DNA of 45,407 nucleotides, from the IMG/VR virus record IMGVR_UViG_3300011114_000627, positions 1 through 45,407 of that record; one strand, 5' to 3'. Of the stretch, positions 1 through 45,407 are shown piece after piece. Below the pieces are notes generated by a model. The model made no database searches. It saw only the letters and a list, made by a program, of their open reading frames with translations, and had not been told where the DNA came from. The position numbers were made by a program, and so were the translations under genes. Numbering within the stretch: position 1 is the stretch's first letter; each line of letters opens with the position of its first letter. The stretch comes from a virus.

Positions 1-51
1 GTCAATAAATTGGTTTGAATTACGCTACCTCGGGTAATCACGGGAGGGGTA

Positions 52-2079
52 TTGTCTGCCGAAAGCGACCGCATCAACCAGCATCAAAAGGACCGTAGCG
101 CAGCCGGGCGGGATATCGGCCCACCACGACGAAACGAGCCTTACCGCGACGAACTGCGAGACGAGTGCGACAAATCCCTTCAGCGGTTCCTGGAAATCTG
201 CTTTCCCCAGGCGTTTCCGCTGGAGTGGTCGCCGGATCATATTCAGGTCATCGAAATCCTGCAGTCGGTCGCAACCAAGGGCGGTTTGTTCGCGCTGGCC
301 ATGCCTCGCGGATCTGGCAAAACATCCATCACGGCAAGGGCTGCGATCTGGGCATTGCTGACCAGGCGGCGGCGATTCGTGGAAATCATCGCAGGCACGG
401 AACGACTGGCCAAAAAGATCATCAAGGCCATCAAGACGGAGTTGTCAACCAATCAGGAATTGGATCTGCTGTACCCTCTGGAAATGCACGGATTTTGGCA
501 ATTGAACGGAGACAATCGCCGGGCGGGTGGCCAACACTGCGGCGGCGATAAAACCGGAATCAATCTCGGCATCAATGAAATCATCTTCCCCACTCACAAA
601 TACTCGCCAATCGGCGGGGCTGTGGTCTATGCAACCGGTCTGACCGGCAATGTACGCGGGTCCACCAGCACAGGGCAGGACGGCACGATCATCCGGCCCG
701 ACTTCGTGATTTTGGACGACCCACAGACGCGGGAATCATCGACATCAGCGGCACAGACTGAGGAACGAATCGAGATCATTCAAGGGGATGTGCTCGGCTT
801 GGCGGGCCCTGGTCAATCAATCGCGGCGGTCATGCCGTGTACTGTCGTTTCTAAGGACGATCTTGCCGACCACTTCCTGAAACATCCCCGCTGGCAGTCA
901 ATCCGAACGAAGATGCTCCCCAGCTTTCCTACCGATATGCCACTGTGGGACAAGTATTTCGAGATCCGTGGCGAAGAGTTTCGGGTACATGGGACGCATG
1001 ACGCAGCGAACGAGTTTTACACGCTTAACCGCGAAGCGATGGACGCCGGGGCGGTGGCATCGTGGGAGGCACGCAAGGAACCGGAAGAGGTTTCCGCGAT
1101 TCAATCGGCGATGCACTTGTGGCACCGTGACCCGCCAGCGTTCGCGGCTGAGTACAACAACGAACCGCTTGACGCTTCTCAGTCGCTGGACGTGCCGACG
1201 TTCGCGGGACTTCAAAAAAAAACAACAAACCTGCCAGCACTCACGGCACCGGTCTGGGCAACAAAGGTCACGCTTGGCATCGACGTGCAGCAGCGTTGCT
1301 TGTTCTGGTTACTCGCAGCATGGGCCGACGATTTCACTGGCTCGGTAATCGGATATGGCGCGTGGCCGCAGCAATCGAGGGCATATTTCGATCTGGCGGG
1401 AGTTAATCCGACGCTTCATCAGGCGAGCGGGCATAGTCAACTCGAATCGTCTCTGCGTTGGGGGCTTGATGGGATCTCTCAGGCAATGCTTGGCAAGGCG
1501 ATTACCCGTGAAGGTGGTGGCGAAATCGCAATCGGTAAAGCTGTGGTAGATGCCAACTGGGGTCAATCAACCGATACGGTCTACGAATTCTGCCGTCGTA
1601 CTCCATTCGGGGGAATTGTCACACCAAGTCACGGACGCGGGATTAAAGCGGGCGATAACCCAATGGCGGCATGGCCAAAAAAACAGGGCGAGACACACGG
1701 ATGGAACTGGATCCAGACGCCAGGGTCCGGGCAGCGGGCAGTGCGGCACATCATTTTCGATTCCAACTTTTGGAAGACGACGATGGCCGAACGTGCTGGA
1801 GCGGCGGTTGGTGAGAAGGGGTCGTTGTCTCTTTTCGGTGACAAGCCGGAACAGCACAAGATGTTTTTCGACCATCTTGGGGCAGAATCGCCAACCAGAA
1901 CGAGCGGGCGCGGGCGTGAGGTTTGGGAATGGAAGGCTCGACCGGGCGTTGATAACCACTGGCTCGACTGCCTCAGCCTCGCTGGCGTGGGGGCTTCGAT
2001 GCTTGGGTGTGGAATTTCAGGGATGTCATCGCAGCCGAAACAGATCCGCACATTCTCACTTCCAGGGGTGCGTGCATGA
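52..2079 (+). CDS. terL: Terminase large subunit, GpA-like
   Basis: ATP-driven motor and nuclease that cuts concatemeric phage DNA and pumps it through the portal. The 675-residue length fits the family. Seen: a Walker A-like P-loop PRGSGKT at residues 85-91, a Walker B strand FVILDD ending at D222-D223, and a C-terminal RNase H-like nuclease half with candidate acidic residues in GIDVQ (D411), VVDANWG (D500) and the NHWLDC motif near 635-640 that is typical of GpA-like terminases. The start is TTG at 52, chosen because GGGAGGGG lies just upstream (42-49) and no ATG is near. The next gene overlaps by ATGA. No small terminase subunit is visible to the left; it may lie beyond the window or be absent. 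Confidence 0.95.
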   Translation: MSAESDRINQHQKDRSAAGRDIGPPRRNEPYRDELRDECDKSLQRFLEICFPQAFPLEWSPDHIQVIEILQSVATKGGLFALAMPRGSGKTSITARAAIWALLTRRRRFVEIIAGTERLAKKIIKAIKTELSTNQELDLLYPLEMHGFWQLNGDNRRAGGQHCGGDKTGINLGINEIIFPTHKYSPIGGAVVYATGLTGNVRGSTSTGQDGTIIRPDFVILDDPQTRESSTSAAQTEERIEIIQGDVLGLAGPGQSIAAVMPCTVVSKDDLADHFLKHPRWQSIRTKMLPSFPTDMPLWDKYFEIRGEEFRVHGTHDAANEFYTLNREAMDAGAVASWEARKEPEEVSAIQSAMHLWHRDPPAFAAEYNNEPLDASQSLDVPTFAGLQKKTTNLPALTAPVWATKVTLGIDVQQRCLFWLLAAWADDFTGSVIGYGAWPQQSRAYFDLAGVNPTLHQASGHSQLESSLRWGLDGISQAMLGKAITREGGGEIAIGKAVVDANWGQSTDTVYEFCRRTPFGGIVTPSHGRGIKAGDNPMAAWPKKQGETHGWNWIQTPGSGQRAVRHIIFDSNFWKTTMAERAGAAVGEKGSLSLFGDKPEQHKMFFDHLGAESPTRTSGRGREVWEWKARPGVDNHWLDCLSLAGVGASMLGCGISGMSSQPKQIRTFSLPGVRA

Positions 2080-2285
2080 ATGAACCCCGCACGTTCGCGA
2101 TTCCTGGAGCCGGACTGAAGTGTGACAACTGCGGCGAAGTCCTGTCGGGAGTTGCTGACACGCGGTCGACGGAAGGATTGATTATCCGCCGTCGGTACTG
2201 CAAGTGCGGTCACGTCAACGAAACAGTTGAGCGGGTCATCGGTTCGCATCAGGTCAGGCGACGAATGAGCCAGTCTCACGAATGA
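2076..2285 (+). CDS. Small zinc-ribbon protein, NrdR/Ogr-like
   Basis: A 69-residue protein whose ATG overlaps the terminase stop (ATGA). Two Cys pairs are visible, CDNC near residue 16 and CKC near residue 47, spaced like the N-terminal zinc ribbon of NrdR, including the DTR and RRRYC elements. Known of such ribbons: they bind DNA or RNA polymerase in NrdR and in Ogr/Delta late activators. Inference: a structural or regulatory zinc ribbon, possibly a late-gene regulator given its place inside the packaging operon. No ATP-cone is present, so it is not a full NrdR. Confidence 0.7.
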   Translation: MNEPRTFAIPGAGLKCDNCGEVLSGVADTRSTEGLIIRRRYCKCGHVNETVERVIGSHQVRRRMSQSHE

Positions 2286-2314
2286 TTACTACGTGTAGTA
2301 AATCGGAGTTTACT
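2286..2314 (+). promoter_or_regulatory. Two competing short hairpins after the zinc-ribbon gene
   Basis: Directly after the stop codon, TTACTAC (2286-2292) and GTAGTAA (2295-2301) form a perfect 7-bp inverted repeat with a 2-base centre. AGTAAA (2297-2302) can instead pair with TTTACT (2309-2314), leaving loop TCGGAG. The two pairings share bases and exclude each other. In DNA it could be a palindromic operator; in RNA a small switch before the next gene. There is no T-run, so it is not a classical terminator. Confidence 0.45.
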
Positions 2315-2381
2315 TCCGCTATCTCGGACACAATGATTCCTTTCGTCTCGTGGAAAACTACCACGCACACGAAAAGATCCG

Positions 2382-2594
2382 ATGTCAGACGCGACCGACC
2401 AAGCCGCTATTGCTGCTGCCATTGCTGCGCCCGCCTCAGTATCCGCTGATGGTGTGTCCGTAGCGAATCGTCCGGTCAATGACCTGATCGCGGGCATCAA
2501 TCATCAGCGAGCCATCACGGCTACCGCCCCTTTGAACGTCGCAGCCACTCTTCGCGGGATGTGCTTCAAGATCGTTCCGCCGGGAGGGCCATGA
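2382..2594 (+). CDS. Small head-tail joining protein candidate (gpW position)
   Basis: A 70-residue protein between terminase and portal, the place of gpW in lambda-like phages and of about the same size. The N-terminal half is Ala-rich and probably helical; the C-terminus ends in FKIVPPGGP. I do not recognise a diagnostic gpW sequence, so the call rests on position and length. The stop overlaps the portal start (ATGA at 2591-2594). The upstream gap (2286-2381) holds the competing hairpins and only a weak purine ribosome binding site. Confidence 0.5.
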   Translation: MSDATDQAAIAAAIAAPASVSADGVSVANRPVNDLIAGINHQRAITATAPLNVAATLRGMCFKIVPPGGP

Positions 2595-4240
2595 TGTTTC
2601 AGTGGCTCAATCGGCTTCTGACGCGCCCGGTCAATGCTCGGTTCGATGTGGCGCAAACGACCCACACGAACAAGAATCATTGGACCAACGCGGACAACAT
2701 GTCGGCACGGGCATCCATCAGCCCGGCAGTGCGTCGAGTCATTCGCATCCGGTCTCGATACGAGGCTGAAAATAATTCGTGGTACGCGGGAATTCTGCGT
2801 ACTGCGGTTAATCATATCGTCGGCAAAGGGCCACGGCTACAGGTACTGACGGCTGACCCAGAAGCTAACAAGCGACTGGAGGCGGCATTCTGCAAGTGGT
2901 GCAAGTCCGTTCAGTTTGCCGACAAGCTGCGAACCGCCGTTGAGGCGTATTGGCGCGACGGCGAAGTATTCATGATGCGGGCGGAACGACCACGCAACTA
3001 CCCCATGATGCTGGATCTGCGGACGTTTGAAACGGAGCAGGTTGCCAGCCCGTACAAGGGGTCGATTCTCGCGGACCCGTTCATTGACGACGGCATTCGA
3101 TTCGATCAGCAGACGAACGAAATCGAATTCCATCTGTACGACCATCACCCCGGCGGCAATGTACCAGTCTCCACACTGAGCGGTCGCTGGTATCCGTCGC
3201 GTGAAGTCCTGCATTTGTTCCGCGCTGAACGACCAGGGCAAACACGCGGACTTCCAAGGGCCACGCCATCGCTGCAGATGCTGCCGATCATGCGGCGACA
3301 TCATTCCGCGTCACTGAATCTCGCTGAGTCCGCAGCCAATTGGGGTATGTACCTCAAGACGACATCACCCGCCATCGATCCAACGCAGTCCCCGCAGGAC
3401 TTCGCCGAAATCGAAATGGCTCGGAACATGATGACGATTCTGCCGTCTGGCTGGGAACCCGGCGTTCTGGAAGCCAAGCAGCCCGGCCCGATCTTTGAGT
3501 CGTTCCAAAACTTCACGCTGAAGACGTTTTCACGCTGCACCAACATGCCATTCCCGTTGGCGGCTGGAACGGCGCAAGACTCCAATTTCAGCAGCTTCAA
3601 GGGCGACATGCGGAATGTCTGGCGGCCGGAAGTGCTGACCGAACAGGACCGCATTGAGACATCCATCATTGAGCCTGTCTGGACGTGGTTCCTTGAAGCG
3701 GCGGTGTTTGTTCCAGGATTGCTCGACGGACTGCCCGCACTCGCGGACATTGCCCATCAATGGCACTGGCCACCGTTACCCGATCTCGACCCGGTTGATA
3801 CTGCGAACGCCAATCAAATCAAACTGGCCAGCGGTCAGGCAACCCCGACATCGATCCATGCCGAAGCTGGGCAGGACTGGGAAACAGAAGCCGCAACGGC
3901 AGCGAATGACTTCGGCGTAGACGTGGCATCGTACAAAGCTGCAATCTTTGCCAAGACGTTTGCTGTGACTGGTGCTCCGATGCCGTCAAGTGCAGCCGGT
4001 CAACCAGCCCTCGCGCAGGCACAAGGCGAATACACGCAACTTGGCCAGCGAGCGTTTACCAATAACGTCAAGCGAATCAAATCAACGCTGGAGCAAGTCG
4101 CATCCGGTGCGATGTCTCGCGTCATGGCCGAACAGACCTTGGCGTCAATTGGCCTGCCTCCTGACCGCGTGTCCGCACTGATTGCTGACGCTCTCGACGG
4201 TCGCGTGGATGACCCGCAATTGCAGGAGGCTCCTCAGTGA
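2591..4240 (+). CDS. Portal protein, lambda family
   Basis: Dodecameric channel at the unique capsid vertex through which DNA enters and leaves, and to which the connector and tail attach. The 549-residue sequence carries lambda-type (GpB) portal features: an N-terminal NADNMSARASISPAVRRVIRIRSRYEAEN-type region (broken here by commas in family terms: ARASI, RxRSRYEAENN), NHIVGKGPRL, then the REVLHLFR and GLPRATPSLQ segments of the clip/stem region, and SNFSSFKGDMRN. GGGAGG sits immediately upstream; translation may begin at ATG 2591 (ATGA overlap with the preceding gene) or at ATG 2594, which has the better spacing. The stop overlaps the protease-capsid start. Confidence 0.93.
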   Translation: MMFQWLNRLLTRPVNARFDVAQTTHTNKNHWTNADNMSARASISPAVRRVIRIRSRYEAENNSWYAGILRTAVNHIVGKGPRLQVLTADPEANKRLEAAFCKWCKSVQFADKLRTAVEAYWRDGEVFMMRAERPRNYPMMLDLRTFETEQVASPYKGSILADPFIDDGIRFDQQTNEIEFHLYDHHPGGNVPVSTLSGRWYPSREVLHLFRAERPGQTRGLPRATPSLQMLPIMRRHHSASLNLAESAANWGMYLKTTSPAIDPTQSPQDFAEIEMARNMMTILPSGWEPGVLEAKQPGPIFESFQNFTLKTFSRCTNMPFPLAAGTAQDSNFSSFKGDMRNVWRPEVLTEQDRIETSIIEPVWTWFLEAAVFVPGLLDGLPALADIAHQWHWPPLPDLDPVDTANANQIKLASGQATPTSIHAEAGQDWETEAATAANDFGVDVASYKAAIFAKTFAVTGAPMPSSAAGQPALAQAQGEYTQLGQRAFTNNVKRIKSTLEQVASGAMSRVMAEQTLASIGLPPDRVSALIADALDGRVDDPQLQEAPQ

Positions 4241-6312
4241 AAAACCTCAGCATCTTTGCGGCATTGAACCTCAAAGCAGCCGAAGCGGGCAAGCCGCGCC
4301 GGTTCTCAATACTCGCCTATTCTGGCGGGACATTGAACGTCGACGGGTTTGACCTGCCTGTCATCGTCGACCTTGCCGGGATGGAGATTCCTGCCAGCGT
4401 GCCAATTCTGATTGACCACACAAAGTCAGTCGAAGCTACGCTTGGATTGACAGACTCCATCGTCAATACCGGCACGTCTCTGATGCTGGCCGGACTCATT
4501 ACCGGTCAATCCGCCACGAGTCAGCAGGTGCTGGCACAAGCCGCAGCGGGCCATCAATGGCAGGCATCTATCGGCGCGATGGTCGGCGACACCGAAGAGA
4601 TCGCAGCCGGTCAATCCGTCTCTGTCAACGGGCAGTCGTTTACCGGCCCGGTGATCGTCGCGCGTCGTTCTGTTCTCCGCGAAACGTCGGTTCTCCCAAT
4701 GGGGGCCGATCCGACAACTTCCGTCAACTTGGCTGCAAAAGCAGCCGGACTTTTGAAAGGAGCGGCTCCCATGTCGTTCGAGCAATGGTGTACGAGTTTG
4801 GGTGTCGATCCTGCAACGCTCAAGGAAGCGGACAAGGCGGCAATGCAGCTGGCTTACGATGCTGCGCAGAATCCACCCGCGACCCCTGCGGCTACTCCTG
4901 CACCAGTCCCTGCGGCTGCTGCGGTTCCAACCCCAGCGCCAGCACTCGCCCCCACGGCATCGGCGGGTGGCGTGCTGAATCTGCAGGCCGCGTTGAAGCA
5001 GCAGAACGATTCACTTGCGGCCAACATGCGACGAATCAGCGAAATCCAAGCCAAGGCGGCTGGTCATCCGTCCATCGCTGCCACGGCCATTGAAAAAGGA
5101 TGGTCGCTCGAAAAGGTGGAATTGGAAGTCCTCAAGGCATCCGATGCCAAGGTGCGGCCAACCAGCTTCCGGTCGGGCGAAAAGAATATCGACAGTGACG
5201 CGGTACTGGAAGCTGCATTGTGCCAACATCGCAAGTTGAACGACGTTGAAAAGTCGTTCAGCCCGGAAGTCTTGCAGGCCGCTCACACGGAATACCGTGG
5301 TCAAATCGGTCTACAGCAGATGCTGATTATGGCGGCTGAAGCTAACGGCCTACACCTGCAAGCCGGGGCACGACTGACGACCGGAAACATGCGAGGCGTC
5401 CTGCAGGCCGCATTCTCCACGGCCAAGCTGCCCGGCATCCTGTCGAACACGGCCAACAAGGAAATCCTGCAGGGCTACATGGAAGAGGATGCGGTCTGGC
5501 GGGAGATTGCATCAATCAAGTCCGTCAACGACTTCAAGACCGTTACGAGCTACCGAATGCTCGACAACATGGCTTATGAAAAGGTTGGGGCGGGCGGTTC
5601 CATCAAGGGTGGAACGGTTGGTGAAGAATCATTCACCCGCGCTGTCGACACATACGCGAAGATGTTTTCCTTGACCCGAACGGACATCATCAACGACGAC
5701 CTCGGGGCGTTCGACGACCTGCGGACTCGTATCGGTGCTGGTGCGGCAATCAAGCTGAATGATCTGTTCTGGACGACGTTCCTGGCGAACCTCGGAACGA
5801 TCTTCACCAGCACTCGCACGAACTATATCAGCGGTTCGACAACGAACCTTGGGACCGATGGCGTGGGCCTGGGGTTGGCACAAAAGGCATGGCGTCAAAT
5901 GCGGTCGCCATCGGCGGACGGCAGCAAGCGAATCTCTGGGAACGCGAAATTCTTGCTGGTTCCGCCAGAACTGGAAACAACCGCTGACGCGTTGTTCGTG
6001 GCACGCAACCCCGGCAGCGTGAAGGTGTCGGACGTGAACACGTTCGCCGGAAAGTACATGCCAATCGTCGCCAATCAGCTGAGTGATTCGGCCTATACCG
6101 GCTATTCGGCGACCGCGTTCTACATCCTGGGCGACAAGTCGAAGGGATCACCGATTGTCGTGTCGTTCTTGGGTGGGCAGGAAACCCCGACCGTGGAATC
6201 GGCGGACGCTGACTTCAACACGCTCGGCATCCAGTTCCGTGGCTACCACGACTTCGGATGCGATCTCGGAGACGGCTACCTGAACGCACTGATGAGCAAG
6301 GGCGCTGCCTGA
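4237..6312 (+). CDS. Prohead protease - major capsid protein fusion
   Basis: A 691-residue polyprotein. Residues 1-170 look like a prohead protease: LIDH with candidate catalytic H61 and WQASIGA with candidate nucleophile S111. Residues 180-310 are an Ala/Pro-rich linker followed by a helical, scaffold-like delta region. Residues about 380-691 are an HK97-fold capsid domain resembling Mu gpT-type major heads (for example GILSNTANKEIL and FSLTRTDIINDD). Such fusions are a known phage class in which the protease releases mature capsid protein. It follows the portal with ATGA overlap. An internal start at 4771 could make a protease-free capsid chain (separate entry). Confidence 0.92.
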   Translation: MKNLSIFAALNLKAAEAGKPRRFSILAYSGGTLNVDGFDLPVIVDLAGMEIPASVPILIDHTKSVEATLGLTDSIVNTGTSLMLAGLITGQSATSQQVLAQAAAGHQWQASIGAMVGDTEEIAAGQSVSVNGQSFTGPVIVARRSVLRETSVLPMGADPTTSVNLAAKAAGLLKGAAPMSFEQWCTSLGVDPATLKEADKAAMQLAYDAAQNPPATPAATPAPVPAAAAVPTPAPALAPTASAGGVLNLQAALKQQNDSLAANMRRISEIQAKAAGHPSIAATAIEKGWSLEKVELEVLKASDAKVRPTSFRSGEKNIDSDAVLEAALCQHRKLNDVEKSFSPEVLQAAHTEYRGQIGLQQMLIMAAEANGLHLQAGARLTTGNMRGVLQAAFSTAKLPGILSNTANKEILQGYMEEDAVWREIASIKSVNDFKTVTSYRMLDNMAYEKVGAGGSIKGGTVGEESFTRAVDTYAKMFSLTRTDIINDDLGAFDDLRTRIGAGAAIKLNDLFWTTFLANLGTIFTSTRTNYISGSTTNLGTDGVGLGLAQKAWRQMRSPSADGSKRISGNAKFLLVPPELETTADALFVARNPGSVKVSDVNTFAGKYMPIVANQLSDSAYTGYSATAFYILGDKSKGSPIVVSFLGGQETPTVESADADFNTLGIQFRGYHDFGCDLGDGYLNALMSKGAA
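4756..4773 (+). promoter_or_regulatory. Strong internal ribosome binding site and start inside the protease-capsid gene
   Basis: AAAGGAG at 4756-4762 lies 8 bases before an in-frame ATG at 4771, Met179 of the fusion. It falls at the boundary between the protease domain and the scaffold/capsid part. Initiation here would yield about 513 residues (MSFEQWC onward) without protease. It parallels nested starts in lambda-like head operons (Nu3 within C). Confidence 0.6.
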
Positions 6313-6325
6313 TTCGGTTGACATC

Positions 6326-6350
6326 GCCGGGCGGTGAGTTATCGCCCGGC
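6326..6350 (+). terminator. GC-rich hairpin after the capsid gene
   Basis: GCCGGGCG (6326-6333) and CGCCCGGC (6343-6350) form a perfect 8-bp stem with a 9-base loop, 13 bases after the capsid stop. No T-run follows, so it is more likely a partial terminator or an mRNA 3'-end stabiliser setting the capsid to downstream gene ratio than a full stop. Confidence 0.55.
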
Positions 6351-6382
6351 CCTTCCTCACAAACAAACTTTCGGAGTGAATC

Positions 6383-7060
6383 ATGGCTCAAGTGCCTGCG
6401 GAACTTTATTCAGATGAGGGCGCGATTAACTACGTGCCAAGCGGTGCGGTGCTGGCGGGTGATGTTGTCGCGCTCAATGGCATGATCGGGATTGCATCCA
6501 GTGCAATCGCCGCGAGTGCGACCGGTGCATTGCAGATTGAGGGGATTTATCAACTCCCCAAAACTACAGCGGCATGGGTGCGCGGATTGCCAGTGTTCTG
6601 GAATCCAACTGGCGACCCCGACAACGGAACTGCGGGATCTGGTGCGGCCAATCAATTGGGTGTCGGGACATATGCGGGCATCGCGGTCGAAACTGAAGCC
6701 AGCGGCGACGATACCGGGGCGGTCAATATCAATGTCCGGCCAAGCAACCTGCTGGGCGTGTCGGCAGTGACAGCGGCAGGAAGCTCAATCAGCGATGCTG
6801 CAGCATTGGCCAATGGAATCAATATCGTTACCGGGGCGGATGGAACCAAGGGCGTGATTCTACCCGTGGCGGTTGCTGGTATGCAGGTAATCGTCAAGGG
6901 CGTCACAGCGGGTGTCCTGAAGGTCTATCCGCAAGCGTCGTCGGTCATCAATGCACTGTCCGCAAGTGCTGCGATCAGCCTCGCGTCCGGTGCTGTCCCG
7001 GCGATTTTCGTCGCCAGCTCGACGACCCAGTGGTACACGATTCCGCTGCTGCCAAGCTGA
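6383..7060 (+). CDS. Capsid decoration/cement protein, DUF2190-like
   Basis: A 225-residue protein directly after the capsid gene. Residues 1-120 match the pattern of DUF2190 capsid-cement proteins: an early GAINYVPSGAVLAGDVV segment, LPVFWNPT, and a repeated small-residue beta pattern. The C-terminal 100 residues are a Gly/Ala/Val-rich beta extension not usual in the short family members. It probably stabilises the expanded shell at inter-capsomer positions. The start has a GGAG-type site (in tcggagtg) upstream. Confidence 0.8.
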   Translation: MAQVPAELYSDEGAINYVPSGAVLAGDVVALNGMIGIASSAIAASATGALQIEGIYQLPKTTAAWVRGLPVFWNPTGDPDNGTAGSGAANQLGVGTYAGIAVETEASGDDTGAVNINVRPSNLLGVSAVTAAGSSISDAAALANGINIVTGADGTKGVILPVAVAGMQVIVKGVTAGVLKVYPQASSVINALSASAAISLASGAVPAIFVASSTTQWYTIPLLPS

Positions 7061-7071
7061 TTGGGTGATTC

Positions 7072-7416
7072 ATGTCCAACATGCTCGACGATGGCGTTGC
7101 GTCAATGGTGGGGTCGCTGCTGGCTGTTGCTGGCAGCGCCTACACCTACACACGCGGGTCATCGTCGGAAACGGTCACGATGCGACGGACGACACCGGAC
7201 AATGAAGTGCTGGACGAAAACGGACAGTATGTCAGCACGAAGTTCGATGATTTTTTGGTCGGGACTACATCACTGCCATTTGGTGATCCGCTTCAAGGGG
7301 ATCGGATTACTACCAGCATTGCAGCATATGAGGTTCAGCCACGGAGCGGCGAGCAGACATTTCGACGAACAAGTCCTTCGATGACTCGAATTTTCACGAT
7401 GCAGGTTAAGCGATGA
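7072..7416 (+). CDS. Head-tail connector/head closure candidate
   Basis: A 114-residue protein in the position of lambda gpFII or the Phage_attach-type connector, after decoration and before the tail completion genes. It has a short Ala-rich N-terminal helix and a beta-rich body (YTYTRG, ETVTMRRT, ITTSIAAYEVQP). Start ATG 7072; the stop overlaps the next gene (ATGA 7413-7416). The function is mainly inferred from gene order; the fold was not verified. Confidence 0.6.
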   Translation: MSNMLDDGVASMVGSLLAVAGSAYTYTRGSSSETVTMRRTTPDNEVLDENGQYVSTKFDDFLVGTTSLPFGDPLQGDRITTSIAAYEVQPRSGEQTFRRTSPSMTRIFTMQVKR

Positions 7417-7841
7417 CGGCGGCAGCAACGACTATCGCCGACGCCATCGTGAGCCAGTATCAGGCAGCGTTTACGGATCTGGAAGTCAGTCGCGTTTATG
7501 TTCCCGAATGGAACCTGGACACGATGGATAGCCACAACATTTTACAGATCGCACCGAACGGCCAAGAGATCGAGTTTATGAGTCGCGGCGGCGGTGTGCT
7601 GGTGAACTATCGGTATTTGGTGGCGCTGGGTGCCAAGGCGATTGACGCGACGACGGCAACGCTCGATCCGTTTGTTGATCTGCTGGAATCCCTAATGGAC
7701 TTCTGGCAGTCAACGAACATTAGTGGACGGCAAGAGCGAGCGACGGGAATTGAATTGCATGTCTGGCCGGATATCGAGCAAGTGCGGACGAAATCCATGT
7801 TTCTAGGCGTGTTTGAAATCACGTTCCAAGGGACGCGGTGA
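7413..7841 (+). CDS. Tail terminator/head-tail joining candidate
   Basis: A 142-residue protein of mixed alpha/beta character without membrane segments. In lambda-like order this slot holds head-tail joining or tail terminator proteins (gpZ/gpU, HK97 gp10 neighbours). Visible features are an N-terminal helix (TTIADAIVSQYQAAF) and a C-terminal strand-like MFLGVFEITFQG. It overlaps both neighbours translationally. I do not recognise a family signature, so the role is from position. Confidence 0.5.
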   Translation: MTAAATTIADAIVSQYQAAFTDLEVSRVYVPEWNLDTMDSHNILQIAPNGQEIEFMSRGGGVLVNYRYLVALGAKAIDATTATLDPFVDLLESLMDFWQSTNISGRQERATGIELHVWPDIEQVRTKSMFLGVFEITFQGTR

Positions 7842-8359
7842 TGGTTGGAATAGTTGAAGTCCGAAAGCTGTTTTTCGACTCCGACATGGTGATGCGGAAG
7901 CTGGACGCGAAGTCGAGGAAGGTGCTGAGCAAGGGTGGGGCGTTCATTCGACGAACGGCTCGCAGTTCGATCAAGAAAAGCAAGCAGAAGTCAGTAGCGG
8001 AACTCACGGCAAAGGAAAAACGGATCTACGCGATTCAGTGCGCCGACGCCAAGAAACACGGACGACCGAAACCGAAACGACCATTCGCAGCAAGTAAGCC
8101 GGGCGAGCCACCACGCAGCCCGACAGGCAAATACAAACAAACGATTTTCTTCTACTACGACGAGTCAACCAATTCGATGGTTTGCGGGCCGGTTAAGCTG
8201 CCAACCTCGACGGAAAAGATACCAGCGATCCTGGAAAGCGGCGGGACTGAAACCGTCAACAGCGGACGAACAGTGACGATCAAGCCACGGCCACATATGG
8301 CACCGGCTTACGAGAAAGAACGAAACAAGATTGTCGCCATGTTCGCGGGCGATTTGTGA
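7841..8359 (+). CDS. HK97 gp10-like / minor tail protein
   Basis: A 172-residue basic protein. The C-terminal KPRPHMAPAYEKERNKI is the characteristic end of HK97-gp10-like and Mu-gpG-like tail completion proteins (RPxxxPAFxxxxxxI). The Lys/Arg-rich middle (KSKQK, KKHGRPKPKRP) is longer than in the usual family and may contact DNA or a neighbouring ring. ATG 7841 overlaps the previous stop (TGATG); a GTG at 7838 is an alternative start. Confidence 0.7.
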   Translation: MVGIVEVRKLFFDSDMVMRKLDAKSRKVLSKGGAFIRRTARSSIKKSKQKSVAELTAKEKRIYAIQCADAKKHGRPKPKRPFAASKPGEPPRSPTGKYKQTIFFYYDESTNSMVCGPVKLPTSTEKIPAILESGGTETVNSGRTVTIKPRPHMAPAYEKERNKIVAMFAGDL

Positions 8360-8370
8360 AAGGTTGACCA

Positions 8371-8814
8371 ATGGCCATCGTGCTCGGTCTGAACGGCAAG
8401 CTCTACAAAAATACGAATACCTACGCCAGTCCGACATGGGTGTTGATTACCAAGGTGCAAGACCTGGAACTCAAGATCGAGGGCGACCAGTTTGATGTCA
8501 GCAATCGCGCTGGGTCGGGCTGGAAAGAACAGGTGAACACGCTGTTCGATGCCGAAATCACCTGGAACATGCCTTACGACCCGGCAGACACGATTCTAAC
8601 AGCTATGCAGGCACTGGCCCGACCCGGTGGAAGCACGATTGAACTGCTGATTCTCGACGGCCTGGTTGCGACATCAGGATCACAGGGATTGCGAGCCACG
8701 TGCGCCATCAAAACCGGTACGGGTCGATCCGAAAAGCTCGGCGAGGCAATGACCGTGTCGTTTACCGCGAAACCATCCCCAGCGGCCAACGCGCCAAGCT
8801 GGTTCACCGTTTGA
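8371..8814 (+). CDS. Tail tube protein, copy 1
   Basis: A 147-residue protein, one of two adjacent paralogues roughly 70% identical by eye from end to end (shared NGKLYKNT, LELKIE, SNRAG, GRSEKLGEAMT). Size, position before the chaperone and tape measure genes, and the beta-rich pattern fit a major tail tube protein. A phage tail usually needs one tube protein, so one copy may be a tube variant, a tail-tip ring or a decorated form. No clear strong ribosome binding site is seen (weak aaaggttg upstream). Confidence 0.7.
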   Translation: MAIVLGLNGKLYKNTNTYASPTWVLITKVQDLELKIEGDQFDVSNRAGSGWKEQVNTLFDAEITWNMPYDPADTILTAMQALARPGGSTIELLILDGLVATSGSQGLRATCAIKTGTGRSEKLGEAMTVSFTAKPSPAANAPSWFTV

Positions 8815-8827
8815 TTAGGAGCCTGAC

Positions 8828-9277
8828 ATGGCAATTGTCATTGGCCTGAATGGCAAGCTGTACAAAAACACCGGCACGTACGGATCACCCACATGGACGC
8901 TCGTGACCAAAGTCATGGACCTGGAATTGAAGATCGAAGCGGATCAATTCGAGGTCAGCAACCGGGCTGGCGGCGGGTACAAGGAATACGTCAATACGCT
9001 GGTGGATGCAGAGATTTCGTGGGGGATGCCTTACGACGCGAGCGACACACTGCTGACATCATTTCAGACAGCGGCTCGACCGGGTGGAAGTGCTATCGAA
9101 TTTCTGGTGCTGGACGGGCTGCAAGCTACGACCGGTTCTCAGGGTCTGCGCGTGACGTGTGCTCTCAAAACCGCATCTGGCCGGTCGGAAAAGCTCGGCG
9201 AGGCGATGACGATTGCTGTTACCGCCAAGCCAACCCCGAACAGCAACGCAGCACCCGCATGGTACACGGCACCGTAA
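8828..9277 (+). CDS. Tail tube protein, copy 2
   Basis: A 149-residue paralogue of the preceding gene, 13 bases downstream of its stop, with AGGAG in the gap as ribosome binding site (better than that of copy 1). The length is the same within two residues; differences are spread along the chain and the C-terminal residues diverge (PAWYTAP against PSWFTV). The stronger site suggests this copy is the more abundant, possibly the true tube subunit. Confidence 0.7.
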   Translation: MAIVIGLNGKLYKNTGTYGSPTWTLVTKVMDLELKIEADQFEVSNRAGGGYKEYVNTLVDAEISWGMPYDASDTLLTSFQTAARPGGSAIEFLVLDGLQATTGSQGLRVTCALKTASGRSEKLGEAMTIAVTAKPTPNSNAAPAWYTAP

Positions 9278-9293
9278 CAAGGATTGATTCCGA

Positions 9294-9578
9294 ATGAGCA
9301 TTAAAGATACCGCGACCGAAGCACTGGCACGGGTTCCTGCTGACCAGCACAACATGACCGGCATTAACCCGGAAACAGGAACCGCCGAACACATCGCGGT
9401 CTATATCGCGGTCAACCGGCTGGAATGGATCGAGGTGCTCAAGGAAGCGAAGCCAGCCACGCCGGATGACAAGCAACTGGTGGCTGAACTGCTGGCAGGG
9501 TCGCAATCGTCACCGGGGGCGGAAGTCGGAATCCTGGCGGTGCAAGCTCTCGACGTCTGCAATATGGGCAACCAATGA
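9294..9578 (+). CDS. Hypothetical tail-region protein
   Basis: A 94-residue protein between the tube and chaperone genes, probably mostly helical, acidic, without Cys pairs or membrane segments. It overlaps the next start by ATGA. The conserved slot suggests a role in tail assembly, but I do not recognise the family. Confidence 0.6.
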   Translation: MSIKDTATEALARVPADQHNMTGINPETGTAEHIAVYIAVNRLEWIEVLKEAKPATPDDKQLVAELLAGSQSSPGAEVGILAVQALDVCNMGNQ

Positions 9579-10027
9579 CAACGATTTTCAAAGACACGGC
9601 GGGACATGAATTCTGTTGTTCAGTCACTGCCGGAACGGTGATCGAATACCGGAAGCGTCTCGGCGTGAACCTGAATTCACTGATCGACGGCGACCTGCTG
9701 GACCGCATGGCCACGGATATTGAGTTGTTCGTCAACATGCTCTGGCTGTCCGTAAAGGCATCGGCACCAGCGGACATGACCGACGCGACGTTTGCCGAAG
9801 TACTCGGCGGTGACGTGCTCGAATCGGCACGCGATGCACTGCTTGAGGCGATCATAAGTTTTTTCCCCGCCCTCGCGAGGGGGCCACTGCAAAAGATGCG
9901 GGACAAGGGGAAGGCAGTTCAGATGCTGGCTCTGAATCAAGTGAATCAGGCAATCGACAACCTGACACCCGAAATGATGATTGGATCGAAGAATCCTGCT
10001 GGCAATTCGCAGGCGTCGTCGGGGTAG
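9575..10027 (+). CDS. Tail assembly chaperone, gpG-like
   Basis: A 150-residue protein directly upstream of the tape measure region, the place of lambda gpG. It is helical and acidic, with an AIISFFP segment at residues 94-99. The C-terminal coding end overlaps, in the -1 frame, a sequence encoding a typical gpT-like motif (see next entries), so a fraction of ribosomes probably shifts frame to make a G-T fusion. Such chaperones coat and solubilise the tape measure protein before tube polymerisation. Confidence 0.75.
   Translation: MTTIFKDTAGHEFCCSVTAGTVIEYRKRLGVNLNSLIDGDLLDRMATDIELFVNMLWLSVKASAPADMTDATFAEVLGGDVLESARDALLEAIISFFPALARGPLQKMRDKGKAVQMLALNQVNQAIDNLTPEMMIGSKNPAGNSQASSG
9859..9868 (+). 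other. Candidate -1 ribosomal frameshift site
   Basis: Read in the gpG-like frame, T TTT TTC occupies 9859-9865 and T TTC CCC occupies 9862-9868; both obey the X XXY YYZ slippery rule. The -1 frame has a stop at 9844-9846 and is then open to 10287, so slipping here would give a fusion of about 237 residues. No other canonical heptamer lies in the usable interval. Confidence 0.6.
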
Positions 10028-10044
10028 ATCCGCGACCGTTCACA

Positions 10045-10287
10045 TTGCGGGAACTGTCCGCGATGGCCAGCGGGAAACGGCGTGAAGAATGGGACCGGTG
10101 GGGACAGCTTTTGGCGTTGGTGGACAACCGGACGAACTTCAGCAAGGACGCGAAACCGTCCGCGCCAATTGACTGGTGGCCGGATTCGATTGTGACGCAA
10201 GAGGATCTCGACGCCATCCGTGCCGCGAAGAAACGAAATGTAATTCAAGGGTCGATTTCTGACCTGAAAATACTTGTGGGGAAATGA
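10045..10287 (+). CDS. gpT-like half of the tail assembly chaperone (probable frameshift product)
   Basis: The T-like frame is open from 9847 to 10287. Just before the nominal TTG start (10045) it already encodes CWQFAGVVGVDPRPFT, which runs into LRELSAMASGKRREEWDRW, a pattern common in the downstream half of frameshifted tail chaperones. TTG 10045 cuts this conserved motif and has no ribosome binding site, so independent initiation is unlikely and a -1 shift from the gpG-like gene is preferred. The coordinates give the minimal open segment. The tape measure gene starts 4 bases downstream. Confidence 0.65.
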   Translation: MRELSAMASGKRREEWDRWGQLLALVDNRTNFSKDAKPSAPIDWWPDSIVTQEDLDAIRAAKKRNVIQGSISDLKILVGK

Positions 10288-10290
10288 CCG

Positions 10291-12153
10291 ATGGGAGCCA
10301 AAGACGTACGCGCGGGCGGGGCTTTCATCGAGCTATTCGCTAAAGATTCGATGGTCCAGGCCACGCTGCTGAAGGTCAAAAAGAACTTTACGGACTTCGG
10401 CAAGCAGATTCGCAATGTTGGACTCGGCGCGGCAGGACTCGGGACCGCGTTAGTTGCTCCACTCGCTGCCAGCGTTCAAGCATTTGCCACCAACGGCGCG
10501 GCTATCGACGACATGGCGCAGCGGACGGGACTGACCAGCAACGCGGTTCAGGAGTTGTCCCACGCGGCGGAAATGTCAGCCACCAACATCGAGGCACTCG
10601 AAAAAGGCCTGCTGAAGATGCAGCGGACGGTGGTTGAGGCTGGTGACGGGACAGAATCGGCGCGCAAAGCACTGAACGACATGGGGACTAGCTTCAAGGA
10701 CTTGAAGGGGCTGTCACCGGACCAGCAATTAGAAAAGATGGCTGATGGGCTGTCCAAGATTAAAGACCCGGCAGCACGCACGGCAGCGGCTGTGGCCATC
10801 TTCGGCAAGGCTGGCGCAGAGTTAATTCCGTTCCTGTCCGAAGGGTCAGCAGGGATCGAGAAATTCCGGGCCGAAGCCCGCTCGCTCGGGCTGGTGCTGG
10901 ACGGCAACGCAATCCAAGCAGCGGCGGAACTCGACGACAAGCTACAGACGCTCAAGTCATCATTCCGGGGCGTCGTCAATCAAATCGGGGCCGCGCTCGC
11001 AGGTCCGGCACTCACGCTGATTCAACTGATGACCAACGGGGCGGCATCGGTCGCGAAGTTCGTCCAGGCGAATCAGGGGCTGGTGATTGGGATCGCGTTG
11101 ACGGGGGCTGCATTGCTCATTGCTGGCGGTGCGATGATTGGTCTGGGTATCGCAATCTCGACGATTGGAACGGTTCTTGGTGGCATGGCTGCAGCGTGGG
11201 GTGTGGTCGGGGCTGCTATCTCTGCGGTGGCTGGCTCGCCGTTGCTGCTGGTTATCGCAGGCATCACTGGACTGGCATTGTTATTTCCACGGGTCCGACA
11301 AGCGGCCGCCGAAGCGTTTGAATATCTGTTCGGTGAGGTAGGTAAGCTCGGCGGAATCTTCCAAGGAATCCTGACCGGCATCAGTGATGCGCTTGCAGGC
11401 GGCGACTTGCAAGCGGCTGCAAAGGTGCTGTGGACTGGCCTATGGTCCGCATGGCTGGAAGGAACGGACAATATTCGCAAGGTATGGCGGGAGGCTGTAA
11501 CTGGCATCGCCATCATGGCCACGGATGCGTTCTCAAATCTGCGGCTGGCATGGGAAACAACGGTTAAATTTTTCGGCGATGCGTGGGATATCGTGCTCGG
11601 CGGCATGGGCGGGAAGTGGTCGGAGTTTCAGAACTCAATCGCATCAGGGCTGGTGTCTGTTCTGTCACGAGTCACAGGGCAAGACCCGGCGGAAATGCAG
11701 CAGTCACTGCGTGAGGAACAGGAAGGGCAGAAGCAAGCGTCCGCCGACCGCATGGCCACGCGAGCCAGAGAATCGGCCGCACGGATGGCGCAGATTCGCA
11801 AGGAAGCCGAAGAGTCAAAGGACACGCTCGGCGAATCGCTGGCGGCACAGAACGCGAAGGCCAAGAAAGAAAAAGACGACGCTGCGGCGGCATTCTTAGC
11901 GGCGAAGGAAGAGGCAGCGGCAATCAGAGCGACAGCCGAAGAGAAGCGTCAGCGAGACACCAAGGGCAAAATCGGAACCGGCAACGGCGAAGTTTTCCTC
12001 ACTGGCACGATGGGCACGTTCTCAGCGGCGGCGGCATCACGCTCTGCGGTCGCTGGCGTGTCACCACTTCAGAAGGGCATCGACGCGACGGCCAAGAACA
12101 CTGAAAACACGGTGGCCGCTCTCGAAAATATGCAGGAGCTACTCTTCGCATGA
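10291..12153 (+). CDS. Tail tape measure protein
   Basis: A 620-residue protein that sets tail length and is ejected with the DNA. Residues 1-240 are helical with Ala/Gly-rich repeats and the DDMAQRTGLTSNAVQELS motif frequent in phage tape measures. Residues about 260-340 hold several hydrophobic segments (LVIGIALTGAALLIAGG, SPLLLVIAGITGLALLF) that could insert into the host membrane. Residues 460-560 are a charged Glu/Lys/Ala coiled coil. At about 1.5 angstrom per residue the protein predicts a tail near 90-95 nm. The stop overlaps the next gene (ATGA). Confidence 0.9.
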   Translation: MGAKDVRAGGAFIELFAKDSMVQATLLKVKKNFTDFGKQIRNVGLGAAGLGTALVAPLAASVQAFATNGAAIDDMAQRTGLTSNAVQELSHAAEMSATNIEALEKGLLKMQRTVVEAGDGTESARKALNDMGTSFKDLKGLSPDQQLEKMADGLSKIKDPAARTAAAVAIFGKAGAELIPFLSEGSAGIEKFRAEARSLGLVLDGNAIQAAAELDDKLQTLKSSFRGVVNQIGAALAGPALTLIQLMTNGAASVAKFVQANQGLVIGIALTGAALLIAGGAMIGLGIAISTIGTVLGGMAAAWGVVGAAISAVAGSPLLLVIAGITGLALLFPRVRQAAAEAFEYLFGEVGKLGGIFQGILTGISDALAGGDLQAAAKVLWTGLWSAWLEGTDNIRKVWREAVTGIAIMATDAFSNLRLAWETTVKFFGDAWDIVLGGMGGKWSEFQNSIASGLVSVLSRVTGQDPAEMQQSLREEQEGQKQASADRMATRARESAARMAQIRKEAEESKDTLGESLAAQNAKAKKEKDDAAAAFLAAKEEAAAIRATAEEKRQRDTKGKIGTGNGEVFLTGTMGTFSAAAASRSAVAGVSPLQKGIDATAKNTENTVAALENMQELLFA

Positions 12154-12998
12154 CCAGTTACGTAACCGAAAAAATCTTCAATCGCGATGGGTCGGACGGT
12201 CAGCAATTTGACCGCACGTTCGGCTGCTACGTGTTCAACCAGACGGACGAAACGCAGGCGGTGCTGGACGCGAAAGAATTCCTGACGGCAAGCGGGTTCG
12301 GTACAGCAATGACCGGTGTGCCGCTTCGCACGGTCCATCGAAAACAGATCGCAACCAACGCTTACGAAATCACGTTCGATTACAACCTGGACTCCAATCA
12401 GGCGCAGCCATCTGACCCGGATGTCTCGTCATTCAATACGACACTGACGTTCAATCAAGTGGGCGGCACAACCCACATAACGACGGCGCTGGATACGTCG
12501 AGTTACCGGCTGTTCGCGGATGGTGCCGTGGTGGATGTCAAGAAAACCATTGGCATCGACCTCAAGACCGGCCAAGTTCGCGGCGTTGATATTATCGCCC
12601 CCGTGCTGGACTTCTCGTTGACGACCCAATTTGCGAATCGGTATGTGACGGCGGCGTACGTTAAACAAGTCCTGCAACTGACCGGCAAAACTAACTCGGT
12701 CGCGTGGAAGGGTTACGACATCGGGGAGGTCTTGTTCAAGGGTGCGCGCGGCTCGAAAAAGGGCAGCGAGAACTGGGAAATCAGCTTCGAGTTTTCCTAT
12801 TCGCAAAACAAGACAGGGCTGACCATCGGCGGTATTACCGGCGTCGATAAAAAGGGCTGGCAGTATCTGGATGTGATGTTCAAGGAAGACGCTTCAGTCA
12901 CGATTAACGGGCGTCCGCTGCAGGTGCCAACTCAGGTCAACGTGCATACCGTCTACGAAGCCGATGCGTTCTCACAACTCTTGATTGGAACCGCATGA
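12150..12998 (+). CDS. Distal tail/tail-tip protein candidate
   Basis: A 282-residue, beta-rich protein immediately after the tape measure gene, where distal tail (Dit) or tail-hub proteins are usual. No transmembrane segments or catalytic motifs. It repeatedly alternates short hydrophobic strands (YEITFDYNL, WEISFEFSYSQNK). I do not recognise the family; the call rests on gene order. It overlaps both neighbours by ATGA. Confidence 0.6.
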   Translation: MTSYVTEKIFNRDGSDGQQFDRTFGCYVFNQTDETQAVLDAKEFLTASGFGTAMTGVPLRTVHRKQIATNAYEITFDYNLDSNQAQPSDPDVSSFNTTLTFNQVGGTTHITTALDTSSYRLFADGAVVDVKKTIGIDLKTGQVRGVDIIAPVLDFSLTTQFANRYVTAAYVKQVLQLTGKTNSVAWKGYDIGEVLFKGARGSKKGSENWEISFEFSYSQNKTGLTIGGITGVDKKGWQYLDVMFKEDASVTINGRPLQVPTQVNVHTVYEADAFSQLLIGTA

Positions 12999-13498
12999 GC
13001 ACAGCCCGCACCCTGACAAAAGCGGTCGTCACGAATACCGTCGCACTGACGGAGACGCTAACCCTCGCATCCGATCCCGTCATCGGCACGGTCACGCTAT
13101 CGCCATCAGCCGGGCAACGATGGACGATGGACGGCACCACAGGACCGGCTGCAACCAGGTCCGTCCGAACACTGGTCACGATGTCGGGCGGCACAGCAAC
13201 AATCGACCTGACTGCATTCCCCGACGCGGAAACAAACGTGGCGGTCGACCTGACCGGGCTGAAGATTAAGATGCTCCATCTGGCCGCACCGTCAGCCAAC
13301 GCCAACGCGGTCACGGTCAAGCCGGGGGCGTCCAATGGGTATACCGGCTGGACTGTCACCGGAGACATCCTGAACGCATCGGACCAACGCGGGCCAAGCA
13401 TTTTCAACGGCGGTATCGCTGTCGACGCCACTCACAAAACTATCGACATCACTGGCACAGGGGCGCAGCAGGTCACGATTGTTGCACTGTTTGGATAA
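12995..13498 (+). CDS. Virion/tail-tip protein, hypothetical
   Basis: A 167-residue Thr/Ala/Val-rich beta protein (MSTARTLTKAVVTNTVAL start; ITGTGAQQVTIVALFG end). Composition and place in the tail-tip operon suggest a structural beta-sandwich component of the tip or fibre network. No enzymatic motif. Confidence 0.6.
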   Translation: MSTARTLTKAVVTNTVALTETLTLASDPVIGTVTLSPSAGQRWTMDGTTGPAATRSVRTLVTMSGGTATIDLTAFPDAETNVAVDLTGLKIKMLHLAAPSANANAVTVKPGASNGYTGWTVTGDILNASDQRGPSIFNGGIAVDATHKTIDITGTGAQQVTIVALFG

Positions 13499-13501
13499 CC
13501 G

Positions 13502-14008
13502 ATGGCACCACCACTGAGACACGCAAATCCTGGAGAACCGTTTCGCCCAGACGCGGTAACGTGGAATGCGTTCGTTGATACAGCGCGGACCGTGCGCGAC
13601 AACCGGCGGATTTTCGAGCCGGGACCGTTGTTGCCGGTCACGTCCGGTGGCGGCACAGGCGGCGGCAGTTGCTCCATAGTCCGCTTCCGCGTCGCGGCAC
13701 CAATCGCCGGAACTATGTCCGCTATTTGCTTTATCCATGCGGTGGATGCAGGTTTCACGCTGGCGGATGTCCCCGGATTGGCGAATCTGGAGTTCTCTGG
13801 CAATCCATTCCCTGGCACGCCAAACATCATCGTCTGTGACCCGATGTGCACGTTCTTCAACGAACCACAAGCCGGGCTGACGAATCGCCTTGGGTGGGCC
13901 AAGTACATGCAGCCGTTGATTGCGAATACGTGCCAGCCGAACGCGGCGTATCTGACTCCTCAATGGGAAGTCTTCGCGCTCAATTGCGTTCTGAACCCAC
14001 AATGCTGA
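13502..14008 (+). CDS. Minor virion protein, hypothetical
   Basis: A 168-residue protein with an N-terminal PGEPFRPDAVTWNAFVDTAR segment and a Gly-rich stretch (SGGGTGGGS) before a C-terminal domain containing several Cys. The PGxPFRPxAxTWNAFVDAAR pattern recalls proteins seen in planctomycete tailed phages and prophages, where it precedes Cys-rich tail proteins as here. The N-terminus probably docks to the tail and the C-terminal part is displayed. No function can be assigned. Confidence 0.6.
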   Translation: MAPPLRHANPGEPFRPDAVTWNAFVDTARTVRDNRRIFEPGPLLPVTSGGGTGGGSCSIVRFRVAAPIAGTMSAICFIHAVDAGFTLADVPGLANLEFSGNPFPGTPNIIVCDPMCTFFNEPQAGLTNRLGWAKYMQPLIANTCQPNAAYLTPQWEVFALNCVLNPQC

Positions 14009-14017
14009 AAGCGACAA

Positions 14018-15397
14018 ATGGCCGGTAAGGGTTCGCCGCAGTGCTGTTGCGTTGGATGTGATCGCCCGCCCGTCAATCTGACGGGATCGCGTGCGGATGA
14101 CCTATTCGACGCATCGCCGGTTCTTGCGCAAAATCTGTGTCTATCCTGTATGCCGCAGCAGTTATGTCTCAGCACGACCTGCAACGGCGTGGCGGAACCA
14201 TCGTTATTTACCCGACAAGACCCATGCCGATACGGCCAGTTCTACTCATACTGGGCGGGCTACCTGAACATCTACAGGCAGTACGTGCAGGCGGAAATCC
14301 AATTCGACATCGTCGGCTCAGACTGCTATCTCTGCTTTGTGTGTCCCGCCCTGGGAATTACTGGCTACGAATCGGCAGCACGAGTCCTGCTGACGTGGGC
14401 CATTCAGCAATCATGGTCGCCACATTGCCAGTCGTGCAACGATGAATTCTACCCCGATGCGCCAGTTCAGTGGAATCTAACGCTTGCGGGCTATCCATGT
14501 GTCATCAACGCTGGAATGGTGTCGAATACCAGCCTGACTCCAGCAATGCCGTGCGACAACTGCGCGAGTGATCCCTGCGAACCAGAGCAGGTCTTCTACA
14601 TTGAAGAAGACCTGCAAGCCCCTCGTTTTTCAAGCTGTGCAATCTGTCTTGGATGCGCGTGCATCGGTACGTACATGTGCATTGTCGTGCGGAAGTTCGG
14701 AGTTGTCGTTGAATCAGTCAACGTCAAGATTTGCAATTTCGGATGGGTGACGCCACTGGGAACATCGGTCTACATCGACCGCGATCCGTCCGACAAGACG
14801 TGTCGATTGAGATTGGCGACTGTCGGCGGGATAACATACAACGGGGCATCCGTTTTGCCGTTGTATGGGTCAATTGCCGGGCAGTGTCCAGATGTGGCGG
14901 TGTCGTGGGCGTTCGACAATCCGGCGACCCCCGTTAATGAACCAATCAACGTCAGCGTCTCTAGCTCGGAGTGTGGATCGTGTGCATCATTAACCGCTGT
15001 TCCATGCTGCCCGGACCCACTGCCACGGGTTCTCTACGCGACTCTCGACGGCGGCCCTTGTTCCTGTGAATCGCTGTCGATTCCGATTGTCGAAACAACG
15101 CTGGCGGGTGACGTAATATGGATGGGCAACAGCGCTCCTGATGCGTTCTGTTCAGCATGGGGAACGAAGTGTCAGGTGCTCATTCAGTTGTTTTGTTCCA
15201 ACAATACCTGGCAGTTGAACCTGCGGTATTCGACGGATGGGGCACCGGGGTATACGAGCTACACGTACTACACAGGGTCTTGTACTCCAATGAGTCTAGT
15301 TTTCACGGGGATTTACGCTCACGGGAAAGGTGACTGTGAATGCAGCCCACCATTCTTCCCGAAGTGTAACGACCTGACTGTGAGCATCACGGAATGA
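14018..15397 (+). CDS. Cysteine-rich tail protein
   Basis: A 459-residue protein with 39 cysteines by my count (about 8.5%), in clusters such as CCCVGC at the start, CYLCFVC, CAICLGCAC and CDC/CEC near the end. No helix-rich or membrane segment. Such density suggests either many disulphides in an extracellular fibre or multiple metal sites. Its place after the tail-tip genes points to a receptor-contacting or tail-stabilising structure. It overlaps the glycosyltransferase-like gene by ATGA. I do not know a characterised homologue. Confidence 0.65.
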   Translation: MAGKGSPQCCCVGCDRPPVNLTGSRADDLFDASPVLAQNLCLSCMPQQLCLSTTCNGVAEPSLFTRQDPCRYGQFYSYWAGYLNIYRQYVQAEIQFDIVGSDCYLCFVCPALGITGYESAARVLLTWAIQQSWSPHCQSCNDEFYPDAPVQWNLTLAGYPCVINAGMVSNTSLTPAMPCDNCASDPCEPEQVFYIEEDLQAPRFSSCAICLGCACIGTYMCIVVRKFGVVVESVNVKICNFGWVTPLGTSVYIDRDPSDKTCRLRLATVGGITYNGASVLPLYGSIAGQCPDVAVSWAFDNPATPVNEPINVSVSSSECGSCASLTAVPCCPDPLPRVLYATLDGGPCSCESLSIPIVETTLAGDVIWMGNSAPDAFCSAWGTKCQVLIQLFCSNNTWQLNLRYSTDGAPGYTSYTYYTGSCTPMSLVFTGIYAHGKGDCECSPPFFPKCNDLTVSITE

Positions 15398-16689
15398 TGA
15401 ACCCACTCTGCGAATGCCCGATGGCCGGATACTGCCAACGACACAAGGTCAGGAAAACCATCCGGGAGCATCAGTTATGCCGGGGGCAGGAGTGTTCACC
15501 GGCACAATCCGCGAAGTATTGGAACGCATGGGAAGCCGGAACGATGCCGGGGCAGTCCGCTCCGGTTGCGGATAGAAAAGACTTCAAGGAAGGTTTGTCG
15601 CTGCCGGTCGTGACGGGATTCAATGGCGAGTCGATTACCTCGCTGCCGACTGGTGGAGTCGGTACAGAACTCAAGCTACTGCTGTCGTGGTTCGGTCAGT
15701 ACGTCGCAGAAGGCTGCAACTGCCAGAAGCACGCGGACACGATGGACGCGAACGGGATTGCATGGTGCGAAACCAACGTCGATACGATTATCGGGTGGCT
15801 GAGTGAGGAAGCGGCGAAGCGAAGCGTTCTCGGCTGGTCACTCGATAAGGTGCCTGGATTCGAGTGGACTGCCCGACAGTTAGTCGCAAGGGCAATCGAC
15901 AACGCTAAGGCTGTCGTGGCGGTACGGACGAAACTTCTCATTTACATTCCGCCAACCGCACACGATCCGTTGACGGCGATTCCAGCGGAAACCAACGGGC
16001 GAAGGAATCTGGCGTTTCACCTGTGGCCACGCAAACCACTATGGAAAGCGGCGGCGGATCAATTGATTCGTCGGATGGATATATTCAACGGCGTCCGGTC
16101 AATCTCCGTCGTGGTCGATCATGACTCAGATTCTCTGCAAGACGTGAAAGACTACTTCGCGGGGCACCGCATCGACCACTGGCTGACGATGGCCAACGAT
16201 CCAAAGCGGCGGGAATGCGTGTCGTTCGTTCCCCTGCTGGAGACGATGCCACGGGATACTTCGATCACGTTTTGGGGGCACGGGAAATCTGTTCGGCATC
16301 ACGAAGGATCGGTGTGCGTGGATTGGGCGGAAACACAGTACCGATTGCTCTTGGATCACATGCCAACGACTGACTCGCTCACGTCGCAATTCCCAATCGT
16401 CGGGGCGTTTAAGCGGCTCCAATTCAACTTTGGCCCAAACTGTAAATACGGCTGGCACTATTCCGGGGGCGTTTACTGGTTCAGGAACGCGGACGTATTC
16501 GCTAAACCCGACTGGCAGCGGTTGCCGGTGTCGTTCTTCGCAGGTACCGAATCGTGGCCGGGGGATATGTTCCCCTGGGCAAATGCGGCTTGTGTTGGAC
16601 CCTCAGCGGTTGGGGATCTTTACAAGAACGACGAATGGGATCGCATTGCTCCTGAGCTGGCGTGTGAATTTGAACGGAGAAAAGCATGA
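15394..16689 (+). CDS. Glycosyltransferase-like protein with N-terminal Cys motif
   Basis: A 431-residue protein. Residues 1-50 form a Cys/His cluster (C6, C8, C14, H17, C29, C34) ending in KYWNAWEAG, possibly a zinc-binding module. The body contains VVVDHDSDSL, and the C-terminal HYSGGVYWFRNADVF and FFAGTESWPGDMFPW motifs resemble phage and bacterial glycosyltransferase-like proteins that modify surface glycans. Proposed role: adding or altering sugars on tail proteins or host surface polysaccharide. It is translationally coupled to a methyltransferase and an oxygenase, which suggests one modification pathway. Assignment moderate; substrate unknown. Confidence 0.6.
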   Translation: MMNPLCECPMAGYCQRHKVRKTIREHQLCRGQECSPAQSAKYWNAWEAGTMPGQSAPVADRKDFKEGLSLPVVTGFNGESITSLPTGGVGTELKLLLSWFGQYVAEGCNCQKHADTMDANGIAWCETNVDTIIGWLSEEAAKRSVLGWSLDKVPGFEWTARQLVARAIDNAKAVVAVRTKLLIYIPPTAHDPLTAIPAETNGRRNLAFHLWPRKPLWKAAADQLIRRMDIFNGVRSISVVVDHDSDSLQDVKDYFAGHRIDHWLTMANDPKRRECVSFVPLLETMPRDTSITFWGHGKSVRHHEGSVCVDWAETQYRLLLDHMPTTDSLTSQFPIVGAFKRLQFNFGPNCKYGWHYSGGVYWFRNADVFAKPDWQRLPVSFFAGTESWPGDMFPWANAACVGPSAVGDLYKNDEWDRIAPELACEFERRKA

Positions 16690-17201
16690 AACTGGAAATC
16701 GGTGGTGGTGTGCGGAGTCGGGGCGAGGGATGGGTGAATCTCGACATTCTGGACATGGCTGACGTTGTTCATGATTTGAATGTCCTGCCGTGGCCGTTTG
16801 CGGATGAGTCTGCAGATGAGGTCTACTCGTCGCACTGCATTGAACACGTCAAAAGCCAGATCGACTTTGTTCGGGAGTGTGCCCGTATTGGGAAGGTCGG
16901 GGCTAAGGTTGAGATTCGATGCCCAGACTCGCACGGCGAAATGGCGATGTGTCATGGGCACCTGGGCGTGGTGTCGATCGACTCGGTACGCCATTTCGCG
17001 ATCTTCCCGGAAATGCACTGGGCTGGGTGTGCTCGCAAATTGACGCTGACGCAGATTGAGCCTGGATGTGACGATTACTGGTTCCCGCTGGCACGGCAGA
17101 ACCGCTTATTCAAGGAATGGTCGGATCTGGACATCATGACTTGGCTTCCGCGAACACGACACGAAAACCGATTCCATTTTGTGGTTGAGGCGAACGCATG
17201 A
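16686..17201 (+). CDS. Class I SAM-dependent methyltransferase
   Basis: A 171-residue Rossmann-type methyltransferase. Motif I is at residues 4-8 (EIGGG), the acidic residue of motif II is in VNLDI near 20, and the SSHCIEHV segment is the post-motif region typical of Methyltransf_11/23 proteins. No DNA-recognition domain and no (D/S)PPY motif, so the target is more likely a small molecule or a sugar than DNA. It sits between the glycosyltransferase-like and oxygenase genes with ATGA overlaps on both sides. Confidence 0.75.
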   Translation: MKLEIGGGVRSRGEGWVNLDILDMADVVHDLNVLPWPFADESADEVYSSHCIEHVKSQIDFVRECARIGKVGAKVEIRCPDSHGEMAMCHGHLGVVSIDSVRHFAIFPEMHWAGCARKLTLTQIEPGCDDYWFPLARQNRLFKEWSDLDIMTWLPRTRHENRFHFVVEANA

Positions 17202-17791
17202 ACGGCATTCACACGCTCGACAATGTGATTCCCACCGAACTGCTCCGGGCGGTCGCGGCAACGTGGCCACGCGACGACTGGCCGCATTGGCACAGATACC
17301 GCGACCAGACTGCCGACAAGTTTGCCACCAAGGACGCTGATCGTTTACCGCCGGCCGCGAAGTTGGTCATCGCGGAACTGGCGAAACTGCCGGTTGCGTC
17401 GATGCTCGGTGTTGGCGAGTGCTTCCCGGATCTCGATTTGCATGGAGCCGGGTTACACATGAGCAAGCCGGGCGGCTTCCTTGGGTGCCATCTGGACGGG
17501 GCAACGCATCCGCTCACGGAGTGGTCGAGAGTCGCCAACGCCGTCCTGTTCGTCGACGATTGGCAGCCTGATTGGGGTGGTTCGCTTCAGATGGCCACAG
17601 ATGGCCACGTATCCAGCGAATGCGTGCCGAAGCGTGGCAGAATCGCAATGTTTGCCACATCCGATACGGCGTGGCATCAGGTGTCGAAGGTGACGGGGCC
17701 GATTCCACGCAGGACAATCAGCCTGTTCTGGTGGTCGGAAACGCGGGTGGCATCGACCAGGGACCGGGCGGAGTTTATCGAGCCGTCCTGA
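17198..17791 (+). CDS. 2-oxoglutarate/Fe(II)-dependent oxygenase
   Basis: A 197-residue protein with the iron triad of the superfamily: H98-x-D100 in GCHLDG and distal H160 in AWHQVSKVTG, followed by R172 for 2-oxoglutarate in RRTISLFWW. The strand WGGSLQM between them is usual in prolyl-hydroxylase-like members. Expected reaction: hydroxylation of a protein side chain, sugar or lipid. As the third gene of the trio it is likely to act on the same substrate as the glycosyltransferase-like and methyltransferase proteins. Last gene before the large non-coding gap. Confidence 0.8.
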   Translation: MNGIHTLDNVIPTELLRAVAATWPRDDWPHWHRYRDQTADKFATKDADRLPPAAKLVIAELAKLPVASMLGVGECFPDLDLHGAGLHMSKPGGFLGCHLDGATHPLTEWSRVANAVLFVDDWQPDWGGSLQMATDGHVSSECVPKRGRIAMFATSDTAWHQVSKVTGPIPRRTISLFWWSETRVASTRDRAEFIEPS

Positions 17792-17865
17792 CATATCCGC
17801 GACCGTCAATGCTCTGGCGTCACGGGGCTGGTGCAGTTAGTTTCGCCGTCGCCAATCAAACAGAA

Positions 17866-17887
17866 AGCCCCGGTTGTGTCCGGGGCT
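17866..17887 (+). terminator. Intrinsic terminator-like hairpin after the oxygenase gene
   Basis: AGCCCCGG (17866-17873) and CCGGGGCT (17880-17887) form a perfect 8-bp stem with loop TTGTGT, 75 bases after the last late-type gene of this block. The downstream sequence (gttgttcgcg) is only mildly T-rich, so termination may be partial. Confidence 0.6.
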
Positions 17888-18430
17888 GTTGTTCGCGTTA
17901 TACCTTTGCGAGTCGGTTGTCTGTGGCTTGTGTCTCGTTCTCGTCACTTTGGCGGGCTTTGTTGCCGTTCCCCGCTACTTGATGTTCTTACCGTGCCTAG
18001 CCTCCACAGGACGGGGGGAATGGTATCGACGGGAATCGGTCGCGTCAAGAAAATAAGTTCGCGGCGGTCCAACTTGTGGCGAACATGCCTGTTGACCACA
18101 AAATAAAGAACCCGTTGCAAGCGGCGAACAGCGGCGGTAAAACGTGAGCCGTCGCCAAGGAATCGCGACAATCTCAAGGTGACTCGCCGGGATGCTCTGG
18201 AATCCATCCTGCCGCAGATCGGGTCACAATCGCCGAATGAATCGCGATGTCACAGCACGCCCAAAAATTTCTACCCGTTGCGGCACATAGATTAACGGAA
18301 CGAAACAAAAATAAACGCAAAATAATGTGAATTATTCCGTTGACGCAATCCGCAGCCGGAAGTAACCTTTGCCGCGTCACGTCAATCGACTGACAGCAAA
18401 CGAAACCAGACCGGCCAGCAATGGTCGTGT

Positions 18431-18527
18431 TCCCGTCGAATCCAAGGCTGATTGTTTCAGCCTGAATGTGCGAGCGATGGCATTGAAGTGTGGCATCGCG
18501 AGCGTCCCAAGTGCGGGTTCGACGGGA
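18431..18527 (+). ncRNA. Structured RNA candidate with three-way junction
   Basis: A closing helix of 13 pairs (one G-U) joins 18431-18443 to 18515-18527. Inside are two hairpins: AGGCTGA (18445-18451) with TCAGCCT (18457-18463), and GCGATG (18474-18479) with CATCGC (18494-18499). The left arm of the closing helix can alternatively pair with 18026-18035 over 10 perfect bases. It lies 40 bases before the first early gene, so it may be a leader element or a small RNA. I do not match it to a known family; hammerhead core bases are absent. Confidence 0.45.
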
Positions 18528-18567
18528 CGAACATAAAGCGGCTATTTTTGGAATTGAGAGGAATCCC

Positions 18568-18753
18568 ATGTGTTTAATCAAAAACTGCAATCGCGAGGCG
18601 GCACGTCGCGGATTGTGCAATGCGTGCTATCAGACGCTGTACAAGTCGGTACGATCCGGGGCCACGACATGGGCAAAGCTGGAAAAACGTGGGCTTGCAT
18701 TGGCGACTCGTGTTAGCCCTGCGTCGGTGGCACTCAATCGCGAATCCAAGTAA
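18568..18753 (+). CDS. Small zinc-binding protein, hypothetical
   Basis: A 61-residue basic protein starting at ATG 18568 with GAGAGG 6 bases upstream. Cysteines C2, C7, C17 and C20 form a C-x4-C-x9-C-x2-C arrangement (NPMCLIKNC in the longer frame, then LCNACY), a plausible single zinc site. Tyr- and Arg-rich helix after the last Cys could bind nucleic acid. First gene of the early cluster; a terminator-like hairpin follows its stop. Confidence 0.6.
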   Translation: MCLIKNCNREAARRGLCNACYQTLYKSVRSGATTWAKLEKRGLALATRVSPASVALNRESK

Positions 18754-18770
18754 CAGCACGACCGCCCCAT

Positions 18771-18790
18771 CGGGCACGGATGCCCGTTTT
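18771..18790 (+). terminator. Hairpin with CGGA loop and T-run (terminator and/or CsrA site)
   Basis: CGGGCA (18771-18776) pairs perfectly with TGCCCG (18781-18786), loop CGGA, followed by TTTT: a compact intrinsic terminator for the preceding gene. The loop plus closing pair read ACGGAT, matching the A-N-GGA motif that CsrA binds in hairpin loops. A second GGA lies in the weak ribosome binding region of the next gene (18807-18809), about 29 bases away, the kind of spacing seen in dual-site CsrA repression. Confidence 0.65.
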
Positions 18791-18815
18791 GCTTTAACAA
18801 TTTTGCGGACACATC

Positions 18816-19310
18816 ATGCCCAACACAACAAAAACAATCGGCTCGCAAACGTGGCGGTACGACGAGAACAACAACCGCATAACGATCCATGATTGGCGTG
18901 ACGAACCCGCGTGCGATGCGATCTTAGCGACCCTTGAGGGCTGCTCGGACTGCTCGGACTGCTCGGGCTGCTCGGACTTAGAAAACGCCACGCCAGTTGC
19001 CGAGATCAATAACCTGATGCAAATCCCAGTCATCAACAACATCCACAAGGAGTTGCTCGACGCAGTCACGTCCGAAGGATGTCACCTGAACATGGGCAGT
19101 TGGCACACATGCGAAACGACGCACTGCCGCGCTGGTTGGATTGTGACGCTGGCCGGTGAACCAGGGCGAGCATTGGAGGCGAAAACGTCAACGCTGTTTG
19201 CGGCACAGCAGATTTACAAGAAAAGCGGCTACCCGATTTCGCCGTGCCGATTCTTCGATTCAGATGAAGCGGCGATGGTGGATATGCAACGACTCGCGGC
19301 GGCGGAATAG
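18816..19310 (+). CDS. Hypothetical protein with CSDC repeats
   Basis: A 164-residue protein. Residues 43-54 are a Cys-Ser-Asp repeat (CSDCSDCSGCSD) made by four 9-base units. The C-terminal part holds GSWHTCETTHCRAGWIV and a helical QQIYKKSGYP segment, a pattern I recall from uncharacterised phage proteins. The repeated Cys could bind metal. The ribosome binding site is poor (GCGGA), which fits translational control. Unknown function. Confidence 0.6.
   Translation: MPNTTKTIGSQTWRYDENNNRITIHDWRDEPACDAILATLEGCSDCSDCSGCSDLENATPVAEINNLMQIPVINNIHKELLDAVTSEGCHLNMGSWHTCETTHCRAGWIVTLAGEPGRALEAKTSTLFAAQQIYKKSGYPISPCRFFDSDEAAMVDMQRLAAAE
18942..18977 (+). repeat. Four tandem 9-bp repeats in a coding region
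   Basis: Unit TGCTCGGAC occurs at 18942, 18951, 18960 (one change) and 18969. It encodes the CSD/CSG repeats and could vary in copy number by slippage without breaking the frame. Confidence 0.8.
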
Positions 19311-19342
19311 ACCGTGTTGTCTCAACGCTGGAGGGAATTGTT

Positions 19343-19663
19343 ATGACGCAACTCGAACTCTTCGCGGCACCATGCAAGACCCGCAAACCACCAATCGCCC
19401 GGAGCACGGACCCGCAAACGTCCCACGATGCGGCGGCAACGGTCCAACTGAACGACAAGCAGTGGTCATGTATGCAGGTTCTCACCGGTGAAATGACCGC
19501 GAACGAAATCGGCCAAGCAGCGGCAACCAGGTTCAATGGCATGGCCGAAACGTATCGGAAGCGGGTCCACGAATTGCAACGGAAACAACTGATCGTCGCG
19601 TGTGGTGAACGGGTCTGCAACGTGACGGGATCGAACGCGACCATCTTCAAGCGACGAACATAA
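19343..19663 (+). CDS. Winged-helix-like DNA-binding protein, hypothetical
   Basis: A 106-residue protein, ATG 19343 with GGAGG 7 bases upstream. Residues 25-32 (DPQTSHDAA) and the later MTANEIGQAAATRF, TYRKRVHELQRKQLI and GSNATIFKRR follow the helix-turn-helix plus wing pattern of small phage proteins that resemble MarR-like or replication-organiser domains. Possibly an early transcription regulator. Short terminator-like hairpin after it. Confidence 0.55.
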   Translation: MTQLELFAAPCKTRKPPIARSTDPQTSHDAAATVQLNDKQWSCMQVLTGEMTANEIGQAAATRFNGMAETYRKRVHELQRKQLIVACGERVCNVTGSNATIFKRRT

Positions 19664-19693
19664 CCCCGCACGGAACGCGGACGCATGATGCGT

Positions 19694-19713
19694 GGCCACG
19701 GATGGCCGGTTTT
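19694..19713 (+). terminator. Second hairpin with CGGA loop and T-run
   Basis: GGCCA (19694-19698) pairs with TGGCC (19703-19707), loop CGGA, followed by GG and TTTT. It shares the 8-mer CACGGATG with the hairpin at 18771. Probable terminator for the preceding gene; the loop again reads ACGGAT as in CsrA targets. Confidence 0.5.
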
Positions 19714-19752
19714 ATAAGCCACTGAATAATTCTTACGCCGAAGGTACGCCCG

Positions 19753-20019
19753 ATGAATCCACAGCCCCCGACGAGTTCAGACGCTTCATCATTGGCCCGC
19801 GTCGAGGCGCGAGAACCGTCGGGGGCTGGTTGGTACGTCGGGCAGAATGTTCGGTGTGTGAAGCCGTGCGTCTGCTCGTGCGTTGTTCGAGGTCGGGAAT
19901 ACGTCGTTGAGCGTGTCGATGACGGCGAGTTCGGCACGTTCCTGTTTGTGCCCGGGATGCCGTACGGATTCGACCACCGACGATTCGAGCCAGTGGAGGC
20001 ACTCAATGTTCCGAAGTGA
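19753..20019 (+). CDS. Hypothetical protein
   Basis: An 88-residue protein. The first 25 residues are Pro/Ser-rich; the rest (GWYVGQNVRCVKPCVCSCVV, EYVVERVDDGEFGTFLFVPG) looks like a small SH3-like beta barrel with a Cys cluster, a shape common in tiny phage proteins. The ribosome binding site is weak (GAAGG). It overlaps the downstream membrane peptide gene in another frame. No function assigned. Confidence 0.5.
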   Translation: MNPQPPTSSDASSLARVEAREPSGAGWYVGQNVRCVKPCVCSCVVRGREYVVERVDDGEFGTFLFVPGMPYGFDHRRFEPVEALNVPK

Positions 20020-20104
20020 ACTTACCGTCCCCGTGCTGCTGATCGTGAGCGGGCTGATTTATTGCGGGCTGGCGTGGCTGTTTAACAAAGGGGGCGTGCG
20101 ATGA
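20006..20104 (+). CDS. Single-span membrane peptide
   Basis: A 32-residue peptide with GGAGG (19995-19999) 6 bases before ATG 20006, inside the end of the previous gene. Residues 6-27 (LTVPVLLIVSGLIYCGLAWLF, a hydrophobic run) form one transmembrane helix with a short basic tail. The ATGA overlap with the next start supports translation. Candidate roles are membrane modulation or superinfection exclusion; neither is shown. Confidence 0.55.
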   Translation: MFRSELTVPVLLIVSGLIYCGLAWLFNKGGVR

Positions 20105-20469
20105 CCGAGACACACAGCTTTCTGGCAGATCCAGCGAGAGTTTGCCTGACCTTGAATAAGGGTCCGCACGGGTTCCTGCTCCTATCTCTTGTGGCAAATG
20201 CAGTTGGTGACATCAACACATTCATCAACAGGCGGCAAGAGTCACGGGCATGGGATGCGGCGACATTCAACAAGCGGCTCCATGACGCACGCCATGCCGA
20301 CAACTGGCTGATGGGTCGTGTCAATGCTCGGCTGACAATGGATGACGTGGCACAGTTTCACGACATGGATGTGGAGTCGTTGCGGGCGAGTATTTATCGC
20401 CAATGGAGCGATTCCGTTATTAAGCGGTTTCGGGAAATGCCATTCAGGAAACGCGGGCACGATTACTAA
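20101..20469 (+). CDS. Hypothetical helical protein
   Basis: A 122-residue protein, probably all-helical and basic at the C-terminus (RFREMPFRKRGHDY). No Cys pairs, membrane segments or known motifs. Coupled to the upstream membrane peptide by ATGA and followed after 18 bases by the csrA-like start. Function unknown. Confidence 0.55.
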   Translation: MTETHSFLADPARVCLTLNKGPHGFLLLSLVANAVGDINTFINRRQESRAWDAATFNKRLHDARHADNWLMGRVNARLTMDDVAQFHDMDVESLRASIYRQWSDSVIKRFREMPFRKRGHDY

Positions 20470-20487
20470 CCAAGGAAGGTGACGAAC

Positions 20488-20751
20488 ATGAACGGCAATT
20501 TGGCAATCACACGCAAGGCAGGCGAATCATTCGTGATCGAAGTCGGCCAAGAAACAATCGAGGTCGAAGTGGTTCGCATCGGTCCGAATTCGGCACGGCT
20601 GCGAGTCAGCGCACCGAAGCACATGAACATCCGACGGGGTGAACTGCCACCGATTGAAATGGGTGTTCTCGGCAGTCACATCGGCGACCCGGAAGCGTTG
20701 TCAAAGGCGGCACTGGCAGTGAAGGACGAACAGCGGAACAAGGCGAACTAA
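20488..20751 (+). CDS. csrA: CsrA-family translational regulator
   Basis: An 87-residue protein with the CsrA core at residues 4-53: LAITRKAGESFVIE, then VRIGPNSARLRVSAPKH and NIRRGE, matching the LTRKxGE, RLGIxAPk and vHReE blocks. CsrA dimers bind GGA in mRNA hairpin loops, often over ribosome binding sites. The chain is longer than the usual 55-70 residues; the extra C-terminus (PPIEMGVLGSHIG...) is charged. ATG 20488 is preferred (AAGGAAGG 8 bases upstream); a GTG at 20479 is possible. Likely to regulate phage messages, host messages, or both. Confidence 0.88.
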   Translation: MNGNLAITRKAGESFVIEVGQETIEVEVVRIGPNSARLRVSAPKHMNIRRGELPPIEMGVLGSHIGDPEALSKAALAVKDEQRNKAN

Positions 20752-20761
20752 GGATCGAATC

Positions 20762-20992
20762 ATGGCAGGCAATGCAGGCCCGAAACGCTCGCCAATCAGT
20801 GACGCCATTCGCGACGAGCTAATGCGATACCCGGATACGTTCACGAACATTTGCGAGCGGGCACAAGTGGCACGCGGCGGAACTCTGCGTAAATGGCTGC
20901 GGGGTGAGGCGCAGTTGATGCCGACGACTTTGACAAAACTGGCGGCGGAATTGGGGTATGAGATTCGACTAGTGCCGAGGGGTCAATCGTGA
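20762..20992 (+). CDS. Small helix-turn-helix protein
   Basis: A 76-residue basic protein. FTNICERAQVARGGTLRKWL followed by LTKLAAELGYEIRL is a Cro/XRE-like helix-turn-helix with a recognition helix rich in Arg/Gly; IRLVPRG resembles the end of many phage repressor-like domains. AAGGA precedes the ATG. It may be an early repressor or activator, but no C1-type partner or operator array is seen nearby. Its stop overlaps the next gene's GTG. Confidence 0.65.
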   Translation: MAGNAGPKRSPISDAIRDELMRYPDTFTNICERAQVARGGTLRKWLRGEAQLMPTTLTKLAAELGYEIRLVPRGQS

Positions 20993-21069
20993 ACGTATTC
21001 ACCGTTTACGGCGCAACCGAGGTTGTGATGGTTGGATTGACGCCAACGACGGGCAAAGTCTGGCTGAGT
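20989..21069 (+). repeat. Direct repeat, left copy (about 81 bp)
   Basis: About 94% identical (5 mismatches in 81 by eye) to 23917-23997, in the same orientation. It is the 5' part of a small gene in both places. The pair brackets the methyltransferase - zinc ribbon - SNF2 helicase genes. Confidence 0.85.
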
Positions 21070-21150
21070 TGGAACACGAAAGAAAAAGTGCGGCACAAAC
21101 TGGAAGCGGAAACGATTGCCGGGCGCGTCCTGGCCAATGTGCGGAGGTAG
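20989..21150 (+). CDS. Small paralogue A, copy 1
   Basis: A 53-residue protein from GTG 20989 (overlapping the previous stop). The first 27 codons are nearly identical in DNA to those of the gene at 23917, and both proteins share FTVYGATE, PTTGKVWLS and a C-terminal VRR. It looks like a small beta-strand N-terminal half with a basic helical C-terminus. Unknown function. Confidence 0.6.
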   Translation: MNVFTVYGATEVVMVGLTPTTGKVWLSWNTKEKVRHKLEAETIAGRVLANVRR

Positions 21151-21153
21151 GTT

Positions 21154-21297
21154 GTGGTCAGCAACGAAACATATTGCCCGCACTGCAAGGCGGTTGTGAC
21201 GTTATCGGACCTGCTGACGTTTCTACCGGGGGGTGAAGTGAACGTAGAACTGCGTGGCGCGGTGGGGTACGAGATCGATTTGCAAAGGGGCGACTAA
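21154..21297 (+). CDS. Small zinc-ribbon-like protein
   Basis: A 47-residue protein from GTG 21154 with GGAGG 6 bases upstream. A single CPHC knuckle near residues 8-11 is followed by a short beta-rich chain (GEVNVELRG, YEIDLQRG). One Cys pair may form a zinc site in a dimer. TAATG overlap couples it to the methyltransferase gene. Confidence 0.5.
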   Translation: MVSNETYCPHCKAVVTLSDLLTFLPGGEVNVELRGAVGYEIDLQRGD

Positions 21298-22235
21298 TGA
21301 ATAACGATAACTGGCAATTGTTTCACGCAGACTGCATTCCGCACATGACAGAAGTCATGAAACCGGAATCAGTTGACATGGCGGTGTTTTCTCCACCATT
21401 TCCAAGCCTCTATGCGTATTCGTCGCATGAGGCCGATATTGGCAACACCGATACGGTTGGTCCAGAGGCAAAGTTACACCTCGGGTTCTTCTACAAGGCC
21501 CTGGCACGGGTGCTAAAGCCAGGCCGAGTGGCCATCGTTCACGTCTGCCAGATCCCGCGAATGAAGCGATCTGGTGGGATCGGCTTGTGTGACTTTCGGG
21601 GGATCAACATCCGCATCGGCGAACGAGCGGGACTGGTCTATGAATACGACTGGTTGGTCAGAAAGAACCCGCAGGCTCAAGCGATCAGAACGCGGTCGCG
21701 GGAGCTGCAGTTCTCAGGACTGGAGTCGGACCGGGCGAAGCAACGCGGAACGCTCGGCGACTACCTGATTAAGTTCCGCGCACCAGGCGAAAATGCCATC
21801 CCAATCCGCGACTGGGCTGATGTGATCGACGACGAAGGAGACAAAACCGGCCGGGAGAAAATCCACGAGTCACAGGTGTCCCGCAATCAATGGATCGACT
21901 GGGCCGAAGCCGCATGGACCGACATCCGCGAAACAAACACGCTCAATGTTCGTGGCACAAAAGGCGATGACGACACGAAGCATATCTGTCCGCTTCAACT
22001 TGACGTGATTGAGCGATGCGTTCGGCTGTATTCCAACCCTGGCGAGACGGTATTTAGTCCGTTTGCTGGCATCGGGTCGGAAGGCTACGCGGCGTTAAAG
22101 CTGGGCCGCAAGTTCTACGGAACCGAACTCAAACAGGAATACTTCGACACGGCACGAAAGAACATGGCGTCAGTTGTGGCGGATGCGACTCGTACGAAAT
22201 CACTATTCGATATGGATCCAGTCAATGCGGTGTGA
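21297..22235 (+). CDS. Site-specific DNA methyltransferase (N4/N6 family), no. 1
   Basis: A 312-residue protein of the DNA methylase N-4/N-6 class. Catalytic motif IV is SPPF at residues 32-35, closer to N4-cytosine enzymes (SPPY/F) than to N6-adenine ones (DPPY). Motif I is FSPFAGIG at 253-260, where the usual first D of DPFxGSG is S, an atypical change. A candidate motif X, HICPLQLDVIER, is at 229-240. No cognate restriction gene is adjacent, so self-protection against host restriction is the simplest role. Followed by a zinc-ribbon gene that overlaps its end. Confidence 0.88.
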   Translation: MNNDNWQLFHADCIPHMTEVMKPESVDMAVFSPPFPSLYAYSSHEADIGNTDTVGPEAKLHLGFFYKALARVLKPGRVAIVHVCQIPRMKRSGGIGLCDFRGINIRIGERAGLVYEYDWLVRKNPQAQAIRTRSRELQFSGLESDRAKQRGTLGDYLIKFRAPGENAIPIRDWADVIDDEGDKTGREKIHESQVSRNQWIDWAEAAWTDIRETNTLNVRGTKGDDDTKHICPLQLDVIERCVRLYSNPGETVFSPFAGIGSEGYAALKLGRKFYGTELKQEYFDTARKNMASVVADATRTKSLFDMDPVNAV

Positions 22236-22449
22236 AACCTGCGGATCATTGAATGCGGAGCACGCATTGCCGATTGTCGGCGAGGTCTGCTTAACGTGCT
22301 TCACGCGGCTTCAGACACCATTCACGCTCGAAGGGCTAATTGAATCGGCATCGATCAACGACATGGCGATACAGATGGACAACGAATTCCTTCGGCGGGC
22401 GTGCAGCTTGCGGGACAAGGCGAGAAAGGTGATTCAAAGTGATCGTTAA
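22225..22449 (+). CDS. Zinc-ribbon protein B, copy 1 (methyltransferase-associated)
   Basis: A 74-residue protein whose ATG lies inside the end of the methyltransferase gene. CETC and CLTC form a zinc ribbon at residues 3-25, followed by a helical tail LEGLIESASINDMA and LRDKARKVI. It aligns with the 27033 protein (shared CxxCG, VGExCxTC, EGxI, AS, LRxxARxxI). Both lie directly after a DNA methyltransferase gene, which suggests a partner or specificity role. No known function. Confidence 0.7.
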   Translation: MRCETCGSLNAEHALPIVGEVCLTCFTRLQTPFTLEGLIESASINDMAIQMDNEFLRRACSLRDKARKVIQSDR

Positions 22450-23920
22450 TTTCAAAACCGGCGACATGGCCAGCTATCGCCAATTCCTGCGGCTGAAAAA
22501 GCTGCCGACGTACTCATGGCAAGGGTCGGCAGCGGTGATTCCCGATGAATACGCTCACCTACTGAATGGGCACGAATCGGAGGTAATGGACGGTCGGATT
22601 GCAACGTCATCATTCTTGTTCGACTATCAATCGGACATCGCGAAGATGGCCATTCGTAAAAGAAAATTCTGCGTCTTCGCAGACTGCGGACTCGGAAAGA
22701 CCGCGATTCTTTTGGAGTTTGCAAAGCACGCGGTGAAGAACTGCGGCGGGAAGCGAGTTCTGATCGTCAGCCCATTGATGGTGATTCCTCAGACCATCAG
22801 CGAGGCGAACAAGTTCTATCCGAAAATGAGGATCGAACAGGTCACAGCGGCGAATCTTCAGTATTGGCTGAAGTCGAAAGACTCGCTGGACTCGCAAATC
22901 GGAATCACGAACTACGAAGCCATCCGCGAGGGACTCGAAGCGGGTGAACTCGGGGCATTGATACTGGATGAAGCATCGATGCTCAAATCCCATTATGGAT
23001 CATGGGGCACAAGGCTAATTGAACTCGGCAAGGGCATCGAATGGAAATTGGCACTCACTGGAACGCCAGCCCCCAACGACAGAATCGAGTATGCGAATCA
23101 AGCGGTGTTCTGCGATCACTTCCGAACGGTGAATGAGTTTCTGGCCCGGTACTTTGTGAACCGTGGCGAGACGCAGAATCGATGGGAGATAAAGCCGCAC
23201 GCATTGAAGCCGTTTTATCGTGACCTGTCCCACTGGTGCATCTTCCTCACGAATCCTGCGACCTACGGATGGAAGGACAACTGCGGAACGATTCCACCTA
23301 TCAACATTCATATTGACCATATCGAGTTGACTGGCGAGCAACGCAAGGCCACGCAAACTCTCACTGGTGGATTGTTCGTCAACGGCGTTGGCGGGATCGG
23401 ATCACGCGGAAAGCTGTCGCAACTCGCAAAGGGTCGTATGGGGGGTGAAGATGTCGCCACCAACAAGCCAGCCTTCATCAAGGCGATGGTGGAATCGTGG
23501 CCAGATGAATCGACACTGATTTGGTGCAGGTACAACGACGAGCAAGAGACGATGGAAAAGACGTTTCCAGATGCGGCGTCAATCAGCGGTGACACTCCAC
23601 ACGAAAAGCGGATTCAGTTGATCGAAGAATTCAAACGTGGCGAGCGAAAGGTATTGATCAGTAAGCCGAAAATCCTGGGCTTTGGGCTGAATCTTCAAAT
23701 CGCCACACGGCAGGTTTTCAGTGGGCTACAGGATTCCTACGAGGAGTTCTATCAGGCAGTGAAGCGATCCAACCGCATCGGATCAACGCGACCGTTGAGC
23801 GTGCATATCCCGATCACTGAGCTTGAGGAGCCGATGATTCAAACGGTTCTCGAAAAGGCTAAGCGGGTGCAATATGACATGGAGCAACAGGAGCGGTTGT
23901 TTTTGGAGATGCGGCAATGA
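22439..23920 (+). CDS. SNF2-family helicase/translocase
   Basis: A 493-residue superfamily 2 ATPase. Walker A DCGLGKTA is at 82-89, motif II DEAS at 177-180, motif III-like GTPAPN at 208-213, and the C-terminal RecA lobe carries KILGFGLNLQIA and the arginine-finger motif QAVKRSNRIG. It probably moves on duplex DNA rather than opening a fork; roles could be replication restart, recombination or anti-restriction. GTG start at 22439 overlaps the zinc-ribbon stop. It ends 3 bases into the second small paralogue A gene. Confidence 0.9.
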   Translation: MIVNFKTGDMASYRQFLRLKKLPTYSWQGSAAVIPDEYAHLLNGHESEVMDGRIATSSFLFDYQSDIAKMAIRKRKFCVFADCGLGKTAILLEFAKHAVKNCGGKRVLIVSPLMVIPQTISEANKFYPKMRIEQVTAANLQYWLKSKDSLDSQIGITNYEAIREGLEAGELGALILDEASMLKSHYGSWGTRLIELGKGIEWKLALTGTPAPNDRIEYANQAVFCDHFRTVNEFLARYFVNRGETQNRWEIKPHALKPFYRDLSHWCIFLTNPATYGWKDNCGTIPPINIHIDHIELTGEQRKATQTLTGGLFVNGVGGIGSRGKLSQLAKGRMGGEDVATNKPAFIKAMVESWPDESTLIWCRYNDEQETMEKTFPDAASISGDTPHEKRIQLIEEFKRGERKVLISKPKILGFGLNLQIATRQVFSGLQDSYEEFYQAVKRSNRIGSTRPLSVHIPITELEEPMIQTVLEKAKRVQYDMEQQERLFLEMRQ

Positions 23921-23997
23921 ACGTATTCACCGTTTACGGCGCAACCGAGATCGTGATGGTTGGATCGACGCCAACGACGGGCAAAGTCTGGTTGAGT
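23917..23997 (+). repeat. Direct repeat, right copy (about 81 bp)
   Basis: Matches 20989-21069 with 5 mismatches by eye. Recombination between the copies would remove about 2.9 kb carrying the 21154, 21297, 22225 and 22439 genes and leave one intact small paralogue gene. Confidence 0.85.
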
Positions 23998-24084
23998 TAT
24001 TACACCAAGGAAGTCCTGCCACGGTGGAAGAAAACTAATGCGGAATCTGAGGCAGGCAGACTGTTACAGCATGTGCGGAGATGA
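23917..24084 (+). CDS. Small paralogue A, copy 2
   Basis: A 55-residue paralogue of the 20989 gene, ATG 23917 overlapping the helicase stop (ATGA). The first 27 codons match copy 1 almost exactly; the basic C-terminal helix (LPRWKK, LLQHVRR) has diverged. The pair may reflect duplication that trapped the methyltransferase-helicase genes between them. Confidence 0.6.
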   Translation: MNVFTVYGATEIVMVGSTPTTGKVWLSYYTKEVLPRWKKTNAESEAGRLLQHVRR

Positions 24085-24087
24085 CCA

Positions 24088-24282
24088 ATGGACTCAATCT
24101 GGCTGGCCCGCGATTTGGACGGCGAACTACACGCCTTCGAGTACGAGCCGTACTGGCGGCGCGAATTCGGGCATTGGGCGTCGATGGGTGAGAGTGAAGA
24201 CCCTTCGCGGAAACTGCCGGGGTCGTGGTTCCCGGAGATTGAACCGGGGCGTTGCGTGAGATTTGAAAGGGCTAAACCGTGA
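24088..24282 (+). CDS. Hypothetical protein
   Basis: A 64-residue acidic protein with many Trp/Tyr/Phe (WLARDLDGELHAFEYEPYW, GSWFPEIEPG), probably a small beta fold of unknown role. ATG 24088 with GGAG nearby; the stop overlaps the next GTG. No motif recognised. Confidence 0.55.
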   Translation: MDSIWLARDLDGELHAFEYEPYWRREFGHWASMGESEDPSRKLPGSWFPEIEPGRCVRFERAKP

Positions 24283-24623
24283 ACGGACTCGGACCAATCT
24301 ACGGTGTTCCATTGATCGACGAGTTGCCACTCAGCGGCGGCATGTTCCAAGCAATGCCAAGCCGTGACGACCTGATTCAAGTCAAGAAAATCAGTCAGCG
24401 GACGGTCGCTGGTTATGAGGTCTTGATGCACAAGTGGACGACTCGCGACGACGGACTCAAGATCCACCTGCTGGCCACGTATCGCCGGTTGATGGTCGAG
24501 CGCGACAACTACCAGCTTGACGGACTCAGCGGGCGATTGATCCAGGGTGAAATGTTGGGGCTGGCTGGCGTTTGGTTGTTTGTGACCGGCAAAAACGATC
24601 TGGCGGAAAGGGCGAAAACGTGA
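24279..24623 (+). CDS. Hypothetical protein
   Basis: A 114-residue protein from GTG 24279 overlapping the previous stop. Mixed alpha/beta, with a C-terminal hydrophobic stretch (MLGLAGVWLFVTG) that is too short for a sure membrane span. Coupled to the next gene by GTGA. Unknown function. Confidence 0.55.
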   Translation: MNGLGPIYGVPLIDELPLSGGMFQAMPSRDDLIQVKKISQRTVAGYEVLMHKWTTRDDGLKIHLLATYRRLMVERDNYQLDGLSGRLIQGEMLGLAGVWLFVTGKNDLAERAKT

Positions 24624-24793
24624 AAGACGACGAACGGAAGGTTGTTGGAGCGATGGAGCAATGCGGCGGGCAATTCGTGAAGGCATTGGCTACCGCGATG
24701 ATGTTCGCGGATGAGATCAACTTCGTGATTCTGCGGGATGCGTTTCCCGTGTACTGGCGACACTATGCAAAACTGGCGGGAGTGGAAGCGTGA
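24620..24793 (+). CDS. Small hypothetical protein
   Basis: A 57-residue protein from GTG 24620, GTGA-coupled to both neighbours. Helical, with QCGGQFVKALATAMMFADEINF in its middle. Its place just before the RecE-like nuclease suggests a role in the recombination block, but nothing in the sequence proves it. Confidence 0.5.
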   Translation: MKDDERKVVGAMEQCGGQFVKALATAMMFADEINFVILRDAFPVYWRHYAKLAGVEA

Positions 24794-25716
24794 AAAGAAT
24801 CAAAGACATCACAACGAAAACGCACGCACTCGGAGTCGTGGTAAACAAACCGCGAGTAGCCTACGACGGCGTGCATTATCTGAATCCGTCCAGTATCGCT
24901 GATGGGCTGGTTGACCACAAGGAAATCGACCCAGCGGCTATTAAGTTTGCATTTGAGGATCCATCGCGGACATATCAACAGGCGGCACTCGACCGAATGG
25001 ACCGAGGGACTCTGGCTCACATGATGCTGTTGCAGCCAGAGAGAGTCGGCAGTGAGGTTGCACAGTGGCTAGCGGGAAAGGTCCGACGCAAAGGAACCGA
25101 GAAAACGCCGTCCGATTGGGACGAATTCCGGGCGATGAATGCGGGCAAACTCATCATCTGCGAAGAGGATTATGAAGCCGTATCACTCGCCGTGGCTGCG
25201 TTCCAGTTTCAAAAACAAGTGCGGTTGCTGCTCGTGGATTTGGATGCCGAAGTAGCGATGTTTTCCCGTGAGCATTCATTCTACGTCAAGGGACTCGTTG
25301 ATGCCGTCACGAATGAAATCGAAGGCGTGGACGGTCCAATGCGGCGAATCATCGACCTGAAAACAACCGAGGCGGGAATCAGTGAGCGACAGGTTGAATA
25401 CACGATTCGCGACTTCCGTAACCGGGAAAAAATGGCGGCGTATCGTCGATGGTACGCACGCGAAAAAGACTATCCGAAGCACCAATTGAAGTGCATGAAT
25501 TTGTTTCTGTCGATGACGCCACCCTATGCCATTCGCATCGTCGACATACCCAGCATAACGCTGGACTGGGGCGAGCGGCGAATCGTCGAGGCGCTTGGCG
25601 AGGTGCAGAAGTGTTTGGACGCGGATAAGTGGCCGATGCTTGTCTCCAGTGGTGAAGCGTTGGTGGAGTCGTGGGAAGAAGAAGAACCAGAAATCCTAAT
25701 CGGGAACCTGAAATGA
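24790..25716 (+). CDS. RecE-like PD-(D/E)XK exonuclease
   Basis: A 308-residue nuclease of the RecE/YqaJ-type PD-(D/E)XK group. GTLAHMMLLQPE near 73-84 is the helix with the conserved His, GLVDAV places D171, and IIDLKTTE places D189 and K191; downstream Q/Y-rich helices (QLKCMNLFLS) complete the fold. Such 5'-3' exonucleases make single-strand tails for annealing recombination, normally with an annealase or SSB nearby. GTG 24790 overlaps the previous stop; ATGA links it to the next gene. Confidence 0.85.
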   Translation: MKRIKDITTKTHALGVVVNKPRVAYDGVHYLNPSSIADGLVDHKEIDPAAIKFAFEDPSRTYQQAALDRMDRGTLAHMMLLQPERVGSEVAQWLAGKVRRKGTEKTPSDWDEFRAMNAGKLIICEEDYEAVSLAVAAFQFQKQVRLLLVDLDAEVAMFSREHSFYVKGLVDAVTNEIEGVDGPMRRIIDLKTTEAGISERQVEYTIRDFRNREKMAAYRRWYAREKDYPKHQLKCMNLFLSMTPPYAIRIVDIPSITLDWGERRIVEALGEVQKCLDADKWPMLVSSGEALVESWEEEEPEILIGNLK

Positions 25717-26447
25717 GTATCGACGTATCCAAGACGATTGCGGCCAAGTCGGACCAGTTGAACGCCGACGACATGATTGGCGGACCACTGACGGTCAGGA
25801 TTCGTGATGTTCGCGCAGGCTCAACGGTCGAGCAGCCAATTACGATTGATGTCGATGGCTGGCCACAACCGTACAAACCATGCAAGACGATGCGGCGCGT
25901 GCTCGTGGCAGCGTGGGGCGGTGACAGTGCTGCCTACATTGGCCGGTCAATGACGCTGTACCGTGACCCCACAGTGCAATGGGGCGGCGAGGCGGTTGGC
26001 GGAATTCGCATTTCAGCAATGTCGGACATCCCGCATCGGCTGGAAATCCCGCTCGCCGTGACACGCAAGAGCAAACGGAAATTCGTCATCGAAGTCCTGA
26101 CCGATGCAGTCGCGACGTGGGCGGAAACGATTGACGCAGCCGATAGCCTGGAAGCACTAACGGCGATTGGCCAGCAAATGCGAGCGGCGAAATTGGCGGC
26201 TGGTGACGCGGATCGGTTGCGTGTCGTCTATCAGGCGAAATCAGCAGCATTGAAGACGGGCGACTCCACCGACCTGAACCGCGTCAACGAGGTCTACCAG
26301 GGCATCGACCGGCGAATCACGGACGGCATCACCAGCGCGGAGGCTGACCAGATTTCCACCGACATCAACACGGCGGAAAATGACGACACGTTGACGCAGC
26401 AGGAAGCGGCGGAACTGTTGGCACGGCTGAATAAGGTGATGGTGTAG
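25713..26447 (+). CDS. SSB-like recombination-associated protein
   Basis: A 244-residue protein starting at ATG 25713. The N-terminal 130 residues hold [38 protein letters not shown] and [12 protein letters not shown], a pattern I recall in uncharacterised phage proteins next to exonucleases and compatible with an OB-fold. The C-terminal 110 residues are acidic and helical, as in SSB tails. Likely binds the single-strand DNA made by the RecE-like nuclease. No RecT/Erf/Sak annealase is otherwise visible, so it may fill part of that role. Confidence 0.55.
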
Positions 26448-26451
26448 TGGT

Positions 26452-26471
26452 CCGCCAGCACGAACTGGCGG
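26452..26471 (+). terminator. Hairpin without T-run between recombination and methyltransferase genes
   Basis: CCGCCAG (26452-26458) pairs perfectly with CTGGCGG (26465-26471), loop CACGAA, 5 bases after the SSB-like stop. With no T-run it is more likely an mRNA stabiliser or partial attenuator than a full terminator. Confidence 0.45.
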
Positions 26472-26493
26472 CGGCGAATTGAAAGGGAGCGTG

Positions 26494-27036
26494 ATGACAT
26501 TTCGCGAAGTTACCATCGGACCATGCAGGCTCATCAACGCGGATTGCATGGACGTGCTGCCGACGTTGGCGGGTGTTGACGCCGTGGTGACGGACCCGCC
26601 GTATGGGATTGGAATTAACAAGAGTCACCGCTTGTCAACCAGTCGCGGGCATGGCGGCGAATCATGGGACGATAAGCCATGCAGCCCAGTCGTACTCGAG
26701 TGGATTCAACAGCAGCCTCATGCGGTTGTCTGGGGCGGGAATTACTTCACGCTTCCTCCTGCGAAGTGCGTAATCGTGTGGGATAAAATGAATGATGACA
26801 GGGACTTCGCAGACTTCGAGATGGCATTATGCGACCCATTCATGGGCAGCGGCACAACCGGCGTTGCGTGCATCCAGACGGAGCGGCAATTCATCGGCAT
26901 CGAAAAGGAACCTAAGTGTTTCGACATTGCCGTTGAGCGCATCCGTCGGGCATGGCAACTGAAGTGCAGCGAACTGCCGTTTGATAAGCCGAAACCGGAG
27001 CGGCAACTAGACCTGTTGATGGGAGCAGATCAATGA
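26494..27036 (+). CDS. DNA adenine methyltransferase-like protein, no. 2, internally shortened
   Basis: A 180-residue protein with motif IV TDPPYG near residue 33 and motif [12 protein letters not shown] near 112, both intact and typical of N6-adenine or N4 enzymes. Between DFADFEMA and CDPFMGSG, full-length relatives normally have about 50-60 residues including an HPTQKP motif; here they are missing in frame. That region helps bind SAM and the target, so activity is doubtful. ATG 26494 follows AGGGAG; the stop overlaps the paired zinc-ribbon gene. Confidence 0.75.
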
Positions 27037-27272
27037 CACAACTCTCATACGGCGATTGCGACGGCTGCGGCAACTTCGATTGGATGTCAGTGATTCCGCA
27101 AGTCGGGGAATACTGCCCAACGTGCATGGTCAAGTTATCACGGACCACGCTGTACGAGGGTGCAATCACCGGGGCGTCATTGGTCGAACGGGCAACGGCG
27201 TTTGATGTGGAAGTTCTGTCGCGCACGGTTCGGCTACGGGCACAGGCGCGGCAGATTATTGATAGTGAGTGA
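27033..27272 (+). CDS. Zinc-ribbon protein B, copy 2 (methyltransferase-associated)
   Basis: A 79-residue protein, ATGA-coupled to the shortened methyltransferase. CDGC and CPTC make the ribbon and the tail [17 protein letters not shown] plus [11 protein letters not shown] mirrors the 22225 protein. The same gene pair in two places suggests the ribbon works with, or travels with, the methyltransferase. Confidence 0.7.
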
Positions 27273-27301
27273 TGTGGGTTCTACTTTTGAAAGGTTCTGT
27301 C

Positions 27302-28126
27302 ATGGCGAAGGCGAAAGAAACGACCGAGATTCAGATTGTCCAAGTTGATCGCGGACACGTCGAGTATTGCATTCTCGGCACAACCCCGCTGATCCTGAAT
27401 CGGATGAGCGAAAAGGCGATGCACGAACTGTTGTTACCGAAGGGCAAGAAGACCGCTGCGGACAAGGCGTCCAGCCTGAAGCACGACCCCTACGCGGAAT
27501 TCCTGGCGTCACCGTACACCGACCCTGATCCAAAGGCACCGACGCTGATTACCCATCTGGCGACGGCGTTCAAGCGTGGCATCAGTGCGGCGGCGATGGA
27601 CGTTCCCGGATCGAGCAAGGCGCAGATCGGGCGTCTCACATGGGTCGAGGGCGAGCGAATCCACATCTACGGCATTCCTCAGATGCTGATGTCGGTCACT
27701 CGCTCGGCAGACATGAACAAGACGCCAGATATCAGAACCCGCGTCATCATTCCGCAGTGGGCGTGCCGTATCACGGTCAGTTTCGTCAAGCCTCTGCTGA
27801 ACGAAACGAGCATCACGAATCTGCTCGTGTCGGCTGGGCTTACGCAAGGGACGGGCGATTGGCGAACCGGCAAAGGTTCTGGCACCTACGGCTCGTTTGA
27901 AGTCACTTCGCAGGACAATCCCGACTTCAAGTTGATCCTGAAGACCGGCACGCGCAAGGCTCAAGAGTCCGCGATGAAAGACCCTGAAGCCTACGACCGC
28001 GAAACCGAAGAACTATACGAATACTTCAAGTCGGAAGTCGGCAAACGCGGCAAGGGCGATTTGGTGGCGGGTGGTGTCGCGAAGCCGTCCAAGGGAAAGA
28101 AGTCCAAGGTTGGTGAAGCAGTCTGA
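27302..28126 (+). CDS. Conserved phage protein with glycine-rich loop, unknown function
   Basis: A 274-residue protein from ATG 27302. It starts with a beta strand and GTTPLILNRMSEKA, continues with TPDIRTRVIIPQWACRITVSF, and has a glycine-rich loop near residues 188-202 (QGTGDWRTGKGSGTYG). The loop and alternating strands recall RAMP/Cas7-like RRM folds, but this is only a resemblance. The last 40 residues are Lys/Gly-rich and disordered. The position between the nuclease/SSB block and the replication genes makes a nucleic-acid binding or annealing role plausible. Confidence 0.55.
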   Translation: MAKAKETTEIQIVQVDRGHVEYCILGTTPLILNRMSEKAMHELLLPKGKKTAADKASSLKHDPYAEFLASPYTDPDPKAPTLITHLATAFKRGISAAAMDVPGSSKAQIGRLTWVEGERIHIYGIPQMLMSVTRSADMNKTPDIRTRVIIPQWACRITVSFVKPLLNETSITNLLVSAGLTQGTGDWRTGKGSGTYGSFEVTSQDNPDFKLILKTGTRKAQESAMKDPEAYDRETEELYEYFKSEVGKRGKGDLVAGGVAKPSKGKKSKVGEAV

Positions 28127-28470
28127 TTGGCTCGGCTGGTGCGGCATGGCGCGAACAGAATGGCGAGGCGCGGCGTGTCGGGGTATGGCTGGTGAGGAGC
28201 GGATTGGATAGGACAGGCAGCACTTGGCGCGGCTGGCAAGACTCGGATTGGAAAGGACAGCCTACAACTGGAACGGCAAGGCTGGCGGTGATTGGCACGG
28301 ATGCTGGTTTGGCGAGGACAGGTTAGGAAAGGATCGGCGGGGCAACGCGCGGCATGGCTGGATTGGCAGGGACTGGCCGGGCGAGGAGATGCCGGGAATG
28401 GCGTGGACAGGCGGGATCGGCCAGGCGAGGACTGGATCGGCAAGGCAACGCGCGGCGCGGCTGGAACGGA
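28127..28470 (+). repeat. Degenerate pentanucleotide (NNNGG) array, about 68 units
   Basis: From the base after the previous stop to about 20 bases before the next start, G or GG recurs every 5 bases with only occasional 4-base steps or skipped positions, for example at 28201, 28206, 28211, 28216 and at 28311, 28316, 28321, 28326, 28331, 28336, 28341. The three other bases vary. About 20 of the units read GGA. A reading frame runs through part of it by chance of low stop content, but a 5-base period does not fit codons. Its G-rich strand is the message strand. Confidence 0.85.
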
Positions 28471-28490
28471 CATCAACTCAAAGGGTAATC

Positions 28491-29009
28491 ATGGATTCAG
28501 AAACGCGAAAACTATTGCACGCACGGCTCGAAAAGATCCGCGCCAAGGCACAGGGGGTACTAACTCCCGACGATGTTGTGAAGGATGCACGGAGCGCATC
28601 AAGCCCGCTGCATTCTCATTTCACATGGGACGACAGCGAGGCGGCACATCAGTTTCGGCTGGAGCAGGCTCGCACGTTGATTCGCAATGTCAGGGTCGAA
28701 GTCTCAACGTCAACCGTCACGATGGCGGCACCGTTTTACATTCGCGACCCACGATGCGGCACTCAGCAGGGTTACGCATCCGTCGCGGAAATCAAGACTG
28801 ATCGGCAAGTCTCGGCGGATGCGTTGAAGATGGAGATTGCACGAGTCATTGGCGTCTACGAACGAGCGGCCAGCATCGCCGAAGAATTGGGACTGTCGAG
28901 TCACCTGGAGCAAGCCATTAACGCGGCGAGGTCACTGCAACAGGTCGTTGAGAAGGTCGCGACCAAGAACCCGAAATCAACTAAGCGTCCGAAAACGGCA
29001 ACAGCATGA
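28491..29009 (+). CDS. Hypothetical phage protein near recombination genes
   Basis: A 172-residue protein, ATG 28491 chosen because AAAGGG lies 5 bases upstream and the longer open frame runs through the repeat array. N-terminal coiled helix (LHARLEKIRAKAQG), then PDDVVKDARSASSPLHSHFTWDD, a segment I recall in many phage proteins of unknown role, and a basic C-terminus (KNPKSTKRPKTATA). It could be a recombination or replication accessory factor. Confidence 0.6.
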   Translation: MDSETRKLLHARLEKIRAKAQGVLTPDDVVKDARSASSPLHSHFTWDDSEAAHQFRLEQARTLIRNVRVEVSTSTVTMAAPFYIRDPRCGTQQGYASVAEIKTDRQVSADALKMEIARVIGVYERAASIAEELGLSSHLEQAINAARSLQQVVEKVATKNPKSTKRPKTATA

Positions 29010-29082
29010 CCAACACCACCACGGAGACAACCCGACTAGCTCGGACTGACCGTGACCCCTGCTGTGAGTGAAGGATAGGTTA

Positions 29083-29901
29083 ATGGTTTACGACAAGGAC
29101 GGCATCCAACTGATTTGCGGCGACAACTGCGAGACGATGCTGGCGATGACACCGGCTTCGATTGACCTTGTTGTCACGTCGCCACCCTACGACGACCTGC
29201 GAACGTATGGCGGGCACTCGTGGGACTTCTACGGAGTGGCGTGGAACCTGAAACGGTTGCTCAAGCCGGGCGGGGTGATTGTGTGCAACGTCAATGACGC
29301 CACCAAGGACGGCAGCGAAACTGGTAGCAGTGCCGATCAGGCGAAGTTCTTTCGGCGAATCGGACTTCGACAGCATGACACGATGATCTACGCGAAAAAA
29401 GGATTCAGCTTCCCGGACTCGACGAGGTATCATCAAGTCTGGGAGTATATGTACATCTTCGCCAATGGCGAACCAACCTCGTTTAACCCTATTTGCGACA
29501 GGGCGAATGAAACGGGCGGCAAACCACTCGGAGGCGATTACAAGCGAGATGCCGATGGCCGATCTGTTATGCGACCCGGAAGTGGCGATCGCGGTGTGCG
29601 GCGCGAAATGGGCCAGAGATTCAATATTTGGACATATTCGGCGGGGTGCGGACAGAGTTCTTTGGATGCCGTCGCATTCAACCACCCGGCCATCTTCCCC
29701 GAGGATCTAGCCCGCGACCACATCCTAAGCTGGTCCAACGAAGGCGACATCGTGCTTGACCCGTTCAGCGGATCTGGCACCACGATGAAGATGGCACGCG
29801 AAACCGGACGGCGCGGCATCGGCATCGAGATAAACCGCGAATACTGCGACATAGCAATCAAGAGGCTGGAGCAGAGATTGCTGTTCGGAGTTGAGTCGTA
29901 A
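29083..29901 (+). CDS. Site-specific DNA methyltransferase (N4/N6 family), no. 3
   Basis: A 272-residue, apparently intact enzyme: motif IV TSPPY at 32-36 (N4-cytosine-like), motif X-like HPAIFPEDLARDHI at 201-214, and motif I DPFSGSGTT at 226-234. ATG 29083 has AAGGA 7 bases upstream. It stands alone, without zinc-ribbon or restriction partner. It probably modifies phage DNA against host restriction. Confidence 0.9.
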   Translation: MVYDKDGIQLICGDNCETMLAMTPASIDLVVTSPPYDDLRTYGGHSWDFYGVAWNLKRLLKPGGVIVCNVNDATKDGSETGSSADQAKFFRRIGLRQHDTMIYAKKGFSFPDSTRYHQVWEYMYIFANGEPTSFNPICDRANETGGKPLGGDYKRDADGRSVMRPGSGDRGVRREMGQRFNIWTYSAGCGQSSLDAVAFNHPAIFPEDLARDHILSWSNEGDIVLDPFSGSGTTMKMARETGRRGIGIEINREYCDIAIKRLEQRLLFGVES

Positions 29902-30179
29902 ATTTGTTATGTCGGCATCGAATATAGACTTGTGCGAATTCCGTAAATAAGTGGGATAACTGGCGCGAAACTGGGGTTGATTGTGGAAGCGACCTTTGGA
30001 CAATCGATTGCGTCGGAAGTGATGAGCCGACAAGATAAACACGCCTTCCAAGAAGCGGAACCGGAGTTCCGTGCGTCGTTTATCCGCACGGTTTCACCAG
30101 CGACTCATCATCGCCCCGCTTTTTGGAAGGCGTTTTCGTTTTACAGGGGAAGCGAAAACGTCAGAACGGAGTCGTTCTG
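29902..30179 (+). promoter_or_regulatory. Non-coding leader upstream of the replication gene
   Basis: A 278-base gap without a credible gene. The first 90 bases are relatively AT-rich and could hold a promoter, though I find no clear pair of boxes. The last 140 bases are densely base-paired (next entry). Position just before the initiator gene also allows an origin-related function. Confidence 0.6.
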
Positions 30180-30182
30180 ATG
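30042..30182 (+). promoter_or_regulatory. Structured 5' leader of the replication gene
   Basis: P1: 30042-30058 pairs with 30116-30132 over 17 bases (one G-U). Inside, P2: CCGTGCG (30069-30075) with CGCACGG (30085-30091); an alternative hairpin CGGAAC/GTTCCG (30056-30061 with 30066-30071, loop CGGA) excludes parts of P1 and P2. P3: CGTTTTCG (30131-30138) with CGAAAACG (30153-30160), loop with a GGGGA. P4 abuts it: TCAGAACG (30161-30168) with CGTTCTGA (30173-30180), loop GAGT. The ribosome binding GGAG is in P4's tip and the A of the AUG (30180) is its last paired base, so P4 should block initiation unless opened or bound. Confidence 0.65.
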
Positions 30183-31133
30183 GCTGGCGACTGGATAAAA
30201 ATGCGAGCGGGATTGCTGACCCACCCCAAGGTTATTGGCATGGTAAACCACCTTGCCACCGATCCCGCGTTCTTCAACTTTATCTGTCAGGATGACATCA
30301 CTGGCGGCGACCTTGGCGGGTTTAATCCTGACCCAAAATCCGTAACGGATATCGTAACGCGACAGGCGTTACGCGCCGTTACGGTGTGTGGATTACTGTC
30401 GTTATGGTCGGCTGCTCGCCAGCACTCAGATTCAGGGGTTCTGACCGGATTGACCGTGGATGACCTTGACGAAATGGCAGGTGTGCCAGGGTTCGGGCGA
30501 GCCATGCACAAGGTTGGTTGGGCTGTTGCGGACGAGCATCATAACTCCATAGTGCTACCGAACTTTACGGAATGGAATGATCAGTCACATAAGGGACCGA
30601 CACAGACTAATGCGGAGCGGCAAAAGGCGTTTCGGGAACGACAAAAGAGCCGTAACGAAACCGTAACGAAAAGTAACGTAGAGGAGAGTAGAGGAGAGGA
30701 GAGTAGAGGAGAGAGTAAAGAAGAGTCCGCACGCAGGGATGAAAAGACATTCCTGACAGGACCGTCTGAAGACTTCGACAAGTGGTGGAACACGTATCCC
30801 TGTCGGTCGGCAAAATCGGATGCGTGGAAGGCGTGGCAGGCGGCTGTGGTCACAATCGCATCTGAGCGTGGCATTGACGACGCAGCGTCAATTGCTTGGC
30901 TACTTGGCCGAACCAGGGACTACCGCGATTCAGCGGCCGGGCGAGATCCAGTGAGCGGCGGCGACTTTCGGCCCGCTCCCGCCAAATGGCTGTCATCCGG
31001 GAAGTATGACGACGATCTGAAGGAATGGGCGAAACCGAACGGGGACGCACCGAAGGGTGCCAAGACCAAGCCAAAACTCCCACCGCTGCCACAAAAGGCC
31101 ACTGCGGCGATTCAAGGAATGATGAATGACTGA
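30180..31133 (+). CDS. Replication initiator / replisome organiser
   Basis: A 317-residue protein. The N-terminal 120 residues (GDWIKMRAGLLTHPKV, ATDPAFFNFIC, VDDLDEMAGVPGFG) form a winged-helix DNA-binding domain like those of phage O/DnaD-type initiators. A highly charged linker (about residues 150-185, rich in EESRGE) follows, then DFDKWWNTYPCRSAKSDAWKAW, the WWxxYP motif common to phage replication proteins. It is followed by DnaB with an 8-base overlap, the usual initiator-helicase pairing. ATG 30180 is chosen because GGAG lies 8 bases upstream; iterons lie within its coding sequence as in lambda O. Confidence 0.8.
   Translation: MAGDWIKMRAGLLTHPKVIGMVNHLATDPAFFNFICQDDITGGDLGGFNPDPKSVTDIVTRQALRAVTVCGLLSLWSAARQHSDSGVLTGLTVDDLDEMAGVPGFGRAMHKVGWAVADEHHNSIVLPNFTEWNDQSHKGPTQTNAERQKAFRERQKSRNETVTKSNVEESRGEESRGESKEESARRDEKTFLTGPSEDFDKWWNTYPCRSAKSDAWKAWQAAVVTIASERGIDDAASIAWLLGRTRDYRDSAAGRDPVSGGDFRPAPAKWLSSGKYDDDLKEWAKPNGDAPKGAKTKPKLPPLPQKATAAIQGMMND
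30340..30384 (+). other. Nested dyad of four CGTWACG motifs (candidate origin/operator)
   Basis: Within the initiator gene, CCGTAACGG (30340-30348) and CGTAACGC (30353-30360) are mirrored by GCGTTACG (30366-30373) and CCGTTACGG (30376-30384). Both pairs are exact reverse complements around one centre near 30363. Spacing between like motifs is 10-12 bases, about one helix turn, as for cooperative initiator binding. Confidence 0.65.
30650..30682 (+). repeat. Three 11-bp direct iterons
   Basis: CCGTAACGAAA at 30650 and again at 30661, then AGTAACGTAGA at 30672. They share the GTAACG core with the upstream dyad and repeat at one helical turn. 11 is not a multiple of 3, so the repeat is not a protein-level one. 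Confidence 0.7.
30681..30725 (+). repeat. Nine purine-rich pentamers beside the iterons
   Basis: From 30681 in strict 5-base register: GAGGA, GAGTA, GAGGA, GAGGA, GAGTA, GAGGA, GAGAG, TAAAG, AAGAG. It encodes part of the charged EESRGE linker. The purine strand could form an unusual duplex or an unwinding element next to the iterons. Confidence 0.75.
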
Positions 31134-32415
31134 CTCGAAACTCCCGCCACAGAACCTGACAGCCGAACGTAGCGTTCTGGCGTGCCAGATTCTCGACGCG
31201 ACCACGATTGACGCCGTGCGGGACATCATCGCCCCGACGGACTTCTACGCCGATATCCATACGATCATCCAGCGGGCAATCCTGAAGCTGCGGGACTCAG
31301 GCGTCGAGGCCGATACCGTCACGCTGTCGGAGCAATTAGAGGCCACAGGAGCACTACAGGACATCGGGGGCGTGCCGTACATCCTGGAGATTCTGGAATC
31401 GGTTCCACACACCGCCCACGCGAAGCATTACGCCGGGATCGTGGCCAAGTGTGCCAAGCGTCGAAAGCAGATCGTCATTGCCCAACGGTTGATGGAATCG
31501 GCCTATGACTCGACGGCGGATCATGACGAAATGAGCGAGGCGGCAATGAAGGCCGCGACCGAACTTGCAGACACGACACCGGTCGGCAATCTGCGGCTGA
31601 TGACTGGTGCCGTCGAGGAACTGATTGCCGATTTTGAAAAGGGCGTCACTCCTGCTGTGCGGGTAATGATTCCGGCTGTCGACGCGGCAACGGGCGGCGC
31701 GTGTCCAGGTGAAATGATTATTGTCGGTGCCAGACCGTCCCACGGCAAAAGTCTATTCGCTCTCCAGACACTGGACTGTGCCGCGTACAACGGATGGCCC
31801 GGTCTGATTATCTCCGAGGAAATGGCGGCACTGAGCCTTGCGGGGCGAATGCTGTCATCTATCACGACCCTCCCATCGTCGGACTGGTTACGCGAAACCC
31901 ATCGGCTACGGTTCGACGTGAAGGAACATTTCAACGGTCGGGCACCGATTGTCATTGCGGAAAAGTGTGCCACGGCGACAGGTGCCGAACGAGCCATCGC
32001 AACATCGGTGCGCCAGTATGGCGTCAAGATCGTGGCGGTGGACTATGCCCAACTGCTGAAGGGGACTGGCGACAACGAACAGGAACGCATCGGGGACGTG
32101 TCTCAACGCATGAAAGCGATGGCCACGCGGTACGACCTGATCGTACTGCTGCTGGCCCAACTCAATCGCGGCATCGAATCGCGGGACAACGGGGAACCAG
32201 GACTTGCCGACCTACGAGGGTCCGGCAGTTTGGAACAGGACGCGGATATCGTTTTGTTTCCGTTGTGGCCACACAAACTGAACTCCGACCACGACCCACG
32301 AGAGTATCGCATCTATCAGCGAAAGAACCGAAATCGGGGAATTGGCGAGGCGGTGATCGGAATGCGAATCAACCCCGAACGGCAGCGGCTGGAGGAGGTA
32401 GGAACGGAATGGTAA
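31126..32415 (+). CDS. dnaB: Replicative DNA helicase, DnaB family
   Basis: A 429-residue hexameric 5'-3' fork helicase. The N-terminal DnaB domain spans residues 8-110 (ERSVLACQIL, GGVPYILEILESVP); the RecA-like ATPase has Walker A GARPSHGKS at 201-209, Walker B VAVDYAQLL with D306, and LADLRGSGSLEQDADIVLF followed by KNRNRGIGE near the C-terminus. Length is close to cellular DnaB. Overlaps the initiator gene by 8 bases; no loader is seen, so the initiator may load it. Confidence 0.95.
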   Translation: MTDSKLPPQNLTAERSVLACQILDATTIDAVRDIIAPTDFYADIHTIIQRAILKLRDSGVEADTVTLSEQLEATGALQDIGGVPYILEILESVPHTAHAKHYAGIVAKCAKRRKQIVIAQRLMESAYDSTADHDEMSEAAMKAATELADTTPVGNLRLMTGAVEELIADFEKGVTPAVRVMIPAVDAATGGACPGEMIIVGARPSHGKSLFALQTLDCAAYNGWPGLIISEEMAALSLAGRMLSSITTLPSSDWLRETHRLRFDVKEHFNGRAPIVIAEKCATATGAERAIATSVRQYGVKIVAVDYAQLLKGTGDNEQERIGDVSQRMKAMATRYDLIVLLLAQLNRGIESRDNGEPGLADLRGSGSLEQDADIVLFPLWPHKLNSDHDPREYRIYQRKNRNRGIGEAVIGMRINPERQRLEEVGTEW

Positions 32416-32672
32416 CAGAAGAACAAAAGCAATCGCTGCGAGAGTTGGTGGCGTTCCATCGTCGAAGACTCGGCATAGATCGGCACTGGCGAATATCGGT
32501 TGACGTCGACGGCGAAAACGTCGTCAACATCGAAAGCAACAGTCTGTCCGGCGTTGAGAACGTGAGCGACTACCGGCAAGAAATCATCGAAGCGGCCGAG
32601 AACCTGATTGCGTTCATTGGCCGTGAAGATTCGGAACCGTTTGTGATTCCAGAACAAACCCCGTCAACGTGA
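32409..32672 (+). CDS. Hypothetical protein
   Basis: An 87-residue acidic protein from ATG 32409, inside the end of dnaB, with GGAGG upstream. The N-terminal helix (EEQKQSLRELVAFHRRRLG) is followed by short strands and an acidic tail. The overlap suggests co-translation with the helicase. No motif recognised. Confidence 0.55.
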   Translation: MVTEEQKQSLRELVAFHRRRLGIDRHWRISVDVDGENVVNIESNSLSGVENVSDYRQEIIEAAENLIAFIGREDSEPFVIPEQTPST

Positions 32673-32714
32673 CGGCGGCATCAACGGGTGGACGTTTTGC
32701 GAGGGGGTGGGGTC

Positions 32715-32936
32715 GTGGAAATCCAATTGATTCGCGGCGATGACGGATTGCTGGCTAAGGCAACGGTGCGACAACTGTTTCTGGAGTGCGTGCGAGCCAA
32801 CCCCGCACTTGGCCACGACCGTGAAGCATACCGCGCGTTCCGGTGTGGTCTGCGGTGTTTGGAGCGACTTCTGGTCGAGGTTGGCGTTGAGGCTTCATTG
32901 CATCTGAACGGCGTCACAGTGGGCGCGAAATCATGA
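32715..32936 (+). CDS. Hypothetical protein
   Basis: A 73-residue protein; GTG 32715 is preferred because GAGGGGG lies 8-9 bases upstream (GTG 32688 is an alternative). Mostly helical (TVRQLFLECVRANPALG, LERLLVEVGVEA). Unknown function. ATGA overlap with the next gene. Confidence 0.5.
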   Translation: MEIQLIRGDDGLLAKATVRQLFLECVRANPALGHDREAYRAFRCGLRCLERLLVEVGVEASLHLNGVTVGAKS

Positions 32937-33283
32937 CCCTCCACGACTTCGCAAACGGCGTTGAACCGTGGCTGGCATTCGGTCGCGACGTTGACCTGAA
33001 ACAGATCCGCAAATGGTACGACGAACAGTTGATTTTCACGCGGGAGTATCCGGTCGATTTTCAGGCCAGTCTGTTTCAGTTGACAGACAAGGGACGGCGG
33101 ACATGCGGGTTACTGGTGATTGATCCAAGCCGATGGCCGTATCAGTGCGGCAAGTTGGATCGGGCGAACGGCAAGGCTCGAAACTGGCACGAGACGAACG
33201 CGACGAATCACACCAAGTCGGGATTGCAACCAGGGTCGGAATGTCATGTGTTGTGGCTCGCTGGATGGGATGCGGGAAAGTAA
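32933..33283 (+). CDS. Hypothetical protein
   Basis: A 116-residue protein, alpha/beta, with no metal or ATP motif. The IRKWYDEQLIFTREYP and GLQPGSECHVLWLAGWDAGK segments are distinct but not ones I can place. Ordinary codon use; short operon position between DnaB and nuclease genes. Confidence 0.5.
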   Translation: MTLHDFANGVEPWLAFGRDVDLKQIRKWYDEQLIFTREYPVDFQASLFQLTDKGRRTCGLLVIDPSRWPYQCGKLDRANGKARNWHETNATNHTKSGLQPGSECHVLWLAGWDAGK

Positions 33284-33316
33284 ACCGGTCAAGGAATCGC
33301 AGGGGGAGTTGTTTTG

Positions 33317-33652
33317 ATGTCAATCGAATTCGACAAAACATTGACGCGAATTGCGGAGGCTACGGCGGGAGCAATCGACGGACGCTCAACCGCCACGGAT
33401 GACCAGAAGCATCTGGCAAGTCTGTACCAACAGTATCGAACACCAGCACGCAGCTTTGGTGACGCGGGAATAATGGCTCGCATTGAGTTCATGCGTGAGA
33501 TTCTCGGTAAGTCATTGCCGGATCTGAAACCAATCGTCGCCAACGTGATCGAATCGCACCTTGACGACTGGGATTCTGAATCGCGGTGCGCTCCACAACG
33601 GGACCGGATGGCAGAAGCAATCTTGGAAGCGATCGAACAGGAGTGGAAGTGA
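33317..33652 (+). CDS. Hypothetical helical protein
   Basis: A 111-residue protein from ATG 33317 with AGGGGGA 9 bases upstream. Predicted all-helical and acidic at the C-terminus (AEAILEAIEQEWK). GTGA overlap couples it to the nuclease gene, so it might assist that enzyme, but this is inference only. Confidence 0.55.
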   Translation: MSIEFDKTLTRIAEATAGAIDGRSTATDDQKHLASLYQQYRTPARSFGDAGIMARIEFMREILGKSLPDLKPIVANVIESHLDDWDSESRCAPQRDRMAEAILEAIEQEWK

Positions 33653-34002
33653 GACACGAAAAGCCAGAAGCCGCATTCCAGCGAAACGTGATCGACGCTT
33701 GCCACGTTCACGGCTGGAAGGTTGCACATTTTCGGCCGGCACAGACCAGCAACGGCGGCTGGATCACGGCGGTATCTGGTGACGGTGTTGGCTGGCCGGA
33801 CCTGTTCGCGGTGCATCAGGGCAAGCGGTGGGTGTTCGCCGCGGAATTGAAAGTCGGGACAAACACAGTTTCGGATGCTCAACGGGCATGGATGATCGCG
33901 CTGGAAATGTGCGGCGTCCCGGTGTTCGAGTGGCGTCCGACTGACTGGACGGAGATTGACCAAGTGTTGAAACAAGGGCCGCAGACGGTTCAGGCGGCGT
34001 AG
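33649..34002 (+). CDS. VRR-NUC-like PD-(D/E)XK nuclease
   Basis: A 117-residue nuclease. E7 in the first helix, GWPDL (D51) and AELKVG (E66, K68) make the PD-(D/E)XK active site in the compact VRR-NUC arrangement, whose members cut branched DNA such as flaps and Holliday junctions. Likely to resolve replication or recombination intermediates before packaging. GTG 33649 overlaps the previous stop; AGGAG lies upstream. Confidence 0.82.
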   Translation: MRHEKPEAAFQRNVIDACHVHGWKVAHFRPAQTSNGGWITAVSGDGVGWPDLFAVHQGKRWVFAAELKVGTNTVSDAQRAWMIALEMCGVPVFEWRPTDWTEIDQVLKQGPQTVQAA

Positions 34003-34104
34003 TACGTAGCTTTCCCCGAATTTCCGCCACGAACGCGGCATGGGGCAAGGTGGTGGGCGCAGGGATAGGGTTCTGACAGATTCCGGGGATGCGAGGGGGT
34101 TATT

Positions 34105-34728
34105 TTGAGAGTATTGGTTGCCTGTGAGTTTACCGGGATCGTTGCCAAGGCATTCCGTGACCGTGGCCACGAAGCCTGGTCGTGCGATTTGCGGCCCGGC
34201 GAAAAGGGCGAATGGCACATCAACGGCGATGTCCGTTACTGGCTCGACCGTGGCAACTGGGATCTCATGATAGCCCACCCGGAATGTACACACCTGGCCG
34301 TGAGTGGGGCCCGTCATTTCGCCGAGAAGCGAGCGGACGGCAGGCAGGCAGCGGCAATCGACTTTTTCATGATGCTGGCCAACGCGGACATTCCACGGAT
34401 TGCCATCGAAAACCCAGTGTGCATCATGTCGTCAGTGTGGAAGAAGCCGACACAAATCATTCAGCCGTGGCAGTTCGGCCATGGGGAAACGAAAGCGACC
34501 TGCCTGTGGTTGAAGAATCTTCCGCCACTCGTGCCGACAAACATTGTCGAAGGTCGCGAAAACAGAATCCACCGGATGCCACCATCCCCGGACCGCGCTG
34601 CCAATCGCAGCCGGACCTACCAGGGGATCGCGGATGCTTTTGCAGAGCAGTGGGGACAATGTGACAGCGAGGTGACATTGTTCGCAACAGCAACCGACCC
34701 CCAACAGAAAGGCACCGAACCACGATGA
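34105..34728 (+). CDS. C5-cytosine DNA methyltransferase-like protein
   Basis: A 207-residue protein of a phage family related to m5C methyltransferases: start RVLVACEFTG (motif I-like), HPECTHLAVSG with candidate catalytic C61 (motif IV, usually PPC), IAIENP at 100-104 (motif VI) and SRTYQGIADAFAEQWG near the end. It is shorter than full enzymes and lacks an obvious target-recognition domain. TTG 34105 is used because GAGGGGGT lies upstream; a 100-base gap before it holds nothing else I can identify. Confidence 0.7.
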   Translation: MRVLVACEFTGIVAKAFRDRGHEAWSCDLRPGEKGEWHINGDVRYWLDRGNWDLMIAHPECTHLAVSGARHFAEKRADGRQAAAIDFFMMLANADIPRIAIENPVCIMSSVWKKPTQIIQPWQFGHGETKATCLWLKNLPPLVPTNIVEGRENRIHRMPPSPDRAANRSRTYQGIADAFAEQWGQCDSEVTLFATATDPQQKGTEPR

Positions 34729-35513
34729 CACAACACAAATTGCCAGACAACATGCCGCAGGAGATTCGCGACCAGATTGACGCGGGGATGGCTCGTGCTG
34801 CCAGAGAATGGGACCAGTACGAGCGTGAGCACGATCCGACGCCGGTCACAGAGGGATTTGCGCGGTCGGTGGCGTTACACTCCAGCAACTGCACGAACTA
34901 CGTTAGTTACAACTGCAGCAGCACCCCGCTGACGTTCATTGAGTTTTGGCCGGGCGGTCGTGTGTCGATGGAAATCATAGACGACTGCGGTCGAGGGAAC
35001 GGGAAACTCAGAACGGACAGCCCAACAATCGGACAATTCTGGACGGCGTGTCGGTTGTTTGGGGTGGAAGTGAGCGACCCGGATAACATCACTCCAGGAC
35101 AGGCGGCTTACCAGGAATTTATCGCGGGGTTTGACGATCCGGTGGCTGCGTGGAGCGAGGTTGGGGACGACACGCGGCGGTATTGGGACGGTGTGGCTGC
35201 TGCGGCTGTTCGGGCTGTTGGAACAGCGTTTGCGCAACAGCGGCCCGCGACACCCACCGGCGTTGGCGTCGATCTCAACGCCAAGCTGCACTATCTCGGC
35301 GCGGTGACATGGACACACCAGCAACTGGATGAAATCGGCAAGCAGGCGTCCGACAGCATCGCGACCCTGACCGCCGAGAGGGATCGGTTGCGGGATGCGG
35401 CAACCAACGCACGGGCGGAGCTGCAAAATTATGACCGATACGAGTATGGCGGCGTCAACAGAGAGGTTGTGGACTGCATTGCCGAACTGGATGCAGCACT
35501 GGCAACGGAGTAG
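34725..35513 (+). CDS. Hypothetical protein
   Basis: A 262-residue protein. The first 120 residues are mixed alpha/beta with SSNCTNYVSYNCSSTPLTFI; the last 70 are a coiled coil (LTAERDRLRDAATNARAEL). No enzyme motif. It starts by ATGA overlap with the methyltransferase-like gene. Unknown function. Confidence 0.6.
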   Translation: MTQHKLPDNMPQEIRDQIDAGMARAAREWDQYEREHDPTPVTEGFARSVALHSSNCTNYVSYNCSSTPLTFIEFWPGGRVSMEIIDDCGRGNGKLRTDSPTIGQFWTACRLFGVEVSDPDNITPGQAAYQEFIAGFDDPVAAWSEVGDDTRRYWDGVAAAAVRAVGTAFAQQRPATPTGVGVDLNAKLHYLGAVTWTHQQLDEIGKQASDSIATLTAERDRLRDAATNARAELQNYDRYEYGGVNREVVDCIAELDAALATE

Positions 35514-35516
35514 CCA

Positions 35517-35768
35517 ATGTCCCGCCCATCAGACACAAAAGGATTCCGCTGCACCGTGCCTAATTGCGGCGGGTTCATGCGATTGTGGCGGCATTCATCC
35601 AACACACACGGCACGTTTGCCAGTTGGACGCGGCGGGAGCGTGTCTGCACGGTGTGCGGGGCATCGACCGCGACTATCGAGACGCCAATTGGTCCGACGC
35701 AACTCGGATTTCGGCAAGGTCTGAACAACGTCGCAGCAAATGCGGAAACGGCGTCGAACTGCGATTGA
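35517..35768 (+). CDS. Zinc-ribbon transcription-regulator-like protein
   Basis: An 83-residue protein. FRCTVPNC and VCTVC form two knuckles separated by about 30 residues including RHSSNTHG and RRERVC, the layout of NrdR-like or Ogr-like ribbons, as in the 2076 protein. Possibly binds DNA or RNA polymerase. Followed by a 230-base gap, so it may end the early/middle operon and regulate the lysis region. Confidence 0.6.
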   Translation: MSRPSDTKGFRCTVPNCGGFMRLWRHSSNTHGTFASWTRRERVCTVCGASTATIETPIGPTQLGFRQGLNNVAANAETASNCD

Positions 35769-35998
35769 AGCGGTGGGGGCGATTAGTACCATCGACGCAG
35801 CATGTCCGGCTTGCGTCCAAATGTCCAAGCATGTTGCCCATACCAAAGGCTGGGGGAACGACGCTTCTGGGTGAACACGTCAGCCGCCAATAGAGTTCTT
35901 GGAGTTGCGTCACTGGTTTGCCAGTGCATTCAAACCAAGCGTGTAATCACTGAACAAGTCGTGACAGCCGGAGAGACGGCAATTCTTGGAGTGACCCG
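35769..35998. other. 230-bp gap before the membrane-protein cluster
   Basis: No supported gene. It contains a perfect hairpin CACTGG-TTTG-CCAGTG (35911-35926) and a shorter GCCG/CGGC stem nearer the next gene. A promoter for the lysis block might lie here, but I see no convincing boxes. Confidence 0.45.
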
Positions 35999-36355
35999 AT
36001 GGAACTGTTACCGATCCTACTTCCGTTGCTCGTGCCAATCTTCTCGCAGTTGCTGGCGAGCTGTCAGGGGCAGAACGTCGCGTCAGACCCCAAAGCGGCG
36101 ATCATGGCACATCGCGGCGCGGACGGCAGCTATGACCCGGCATTTGTCCGACAGTCACGGCCGCACACAAAACGAGCCATTCACCGGTCCAATCGCGGCA
36201 AGCATCGCACGGATACCACGTTTGTTCCGATGTCGAGTGCGGACGATCAGACCGTGGCATTCTTCGATCACGTTTTGGAGCAGACCCCTGCAGCGGTGAA
36301 GATGGCATATGCGTCCGGGCTGGAAGTGGATCTGGGTGACGATTCGGACAACTGA
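35999..36355 (+). CDS. Possible lipoprotein, lysis region
   Basis: A 118-residue protein with GGAG 7 bases before ATG 35999. Residues 3-21 are hydrophobic and end in LLASC, which satisfies a lipobox ([LVI]-x-[AS]-C) with C22 as lipidation site. The mature part is hydrophilic and basic, then acidic at the end. An outer-membrane lipoprotein in this neighbourhood could be an o-spanin-like protein, though the chain lacks typical spanin proline content. Confidence 0.5.
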   Translation: MELLPILLPLLVPIFSQLLASCQGQNVASDPKAAIMAHRGADGSYDPAFVRQSRPHTKRAIHRSNRGKHRTDTTFVPMSSADDQTVAFFDHVLEQTPAAVKMAYASGLEVDLGDDSDN

Positions 36356-36366
36356 AAGGCTGACCC

Positions 36367-37422
36367 GTGGCTGACGAAGTGACTCCCGTACTGACACAAG
36401 CCGACATCGACAAGGCAGTTGCCGACGCCATCGCCAAACAAAAGGCGGCGGATGATGCGGATGCTAACGTGTCGGTCGGTCACTACAAGGTTGACAAAAA
36501 GTGGCTGAAGTGGGCTGTGTCGGCTATCCTGTTGCTGGCGTATGCCAACGGGTTTCTCGACAAGGAAACCGTGACGACGCTAATCACGACGTTCCCAATG
36601 TCGAAGGCACCGGAGAAGCCAGCGGAACCGCCAACGCTCGCGGCACCAACAGCAGTCAGCCCCGATGACGTGGCGAAGTGGATTGACATATTCAAGCCGC
36701 TCATCCAGCAGATCATCGACGGCATTCCAAAGCCGCCGATTCCGGTCGATCCGAAACCACAGCCAAAACCAGATCCGAAGCCCGACCCAGTTGTCATTGT
36801 TCCGCAGCCAATCGGCGACGGCATTAAAGCTATCGACGCATCTGGTAAGCCATTGACGGGCGACGTTGAACCAGGGCATCAATTCCGTGTTGTGGCGGGT
36901 ACAGCCGGGCGATGGGACTATCAGCCGAAGAACTCGCCAGATATCGATGTGACATCCCTACCCGATCAGTTGGTTGTCACGCTACGAAATGGCGCGAGCA
37001 TCACTGCGTTTCACTCGACGGCGGAATCAGTATCGTCCCTGATCGTCAAGTGCCTCAAGGGAGCACAACCGCCACCGGTTGTCGTGGTGCCAGATCCTGT
37101 TGATCCGCCAGTTGACGGCAAGCCACGAGCCTTGATCGTCTACGAATCATCGGACGGAACGTACACGAAGGACCAACTTCAGGCATTGAACTCAACGACC
37201 GTCGCGGCTGCATTGGGTTCGCAAACCGCAGGCTGGCGTAAATGGGACAAGGATCTGACAGCGGGCAGCGAGTCCGCACCGTGGCCGGATATTTGGGCAG
37301 CGGTCAAGCCAAAAGCCATCGAAGCGGGATTGCCAGCGGTCGCGGTGATTCGCGGGAATTCGATCAAGGTCCATTCGATCAGCAGCGAGGCGGATATCCT
37401 GTCAGCGCTGAGGGGCAAGTAA
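36367..37422 (+). CDS. Membrane-anchored protein with proline-rich linker
   Basis: A 351-residue protein from GTG 36367. The N-terminal 45 residues are charged; residues 47-63 (WLKWAVSAILLLAYANG) are one membrane span. Residues 88-145 contain a Lys-Pro-Asp repeat (DPKPQPKPDPKPDP) that could span the periplasm, and a second PPVVVVPDPVDPP stretch separates two C-terminal beta domains. The last (about 250-351) begins RALIVYESSDGTY and might be thioredoxin-like, without a CxxC. TAATG overlap with the peptidase suggests joint work on the envelope. Confidence 0.6.
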   Translation: MADEVTPVLTQADIDKAVADAIAKQKAADDADANVSVGHYKVDKKWLKWAVSAILLLAYANGFLDKETVTTLITTFPMSKAPEKPAEPPTLAAPTAVSPDDVAKWIDIFKPLIQQIIDGIPKPPIPVDPKPQPKPDPKPDPVVIVPQPIGDGIKAIDASGKPLTGDVEPGHQFRVVAGTAGRWDYQPKNSPDIDVTSLPDQLVVTLRNGASITAFHSTAESVSSLIVKCLKGAQPPPVVVVPDPVDPPVDGKPRALIVYESSDGTYTKDQLQALNSTTVAAALGSQTAGWRKWDKDLTAGSESAPWPDIWAAVKPKAIEAGLPAVAVIRGNSIKVHSISSEADILSALRGK

Positions 37423-38216
37423 TGTTCGCATCCCAACTCAGCCCCGACGAGCCAATCATCCACGACTATTCACGGGAAGAGTTGCACGAACCGCCTCCCG
37501 ATTGTGGTCGCGGTCTGAATCTGTCCCTGCGTGGTGCAGGGGATTACGAATACGGCGATGTGGCTGACCCGTTTCCGGCGTCACTGCTGATTCCGCAGTC
37601 GGAGTGGCAGGCACGCATCCAGGAAATGCAAGCGAGCAAAAGCCGGTTATCTGACCTGATTCGGCTGGCGAAGTTGCCACCCAAGGACCAGGCATCAACG
37701 AACTATTGCTGGATTAACGCACCAACCCACGCTTGCGAGATTGTGCGACTTCAGCAAGGGCAACCGATGGTCATTCTGTCGCCAGCATCTGCAGGGGCAC
37801 AGATCACGAACTACCGAAACGTGGGCGGCTGGGGAAAAGACGGGCTGGAATGGATTGTCGATCACGGACTGGTGCCGGTCGACCATTGGCCAGCGAATGC
37901 CATCAATCCGAAATATGCCACGCCGGAGAATCTGCAACTCGCCAAGCAATACCGCGTGGTCGAGTGGACCGAGTTGAAGCCGAGAAACCTGCAGCAGTTG
38001 ATGTCGATGCTGTTGCGGCGGATTCCTGTTGCTGTCGGATTCAACTGGTGGTCGCATGAAGTGGTCGCAATTGACCCCGTATGGATTGACGGCGGTCCAG
38101 CAATCCGCATTCGCAATTCGTGGAAAGATTGGGGCGATTACGGATTCGGGATTTTGCAAGGGTCCAAGGCATTGCCGGACGATGCGGTTGCTCCACGGTC
38201 AGCCTTTGCGGCGTGA
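37422..38216 (+). CDS. Papain-like (C1A) cysteine peptidase
   Basis: A 264-residue protein from ATG 37422. The papain-fold residues are visible: oxyanion Q90 and nucleophile C96 in DQASTNYCW, H212 in WWSHEVVAID, and N232 in IRNSWKDWGDYGFG, with the LSPASAGAQITNY and WIVDHGL segments of the left domain. A short N-terminal extension could be a propeptide; no signal peptide is seen. Its place between membrane proteins suggests cutting host envelope or wall protein at lysis. A virion or defence role is possible. Confidence 0.8.
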   Translation: MFASQLSPDEPIIHDYSREELHEPPPDCGRGLNLSLRGAGDYEYGDVADPFPASLLIPQSEWQARIQEMQASKSRLSDLIRLAKLPPKDQASTNYCWINAPTHACEIVRLQQGQPMVILSPASAGAQITNYRNVGGWGKDGLEWIVDHGLVPVDHWPANAINPKYATPENLQLAKQYRVVEWTELKPRNLQQLMSMLLRRIPVAVGFNWWSHEVVAIDPVWIDGGPAIRIRNSWKDWGDYGFGILQGSKALPDDAVAPRSAFAA

Positions 38217-38223
38217 GGTAGTC

Positions 38224-38637
38224 ATGAGGATCTACGACAACGACGATGAGCCTGTGATTCCGCGACCGTGGCCAGTTTGGGCGATGGTTGTGTGGGTGTT
38301 GGCTGCGCTCGCGTTCCTGCTGATTCCGATGATGGTCCACGCCGGGTATGAAGTTGAGATAGTTCAGAAGTTCACGGTTGAAGTCGTCAGCAAGCCGAAA
38401 CCAGCAAGACCAGCGAAGCCAGTCATATTCAGTAATCAGCCGTGGGTCGAAACAGCAACCGGCACAACCAGCGACAAACACTTGATCGAGGCACACGGAT
38501 TCACTGCGGCACAACTTCGTGGGTTGACCCAGGATCAAAAGAACCGGCTGCACGGCGCGGCGCATGAGGGATTACGGGCAACGGTGTCGCCATGTCCGTC
38601 GGGCGTGTGTCCTTTGCCAACACGGAGGCGAAGATGA
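38224..38637 (+). CDS. Membrane-anchored hypothetical protein
   Basis: A 137-residue protein from ATG 38224 with GAGG nearby. Residues 20-42 (VWAMVVWVLAALAFLLIPMMV) form one membrane span, followed by a Lys/Pro linker (KPKPARPAKP) and a C-terminal motif HLIEAHGFTAAQLRGLTQDQ that repeats a His-Gly-helix pattern seen in planctomycete phage proteins I recall. Ends with a CPSGVC loop and a basic tail. Unknown function; possible spanin/holin partner. Confidence 0.55.
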   Translation: MRIYDNDDEPVIPRPWPVWAMVVWVLAALAFLLIPMMVHAGYEVEIVQKFTVEVVSKPKPARPAKPVIFSNQPWVETATGTTSDKHLIEAHGFTAAQLRGLTQDQKNRLHGAAHEGLRATVSPCPSGVCPLPTRRRR

Positions 38638-39116
38638 AACGAATCGCCCCCGAACATATCGTCGCGGTGACCTTGGTGCTGATTCTGTCGGTGTTCGCGA
38701 TTTGGTCGGACATGAGCCAGCCAGCACACGACGATCATCCGTCATTCGAGTCCGAGTTAGACGCGGCGATGGTGCCGACTCCAGGTGTGTACGGTTCGCC
38801 CGTGCAGGATCTGCGGGCGGAATATGCGGCGGCATACCATCGGGCAAGGGTACAGAAACTCAGTGAAATCGACCATTGCGAAGCCTGTGGAACGAAGGCG
38901 GCACTGGAAACGCACCACGTCATCAGCGTTGATCGTGTGTTCCATGAGGGATTGTCACCGAAGTTAATCGGCGACCCTAAGAACCTGATCGTACTGTGCC
39001 GAACGAACGGGACCGGCTGCCACAAGCGGTACGGTCATCCAGACGGGTGGGACACGTCGAATCCAAACGTGCGGCGTGATGCGGCACGGGCGTCTAAAAC
39101 ATTGGTGGCACCATGA
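38634..39116 (+). CDS. HNH endonuclease domain with N-terminal membrane anchor
   Basis: A 160-residue protein, ATGA-coupled to the previous gene. Residues 8-24 are a hydrophobic span (EHIVAVTLVLILSVFAIW); after a linker, residues 81-135 form an HNH fold: CEAC, LETHHVIS with H94-H95, N117 and LC...GCHKRYGH. Zinc is probably held by C82, C85, C122 and the later Cys. HNH proteins normally act in the cytoplasm (packaging nicking, homing). The membrane tether is unusual and may place it at the entry site or envelope. Confidence 0.75.
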   Translation: MKRIAPEHIVAVTLVLILSVFAIWSDMSQPAHDDHPSFESELDAAMVPTPGVYGSPVQDLRAEYAAAYHRARVQKLSEIDHCEACGTKAALETHHVISVDRVFHEGLSPKLIGDPKNLIVLCRTNGTGCHKRYGHPDGWDTSNPNVRRDAARASKTLVAP

Positions 39117-39232
39117 GTTGGCGTGACGAGCACTTGAAGCGAATGGCATACAACCGGTGGCTGAAACGCACGGCAGCACGGACAGCACATCGCAAGTGGC
39201 GTGAATGGAAAGATCGGCAGGTGAAACGATGA
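39113..39232 (+). CDS. Small basic peptide
   Basis: A 39-residue peptide, ATGA-coupled at both ends, with 15 Arg/Lys and several Trp (MSWRDEHLKRM, HRKWREWKDRQVKR). It is strongly cationic and probably an amphipathic helix. It could disturb membranes or bind nucleic acid. The tight overlaps are the main evidence that it is translated. Confidence 0.5.
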   Translation: MSWRDEHLKRMAYNRWLKRTAARTAHRKWREWKDRQVKR

Positions 39233-39423
39233 ACTGGTCTGACCCCAAATCACCAATCTGGCCAGCGATTCGATTCGTGGTAATCGCCATCGTGCTCGGC
39301 GTGATGTTGGCGTTCAATTATAACAAATGGGACGCCCGTGACTGGACGACAATCATTACGGTGCTCGGAACGCTCGGCGGATTTGACGGGCTGAAGCAAG
39401 TCGCGACCAAGGGGGCGGAATAG
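39229..39423 (+). CDS. Holin candidate
   Basis: A 64-residue protein from ATG 39229 with one certain membrane span at residues 12-30 (IRFVVIAIVLGVMLAFNY) and a second weak one (TTIITVLGTLGG). Small size, spans and location in the lysis region fit a class II or III holin. The charged C-terminus (GLKQVATKGAE) is typical. The function is inferred. Confidence 0.55.
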   Translation: MNWSDPKSPIWPAIRFVVIAIVLGVMLAFNYNKWDARDWTTIITVLGTLGGFDGLKQVATKGAE

Positions 39424-39797
39424 TGATCGCACAGCTTGACCTGATACCAGCCAACCCCACGCTGTTGTGGATTCTCGCGGCGGCAATCGTCATTGGTGGC
39501 GTTGCGATGGGCCGGTCATTGTCGCGTGGATTCAAGGTGGTGGAGACAAATCAGGCTGACACGCGGTCAGCCGTTCAAACCCTCATGGGGCACTTTGAGA
39601 AAACGACGAATCAACTGTGTGAAACGAATAACAAGCAACAGCAAACATTCGAGCGCACATTAGACCGAGTTTGTGATACGCACCACGAAACGGCGAAGGT
39701 AATTGCCAATTCGCTTGATAACCTTCGGACGGAAATTGTCAAACACTCAGAGAGGGTTGAAATTAAACTGGGTGACATTCACGCGGAACTGAAATGA
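39423..39797 (+). CDS. Membrane-anchored coiled-coil protein (spanin/holin accessory candidate)
   Basis: A 124-residue protein from GTG 39423 (TAGTG overlap). Residues 14-30 form one span; the rest is a long coiled coil (NQLCETNNKQQQTFERTLDR, SLDNLRTEIVKHSERV). This is the architecture of an inner-membrane spanin or of envelope-spanning accessory proteins. The two Cys in the coil could link dimers. Assignment from architecture only. Confidence 0.5.
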   Translation: MIAQLDLIPANPTLLWILAAAIVIGGVAMGRSLSRGFKVVETNQADTRSAVQTLMGHFEKTTNQLCETNNKQQQTFERTLDRVCDTHHETAKVIANSLDNLRTEIVKHSERVEIKLGDIHAELK

Positions 39798-40174
39798 GCC
39801 TTACCAGTGACGAGCCAGAGCAGTCGAGCGAAACGAAAGCCTGGATCTACGCCGGGAACGCCATCAATTCCCACACCAACGAAACAAGGTCGATGCAATG
39901 GTTTACGCTGACGGTGATGTCATCCATGCTGGCGGCGGTTTTGGCTACGAATATCCTGCTGCTGGTGTATACGATTCGGAGTGATTCACGGGCTGAAGAA
40001 CGACATGCGGAATCGATGAAGACGGTGCAGATGATTCAACAGGTCAGGGTCGAGCAGCGGAATGGCAGCCACGAAGGCTTGGTCGAGCGAGTTTTGAGGG
40101 GTGAATTTAATGGCAACGTGCGAAGAGTTGACGGTGCAAATCAGCCTCCTGCAGGCGTCGATAACAGCAAGTGA
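39794..40174 (+). CDS. Single-span membrane protein
   Basis: A 126-residue protein, ATGA-coupled upstream. A hydrophilic N-terminus (SDEPEQSSETK), one span at about residues 37-58 (WFTLTVMSSMLAAVLATNILLLVY), then a charged helical domain. It overlaps the next gene by about 65 bases. Probably part of the same envelope complex as its neighbours. Confidence 0.5.
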   Translation: MSLTSDEPEQSSETKAWIYAGNAINSHTNETRSMQWFTLTVMSSMLAAVLATNILLLVYTIRSDSRAEERHAESMKTVQMIQQVRVEQRNGSHEGLVERVLRGEFNGNVRRVDGANQPPAGVDNSK

Positions 40175-40433
40175 TGCGATCATTGCGGCCGCACAACTGC
40201 AGAAAAACGCGGACCAGACGAACCTGTGGATTGCGTACATGAATTATTACCTGCAGGGATGCGGGACACCACCAATGAGTCCGCCACCGATGGCAATGGC
40301 AGCAACGACGGCAACAGTGATGCCAAGTATCGCCGAAGTCTTGCACCCACCGGCAAACGTGTTGGCGGAATTTGCGAAGTGCCCGAAGTTGATGTTGCTG
40401 CTGAAACTGGCTCGGGCTTATTTTGCGAAGTGA
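40110..40433 (+). CDS. Hypothetical protein
   Basis: A 107-residue protein; ATG 40110 has GAGGGG 8 bases upstream, inside the previous gene. An N-terminal helical hairpin (ELTVQISLLQASITASDAII) is followed by a Pro/Met-rich loop and a helical C-terminus. The long overlap in another frame is unusual but both frames look protein-like. Unknown function. Confidence 0.5.
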   Translation: MATCEELTVQISLLQASITASDAIIAAAQLQKNADQTNLWIAYMNYYLQGCGTPPMSPPPMAMAATTATVMPSIAEVLHPPANVLAEFAKCPKLMLLLKLARAYFAK

Positions 40434-40464
40434 ACGTCAAGCCTGACGATGGGAGCAATGGGTG

Positions 40465-40698
40465 ATGGCCAACTTCACGCAGTTCTGGGAAACGATCAAG
40501 TCGAAGAATCCCGCCATGAATGCGGACGACCAGCGAATGACCATCAGTGTTGCGTCGTTCAAAAAGGCGATGGAGCAAGCATACGACAAGGGCGATGCCG
40601 ACCGAAAAGCAGCTAATGATGCCGTGAATCGACTGAAGGAGTCATGCGGATTCATGGGCGGTCGATCTGATCTTGATTGGTTGATGGGGAAAAAGTGA
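40465..40698 (+). CDS. Hypothetical protein
   Basis: A 77-residue basic, helical protein (ATG 40465; GTG 40462 in the same frame). It contains FTQFWETIKSKNPAMNADD and ends GGRSDLDWLMGKK. No metal or membrane motif. Unknown function. Confidence 0.5.
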   Translation: MANFTQFWETIKSKNPAMNADDQRMTISVASFKKAMEQAYDKGDADRKAANDAVNRLKESCGFMGGRSDLDWLMGKK

Positions 40699-40728
40699 AC
40701 CATCCAACAGCGAACGGTCGCGATAGAT

Positions 40729-40737
40729 GGGGGGGGG
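40729..40737 (+). repeat. Nine-G homopolymer
   Basis: A run of nine G between genes. None of the frames reached by adding or removing one G gives a long product, so phase variation is not supported; it may be a polymerase-slippage spot or a read-length uncertainty. Confidence 0.7.
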
Positions 40738-40760
40738 TGATCCTTGGTGAGACGTTGTAG

Positions 40761-40925
40761 GTGAATCTGGGTGGGGCACCGATTGATCCTGGGACCGTCA
40801 TAGCGATCGGTGCCTCACTCGGTTTTACAAACGGACTGACGGCAAATCATGGTGACGAATTACGACCTGACCCAGTGGCGATGGTGGCTGATGCTCGTGA
40901 TGAGCACGCTAGGCGAAAGGGTTAA
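40761..40925 (+). CDS. Small hypothetical protein
   Basis: A 54-residue open frame from GTG 40761 to TAA 40925, ending just before the tail fibre start. Sequence VNLGGAPIDPGTVIAIGASL then a charged tail (DEHARRKG). No good ribosome binding site, and an in-frame TAG lies immediately upstream, so the support is mainly that the frame is open in an otherwise gene-dense strand. Confidence 0.4.
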   Translation: MNLGGAPIDPGTVIAIGASLGFTNGLTANHGDELRPDPVAMVADARDEHARRKG

Positions 40926-40928
40926 ATA

Positions 40929-42824
40929 ATGGCTTTTGCAAATCCAGTCGCCTACGTCAACTACGGCAATGGCACAAACACGGGGTACTATGCTATCACT
41001 GTATGGTCCACTGGGGCCACCATTGCCGCAGGTGCGTATCGTCGCCAGACTGCTCCTGCTGTTAACTCTGAGAGAATCTTTGTTTGCATAGTGGCTGGGA
41101 CTACTCACGCAACAACCGAACCGACTTGGACAACAACGGTTGGAGCGAAGACCACTGACAACACTGTTACATGGCAGGAGTGTACCGGACAACCTGGATC
41201 TAATGGTGACGCCACCAACACCCCAAACTCGACAGCCTACCGCAGCAGAGTGATTGCACTGGGCGAGACTATACAAGATGGAACCAACGTCTTCATCTGC
41301 TCAACTGCGGGAACAACGGGAGCAGGTGCTCCGAGTTTCAATACCACAGCAGGGAATACAACAGTAGACAATACTGCGACGTGGACCTGCATTGGTACGC
41401 TTGCCAGTAAGGTGGCGAATGGATTTGGTTGTCCTCTTGCTAGACTTCAAACCGCAGTCGCGACTAGCTGGTCGCCCGCAGCCGGTATCAATACAATCTT
41501 TGTCTCGTCTAATCACTCCGAGACTCAGTCAACAGCTATGGCAGTGTCCCCCGCCGCAGTATCTTCAACTGAGTTATTGATAATCTCGGTTACAGACACG
41601 GCAACCCCGCCAACTTCCTACGCAAGCGGTGCCTCAATTGCGACAACAGGCGTAAGCAATATCACTCTTGCCGGTGGAGCCATTGCTTACGAGGGTCTTA
41701 CGTTCAAAGCAGGAAGCGGCTCAAGCACGGGGACTATTTCCATCACTGGGGGCACTAACGCGGGTTCCTTTAGGTTCAAATCCTGCACGATCCAAACAAC
41801 CAACACGTCAGTCTCGTCAACAATTACGCTAGGAGCATCGTCAGCAGCCCCCCCGTTAGAGTTTACTAACTGTACTTTTAATTTCGGAGCAACACAACAT
41901 TCAATCAGAGTCAATAGTGGGCGGATGTTGTTAAACAACCTGACGCTGGCTGGATCTACTCCAGGAACCCTATTTGGGTCTACGACTGGCGGTGCCCCAA
42001 GCGTTGAGTTTGCAAATTCAGACTTGAGTGCCATAACCGGGTCATTGGTGACACTCTCAAATTCTACGGATCAATGGTTCCTGTTTCGCAACTGTCGATT
42101 GGGTGTTGGTGTTTCTATGACTACTGGAACTCGCACAGGTCCGGGCATAGCAGTCGTAGAGTTTGTGAACTGCGACACATCCGCCAACAACACCAACTAC
42201 CGATATGCAAAGGCAACATACACAGTCAGTAGCCAAACGACACAGACTGAGACAACTCTAATCAAGTCAGGAGGAAGCTCAGACGGGACAACTCCATACA
42301 GTCGCAAGATCGTCACAAATGCCGATTGCTCAACACGATTCCCTTATGAAATGGCTCCAATTTACGTGTGGGTCAACACGACGGGAGCAGCCATCACTCC
42401 CGCAATTGCTATCTTGAACGACGGAGCGACTCTAACGAATGCAGACATCTGGTGCGAAGCCGAATACTTGGGGTCATCAAGTTCCCCGCTGGGTAGTATT
42501 GCCACTGATGGTCTGGCAAACTCGCTGTCGACCGCAGCGAATCAACCAACGGACTCAACGTCGACATGGACCACAACGGGGATGGCAAGTCCAGTAAAGC
42601 AAACCATCGGCCCTGCATTTACAAATCAGAAAGCTGGACTTGTCAAACTCACGGTGAAAATCGGAAAGCCGTCGCTGACGGTGTATGTGGATCAGCTGCC
42701 AACTGGTCTTGGGTTCACATCGGCGCGACAATACCAAGCCCCCGGATTCACAATGAATGAGGGCGCGTCAGGCGGTGGACCAGTCGCGGCACGAACAATA
42801 ATCACAAACATTGGAGCATACTGA
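40929..42824 (+). CDS. Tail fibre / receptor-binding protein with beta-helix
   Basis: A 631-residue Thr/Ser/Asn/Gly-rich protein. Two similar N-terminal modules (about 48-92 and 118-155), each with VF(I/V)C, AGTT, TxDNTxTW and a closing CxG, resemble small carbohydrate-binding units in phage tail proteins. Residues about 225-420 alternate short strands and Asn/Cys ladders (FRFKSCTI, LEFTNCTF, VEFANSDL, WFLFRNC), a right-handed parallel beta-helix as in fibres and depolymerases. Its codons are richer in A and T at third positions than those of neighbours, suggesting recent gain. Likely host-recognition protein. Confidence 0.75.
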   Translation: MAFANPVAYVNYGNGTNTGYYAITVWSTGATIAAGAYRRQTAPAVNSERIFVCIVAGTTHATTEPTWTTTVGAKTTDNTVTWQECTGQPGSNGDATNTPNSTAYRSRVIALGETIQDGTNVFICSTAGTTGAGAPSFNTTAGNTTVDNTATWTCIGTLASKVANGFGCPLARLQTAVATSWSPAAGINTIFVSSNHSETQSTAMAVSPAAVSSTELLIISVTDTATPPTSYASGASIATTGVSNITLAGGAIAYEGLTFKAGSGSSTGTISITGGTNAGSFRFKSCTIQTTNTSVSSTITLGASSAAPPLEFTNCTFNFGATQHSIRVNSGRMLLNNLTLAGSTPGTLFGSTTGGAPSVEFANSDLSAITGSLVTLSNSTDQWFLFRNCRLGVGVSMTTGTRTGPGIAVVEFVNCDTSANNTNYRYAKATYTVSSQTTQTETTLIKSGGSSDGTTPYSRKIVTNADCSTRFPYEMAPIYVWVNTTGAAITPAIAILNDGATLTNADIWCEAEYLGSSSSPLGSIATDGLANSLSTAANQPTDSTSTWTTTGMASPVKQTIGPAFTNQKAGLVKLTVKIGKPSLTVYVDQLPTGLGFTSARQYQAPGFTMNEGASGGGPVAARTIITNIGAY

Positions 42825-42827
42825 CAA

Positions 42828-43337
42828 ATGGCGCTTTACCTGATCGCAAACGGACCGATGCAAACGACAGCGGCTTTCGCCACCGTCACAACCGGCACGT
42901 CCATCAAAACGATGCTCCAATTCAAGCCATCGGCAACGGCAATTGCTCGCATCGTGGAGTGGGGATGCTCATTTGATGGATCGGCGGCGGCAACACCCGG
43001 CAAGATTGAATTAATCGAAACGGACGTGGCGGCAACGGTAACGGCCATCGTCGCGGCGGATATCACGAAGCTCGATTCCGACGCTTTGAGTGGTGGCGAC
43101 CCAACGACAAACCTGATTCAGTGCGGAACGACATCGACGGGCTACACATCAACGTCGGAAGGATCGACGACATCCGTTCGCAGCCTGGACCTGCAGTTGA
43201 TTGCAGGGACAAACCAATACGTCAAGCAGTTTCCACTTGGTCGAGAACCAGTGATTCAGGTCAGTAAATTCGCGCGGATTCGCGTGACATTTGGGACGGC
43301 GGTCAATGCGTACTGTTACATGATTGTCCAAATCTGA
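42828..43337 (+). CDS. Virion/fibre-associated protein
   Basis: A 169-residue beta-rich protein following the fibre gene. ALYLIANGPMQTTAAFATVTTG and the C-terminal FARIRVTFGTAVNAYCYMIVQI resemble small phage structural proteins I recall from this genome area. Probably a fibre or tail-tip subunit. TGATGG region couples it to the next gene. Confidence 0.55.
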   Translation: MALYLIANGPMQTTAAFATVTTGTSIKTMLQFKPSATAIARIVEWGCSFDGSAAATPGKIELIETDVAATVTAIVAADITKLDSDALSGGDPTTNLIQCGTTSTGYTSTSEGSTTSVRSLDLQLIAGTNQYVKQFPLGREPVIQVSKFARIRVTFGTAVNAYCYMIVQI

Positions 43338-44137
43338 TGGCGATTTTTGGCAGACGGCACTCAGTCACGACTCGATACGGCAGCCCACAGGGGATTCGAT
43401 TTCCTGCGAGTGGCGGCGGTGCGTATACGTTGACTGCGGCTGCTGGGTCGTTCACAGAAACAGGCGTTGCTGCGGGGCTGATTGCGGCGAGGCAACTGAC
43501 AGCGTCCGTGGGTGCATTCACCGAAACGGGAGTGGCTGCGAATCTGCTGGTTGGCCACAAACTGACAGCCAGTGCTGGCACATTCGAGGAAATAGCCAAC
43601 GCAGCGACATTGACGGCAACGCGGATACTGACAGCGGCTGTCGGTAGCTTCACGGAATCGGGCGGCACGGCAAATCTGAACGCGGCACGCAGTGTGTCGG
43701 CATCCACGGGAACAGTCACCGAAACTGGAAACGATGCAACGCTTGCGCGAAGTCGGGTTCTAACGGGGATTGCTGGATCTGTCGCAGTGACGGGAAATGA
43801 CGCCATCCTGACGGCACAGCGAGGAATGTCTGTATCGGCGGGAGCGATTACAGTCACCGGCAACGCAATCAGCCTGACGGCCGGGCGAATTATTGCGGCG
43901 ATTTGCGGGCAATACACGATCACGGGAAACGCGGTTGTATTTAATCCGGCTCACGATGGAAAGTGTGTCGCGTGCGTTGGCAGCGTCCAGGGGGCACAGT
44001 CGGCAACAACATTGACCCAAGGGGCGCAGGCTGCGATTGCGACGGTACAGGGTTGTCAGCGGTCACTGGCATTCAGTCAAGGGTCGGTAGTGTCAATTTC
44101 ATTCGGTCAAGGTGCCCAATCGGGATCATCGTTCTAA
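43337..44137 (+). CDS. Repeat-containing tail/adhesin protein
   Basis: A 266-residue protein. From residue 32 to about 200 it consists of eight 22-residue repeats (starting at 32, 54, 76, 98, 120, 142, 164, 186), each LTAxxGxFxxTGxxAxLxxxR-like. The remainder (about 210-266) has a second, Gln/Gly-rich repeat (VQGAQSA, LTQGAQAA, GCQRSLAF, FGQGAQSG). Such repeats build extended beta structures in fibres. Probably a displayed adhesin; repeat number could change by recombination. Confidence 0.7.
   Translation: MAIFGRRHSVTTRYGSPQGIRFPASGGGAYTLTAAAGSFTETGVAAGLIAARQLTASVGAFTETGVAANLLVGHKLTASAGTFEEIANAATLTATRILTAAVGSFTESGGTANLNAARSVSASTGTVTETGNDATLARSRVLTGIAGSVAVTGNDAILTAQRGMSVSAGAITVTGNAISLTAGRIIAAICGQYTITGNAVVFNPAHDGKCVACVGSVQGAQSATTLTQGAQAAIATVQGCQRSLAFSQGSVVSISFGQGAQSGSSF
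43430..43940 (+). repeat. Eight 66-bp coding repeats (22 residues each)
   Basis: The DNA is diverged between units but the protein period is exact over at least seven steps of 22 residues; the last unit is partial. Conserved positions are the Gly of xxG and the Thr-Gly of xTG. Confidence 0.75.
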
Positions 44138-44147
44138 GGAGTAAATC

Positions 44148-44582
44148 ATGGCATCGTTCAATAAGTTTAATCAATTTGTCCAGGATGTGGCGTCAGGCGT
44201 CCACCAGCTACAGACGGGCACAAGCCACGTTCTGAAGGTGATGCTGACGAATACGCTGCCAGTCGCGGCGAATTCTATCCTGTCGGATATTACCGAGATC
44301 AGCACCGGCAACGGGTATTCGGCGGGTGGCACGACAGTGGGCACGATCACGGGATCGCAGTCGTCGGGAACCTTCAAACTCGTTGGCGGAACCGATCCAG
44401 TGTTTACAGCAAGCGGGGCAGTCGGGCCATTTCGCTATGCGGTGTTGTACAACTCGACGCCATCCAGCCCGCTCAAGCCGTTGATCGGCTGGTGGGACTA
44501 TGGTAGCTCGATCAGCCTTGCGAATAGCGAGACATTCACCGTTGATCTCGATCAGACAAGCGGAATCCTGACGCTGGCATAA
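44148..44582 (+). CDS. Virion protein, hypothetical
   Basis: A 144-residue protein with GGAG 9 bases before the ATG. HQLQTGTSHVLKVMLTNTLP and SDITEISTGNGYSAGG followed by GPFRYAVLYNSTP form a pattern common to small phage structural proteins located near fibres. Likely beta-sandwich. Function inferred from position. Confidence 0.6.
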   Translation: MASFNKFNQFVQDVASGVHQLQTGTSHVLKVMLTNTLPVAANSILSDITEISTGNGYSAGGTTVGTITGSQSSGTFKLVGGTDPVFTASGAVGPFRYAVLYNSTPSSPLKPLIGWWDYGSSISLANSETFTVDLDQTSGILTLA

Positions 44583-44592
44583 GGGAGTGGAC

Positions 44593-45006
44593 ATGACAAG
44601 CAAGGTGTTTCGGGCAACGGCAATTCGTGGTGCGCCGCTGGATCTGTTTGCGCGGCTGACAGCAGCGACCACAAACAGCATGACGGCTAGTCCTGTTGCT
44701 GCAGAAGGGTATCTGCTCAAGCAGGCGGACTGCTCGTCTATCAGCGTGATTGCGTACGTCAATGCGGCACAGATCGGAACGACGCAAACACCATCGGTTG
44801 CCAGCACAATCTACGACACAATGCAAACTACGTATATCTGGGGCGCGGTTGGCGGTTCAGGGGGCGGCAATGCACGGTATCAGGTGCCAGCGAGTCTACT
44901 GGATACGGATGCGCCGACAGTGAGGATTGATATCAGCGTGACGTTGACGGACGGAACTATCGCGCCGTGGTTGGTGGATGTGACGTTGCAACAGAATAAG
45001 TCGTGA
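44593..45006 (+). CDS. Virion protein, hypothetical
   Basis: A 137-residue protein; ATG 44593 is preferred (AAGGGAG 5 bases upstream; GTG 44587 overlaps that site). FRATAIRGAPLDLFARL, then IYDTMQTTYIWGAVGG and a beta-rich end (VRIDISVTLTDGT). Usually found beside the preceding type of protein. Structural, exact role unknown. Confidence 0.6.
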   Translation: MTSKVFRATAIRGAPLDLFARLTAATTNSMTASPVAAEGYLLKQADCSSISVIAYVNAAQIGTTQTPSVASTIYDTMQTTYIWGAVGGSGGGNARYQVPASLLDTDAPTVRIDISVTLTDGTIAPWLVDVTLQQNKS

Positions 45007-45028
45007 ATTCGCTGGGGAGGGTGAGCAC

Positions 45029-45295
45029 GTGAAGATAACGGAATTGCAGACGTGCTATCCCATGTGGACGCAAAGCGAGAAGGAAACAGTGATCGAACTC
45101 ACAAGGGAGTTTGCCATTGAGGGGGACGGGACAGTGGATGATGCCATCGCAATGCTGCCGGATGGGGCAAAGATGGGGCAATCACTTCCGCTGAAACAGA
45201 CGGGCGGGTCGTTCATCGTGCAGGAGATCAAAGTATGTGGACGCAAGGTGACAGTGAAGTACACACCAATCAGCGTTTACCATCATGGCTCATAG
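45029..45295 (+). CDS. Hypothetical protein, end of the late block
   Basis: An 88-residue protein from GTG 45029 with GGGGAGG 9 bases upstream. Acidic, mixed alpha/beta, with ELQTCYPMWTQSEKETVIEL and FIVQEIKVCGRKVTVKYTP. Two Cys but no metal pattern. The last gene in the window; unknown function. Confidence 0.55.
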   Translation: MKITELQTCYPMWTQSEKETVIELTREFAIEGDGTVDDAIAMLPDGAKMGQSLPLKQTGGSFIVQEIKVCGRKVTVKYTPISVYHHGS

Positions 45296-45345
45296 GCTCG
45301 ACAACCCCACAGCGCCCATAGGCTCGACGAGCATACAGTCGCTGT
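45291..45345. repeat. Short direct and inverted repeats at the right end
   Basis: CATAGGCTCGAC occurs at 45291-45302 and 45317-45328. ACAGCG (45309-45314) mirrors CGCTGT (45340-45345), enclosing palindrome GCTCG-A-CGAGC (45322-45332). The 112 bases after the last gene hold no reading frame. If the genome is circular or permuted, this lies about 150 bases before the terminase gene, where cos or pac sites are usual. Confidence 0.5.
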
Positions 45346-45407
45346 ACACCCAAAAAGCCGATGAGCCAGCTTCGACGGGTCCTTCCTAGCATGTTTCATG
45401 CCGATAC

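What the first reader, a model, noticed from the sequence alone, without database searches (positions are those of the whole stretch)
20488..20751. Phage-encoded CsrA with matching GGA-loop hairpins in phage leaders
The CsrA core is clear. Intergenic hairpins with CGGA in or at the loop occur at 2297-2314, 18771-18786, 19694-19707, 30056-30071 and 30161-30180; three read A-C-GGA, the CsrA consensus. Two lie at or near ribosome binding regions (before 18816 and at the replication start). This suggests a self-contained post-transcriptional circuit in which CsrA times the early and replication genes.
Basis: partly seen in the sequence, partly recalled or inferred. Interest (0 to 1): 0.75.

Follow-up and report, generated by a model that had tools for sequence, protein, structure and literature searches.

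The report
Phage CsrA with matching operon hairpins
A virus of Planctomycetes bacteria carries its own copy of the bacterial RNA-binding regulator CsrA, and small RNA hairpins of the kind CsrA binds recur in front of the same group of genes in related viruses, so the virus may use it to control its own early genes; binding has not been tested.

Summary
The 87-aa gene at 20488-20751 is a true CsrA (PF02599; key RNA-binding residues kept; all clear PDB fold matches are CsrA/RsmA). The window is a virus record whose relatives include Planctomycetes prophages. All five GGA hairpins exist and sense-strand GGA-loop hairpins exceed shuffles, but only two (18771-18786, 19693-19708) match the CANGGANG core of the CsrA/Rsm consensus with an open GGA. 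The hairpin at 30159-30182 holds the SD and start codon of the replication initiator, with the first G of GGA paired. 30056-30071 is swallowed by an 18-bp stem, and 2297-2314 is not in the best fold. Relatives gave an independent test: two divergent csrA operons carry a CANGGANG hairpin at the matching place, with different stems and no U-tract, so they are not simply terminators. In csrA-bearing viral contigs such hairpins cluster near csrA, and csrA ribosome-binding sites are enriched for ANGGA. Against a universal, closed circuit: csrA-less relatives also have such hairpins, eight Proteobacteria csrA phages lack them near csrA, and the hosts encode 8-13 CsrAs. Best reading: a phage csrA operon whose own leaders and csrA RBS are CsrA targets. 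The replication-timing part is speculative.

The parts
20488..20751 (+). csrA, 87 aa; CsrA/RsmA core (residues 5-53) plus a ~30-aa C-terminal tail
   Evidence: PF02599 E 1.3e-11, 44.8 bits over cut-off 27; L-x-I-T-R-K and I-R-R-G-E keep the RNA-binding positions; fold model core pLDDT ~96, PDB matches CsrA/RsmA
20471..20478 (+). CAAGGAAG at the csrA ribosome-binding site (CANGGANG): candidate autoregulatory site
   Evidence: P(unpaired GGA) 0.60-0.83
18771..18786 (+). hairpin CGGGC-ACGGAU-GCCCG in the leader after g18568, 30 nt before ATG 18816; followed by UUUUGCUUU
   Evidence: also called terminator-like
19693..19708 (+). hairpin UGGCC-ACGGAU-GGCCG in the leader before ATG 19753; followed by GUUUUAU
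   Evidence: GGA unpaired P 0.95-0.98; terminator-like
30159..30182 (+). 10-bp hairpin holding the SD GGAG in or at the loop and AUG 30180 of the replication initiator in the stem; ACGGAG but first G paired
30041..30133 (+).
   Evidence: (-48.1 kcal/mol, z -6.9)
30056..30071 (+). CGGAAC-CGGA-GUUCCG, present but not formed in the best fold
2297..2314 (+). AGUAAA-UCGGAG-UUUACU, present; not in the best fold; lies in the structural-gene region
18568..18753 (+). g18568, 61-aa small protein with C-x4-C...C-x2-C cysteines; anchor gene of the csrA operon in relatives
   Evidence: 80% identical in L048 and L111, 41% in L112
19343..19663 (+). g19343, operon gene (phrog_1123), 59% identical in L048 and L111
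19753..20019 (+). operon gene, 55% identical in L111, same place upstream of csrA
20762..20992 (+). weak HTH-like gene directly after csrA; 69% identical and same place in L111

Best explanation
A tailed phage of Planctomycetes carries csrA inside an early operon (g18568 - small genes - csrA - HTH gene) next to the methylase, helicase, exonuclease and replication genes. The CsrA dimer most likely binds the ACGGAU/AUGGAU/ACGGAC hairpins in the untranslated leaders of that same operon, and the ANGGA at its own ribosome-binding site, and represses (or, by refolding the leader, adjusts) translation of the operon. It would thus work as a negative feedback that limits CsrA and its operon partners, while also being free to act on host mRNAs. 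Shown here: the protein family, the operon synteny, the recurrence of CANGGANG hairpins at the same place in divergent relatives with changed stems, and enrichment of ANGGA at phage csrA ribosome-binding sites. Inferred: binding, repression, timing, and whether phage or host CsrA is the main ligand.
For: CsrA identity. Two CANGGANG hairpins in the 1.06 kb of non-coding DNA around the csrA operon against 0.013 expected, 0 antisense. Replication in the orthologous operons L111 (nearly identical to L048 there, so counted once) and L112: GGUC-AUGGAU-GACC and GGCC-ACGGAC-GGCC, p 0.008 and 0.017. A further contig, L011, has CCCGC-AAGGAU-GCGGG about 40 nt before csrA. Clustering near csrA: 10 within 3 kb vs 2 elsewhere, Fisher 9e-5, 7e-4 without the window. 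csrA RBS with ANGGA in 13 of 18 phage csrA genes vs 27% of phage genes (p 7e-5), or vs 42% of genes with a GGA-type RBS (p 0.01). Host intergenic DNA shows no sense bias: GGA loops 6 vs UCC loops 5 of 105 hairpins, and 1 sense vs 1 antisense CANGGANG hairpin in 38 kb. Literature: SELEX optimum RUACARGGAUGU in a hexaloop on a short stem (PMC7652899); mobile RsmQ binds ACGGA at hairpin tops (PMC9928087).
Against: No binding data. csrA-less relatives have similar hairpins (8 in 35.7 kb, half SD-like), so possession of csrA does not by itself predict them. In the eight published proteobacterial csrA phages examined none lie near csrA (0 in 5.8 kb). In the window the two best hairpins are followed by U-rich runs, as terminators would be. 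The IR1 hairpin competes with a fold that pairs its 5' arm with the start-codon region. The motif and distance cut-offs were set during the analysis, although the motif itself comes from the literature.
Confidence: 0.5

Rival explanations
1. The hairpins are intrinsic transcription terminators after g18568 and g19343 whose loops merely read CGGA; csrA acts elsewhere.
For: 18771-18786 and 19693-19708 are followed by UUUUGCUUU and GUUUUAU and were called terminator-like by a simple scan, though that scan found no excess over shuffles.
Against: The homologous hairpins in L048/L111 (AUUCUUUC) and L112 (GGCAGACAG) lack a U-tract while the CANGGANG core is kept. Host DNA shows no such loops: none of 7 sense terminator-like hairpins in 400 kb has GGA in the loop.
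Confidence: 0.17
2. The hairpins are targets of the host's own CsrA paralogues (sensing host state, or titrating host CsrA as decoys), and the phage CsrA is an independent gene for host take-over, as with plasmid RsmQ.
For: Thalassoglobus neptunius has 13 csrA genes and another Planctomycetales genome 8. csrA-less relatives also carry CANGGANG hairpins. RsmQ binds host RNAs and shifts host behaviour (PMC9928087).
Against: The hairpins cluster around csrA in csrA-bearing contigs and sit in the csrA operon itself, which favours a csrA-linked role; only one or two sites per genome is few for a decoy.
Confidence: 0.25
3. Chance plus purine-rich ribosome-binding sites: GGA in loops is a by-product of SD sequences and of coding-strand purine bias.
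For: CANGGANG is 30:5 on the coding strand, yet codon shuffling predicts 19 of the 26 in genes; several hits elsewhere are SD-type GGAGG; hairpins in general are about twofold enriched.
Against: 18771, 19693 and the L111/L112 hairpins do not overlap an SD; shuffles of the same segments give 0.008-0.017 per operon.
Confidence: 0.1

Closest known systems
CsrA/RsmA family (PF02599), incl. E. coli CsrA autoregulation at its own leader
   Same: Same domain and RNA-binding positions; ANGGA at the csrA ribosome-binding site; CANGGAUG hairpins like SELEX and RsmE sites (PMC7652899)
   Different: Encoded by a phage of Planctomycetes, ~32% identical to E. coli CsrA, short N-terminal extension and a C-terminal tail; RNA binding untested; no CsrB-like RNA found by Rfam search
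csrA genes of published phages (P. aeruginosa F116, phi297 and YMC11/07/P54; Vibrio; Burkholderia Bcep22-like JC1)
   Same: Phage-borne csrA, often among early or recombination genes in the Pseudomonas and Vibrio phages seen here; 30 of 2,517 phage genomes in a 2020 survey (PMC7366521)
   Different: In the eight checked no CANGGANG hairpins lie near csrA; JC1 csrA sits between portal and capsid genes (PMC9144972)
Plasmid RsmQ (pQBR103)
   Same: Mobile-element CsrA homologue that binds GGA/ACGGA at hairpin tops (PMC9928087)
   Different: RsmQ is known for acting on host RNAs; here the candidate targets lie in the phage's own csrA operon

Membership tests
CsrA/RsmA (PF02599) | Sequence match over the curated cut-off, spanning the five-strand core | tested here: met
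   44.8 bits vs cut-off 27, residues 5-53 to profile 2-47 of 53
CsrA/RsmA (PF02599) | RNA-binding residues of strand 1 (L4, T5, R6, R7 of E. coli) and strand 5 (V42, R44) | tested here: met
   I7, T8, R9, K10 and I48, R50 by alignment; R9 and R50 invariant in 17 phage CsrAs
CsrA/RsmA (PF02599) | CsrA fold | tested here: met
   Model core pLDDT ~96; Foldseek ranks 1-13 are all CsrA/RsmA, probability 0.99-1.00, TM 0.55-0.75 by target, although E is only 0.008-0.1 and the monomer was modelled alone
CsrA/RsmA (PF02599) | Domain-swapped dimer that binds GGA RNA | not testable with these tools
   needs protein and RNA
CsrA target hairpin (RsmE-type A/UCANGGANGU/A; SELEX RUACARGGAUGU) | CANGGANG core with GGA unpaired in a loop on a short stem, for 18771 and 19693 | tested here: met
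   18771 and 19693 in the window, L048/L111, L112, L011; GGA open in IR2, L111 and L011, less so in IR1 and L112 when longer context is folded
CsrA target hairpin (RsmE-type A/UCANGGANGU/A; SELEX RUACARGGAUGU) | the same, for 2297, 30056 and 30161 | tested here: not met
   2297 UCGGAG not in best fold; 30056 out-competed; 30161 first G paired
Intrinsic terminator | GC hairpin followed directly by a U-tract | tested here: inconclusive
   met by 18771 and 19693, not by the homologous hairpins in L111 and L112
CsrB/RsmZ-like sponge RNA | Rfam match or many GGA hairpin loops in one RNA | tested here: not met
   no Rfam hit; the GG-rich array 28127-28470 has 22 GGA but only 5 ANGGA and a 5-nt period

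The most novel reading that the evidence does not exclude
A lineage of Planctomycetes phages runs a phage-owned post-transcriptional circuit: phage CsrA binds hairpins in the leaders of its own early operon, its own ribosome-binding site and (in the window and G007) a hairpin enclosing the start codon of the replication initiator, so that CsrA level sets the switch to replication in a host that itself has many CsrA paralogues.
Probability: 0.25. Interest if true: 0.68.

Novelty: new variant of a known kind. Interest (0 to 1): 0.5.

Why it matters
csrA genes occur on about 1% of phage genomes, but what they do for the phage is unknown; the 2020 survey calls for loss-of-function tests (PMC7366521). 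Here concrete phage-borne RNA targets are named and partly replicated in relatives, so that the question 'does phage CsrA act on the phage or on the host?' becomes a direct gel-shift and reporter experiment. It would also extend Csr control to Planctomycetes, where the two genomes examined carry 8 and 13 csrA copies.

Tried and rejected
(1) Single-protein searches for relatives with CsrA, terminase and DnaB gave none or one distant locus; alignments of CsrA, of the helicase and of g18568 worked. (2) CANGGANG strand asymmetry (30:5) as evidence of CsrA sites: rejected, codon shuffling explains most of it. (3) GGA-rich array 28127-28470 as a CsrA sponge: rejected as main reading, because GG recurs every 5 nt irrespective of A, with 32 GGC and 5 ANGGA. 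(4) Genome-wide comparison of csrA-bearing and csrA-less phages: no difference in hairpin rate; only position relative to csrA differs. (5) Generalisation to all csrA phages: not seen in eight published ones. (6) Conservation of the replication-start hairpin: no comparable hairpin in three relatives (L018, L053, L057); in the fourth, L008/G007, GGCC-AAGGAU-GGCC spans the start codon of the homologous gene, which could be coincidence.

Full report
What was checked. The window is a 45,407-base virus record of a tailed phage: terminase, portal, protease-capsid fusion and tape measure genes, then a stretch of small genes with csrA, then methylase, SNF2-like helicase, exonuclease, replication initiator and DnaB. 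All genes called read on the + strand. Its nearest relatives by the helicase lie in viral contigs and in Planctomycetes genomes (Thalassoglobus neptunius and a Planctomycetales bacterium), so the host is most likely a planctomycete (inference).

CsrA. 20488-20751 encodes an 87-aa protein over the Pfam cut-off, with the strand-1 and strand-5 RNA-binding positions kept (L-x-I-T-R-K, I-R-R-G-E). A model from 17 phage CsrAs is confident over the core (pLDDT ~96) and matches CsrA/RsmA structures first (modest E-values because the monomer of a swapped dimer was searched). The call is firm; binding was not tested.

Hairpins and chance. All five hairpins exist. Sense-strand hairpins with GGA in the loop number 6 against 1.15 in shuffles, with ANGGA 3 against 0.31, and none on the other strand. 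Stem-loops as such are also in excess (9 vs 4). Two of the five are poor candidates: 30056-30071 is displaced by an 18-bp stem (z -6.9), and 2297-2314 is not in its best local fold. The hairpin at 30159-30182 is strong and holds the SD and the start codon of the replication initiator, but the first G of GGA is paired. The best candidates are 18771-18786 and 19693-19708, both C-A-C-G-G-A-U-G on perfect stems.

Independent test in relatives. A scan with g18568, the gene just upstream of the first hairpin, brought in L111 and L112. L111 is syntenic with the window through g18568, g19343, g19753, csrA and the HTH gene; L112 shares g18568 (41%) and csrA. Each carries one CANGGANG hairpin in non-coding DNA after the g18568 homologue and upstream of csrA: GGUC-AUGGAU-GACC in L111 (identical in L048, counted once) and GGCC-ACGGAC-GGCC in L112. 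Shuffle probabilities are 0.008 and 0.017, jointly 0 of 5000. Stem letters and the N positions change while CANGGANG is kept, and neither is followed by a U-tract, so a pure terminator reading does not fit. They were found by motif search, so the stem changes are not an unbiased covariation test.

Position relative to csrA. Across 17 csrA-bearing records, CANGGANG hairpins in co-directional intergenic DNA number 10 within 3 kb of csrA (14.7 kb) and 2 elsewhere (38.8 kb), Fisher 9e-5, or 7e-4 without the window; none is antisense. Several are at the csrA ribosome-binding site itself. Among 18 phage csrA genes 13 have ANGGA there, against 27% of 370 phage genes (p 7e-5) or 42% of genes with a GGA-type site (p 0.01). 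This fits autoregulation as known for E. coli CsrA (PMC7652899).

Limits. Over whole genomes csrA-bearing and csrA-less phages have the same rate of such hairpins (0.21 and 0.22 per kb), so the association is with position near csrA, not with possession of csrA. Eight published csrA phages of Vibrio, Pseudomonas and Providencia have none near csrA. Hosts encode 8 to 13 CsrAs, which could bind the same RNAs. The host genome itself has almost no such hairpins (1 sense in 38 kb), so they are not generic planctomycete terminators.

Known state. csrA in phages is known (30 of 2,517 genomes, PMC7366521; Bcep22-like JC1, PMC9144972), and plasmid RsmQ acts on host RNAs and binds ACGGA at hairpin tops (PMC9928087). 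In the papers searched I found no report of a phage csrA with targets in its own operon; the library is incomplete. Verdict: ordinary protein family, unusual and partly replicated set of candidate targets; the replication-timing claim remains speculation.

Noticed in passing
window 28127-28470: Non-coding array of ~340 nt in which GG recurs every 5 nt (G autocorrelation 0.48 at lag 5; highest GGA density of the genome, 22 in 366 nt); no match in phages; the ORF called across it probably starts at ATG 28491. Function unknown.
   Followed up: partly
window 29971-30182: Strongly structured leader of the replication initiator (z -4.7 over 299 nt; 18-bp stem 30041-30133), possibly an origin or RNA switch: 30023-30032 can also pair with about 30101-30110, crossing the main stem.
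   Followed up: partly
L091-L103 (Thalassoglobus neptunius, G035): 13 csrA homologues in one genome; at least three on separate contigs lie in 0.9-2.6 kb blocks of 92-96% identity, as if copied with a mobile element.
   Followed up: partly
L008 12952-12973 (G007): GGCC-AAGGAU-GGCC hairpin enclosing the start codon of the replication initiator homologue in another csrA-bearing phage.
   Followed up: partly
L043 13090-13230 (G009): Structured non-coding stretch about 1.1 kb downstream of csrA with three CANGGANG sites; a candidate sponge or leader RNA.
   Followed up: partly
window 18936-18986; L113 10940-11032: Small genes with Cys-Ser-Asp/Gly repeats (CSDCSDCSGCSD) shared by the window and a relative.
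   Followed up: no
L042, L039, L047 (near record ends or csrA): Hexanucleotide arrays (ACGGAK, ATGGCK) that read as Gly-Tyr/Asp repeat proteins in three csrA-bearing phage contigs.
   Followed up: no
L070: A contig binned as Candidatus Paceibacterota carries helicase, methylase and DnaB relatives of this phage; phage contig or mis-binning.
   Followed up: no

What the first reader, a model, noticed from the sequence alone, without database searches (positions are those of the whole stretch)
28127..28470. A 344-bp intergenic array with GG every five bases
Nearly every fifth base pair of positions is G or GG across about 68 steps, with rare 4-base slips, filling exactly the space between one stop and the next ribosome binding site. 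The other three bases vary, so it is a period and not a simple repeat. Five is out of register with codons but half a helix turn, so G pairs fall on alternating faces of DNA. Possible roles: a recombination-stimulating or protein-wrapping element beside the RecE/SSB block, an R-loop or two-tier quadruplex former, or a long RNA with regularly spaced sites. I cannot name a described family for it.
Basis: seen in the sequence. Interest (0 to 1): 0.87.

Follow-up and report, generated by a model that had tools for sequence, protein, structure and literature searches.

The report
Phage RNA-guide array beside Vipr gene
The strange stretch with GG every five bases is a set of about seven guide RNAs of a recently described phage weapon (VIPR, a relative of CRISPR).

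Summary
In detail: 28129-28472 is a G-pair array with period 5 (lag-5 autocorrelation of G 0.49; best of 2000 shuffles 0.16) and the strongest in the window. It is a guide-RNA array of a VIPR system (preprint PMC13142463, 2026), not a recombination or protein-wrapping element. The gene ending at 28126 encodes a Vipr homologue. A profile of its relatives hits the solved SUSP1 Vipr protein (PDB 36pp, E=1.4e-5), and its predicted fold matches only CRISPR RAMP subunits in the PDB at E<=1e-3. Of 120 virus contigs picked only by the GG-period-5 pattern, 82 carry a Vipr gene, always on the same strand as the nearest array. The gene after the array (28491-29009) is a conserved neighbour, probably the Vipr accessory protein. 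The 4-base slips recur every 7-10 units here, and in relatives they delimit guides: one complete 11-unit relative guide, read by the published one-base-skip code, matches 22/22 positions in seven contigs, all in the Sak4-like recombinase gene with the skipped base at the codon wobble position. No convincing target of the window's own guides was found. New member of a known kind; the slip-delimited layout and the GGC/GGA, GTT and GAC scaffolds may be a variant.

The parts
27302..28126 (+). vipr homologue (274 aa from the likely start MAKAKETTE; the open frame begins at 27269): RAMP-fold protein with glycine-rich loop GTGDWRTGKGSGTYGSFEV
   Evidence: phrog_4652, the family that also holds SUSP1 Vipr; relatives' profile hits PDB 36pp 'SUSP1 Vipr protein' E=1.4e-5 and SUSP1 Vipr by hhalign, prob 96, E=1e-9; AlphaFold pLDDT 88; all 48 PDB fold hits with E<=1e-3 are CRISPR RAMP chains
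28129..28472 (+). vrRNA-type guide array: about 69 units GG(C/A/T)NN in modules separated by 4-nt slips
28134..28137 (+). slip/junction GGCT (others: 28148 GGCG, 28187 GGCT, 28231 GGCT, 28280 GGCT, 28302 TGCT inside a 7-nt unit, 28356 GGCT, 28410 GGCG, 28459 GGCT)
   Evidence: the same kind of junction in relatives, GGCG/GGCA/GGCT/GGCC in 262 of 342 slips
28152..28186 (+). guide module m2 (7 units): NN = AC AT GA GC GT GG AT
   Evidence: segmentation
28191..28230 (+). guide module m3 (8 units): GA GC TT TA CA AG TT GC
   Evidence: target scan
28235..28279 (+). guide module m4 (9 units): AA TC TT AA CA TA CT AC AA
   Evidence: target scan
28284..28301 (+). short or truncated module m5a (3 units): GG TT AC
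28306..28355 (+). guide module m5b (10 units): TT GA CA TA AA TC GG AA GC AT
   Evidence: target scans
28360..28409 (+). guide module m6 (10 units): TT AG CT CG GA GA CG AT GT CA
   Evidence: target scans
28414..28458 (+). guide module m7 (9 units): TC CA GA CT TC AA AA GC GC
   Evidence: target scan
28491..29009 (+). candidate vap (Vipr accessory protein), 172 aa, phrog_15946, mostly helical
   Evidence: homologues lie next to the Vipr gene in about 28 other loci; family alignment; AlphaFold pLDDT 88 but no PDB fold match

Best explanation
The 344-bp array encodes about seven tandem guide RNAs (vrRNAs) of a phage-borne VIPR system. Shown here: the gene just upstream is a Vipr (ancestral RAMP) homologue, the array is on its strand as in its relatives, and 4-nt slips cut the array into modules of mostly 7-10 pentamer units. 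Inferred from the published SUSP1/P. fulva work and from a relative's target found here: the array is transcribed, Vipr subunits bind along each guide at the conserved GG-containing triplet, and the variable NN dinucleotides pair with target DNA that reads NN x NN x NN (one target base skipped per unit, falling on codon wobble positions). The complex then represses genes of competing phages or prophages, with the downstream gene product as accessory. In this clade, guides run from one 4-nt junction to the next.
For: Period-5 array far above shuffles. Vipr homology: phrog_4652 shared with SUSP1 Vipr; PDB 36pp hit at E=1.4e-5 with a profile that does not contain SUSP1; hhalign E=1e-9. RAMP fold. 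82 of 120 contigs selected only by the array pattern have a Vipr gene, with strand agreement in 82 of 82. 38 of 39 Vipr loci, most chosen by protein homology to the window's Vipr, have a period-5 array on the same strand close to the gene and essentially none elsewhere; the exception ends inside the gene. SUSP1's own vrRNAs are visible as GGTNN runs beside its Vipr gene. Arrays turn over fast: L138 and L139 have Vipr genes 97.6% identical and share none of 12 and 7 modules exactly. Code test in the clade: the full 11-unit L133 guide read with a 1-nt skip hits 7 IMG/VR contigs at 22/22, all in the Sak4-like gene, sense, with the skip on the wobble base and, within the site, differences only at skipped bases.
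Against: The fixed triplet here is GGC or GGA (32 C, 22 A, 5 T in the third position) rather than the published GGY. No separate structured 3' tail was recognised. No convincing target of the window's own guides was found in five scans of viral contigs or in 369 genomes with two modules. Transcription and binding are not shown. In the held sequences as a whole, the 1-nt skip gives no clear excess of good matches over other skips apart from the Sak4 case. The seven Sak4 contigs are partly near-identical, and the guide was chosen for the full scan because its first nine units already matched Sak4 genes. The VIPR description is a preprint, and its supplement, including the type definitions, could not be read.
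Confidence: 0.93

Rival explanations
1. A degraded or idle VIPR array: it was a guide array but is no longer expressed or no longer has targets.
For: About ten units lack a full GG; the third base has drifted to A in over a third of units; one module is truncated (28284-28301); no own target was found.
Against: Relatives with clearly long arrays show similar imperfect units, and the L133 guide that matches Sak4 perfectly itself contains a GATGA unit. The Vipr frame is intact and conserved, and the period is kept over all 69 units.
Confidence: 0.1
2. A DNA element: recombination hot spot, protein-wrapping site or replication structure next to the RecE-like exonuclease, working through GG pairs on alternating helix faces.
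For: RecE-like exonuclease (24790-25716) and replication genes are nearby.
Against: Arrays follow Vipr genes in phages with different neighbours, always on the Vipr strand (82 of 82). A DNA-face model does not predict guide modules, a strand rule or target matches. Relatives replace GG by GT or GA with the same period.
Confidence: 0.02
3. A protein-coding repeat, or an RNA sponge for another protein that likes GGA-type sites at five-base spacing (CsrA or TRAP type).
For: Long open frames cross the array on both strands (28224-29009 + and 27991-28476 -); TRAP-type RNA sites have about five-base spacing (own knowledge).
Against: The period is 5, not 3, and 4-nt slips shift the frame; closely related phages share almost no whole modules; neither CsrA nor TRAP explains linkage to a RAMP protein or the hypervariable NN.
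Confidence: 0.02

Closest known systems
VIPR system of Escherichia phage SUSP1 (type II; PMC13142463; Vipr ALH47069, PDB 36pp)
   Same: Phage-borne; Vipr RAMP protein of the same PHROG family; pentameric GG-containing repeats with hypervariable NN on the Vipr strand next to the gene; a small accessory gene beside Vipr.
   Different: SUSP1 has separate ~100-nt vrRNAs with GGT/GGC units and a conserved folded 3' tail; the window has one continuous tail-less array of about seven modules split by 4-nt slips, GGC/GGA units, a Vipr with a C-terminal extension, and an accessory gene not detectably related to SUSP1 Vap1.
VIPR-like loci of mycobacteriophage Saal and Gordonia phages Pipp and ODay (L159-L161)
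   Same: Same Vipr family, at 26-32% identity to the window's, each with a GG array beside it and, next to Vipr, a gene related to the window's accessory gene.
   Different: Different hosts and array positions: upstream of vipr in Saal, downstream in Pipp and ODay.
Class 1 CRISPR-Cas RAMP effectors (Csm3/Cas7 family) with CRISPR arrays
   Same: RAMP fold and G-loop; multi-subunit RNA-guided effector logic.
   Different: No identical repeats with unique contiguous spacers; the repeat unit here is 5 nt and targeting information is discontinuous; no cas genes were noticed around the array.

Membership tests
VIPR | Vipr-family RAMP homologue encoded at the locus | tested here: met
   phrog_4652 shared with SUSP1 Vipr; profile hit to PDB 36pp E=1.4e-5; hhalign E=1e-9
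VIPR | RRM/RAMP fold with glycine-rich loop | tested here: met
   AlphaFold pLDDT 88; all 48 PDB matches with E<=1e-3 are CRISPR RAMP chains; invariant G...G.GD.R...G motif
VIPR | Tandem pentanucleotide repeats: constant triplet containing GG, hypervariable NN | tested here: met
   NN positions use all four bases; modules differ between phages with 97.6% identical Vipr genes
VIPR | Triplet exactly GGY (or, in the preprint's words, a related consensus) | tested here: inconclusive
   third base 32 C, 22 A, 5 T, so GGC/GGA; relatives use GGY, GTY or GAC; the preprint allows related consensuses but its fig. S17 could not be seen
VIPR | 9-16 repeats per guide | tested here: met
   full modules of 7-10 units in the window; clade mode 8-11; the low end is slightly under the published range
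VIPR | Conserved 3' tail on each vrRNA (type II) | tested here: inconclusive
   no tail found inside the array, only 4-nt junctions; the preprint reports other types with staggered arrays
VIPR | Accessory (vap) gene beside vipr | tested here: met
   P0002 homologues sit beside Vipr in about 28 other loci; assignment to vap1-6 could not be tested
VIPR | Encoded by a phage or provirus | tested here: met
   the window is an IMG/VR virus record with DnaB, replication initiation and RecE-like genes
VIPR | Guides match targets by the 1-nt skip rule, skip at the wobble base | tested here: inconclusive
   met for a clade member (L133 guide, 22/22 in Sak4 genes of seven contigs); no convincing target for the window's own modules
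VIPR | vrRNA expressed and bound by Vipr; target repression | not testable with these tools
   needs small-RNA sequencing, pull-down and a reporter assay
CRISPR-Cas | Direct repeats of 20-50 nt separated by unique spacers, with cas genes | tested here: not met
   repeat unit is 5 nt with no longer conserved repeat; no cas family was hit among the ten neighbouring proteins scanned

The most novel reading that the evidence does not exclude
The window's clade is a distinct VIPR architecture not yet described: tail-less guides packed head to tail, each delimited only by a 4-nt truncated unit (GGCN) that acts as processing or phasing mark, with interchangeable scaffold triplets (GGC/GGA, GTT, GAC) co-evolving with the Vipr protein, and guides aimed at core recombination genes such as Sak4 of rival phages.
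Probability: 0.3. Interest if true: 0.75.

Novelty: new member of a known kind. Interest (0 to 1): 0.62.

Why it matters
VIPR was reported only in 2026 as a possible ancestor of CRISPR. This locus is another member, in an environmental phage far from the two characterised ones. The scan shows that a DNA pattern alone (GG every five bases) finds such systems across virus contigs without knowing the protein. It adds two testable points: guide boundaries in continuous arrays are the 4-nt slips, and a predicted natural target in this clade is the Sak4-like recombinase of other phages, hit by an 11-unit guide read with one skipped base at every codon's wobble position.

Tried and rejected
RNA secondary structure of the array: no better than shuffles. 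Rfam: no match in 26000-31000. Pfam and a single-sequence PDB search: nothing for the Vipr protein; only PHROG, profile and fold searches reveal it. Own targets: 16-base patterns of modules m3, m4, m5b, m6 and m7 in all IMG/VR contigs gave 14, 71, 15, 2 and 16 hits. The m7 hits are mostly a tape-measure-like peptide (SQDLSKNAA) in contigs that share no window protein. L275 (m5b, 19/20) and L208 (m4, 18/18, a phage sharing a helicase and a methylase with the window but with the skip not on the wobble base) are within chance. m6 and m5b with one mismatch in 369 genomes of one class: none. All-against-all guide/target comparison in held loci: no general excess for the 1-nt skip over 0, 2, 3 or reversed controls apart from the Sak4 case. 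Vap: no fold match and no similarity to SUSP1 Vap1. Of the 120 pattern-selected contigs, 38 have no Vipr hit; some are truncated, some simple repeats, some unexplained.

Full report
Observation. Over 28127-28470 the lag-5 autocorrelation of G is 0.49; 2000 dinucleotide-preserving shuffles average 0.00 with a maximum of 0.16, and no other place in the window comes near. A simple segmentation gives 69 units: 61 of five bases, seven of four bases (GGCT or GGCG) and one of seven. Among five-base units the first two bases are almost always GG, the third is C or A (rarely T), and the last two are open. The array runs from 28129 to 28472, between the stop of one gene (28126) and the start of the next (28491). 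As RNA it has no more fold than shuffled sequence, and Rfam has no match.

What it is. A literature search found a 2026 preprint (PMC13142463) that describes VIPR: phage-borne systems of a small RAMP protein (Vipr) and guide RNAs made of 9-16 pentamers in which GGY alternates with variable NN. The NN dinucleotides pair with DNA that has one skipped base per unit, and the complex represses genes of competing elements. Each testable part was checked.

The protein. The 285-codon frame 27269-28126, directly upstream, has no Pfam or single-sequence PDB match but falls in phrog_4652 (E=2.5e-10). SUSP1's Vipr (ALH47069) falls in the same family at 1.4e-96. A profile built from the window protein and 14 relatives, without SUSP1, finds PDB 36pp 'SUSP1 Vipr protein' at E=1.4e-5 and SUSP1 Vipr by hhalign at E=1e-9. 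An AlphaFold model (mean pLDDT 88) compared with the PDB gives 48 matches at E<=1e-3, every one a CRISPR RAMP chain of Csm, Cas7-11 or type VII complexes (36pp was not among the matches, and that library ends in April 2026). The most conserved columns form the G-loop, AG..(V)G.GD.R....G.F.V.

Gene and array go together. 120 virus stretches were collected only because they hold GGNNN ten times in a row. In 82 of them a Vipr homologue lies in the fetched DNA, and the nearest array is on the Vipr strand in 82 of 82. Conversely, of 34 loci fetched only by homology to the window's Vipr, all but one (whose contig ends inside the gene) have a period-5 array on the same strand close by, and none elsewhere in 333 kb apart from one opposite-strand reading of the same array. 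SUSP1, mycobacteriophage Saal and Gordonia phages Pipp and ODay show the same. The array is therefore part of a VIPR locus. The gene after the array (28491-29009) has homologues beside Vipr in about 28 other loci and is the likely accessory gene. It is mostly helical, with no known fold and no detectable relation to SUSP1 Vap1.

Anatomy. The 4-base slips are informative. In the window they lie at 28134, 28148, 28187, 28231, 28280, 28302 (inside the 7-base unit), 28356, 28410 and 28459. They are more evenly spaced than random (P=0.015) and leave modules of mostly 7-10 units. In a set of 40 loci of the clade (window included) the module length peaks at 8-11 units, and 262 of 342 slips are a truncated GGCN unit. 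The closest relative (L180, 67% identical Vipr) has the same GGCT slip. Relatives also show that the constant triplet is not always GGY: it is GTT in L127-L131 and L146, GAC in L156, mixed in L180, and GGC/GGA here. Arrays turn over quickly: L138 and L139 have Vipr genes 97.6% identical and share no complete module.

Does the code work in this clade? All guides were compared with all held DNA using 0-4 skipped bases. No broad excess appeared, but one guide stood out at skip 1. A complete module of L133 (between two GGCG slips; NN = GG AT GT GA GA GT AT AC AT AC GA) matched its first nine units in a gene of L127, L130 and L146, in sense and with the skipped base exactly on the wobble position. 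The full 22-base gapped pattern was then run against all virus contigs. Exactly seven contigs match, every one in the same Sak4-like annealing/recombination gene (family assigned on the L127 homologue as phrog_124; peptide GIVDEVITMTE), again at wobble phase, and within the site they differ from each other only at skipped bases. By scaling from five 16-base scans (2-71 hits), about 0.006 hits would be expected. Because the guide was picked for its partial match, and the contigs are not independent, a fairer estimate of chance is of the order of one in a thousand (my estimate). This supports the published code in the window's clade, the junction-to-junction extent of a guide, and a biologically sensible target.

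The window's own targets. Modules m3-m7 were scanned by 8-unit patterns in viral contigs, and m6 and m5b in 369 genomes. Nothing convincing was found. Records very near the window may have been left out of these collections, so absence is weak evidence.

Mechanism. Shown: Vipr homology, RAMP fold, array, strand, modules, rapid turnover, and a clade-level code match. Inferred from the preprint: transcription, Vipr binding at the constant triplets, pairing through NN, and repression of rival phage genes. The exact VIPR type could not be assigned because the supplement was not available. The slip-delimited, tail-less layout may be the preprint's 'staggered arrays' or a variant of its own.

Verdict. 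A real and striking feature, already explained in kind. It is a new member of VIPR with some new anatomical detail and a predicted target for a relative.

Noticed in passing
L127:9294-9579, L131:9273-9903, L146:9392-9937, L156:9397-9662: Vipr relatives carry period-5 arrays whose constant triplet is GTT (L127, L131, L146) or GAC (L156) instead of GGY, with the same kind of junctions; a GG-only scan misses them.
   Followed up: partly
L133:3659-3977 (guide) and L294-L300 (targets): An 11-unit guide matches the Sak4-like recombinase gene of seven contigs at 22 of 22 positions under the one-base-skip code, all at wobble phase.
   Followed up: yes
L111:10538-10897, L015:8659-8858, L066:10438-10591, L078:24-322: Long GG-period-5 arrays without a recognisable Vipr gene in the fetched DNA: orphan arrays, truncated fetches or a more divergent Vipr.
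   Followed up: partly
L159-L161 (mycobacteriophage Saal, Gordonia phages Pipp and ODay): Cultured phages with a Vipr gene annotated as hypothetical protein and a GG array beside it; convenient laboratory systems.
   Followed up: partly
L180:8825-10296: Two long mixed-triplet arrays (82 and 106 units) beside a Vipr gene 67% identical to the window's, in a Gammaproteobacteria MAG contig.
   Followed up: no
window 30680-30725: Purine-rich GAGGA-type short repeats inside the replication initiation gene (30123-31133), the next-highest period-5 signal in the window.
   Followed up: no
window 26479-27036: Short frame (185 aa) with two separate methyltransferase matches (residues 21-52 and 118-153), as if a DNA methyltransferase had lost its middle.
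   Followed up: no

Follow-up and report, generated by a model that had tools for sequence, protein, structure and literature searches.

A structured leader with a stop-start overlap as a candidate translational coupling element of a phage replication initiator gene

The DNA analyzed here, a linear virus record of 45,407 bases (the window), belongs to a tailed phage. Its left part holds the genes for terminase, portal, head protease and tape measure, and methyltransferase and helicase genes in the middle are followed by a replication initiation protein gene (rep, 30180-31133, plus strand) and by a gene for a DnaB-like replicative helicase (31126-32415, plus strand; PF03796, E 1.9e-42), which overlaps the end of rep. 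The rep product has no Pfam match and is not of the plasmid RepA/RepZ type; it instead matches phage families, phrog_2509 (E 6.3e-34) and others. The leader studied here occupies the gap between the end of a methyltransferase gene (29901) and rep. None of 4227 Rfam families reached its gathering threshold anywhere in the window, and assignment of the leader to an Rfam family was therefore rejected. A scan of 29700-30400 for sigma-70-like promoters found none on either strand.

For comparison, we used the best 80 of at least 562 rep relatives confirmed in viral contigs, which are at most 44% identical to this rep. After duplicates were dropped among these 80 loci, 60 remained for the coupling count, 58 as leaders of the full 141 nt, 55 for the comparison of opening costs and hairpins, and 55 as rep genes of at least 600 nt for the analysis of repeats. 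The 45-46 other gene starts of the same phage and 29 training genes were picked from the list of open reading frames and are assumed to be genes.

The region 30030-30200 folds at -70.5 kcal/mol, compared with -48.8 kcal/mol in dinucleotide shuffles (z -5.6), and none of 200 shuffles was as strong. This comparison had been named as a check in a preliminary description of this DNA, and its outcome agrees with the strong folding described there. The z-score of the leader (-6.15) is an outlier both to the 58 distinct related leaders from the best 80 of at least 562 relatives (mean 0.25, sd 1.01, minimum -2.75) and to 45 other assumed starts of the same phage (minimum -2.63). Chance was thus rejected as an explanation, and the leader structure is real, lying far outside what shuffles and comparable starts produce. 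By GC-adjusted energy, the leader is beaten by a single one of 6467 sliding 141-nt windows (at 19727), and a few windows near 19720-19748 are also lower in raw energy.

The fold is built around an outer stem of 18 pairs (30041-30058 with 30116-30133, plus strand), which corresponds to the 17-bp stem noticed before when counted from 30042. It contains one G-U pair, has pair probabilities of at least 0.96 (rounded) from 30042 onward, and tops the window's list of inverted repeats spaced by at most 90 nt. According to fold and pair probabilities, it encloses an inner hairpin of 7 pairs with a 9-nt loop (30069-30091) and a second one of 4 pairs (30100-30114). Mutually exclusive inner partners, also claimed earlier, were recovered as well, since an alternative inner hairpin, GCGGAACCGGAGTTCCGT (30055-30072, 7 pairs, -8.6 kcal/mol), competes with both the top of the outer stem and the 30069-30091 hairpin. 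Two abutting hairpins then lead into the rep start in the fold, as had been described: hairpin 2 (30134-30157), with 9 pairs, the hexaloop ACAGGG and pair probabilities of about 0.63-0.78, and hairpin 3 (30159-30182), with 10 pairs, pair probabilities of at least 0.95, GGAG at its tip and UGAUG in its 3' arm.

Of this GGAG, the first G (30168) takes part in the stem and the remaining GAG lies in the tetraloop. The A of the rep AUG is not the final paired base, as the stem continues through the U and G of the start codon. Both details differ slightly from the preliminary description. Only 2 of 741 plus-strand ATGs in the window are covered by a hairpin of at least 10 pairs. The longest hairpin over a start has 7 pairs at 45 other assumed gene starts and 6 pairs at 55 distinct related rep starts (from the best 80 of at least 562), compared with 10 at rep, and hairpin 3 is the second longest SD-loop hairpin among 3446 distinct TRATG sites in 943 kb. 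Opening the region from -15 to +3 at the rep start costs 10.3 kcal/mol, compared with a mean of 9.4 (sd 2.5) at the 55 related rep starts, again from the best 80 of at least 562, and of 7.3 (sd 2.8) at 46 other window starts; 225 of 741 window ATGs cost as much or more. Hairpin 3 is therefore exceptionally neat, in agreement with the view of a neatly enclosed start, but opening the rep start takes no exceptional amount of energy, and in this sense the start is not buried.

Overlooked in the preliminary description was a candidate leader ORF on the plus strand (29983-30180), indicated by its open frame, an SD sequence and its codon score. It comprises 65 codons from GTG 29983 or, alternatively, 52 codons from ATG 30022, and its stop codon TGA (30178-30180) overlaps the rep ATG by one base, forming the sequence UGAUG (30178-30182) within hairpin 3. 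A total of 77 open codons precede this TGA, and 5.3% of 20000 dinucleotide shuffles stay open for as long. With an anti-SD sequence that we took to be the appropriate one, the SD duplex at GTG 29983 amounts to -5.4 kcal/mol, similar to the dnaB start. The codon score of the leader frame is 0.026 per codon from 29983 and -0.004 from 30022; this is closer to the mean of genes (0.100, sd 0.065) than to that of open out-of-frame stretches (-0.144, sd 0.066), both reference distributions being built on 52-codon stretches. Of the open out-of-frame stretches, 3.5% score above the frame from 30022. However, 30% of open antisense stretches beat the leader frame, and a synonymous codon score is non-discriminating, with 25% of open out-of-frame stretches scoring at least as high as the leader frame. 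Searches revealed no homologue of the leader frame. On balance, we judge that the frame is probably translated.

Conservation analysis showed that a stop codon overlaps the rep ATG in 38 of 60 distinct relatives, and that 34 of the 60 combine this overlap with an upstream frame open for at least 45 codons (both from the best 80 of at least 562), indicating that coupling to an upstream frame looks usual for rep. A TRATG context is found at just 85 of 743 plus-strand ATGs in the window. The relatives with overlapping stop and start, among the best 80 of at least 562, are without the hairpin, which suggests that the hairpin is dispensable for coupling in this rep family.

The leader itself has no relative detected by our scans of IMG/VR, GTDB genomes, and phage and plasmid collections. 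Leaders of the best rep relatives (57 of the best 80 of at least 562) are unrelated to it, and blastn with word size 7 across the rep-relative loci gave no leader match. Pattern searches at the DNA level returned 13 matches to a stem arm in viral contigs, none with the second arm nearby, no match to hairpin 2 or hairpin 3 in viral contigs, and none to the whole stem in genomes. Leader DNA matched nothing among plasmids and gave one chance-level match among phages (E 0.9). Nine loci found via the capsid (best-segment identity 59-87%), most of them on fragmentary records, gave no rep-module match, and rep searched minus its N-terminus has no relative in genomes and one weak relative in viral contigs.

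The second feature missing from the earlier account is a T tail. The 3' arm of the outer stem, which can pair with itself (30117-30132), runs into TTTTCGTTTT (30133-30142), giving a terminator-like element (30117-30142, plus strand) in the terminator scan. With scoring weights that we presume to be suitable, the tail scores 3.83, compared with 3.26 for the 99.9th percentile of the window. As in intrinsic terminators, a G+C-containing stem stands directly before the T tract, and because TTTTCGTTTT lies directly at its end, the outer stem is terminator-like, except that the loop of the long form spans 57 nt instead of being short; the weak 6-pair form (-4.0 kcal/mol) alone has a 4-nt loop. The outer stem may thus also act as an attenuator. 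The window contains two stems of at least 17 pairs that carry a top-1% T tail, the leader stem and 40767-40822. The latter consists of a 19-bp stem followed by TTTTACAAA, lies upstream of a gene at 40929 and is probably a terminator.

A frame that runs through the leader and ends in UGAUG points to translational coupling, and we consider it about an even bet that the leader serves the phage's replication initiator gene as a translational coupling element. An upstream stop overlapping a downstream start, as in such elements, is present (UGAUG after 77 open codons). The 10-pair hairpin over the ribosome binding site and start may suppress independent initiation, but its opening cost of 10.3 kcal/mol is ordinary. 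In this model, the frame 29983-30180 would be translated, and ribosomes would traverse the long stem and terminate at the UGA (30178-30180), a stop codon in hairpin 3 whose A is also the first base of the rep AUG. If the leader were left untranslated, hairpin 3 would keep GGAG and AUG paired or hidden, whereas a terminating ribosome would melt the hairpin and could reinitiate at the overlapping rep AUG. A second lock probably acts on transcription: an untranslated long stem with its TTTTCGTTTT tail would favor termination before rep, and a following ribosome would prevent formation of the long stem and hence termination. Several points count against the coupling model: the leader frame has no homologue found and unremarkable antisense, synonymous-score and shuffle comparisons, the rep start is ordinary in opening cost, no promoter-like site turned up in 29700-30400, related overlaps do without the hairpin, and it would be atypical for a translated frame to contain a terminator whose loop is 57 nt long. 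In a 2025 review, hairpin unfolding by upstream ribosomes is one of two models of coupling (PMC12548453), and ribosomes are described there as also able to prevent terminator hairpins. Taken with synTCE and SGI1 (see below), the plan of hairpin 3 leads us to interpret the leader as a lock on rep that ribosomes would open. The earlier notion of a translation switch on rep thus persists as the best reading, with the leader ORF that stops on the rep AUG and the T tail now added to it.

Alternatively, the stem and TTTTCGTTTT could be a terminator or attenuator only, which ends or throttles transcription from the methyltransferase genes into rep, with the frame and UGAUG being accidental and rep made through read-through or antitermination. 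The rarity in the window of so long a stem with such a T tail agrees with this, as do four terminator-scan sites in 29700-30400 compared with 0.8 expected. Set against the 57-nt loop, and given that it leaves hairpin 3 and the stop-start overlap unexplained, we regard this explanation, including its read-through or antitermination component, as unlikely; moreover, the 37 nt downstream of the T tail offer scant space for a promoter, and none was found there. A Csr-type switch, in which phage or host CsrA would bind the hairpin 3 tip through its GGA and keep ribosomes off rep, draws on the finding that the phage carries its own CsrA homologue, a possible trans-acting partner (20479-20751, plus strand, start probably ATG 20488; phrog_9500; PF02599, 44.7 bits with a cut-off of 27, match at 20500-20646). 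A match to this frame (39% over 59 residues) is carried by phage records G003 and G009, which had come from the capsid search. When aligned by eye to what we take to be the E. coli CsrA sequence, the phage protein has an arginine at the position of R44. This residue is reported as essential in CsrA (PMC7366521). The comparison of the single phage sequence with solved CsrA chains gave a weak match (E 0.003). Among 216 candidate GGA-loop hairpins on the plus strand, those at 30159-30182 and 30055-30072 come second and fifth, and ACGGA at 30166 overlaps the SD, the consensus from SELEX being the one we assume for CsrA. This is, however, the single ANGGA in the 141 nt, where about 0.7 is expected from 231 in 45 kb, and hairpin 3 holds it in a partly paired state rather than as a free ANGGAN hexaloop. 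The leader contains no such hexaloop, and the window holds 5 canonical ones compared with 4.63 (sd 2.03) in shuffles. The earlier proposal of CsrA as a candidate is thus backed by the phage-encoded homologue, but not by the leader sites, which are non-canonical, nor by any hexaloop enrichment. Since the phage encodes a CsrA homologue, CsrA control stays a candidate, though we hold it to be quite unlikely, and equally so that CsrA perhaps binds hairpin 2 and the alternative inner hairpin as well.

Two further readings concern the DNA itself and a plasmid-like antisense RNA. The leader could be a cruciform or palindromic operator or origin element that the initiator or a repressor recognizes, given that long inverted repeats adjoin the initiator gene. 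Against this, 6 of 7 window copies of the iteron-like repeat CGTAACG/CGTTACG cluster inside rep (30341-30668, plus strand), forming a candidate origin. Among relatives from the best 80 of at least 562, 25 of 55 rep genes contain four or more copies of CGTAACG in either orientation, 20 of 55 contain four or more of a different repeat, GCGGACA, and none of 58 related leaders has a comparable structure. Those sharing repeats have rep proteins of at most 44% identity. The origin thus likely lies within the gene, as in lambda, whose ori is reported to lie in gene O (PMC6022878), and the origin within the initiator gene seems to be conserved, with a repeat that apparently changes from lineage to lineage. 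An origin at the leader, including the cruciform origin element proposed before, is accordingly disfavored though not excluded, and we consider a role of the leader as a DNA element highly improbable. Similarly improbable is control by an antisense RNA, in which the apical loop (30076-30084) would be the antisense target or form a pseudoknot with GATAAAC and govern leader-frame translation. GTTTATC in this loop (30078-30084) perfectly complements GATAAAC at 30034-30040, a seven-base match with a chance probability of about 3%, and IncF and I-complex plasmids offer an analogy (PMC10724649). Yet the scan for sigma-70-like promoters found no such site on the minus strand of 29700-30400, and since GATAAAC abuts the outer stem, both pairings together would be sterically strained. 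GATAAA is found again just within rep, at about 30194.

Near-twin hairpins lie upstream of csrA, at 18771-18786 (GGGCACGGATGCCC) and 19693-19708 (GGCCACGGATGGCC), each with an ACGGAT hexaloop and followed by a T-rich tail. They are CsrA-like loops in terminator-like hairpins and possibly serve as decoys or in autoregulation; window-wide, such CsrA-like loops are not enriched over shuffles. The region 19650-19870 is strongly folded (-104.2 kcal/mol, z -5.27, 0 of 200 shuffles) and is the only one to beat the leader by GC-adjusted energy. It includes 12-base perfect arms (19762-19773 and 19817-19828) and lies partly within an ORF at 19753-20019.

If translational coupling holds, a tailed phage meters its replication initiator by the logic of plasmids and SGI1, the onset of DNA replication would be tied to translation of the leader frame, and the leader would be a natural counterpart of the hairpin plan engineered for synthetic coupling. 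It also represents a concrete candidate target for the phage-encoded CsrA. We consider it very unlikely that a double lock operates, in which leader translation lifts an intragenic terminator and opens the stop-start hairpin while the phage CsrA grips the hairpin tip; a tailed phage would then have a plasmid-style copy-number switch together with an RNA-binding regulator of its own. Searching the literature for hairpins that couple translation at phage replication genes gave general papers, and searching for phage replication-gene leaders gave none on such a gene among the matches listed, which is no proof of absence from print. Coupling elements are known as a kind, and an instance in a phage initiator gene appears to be new.

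In the IncFII tap-repA and I-complex repY-repZ systems, a structured leader and a leader frame control the replication initiator. The phage locus appears to share this arrangement, but the scan for sigma-70-like promoters gave no sign of an antisense RNA, and a pseudoknot would be hypothetical. Like the CsrA/RsmA mRNA targets described in PMC7366521, it presents GGA at a hairpin tip over the SD, here with csrA in the same phage, but the motif is partly paired and there is no ANGGAN hexaloop. The engineered synTCE elements described in PMC11602170 have a stem of at least 6 bp, the ribosome binding site in the loop and an overlapping URAUG, as does hairpin 3. For these elements, stems of at least 6 bp are reported to strongly inhibit leaky initiation, and coupling to work very well at stop-to-start distances of -1 to 5 bases (PMC11602170). 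They are designed and have a larger, purine-rich loop, whereas the phage hairpin is natural with a four-base loop. In the IncN2/N3-like replicon of Salmonella genomic island 1 (SGI1), S004 is reported to overlap repA inside an inverted repeat that masks the SD and start, and an early stop in S004 to prevent RepA expression (PMC7826253). Both loci have a leader frame that overlaps an initiator gene within an inverted repeat over the SD and start. According to that report, coupling is proven in SGI1 and the last four S004 codons overlap repA, in contrast to the candidate coupling read from sequence and the one-base overlap (UGAUG) seen here (PMC7826253). The phage locus further differs from SGI1 in combining an initiator of a phage family with an additional terminator-like stem.

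Follow-up and report, generated by a model that had tools for sequence, protein, structure and literature searches.

The stretch of DNA analysed here (hereafter, the window) is the 45,407-base virus record IMGVR_UViG_3300011114_000627, taken from position 1 to position 45,407. It carries a gene for a replication initiator of 317 amino acids, followed by the gene for a replicative helicase (Table 1). The initiator is matched by two PHROG profiles, both annotated as "replication initiation protein" (2509, with E 6e-34, and 9474, with E 8e-28), and by zero Pfam families at E 0.1, hence neither by DnaA nor by the Phage_rep_O domain (PF04492), and the protein falls outside the lambda O family. The product of the neighbouring gene matches the Pfam families DnaB_C (E 2e-42) and DnaB N-terminal (E 7e-26), as well as PHROG 19. 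In an AlphaFold2 model of the initiator (built from 30 relatives), the mean pLDDT is 70; it exceeds 90 in much of the N-terminal domain and falls below 50 in a linker (residues ~168-195), which is thus predicted to be disordered. The order of helices and strands in this predicted model suggests a winged-helix-like N-terminal domain, and a fold search with the model against solved structures gave no match at E 0.001. Upstream of the initiator gene, the intergenic segment 30043-30159 has a very stable predicted RNA hairpin (z -5.4), for which a search of Rfam returned no meaningful match.

Table 1. Features of the initiator locus (positions in the window).
Feature	Position	Strand	Remarks
Replication initiator gene	30180..31133	+	317 codons; matches to PHROG 2509 and PHROG 9474
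Cluster 1: four CGTWACG, two forward and two reversed, in a nested dyad	30341..30383		Within the coding sequence
Cluster 2: iterons	30650..30678		CGTAACG at 30651 and 30662, AGTAACG at 30672
Seven AGAGN pentamers in strict 5-bp register	30680..30714	+	Directly after cluster 2; proposed unwinding/capture element
DnaB-type replicative helicase gene	31126..32415	+	Start overlaps the end of the initiator gene

Two clusters of the motif CGTWACG lie inside the initiator gene. In the first, near its 5' end, the sites start at 30341, 30353, 30367 and 30377, forming the nested dyad that an earlier, sequence-only reading of this DNA had described. In the second, located in the part of the gene coding for the linker, GTAACG recurs at 30652, 30663 and 30673, in steps of 11 and then 10 bases. 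The three same-core iterons at exact 11-bp spacing that had been claimed for this cluster therefore hold for the two copies of CGTAACG, but not for the third, AGTAACG, which follows 10 bases on; the distance between dyad and iterons, given before as 265 bases, is close to the ~267 bases measured here. Altogether, the window contains seven CGTWACG sites, which is an ordinary number (4.24 are expected, and seven are reached by 17 of 100 shuffles), but six of them fall within a 330-base part of the initiator gene (Poisson P ~1e-12, for an interval picked after the fact). The sole site elsewhere, at 5541, agrees with the expectation that the motif would be almost absent from the rest of the window, although this says little, because one site is just below what chance alone predicts. 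When the codons of the gene were shuffled synonymously, preserving the protein, six CGTWACG sites were obtained in 0 of 2000 shuffles (mean 0.35).

As RNA, cluster 1 (30325-30400) is predicted to form a strong hairpin (z -4.0), so part of the constraint on this cluster could act in RNA, and the 5' dyad might be a hairpin that controls translation or attenuation at the mRNA level. Such folding, however, arises from any DNA dyad; moreover, cluster 2 and the array that follows it have no RNA structure (z +0.8), and the core of the 5' cluster matches that of the linker cluster within genes, a match for which a hairpin has no need. We consider this explanation very improbable.

The pentamer array that follows cluster 2 is built from AGAGG, AGAGT and AGAGA units, on a purine-biased strand. 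The nine purine pentamers in strict register of the sequence-only reading become seven AGAGN units, two of them ending in T, since the last two (GTAAA and GAAGA) are ragged and belong to a purine-rich tail reaching ~30725. The array, which is variable and only seven units long, has a lag-5 score of 0.84, which is attained by 0 of 2000 synonymous shuffles, and the score stays below 0.72 everywhere else in the window. For low duplex stability, the array ranks at the 99.3rd percentile of the record as a whole; one 30-mer of the initiator gene, at 30270, is slightly less stable still. Given that protein-preserving shuffles reproduce neither the sites nor the period (0/2000 for each), the earlier proposal that these periods probably reflect a function of the DNA, and not the codons, is supported.

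In order to collect relatives, IMG/VR was searched with peptide patterns that exclude the array, which yielded 80 loci, reduced to 72 distinct genes by collapsing identical ones (L012, which is cut at a contig end, was retained). Repeated cores stand directly before a 5-bp array in nearly all of these 72 genes. With the window and four named phages added, lag 5 is the best or tied lag (lags 2-14, 10 omitted) in 69 of 77 genes; among the remaining eight, the 12-base iteron period scored higher in five, and L030, L034 and lambda O have no array. The lag-5 score is above all 100 synonymous shuffles in 29 of the 33 dereplicated protein-selected relatives, and the array region belongs to the least stable 5% of its own gene in all 62 relatives with AGAGA arrays (62/62).

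These comparisons bear on a protein-level explanation, according to which a charged EEKRREE-like peptide is required in the linker and the repeats in the DNA are just its by-product. Charged linkers are common in such initiator proteins, and many of the relatives do encode REEKRREE; nevertheless, the period is lost in synonymous shuffles, and it is kept when the peptide changes (to DKTRQ, EESRG or EQSRA), as seen also in the units themselves, which are AGACA/AGATA in L061 and L081 and AGAGG/AGAGT in the window. The arrays use all three reading frames (58, 22 and 6 of 86, counts that are free of the circularity affecting AGA patterns), and the linker is predicted by the model to be disordered. 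Additionally, AGA and AGG account for 81 of the 93 arginines in the arrays, against 83 of the 595 elsewhere in the same 29 genes (the array-bearing ones among 34 protein-selected genes, window included). Corresponding counts from mostly pattern-selected genes were discarded as circular, because the pattern itself fixes AGA, and only the protein-selected count was used. Taken with this evidence, the protein-level explanation is hardly credible.

A scan of IMG/VR for AGAGA arrays found at least 120 loci, with 115 of those listed having enough flanking sequence. Among these listed matches, the array lies in a long ORF on its own strand in 115 of 115, which is partly expected, since purine arrays hold no stop codons on that strand. 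A 6-mer core repeated at least three times within 80 bases was found upstream of the array in 96/115 and downstream in 4/115 of the same listed matches, an asymmetry that is not expected from purine content. The corresponding upstream and downstream counts are 38/80 and 9/80 for AGANB arrays, 35/110 and 15/110 for AGAHA arrays, and 49/116 and 6/116 for AAAGG arrays (109/116 in long ORFs); these last were dropped as a negative control, given that they carry the same layout of repeats followed by an array. Many of 79 array-bearing proteins are assigned by PHROGs to separate replication families (initiation and primosomal proteins, a replisome organiser, and groups resembling DnaD or O), and Lin1244_N is matched by 20 of these 79 sampled proteins. 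As judged from sequence, the array follows divergent iterons in several initiator families. The partner encoded by the next gene also varies among relatives (DnaB helicase, DnaC-like loader, lambda-P-like loader or primase/helicase), which makes the phage helicase or loader a less likely reader of the five-base register.

Whether the pentamer is kept while the iterons change was considered as a further result and demoted to a lead. Among homologous N-termini with less than 50% identity, the pentamer is common to 75-87% and the core to 29-30%, but in two of the sets sampled the pentamer is fixed. Within the AGANB set, it is common to 39% of 28 homologous pairs, against 17% of 638 other pairs, and among 378 protein-selected pairs 79% share the pentamer and 68% the core, which is a small difference. 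The constancy of the pentamer is thus partly a sampling effect. The idea of the purine tract as triplex DNA was also rejected, since many arrays include pyrimidines (AGAGC, AGATC, AGACA), and for the same reason the register looks more important than the purine content. Arrays outside long ORFs were set aside as proof of DNA function, their counts being weak: 27 AGANB arrays (cores upstream in 5 and downstream in 4) and 80 AGAHA arrays (upstream in 23 and downstream in 12), some of the non-coding arrays adjoining terminase genes. Suggestive single cases are L241 (~9713-9810) and L525 (near its end), in which GTCAC repeats are followed by 5-bp units outside a long ORF. Intergenic AGATA/AGAAA arrays also follow short repeated cores in L422, L426, L430, L441 and L459, the neighbour in L441 being the gene for the terminase large subunit.

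In the protein-selected genes, the core of the linker cluster often recurs towards the 5' end of the gene, where it forms another cluster, and both clusters change core type together, the shared types being CGTWACG, GTGACGTAACG, CGTCACG and TGTCCGC/GCGGACA. The window gene has CGTWACG four times at its 5' end and twice in the linker; among named phages, epsilon15 and phiPSA1 have matching clusters, and in TL-2011b a long part of the linker cluster recurs in the 5' cluster. We quantified this correspondence in 199 dereplicated genes, drawn from the protein and pattern searches combined, in which the 5' region averages 7.17 hits to the gene's own linker cores and 1.86 to the cores of other genes. 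Codon shuffling gave a mean of 1.91 hits, and 0 of 10,000 permutations attained the observed mean. At least one own-core hit is present in the 5' region of 171/199 genes, and none in 28/199. For the 29 protein-selected genes alone, the averages are 12.0 (own) versus 7.8 (other), again with 0 of 10,000 permutations. An alignment version of the match is weaker, with 39 of 197 genes above the 99th percentile of unmatched pairs and 103 of 197 above the 95th. In the window itself the match is not specific when taken alone, because several other linkers share as many 7-mers: its 5' part has seven in common with its own linker and six to seven, by mixed chance, with those of phiPSA1, lambda and P22 (the counts over the linkers compared are 0, 7, 2, 4, 1, 1, 3, 7, 6 and 6).

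A palindromic cluster located soon after the start codon could also be a self-repression operator and roadblock, with which the initiator shuts off its own operon while replication starts elsewhere. In iteron plasmids, inverted repeats do act as operators, and the core match between the two clusters would fit an operator plus an origin. What this reading leaves unexplained is the recurrence of the 5-bp array beside the linker cluster, together with its low duplex stability, and we regard it as unlikely.

The 5-bp array is not universal among phage initiators. It was found in 0 of 13 distinct usable genes with the lambda O domain (PF04492); a separate set of 80 lambda O relatives, nearly identical to one another, was left out of the comparisons. 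The array was looked for and is absent in TP901-1 rep, and it is also absent from Renna12 and from a Porphyromonas phage relative. The P22 gene 18 and lambda O origins have no 5-bp period (lag-5 score of 0.56 for lambda O), the array of Carin1 is irregular, and the Phage_rep_org_N set offered two usable genes, one of them masked. In cellular genomes, only 40 of 102 AGAGA arrays are part of a long ORF, and other contexts are frequent. A relative borne on a Pantoea plasmid (L875, 601-1542) has CGTAACG repeats and no array, and is possibly a decayed or altered origin. In Escherichia phage TL-2011b (L869, 895-1180), the 5' and linker clusters match, and the purine step is apparently of six bases instead of five.

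Several of these elements have counterparts in known systems. In lambda, according to a review (PMC5043065), the A+T-rich origin region has nearly all purines on one strand, and this purine-asymmetric region beside the iterons opens upon O binding; the initiators of lambda, P22 and L were each proposed (PMC8022706) to bind different iterons within their own genes. The window gene resembles lambda O, P22 gene 18 and phage L gene 18 in having iterons inside the initiator gene, then an easily opened, strand-asymmetric region adjacent to them (here, the array), and then a helicase or loader gene. It differs from lambda O and P22 gene 18 in the 5-bp period at the putative origin, and from lambda-type iterons in general, which are ~18-20 bp long and each an inverted repeat, in having a 7-bp core with a spacing of 10-12 bases. 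The comparison with lambda made from the sequence alone was therefore right about the placement of the iterons, but lambda O has neither the 5-bp period nor a second cognate 5' cluster (0 shared 7-mers).

Another review (PMC10797057) describes the basal unwinding system of oriC, in which DnaA boxes lie beside DnaA-trios, a short-period tract bound on opening, and ori2 of Vibrio cholerae chromosome 2, whose unwinding element contains repeats of a 5-base motif that the initiator RctB recognises. The window likewise has putative initiator boxes adjoining a short-period repeat tract, although with a period of five instead of three and an initiator that has no DnaA Pfam match; by analogy, the 5-base repeat unit would resemble that of ori2, but with another motif and another initiator, and ori2 is not a phage gene. 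Gram-negative PICIs (PMC6092414) also have repeat sets near the initiator with a melting region, but their origin is situated 3' of the gene and its AT-rich region has an iteron set on either side, while in the window the elements lie within the gene and the array is to one side. Own-gene iterons (PMC8022706; as a proposal), 3-base trios and 5-base RctB motifs (PMC10797057) are thus already in print. Our searches of open PMC papers found no description of a 5-bp array in phage initiators or of a second cognate cluster.

The best-supported reading, already put forward by the sequence-only reading, is that of a candidate replication origin inside the initiator gene, given the PHROG initiator matches, the DnaB gene next to it, the features that go beyond the protein and their recurrence in relatives. 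More precisely, we propose, with a probability of roughly 75% and on the strength of sequence comparisons, a lambda-like origin embedded in the initiator gene, in which an unwinding/capture element with a 5-bp period is accompanied by two cognate clusters of binding sites. What the computation establishes is that the sites exist, that they are constrained beyond what the protein demands, that in relatives the repeats recurrently precede the array, and that the two clusters have matching cores. From the order of iterons, array and helicase gene, which resembles that of lambda, and from the low stability of the array region, we infer a mechanism in which the N-terminal domain of the initiator would bind CGTWACG half-sites, both at the palindromic 5' cluster and at the linker-coding iterons; assembly on the iterons would then open or capture the adjacent purine-biased, 5-bp-periodic array, where the helicase encoded next door may be loaded. 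The 5' cluster, having the same core and no array, could be a second docking site, either for looping or handcuffing or as a means by which the initiator, once abundant, limits itself. Points that weigh against the origin reading are the GC skew, which had been suggested as a check and shows no turn over the window at 30.3 kb, and the shortness and variability of the window's own array.

A wider and more tentative idea, which we think possible but rather less than evenly likely, is that the pentamer array may be a general phage counterpart of the DnaA-trios: a one-strand, five-nucleotide register that would be read at opening by an initiator oligomer (or by a host factor) and that would persist through exchanges of iteron cores and helicase partners, with the duplicated cluster as a built-in control site.

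Few phage origins have been mapped so far, and matching repeat clusters together with a five-base array offer a signature that is simple and open to testing in several initiator families. The long-standing question of how an initiator opens the DNA and marks the site for the helicase becomes testable by recoding a few bases while preserving the protein, for instance in phages amenable to laboratory work such as epsilon15 or phiPSA1. If the array is a counterpart of the DnaA-trios, phage origins could be predictable from sequence in many initiator families.
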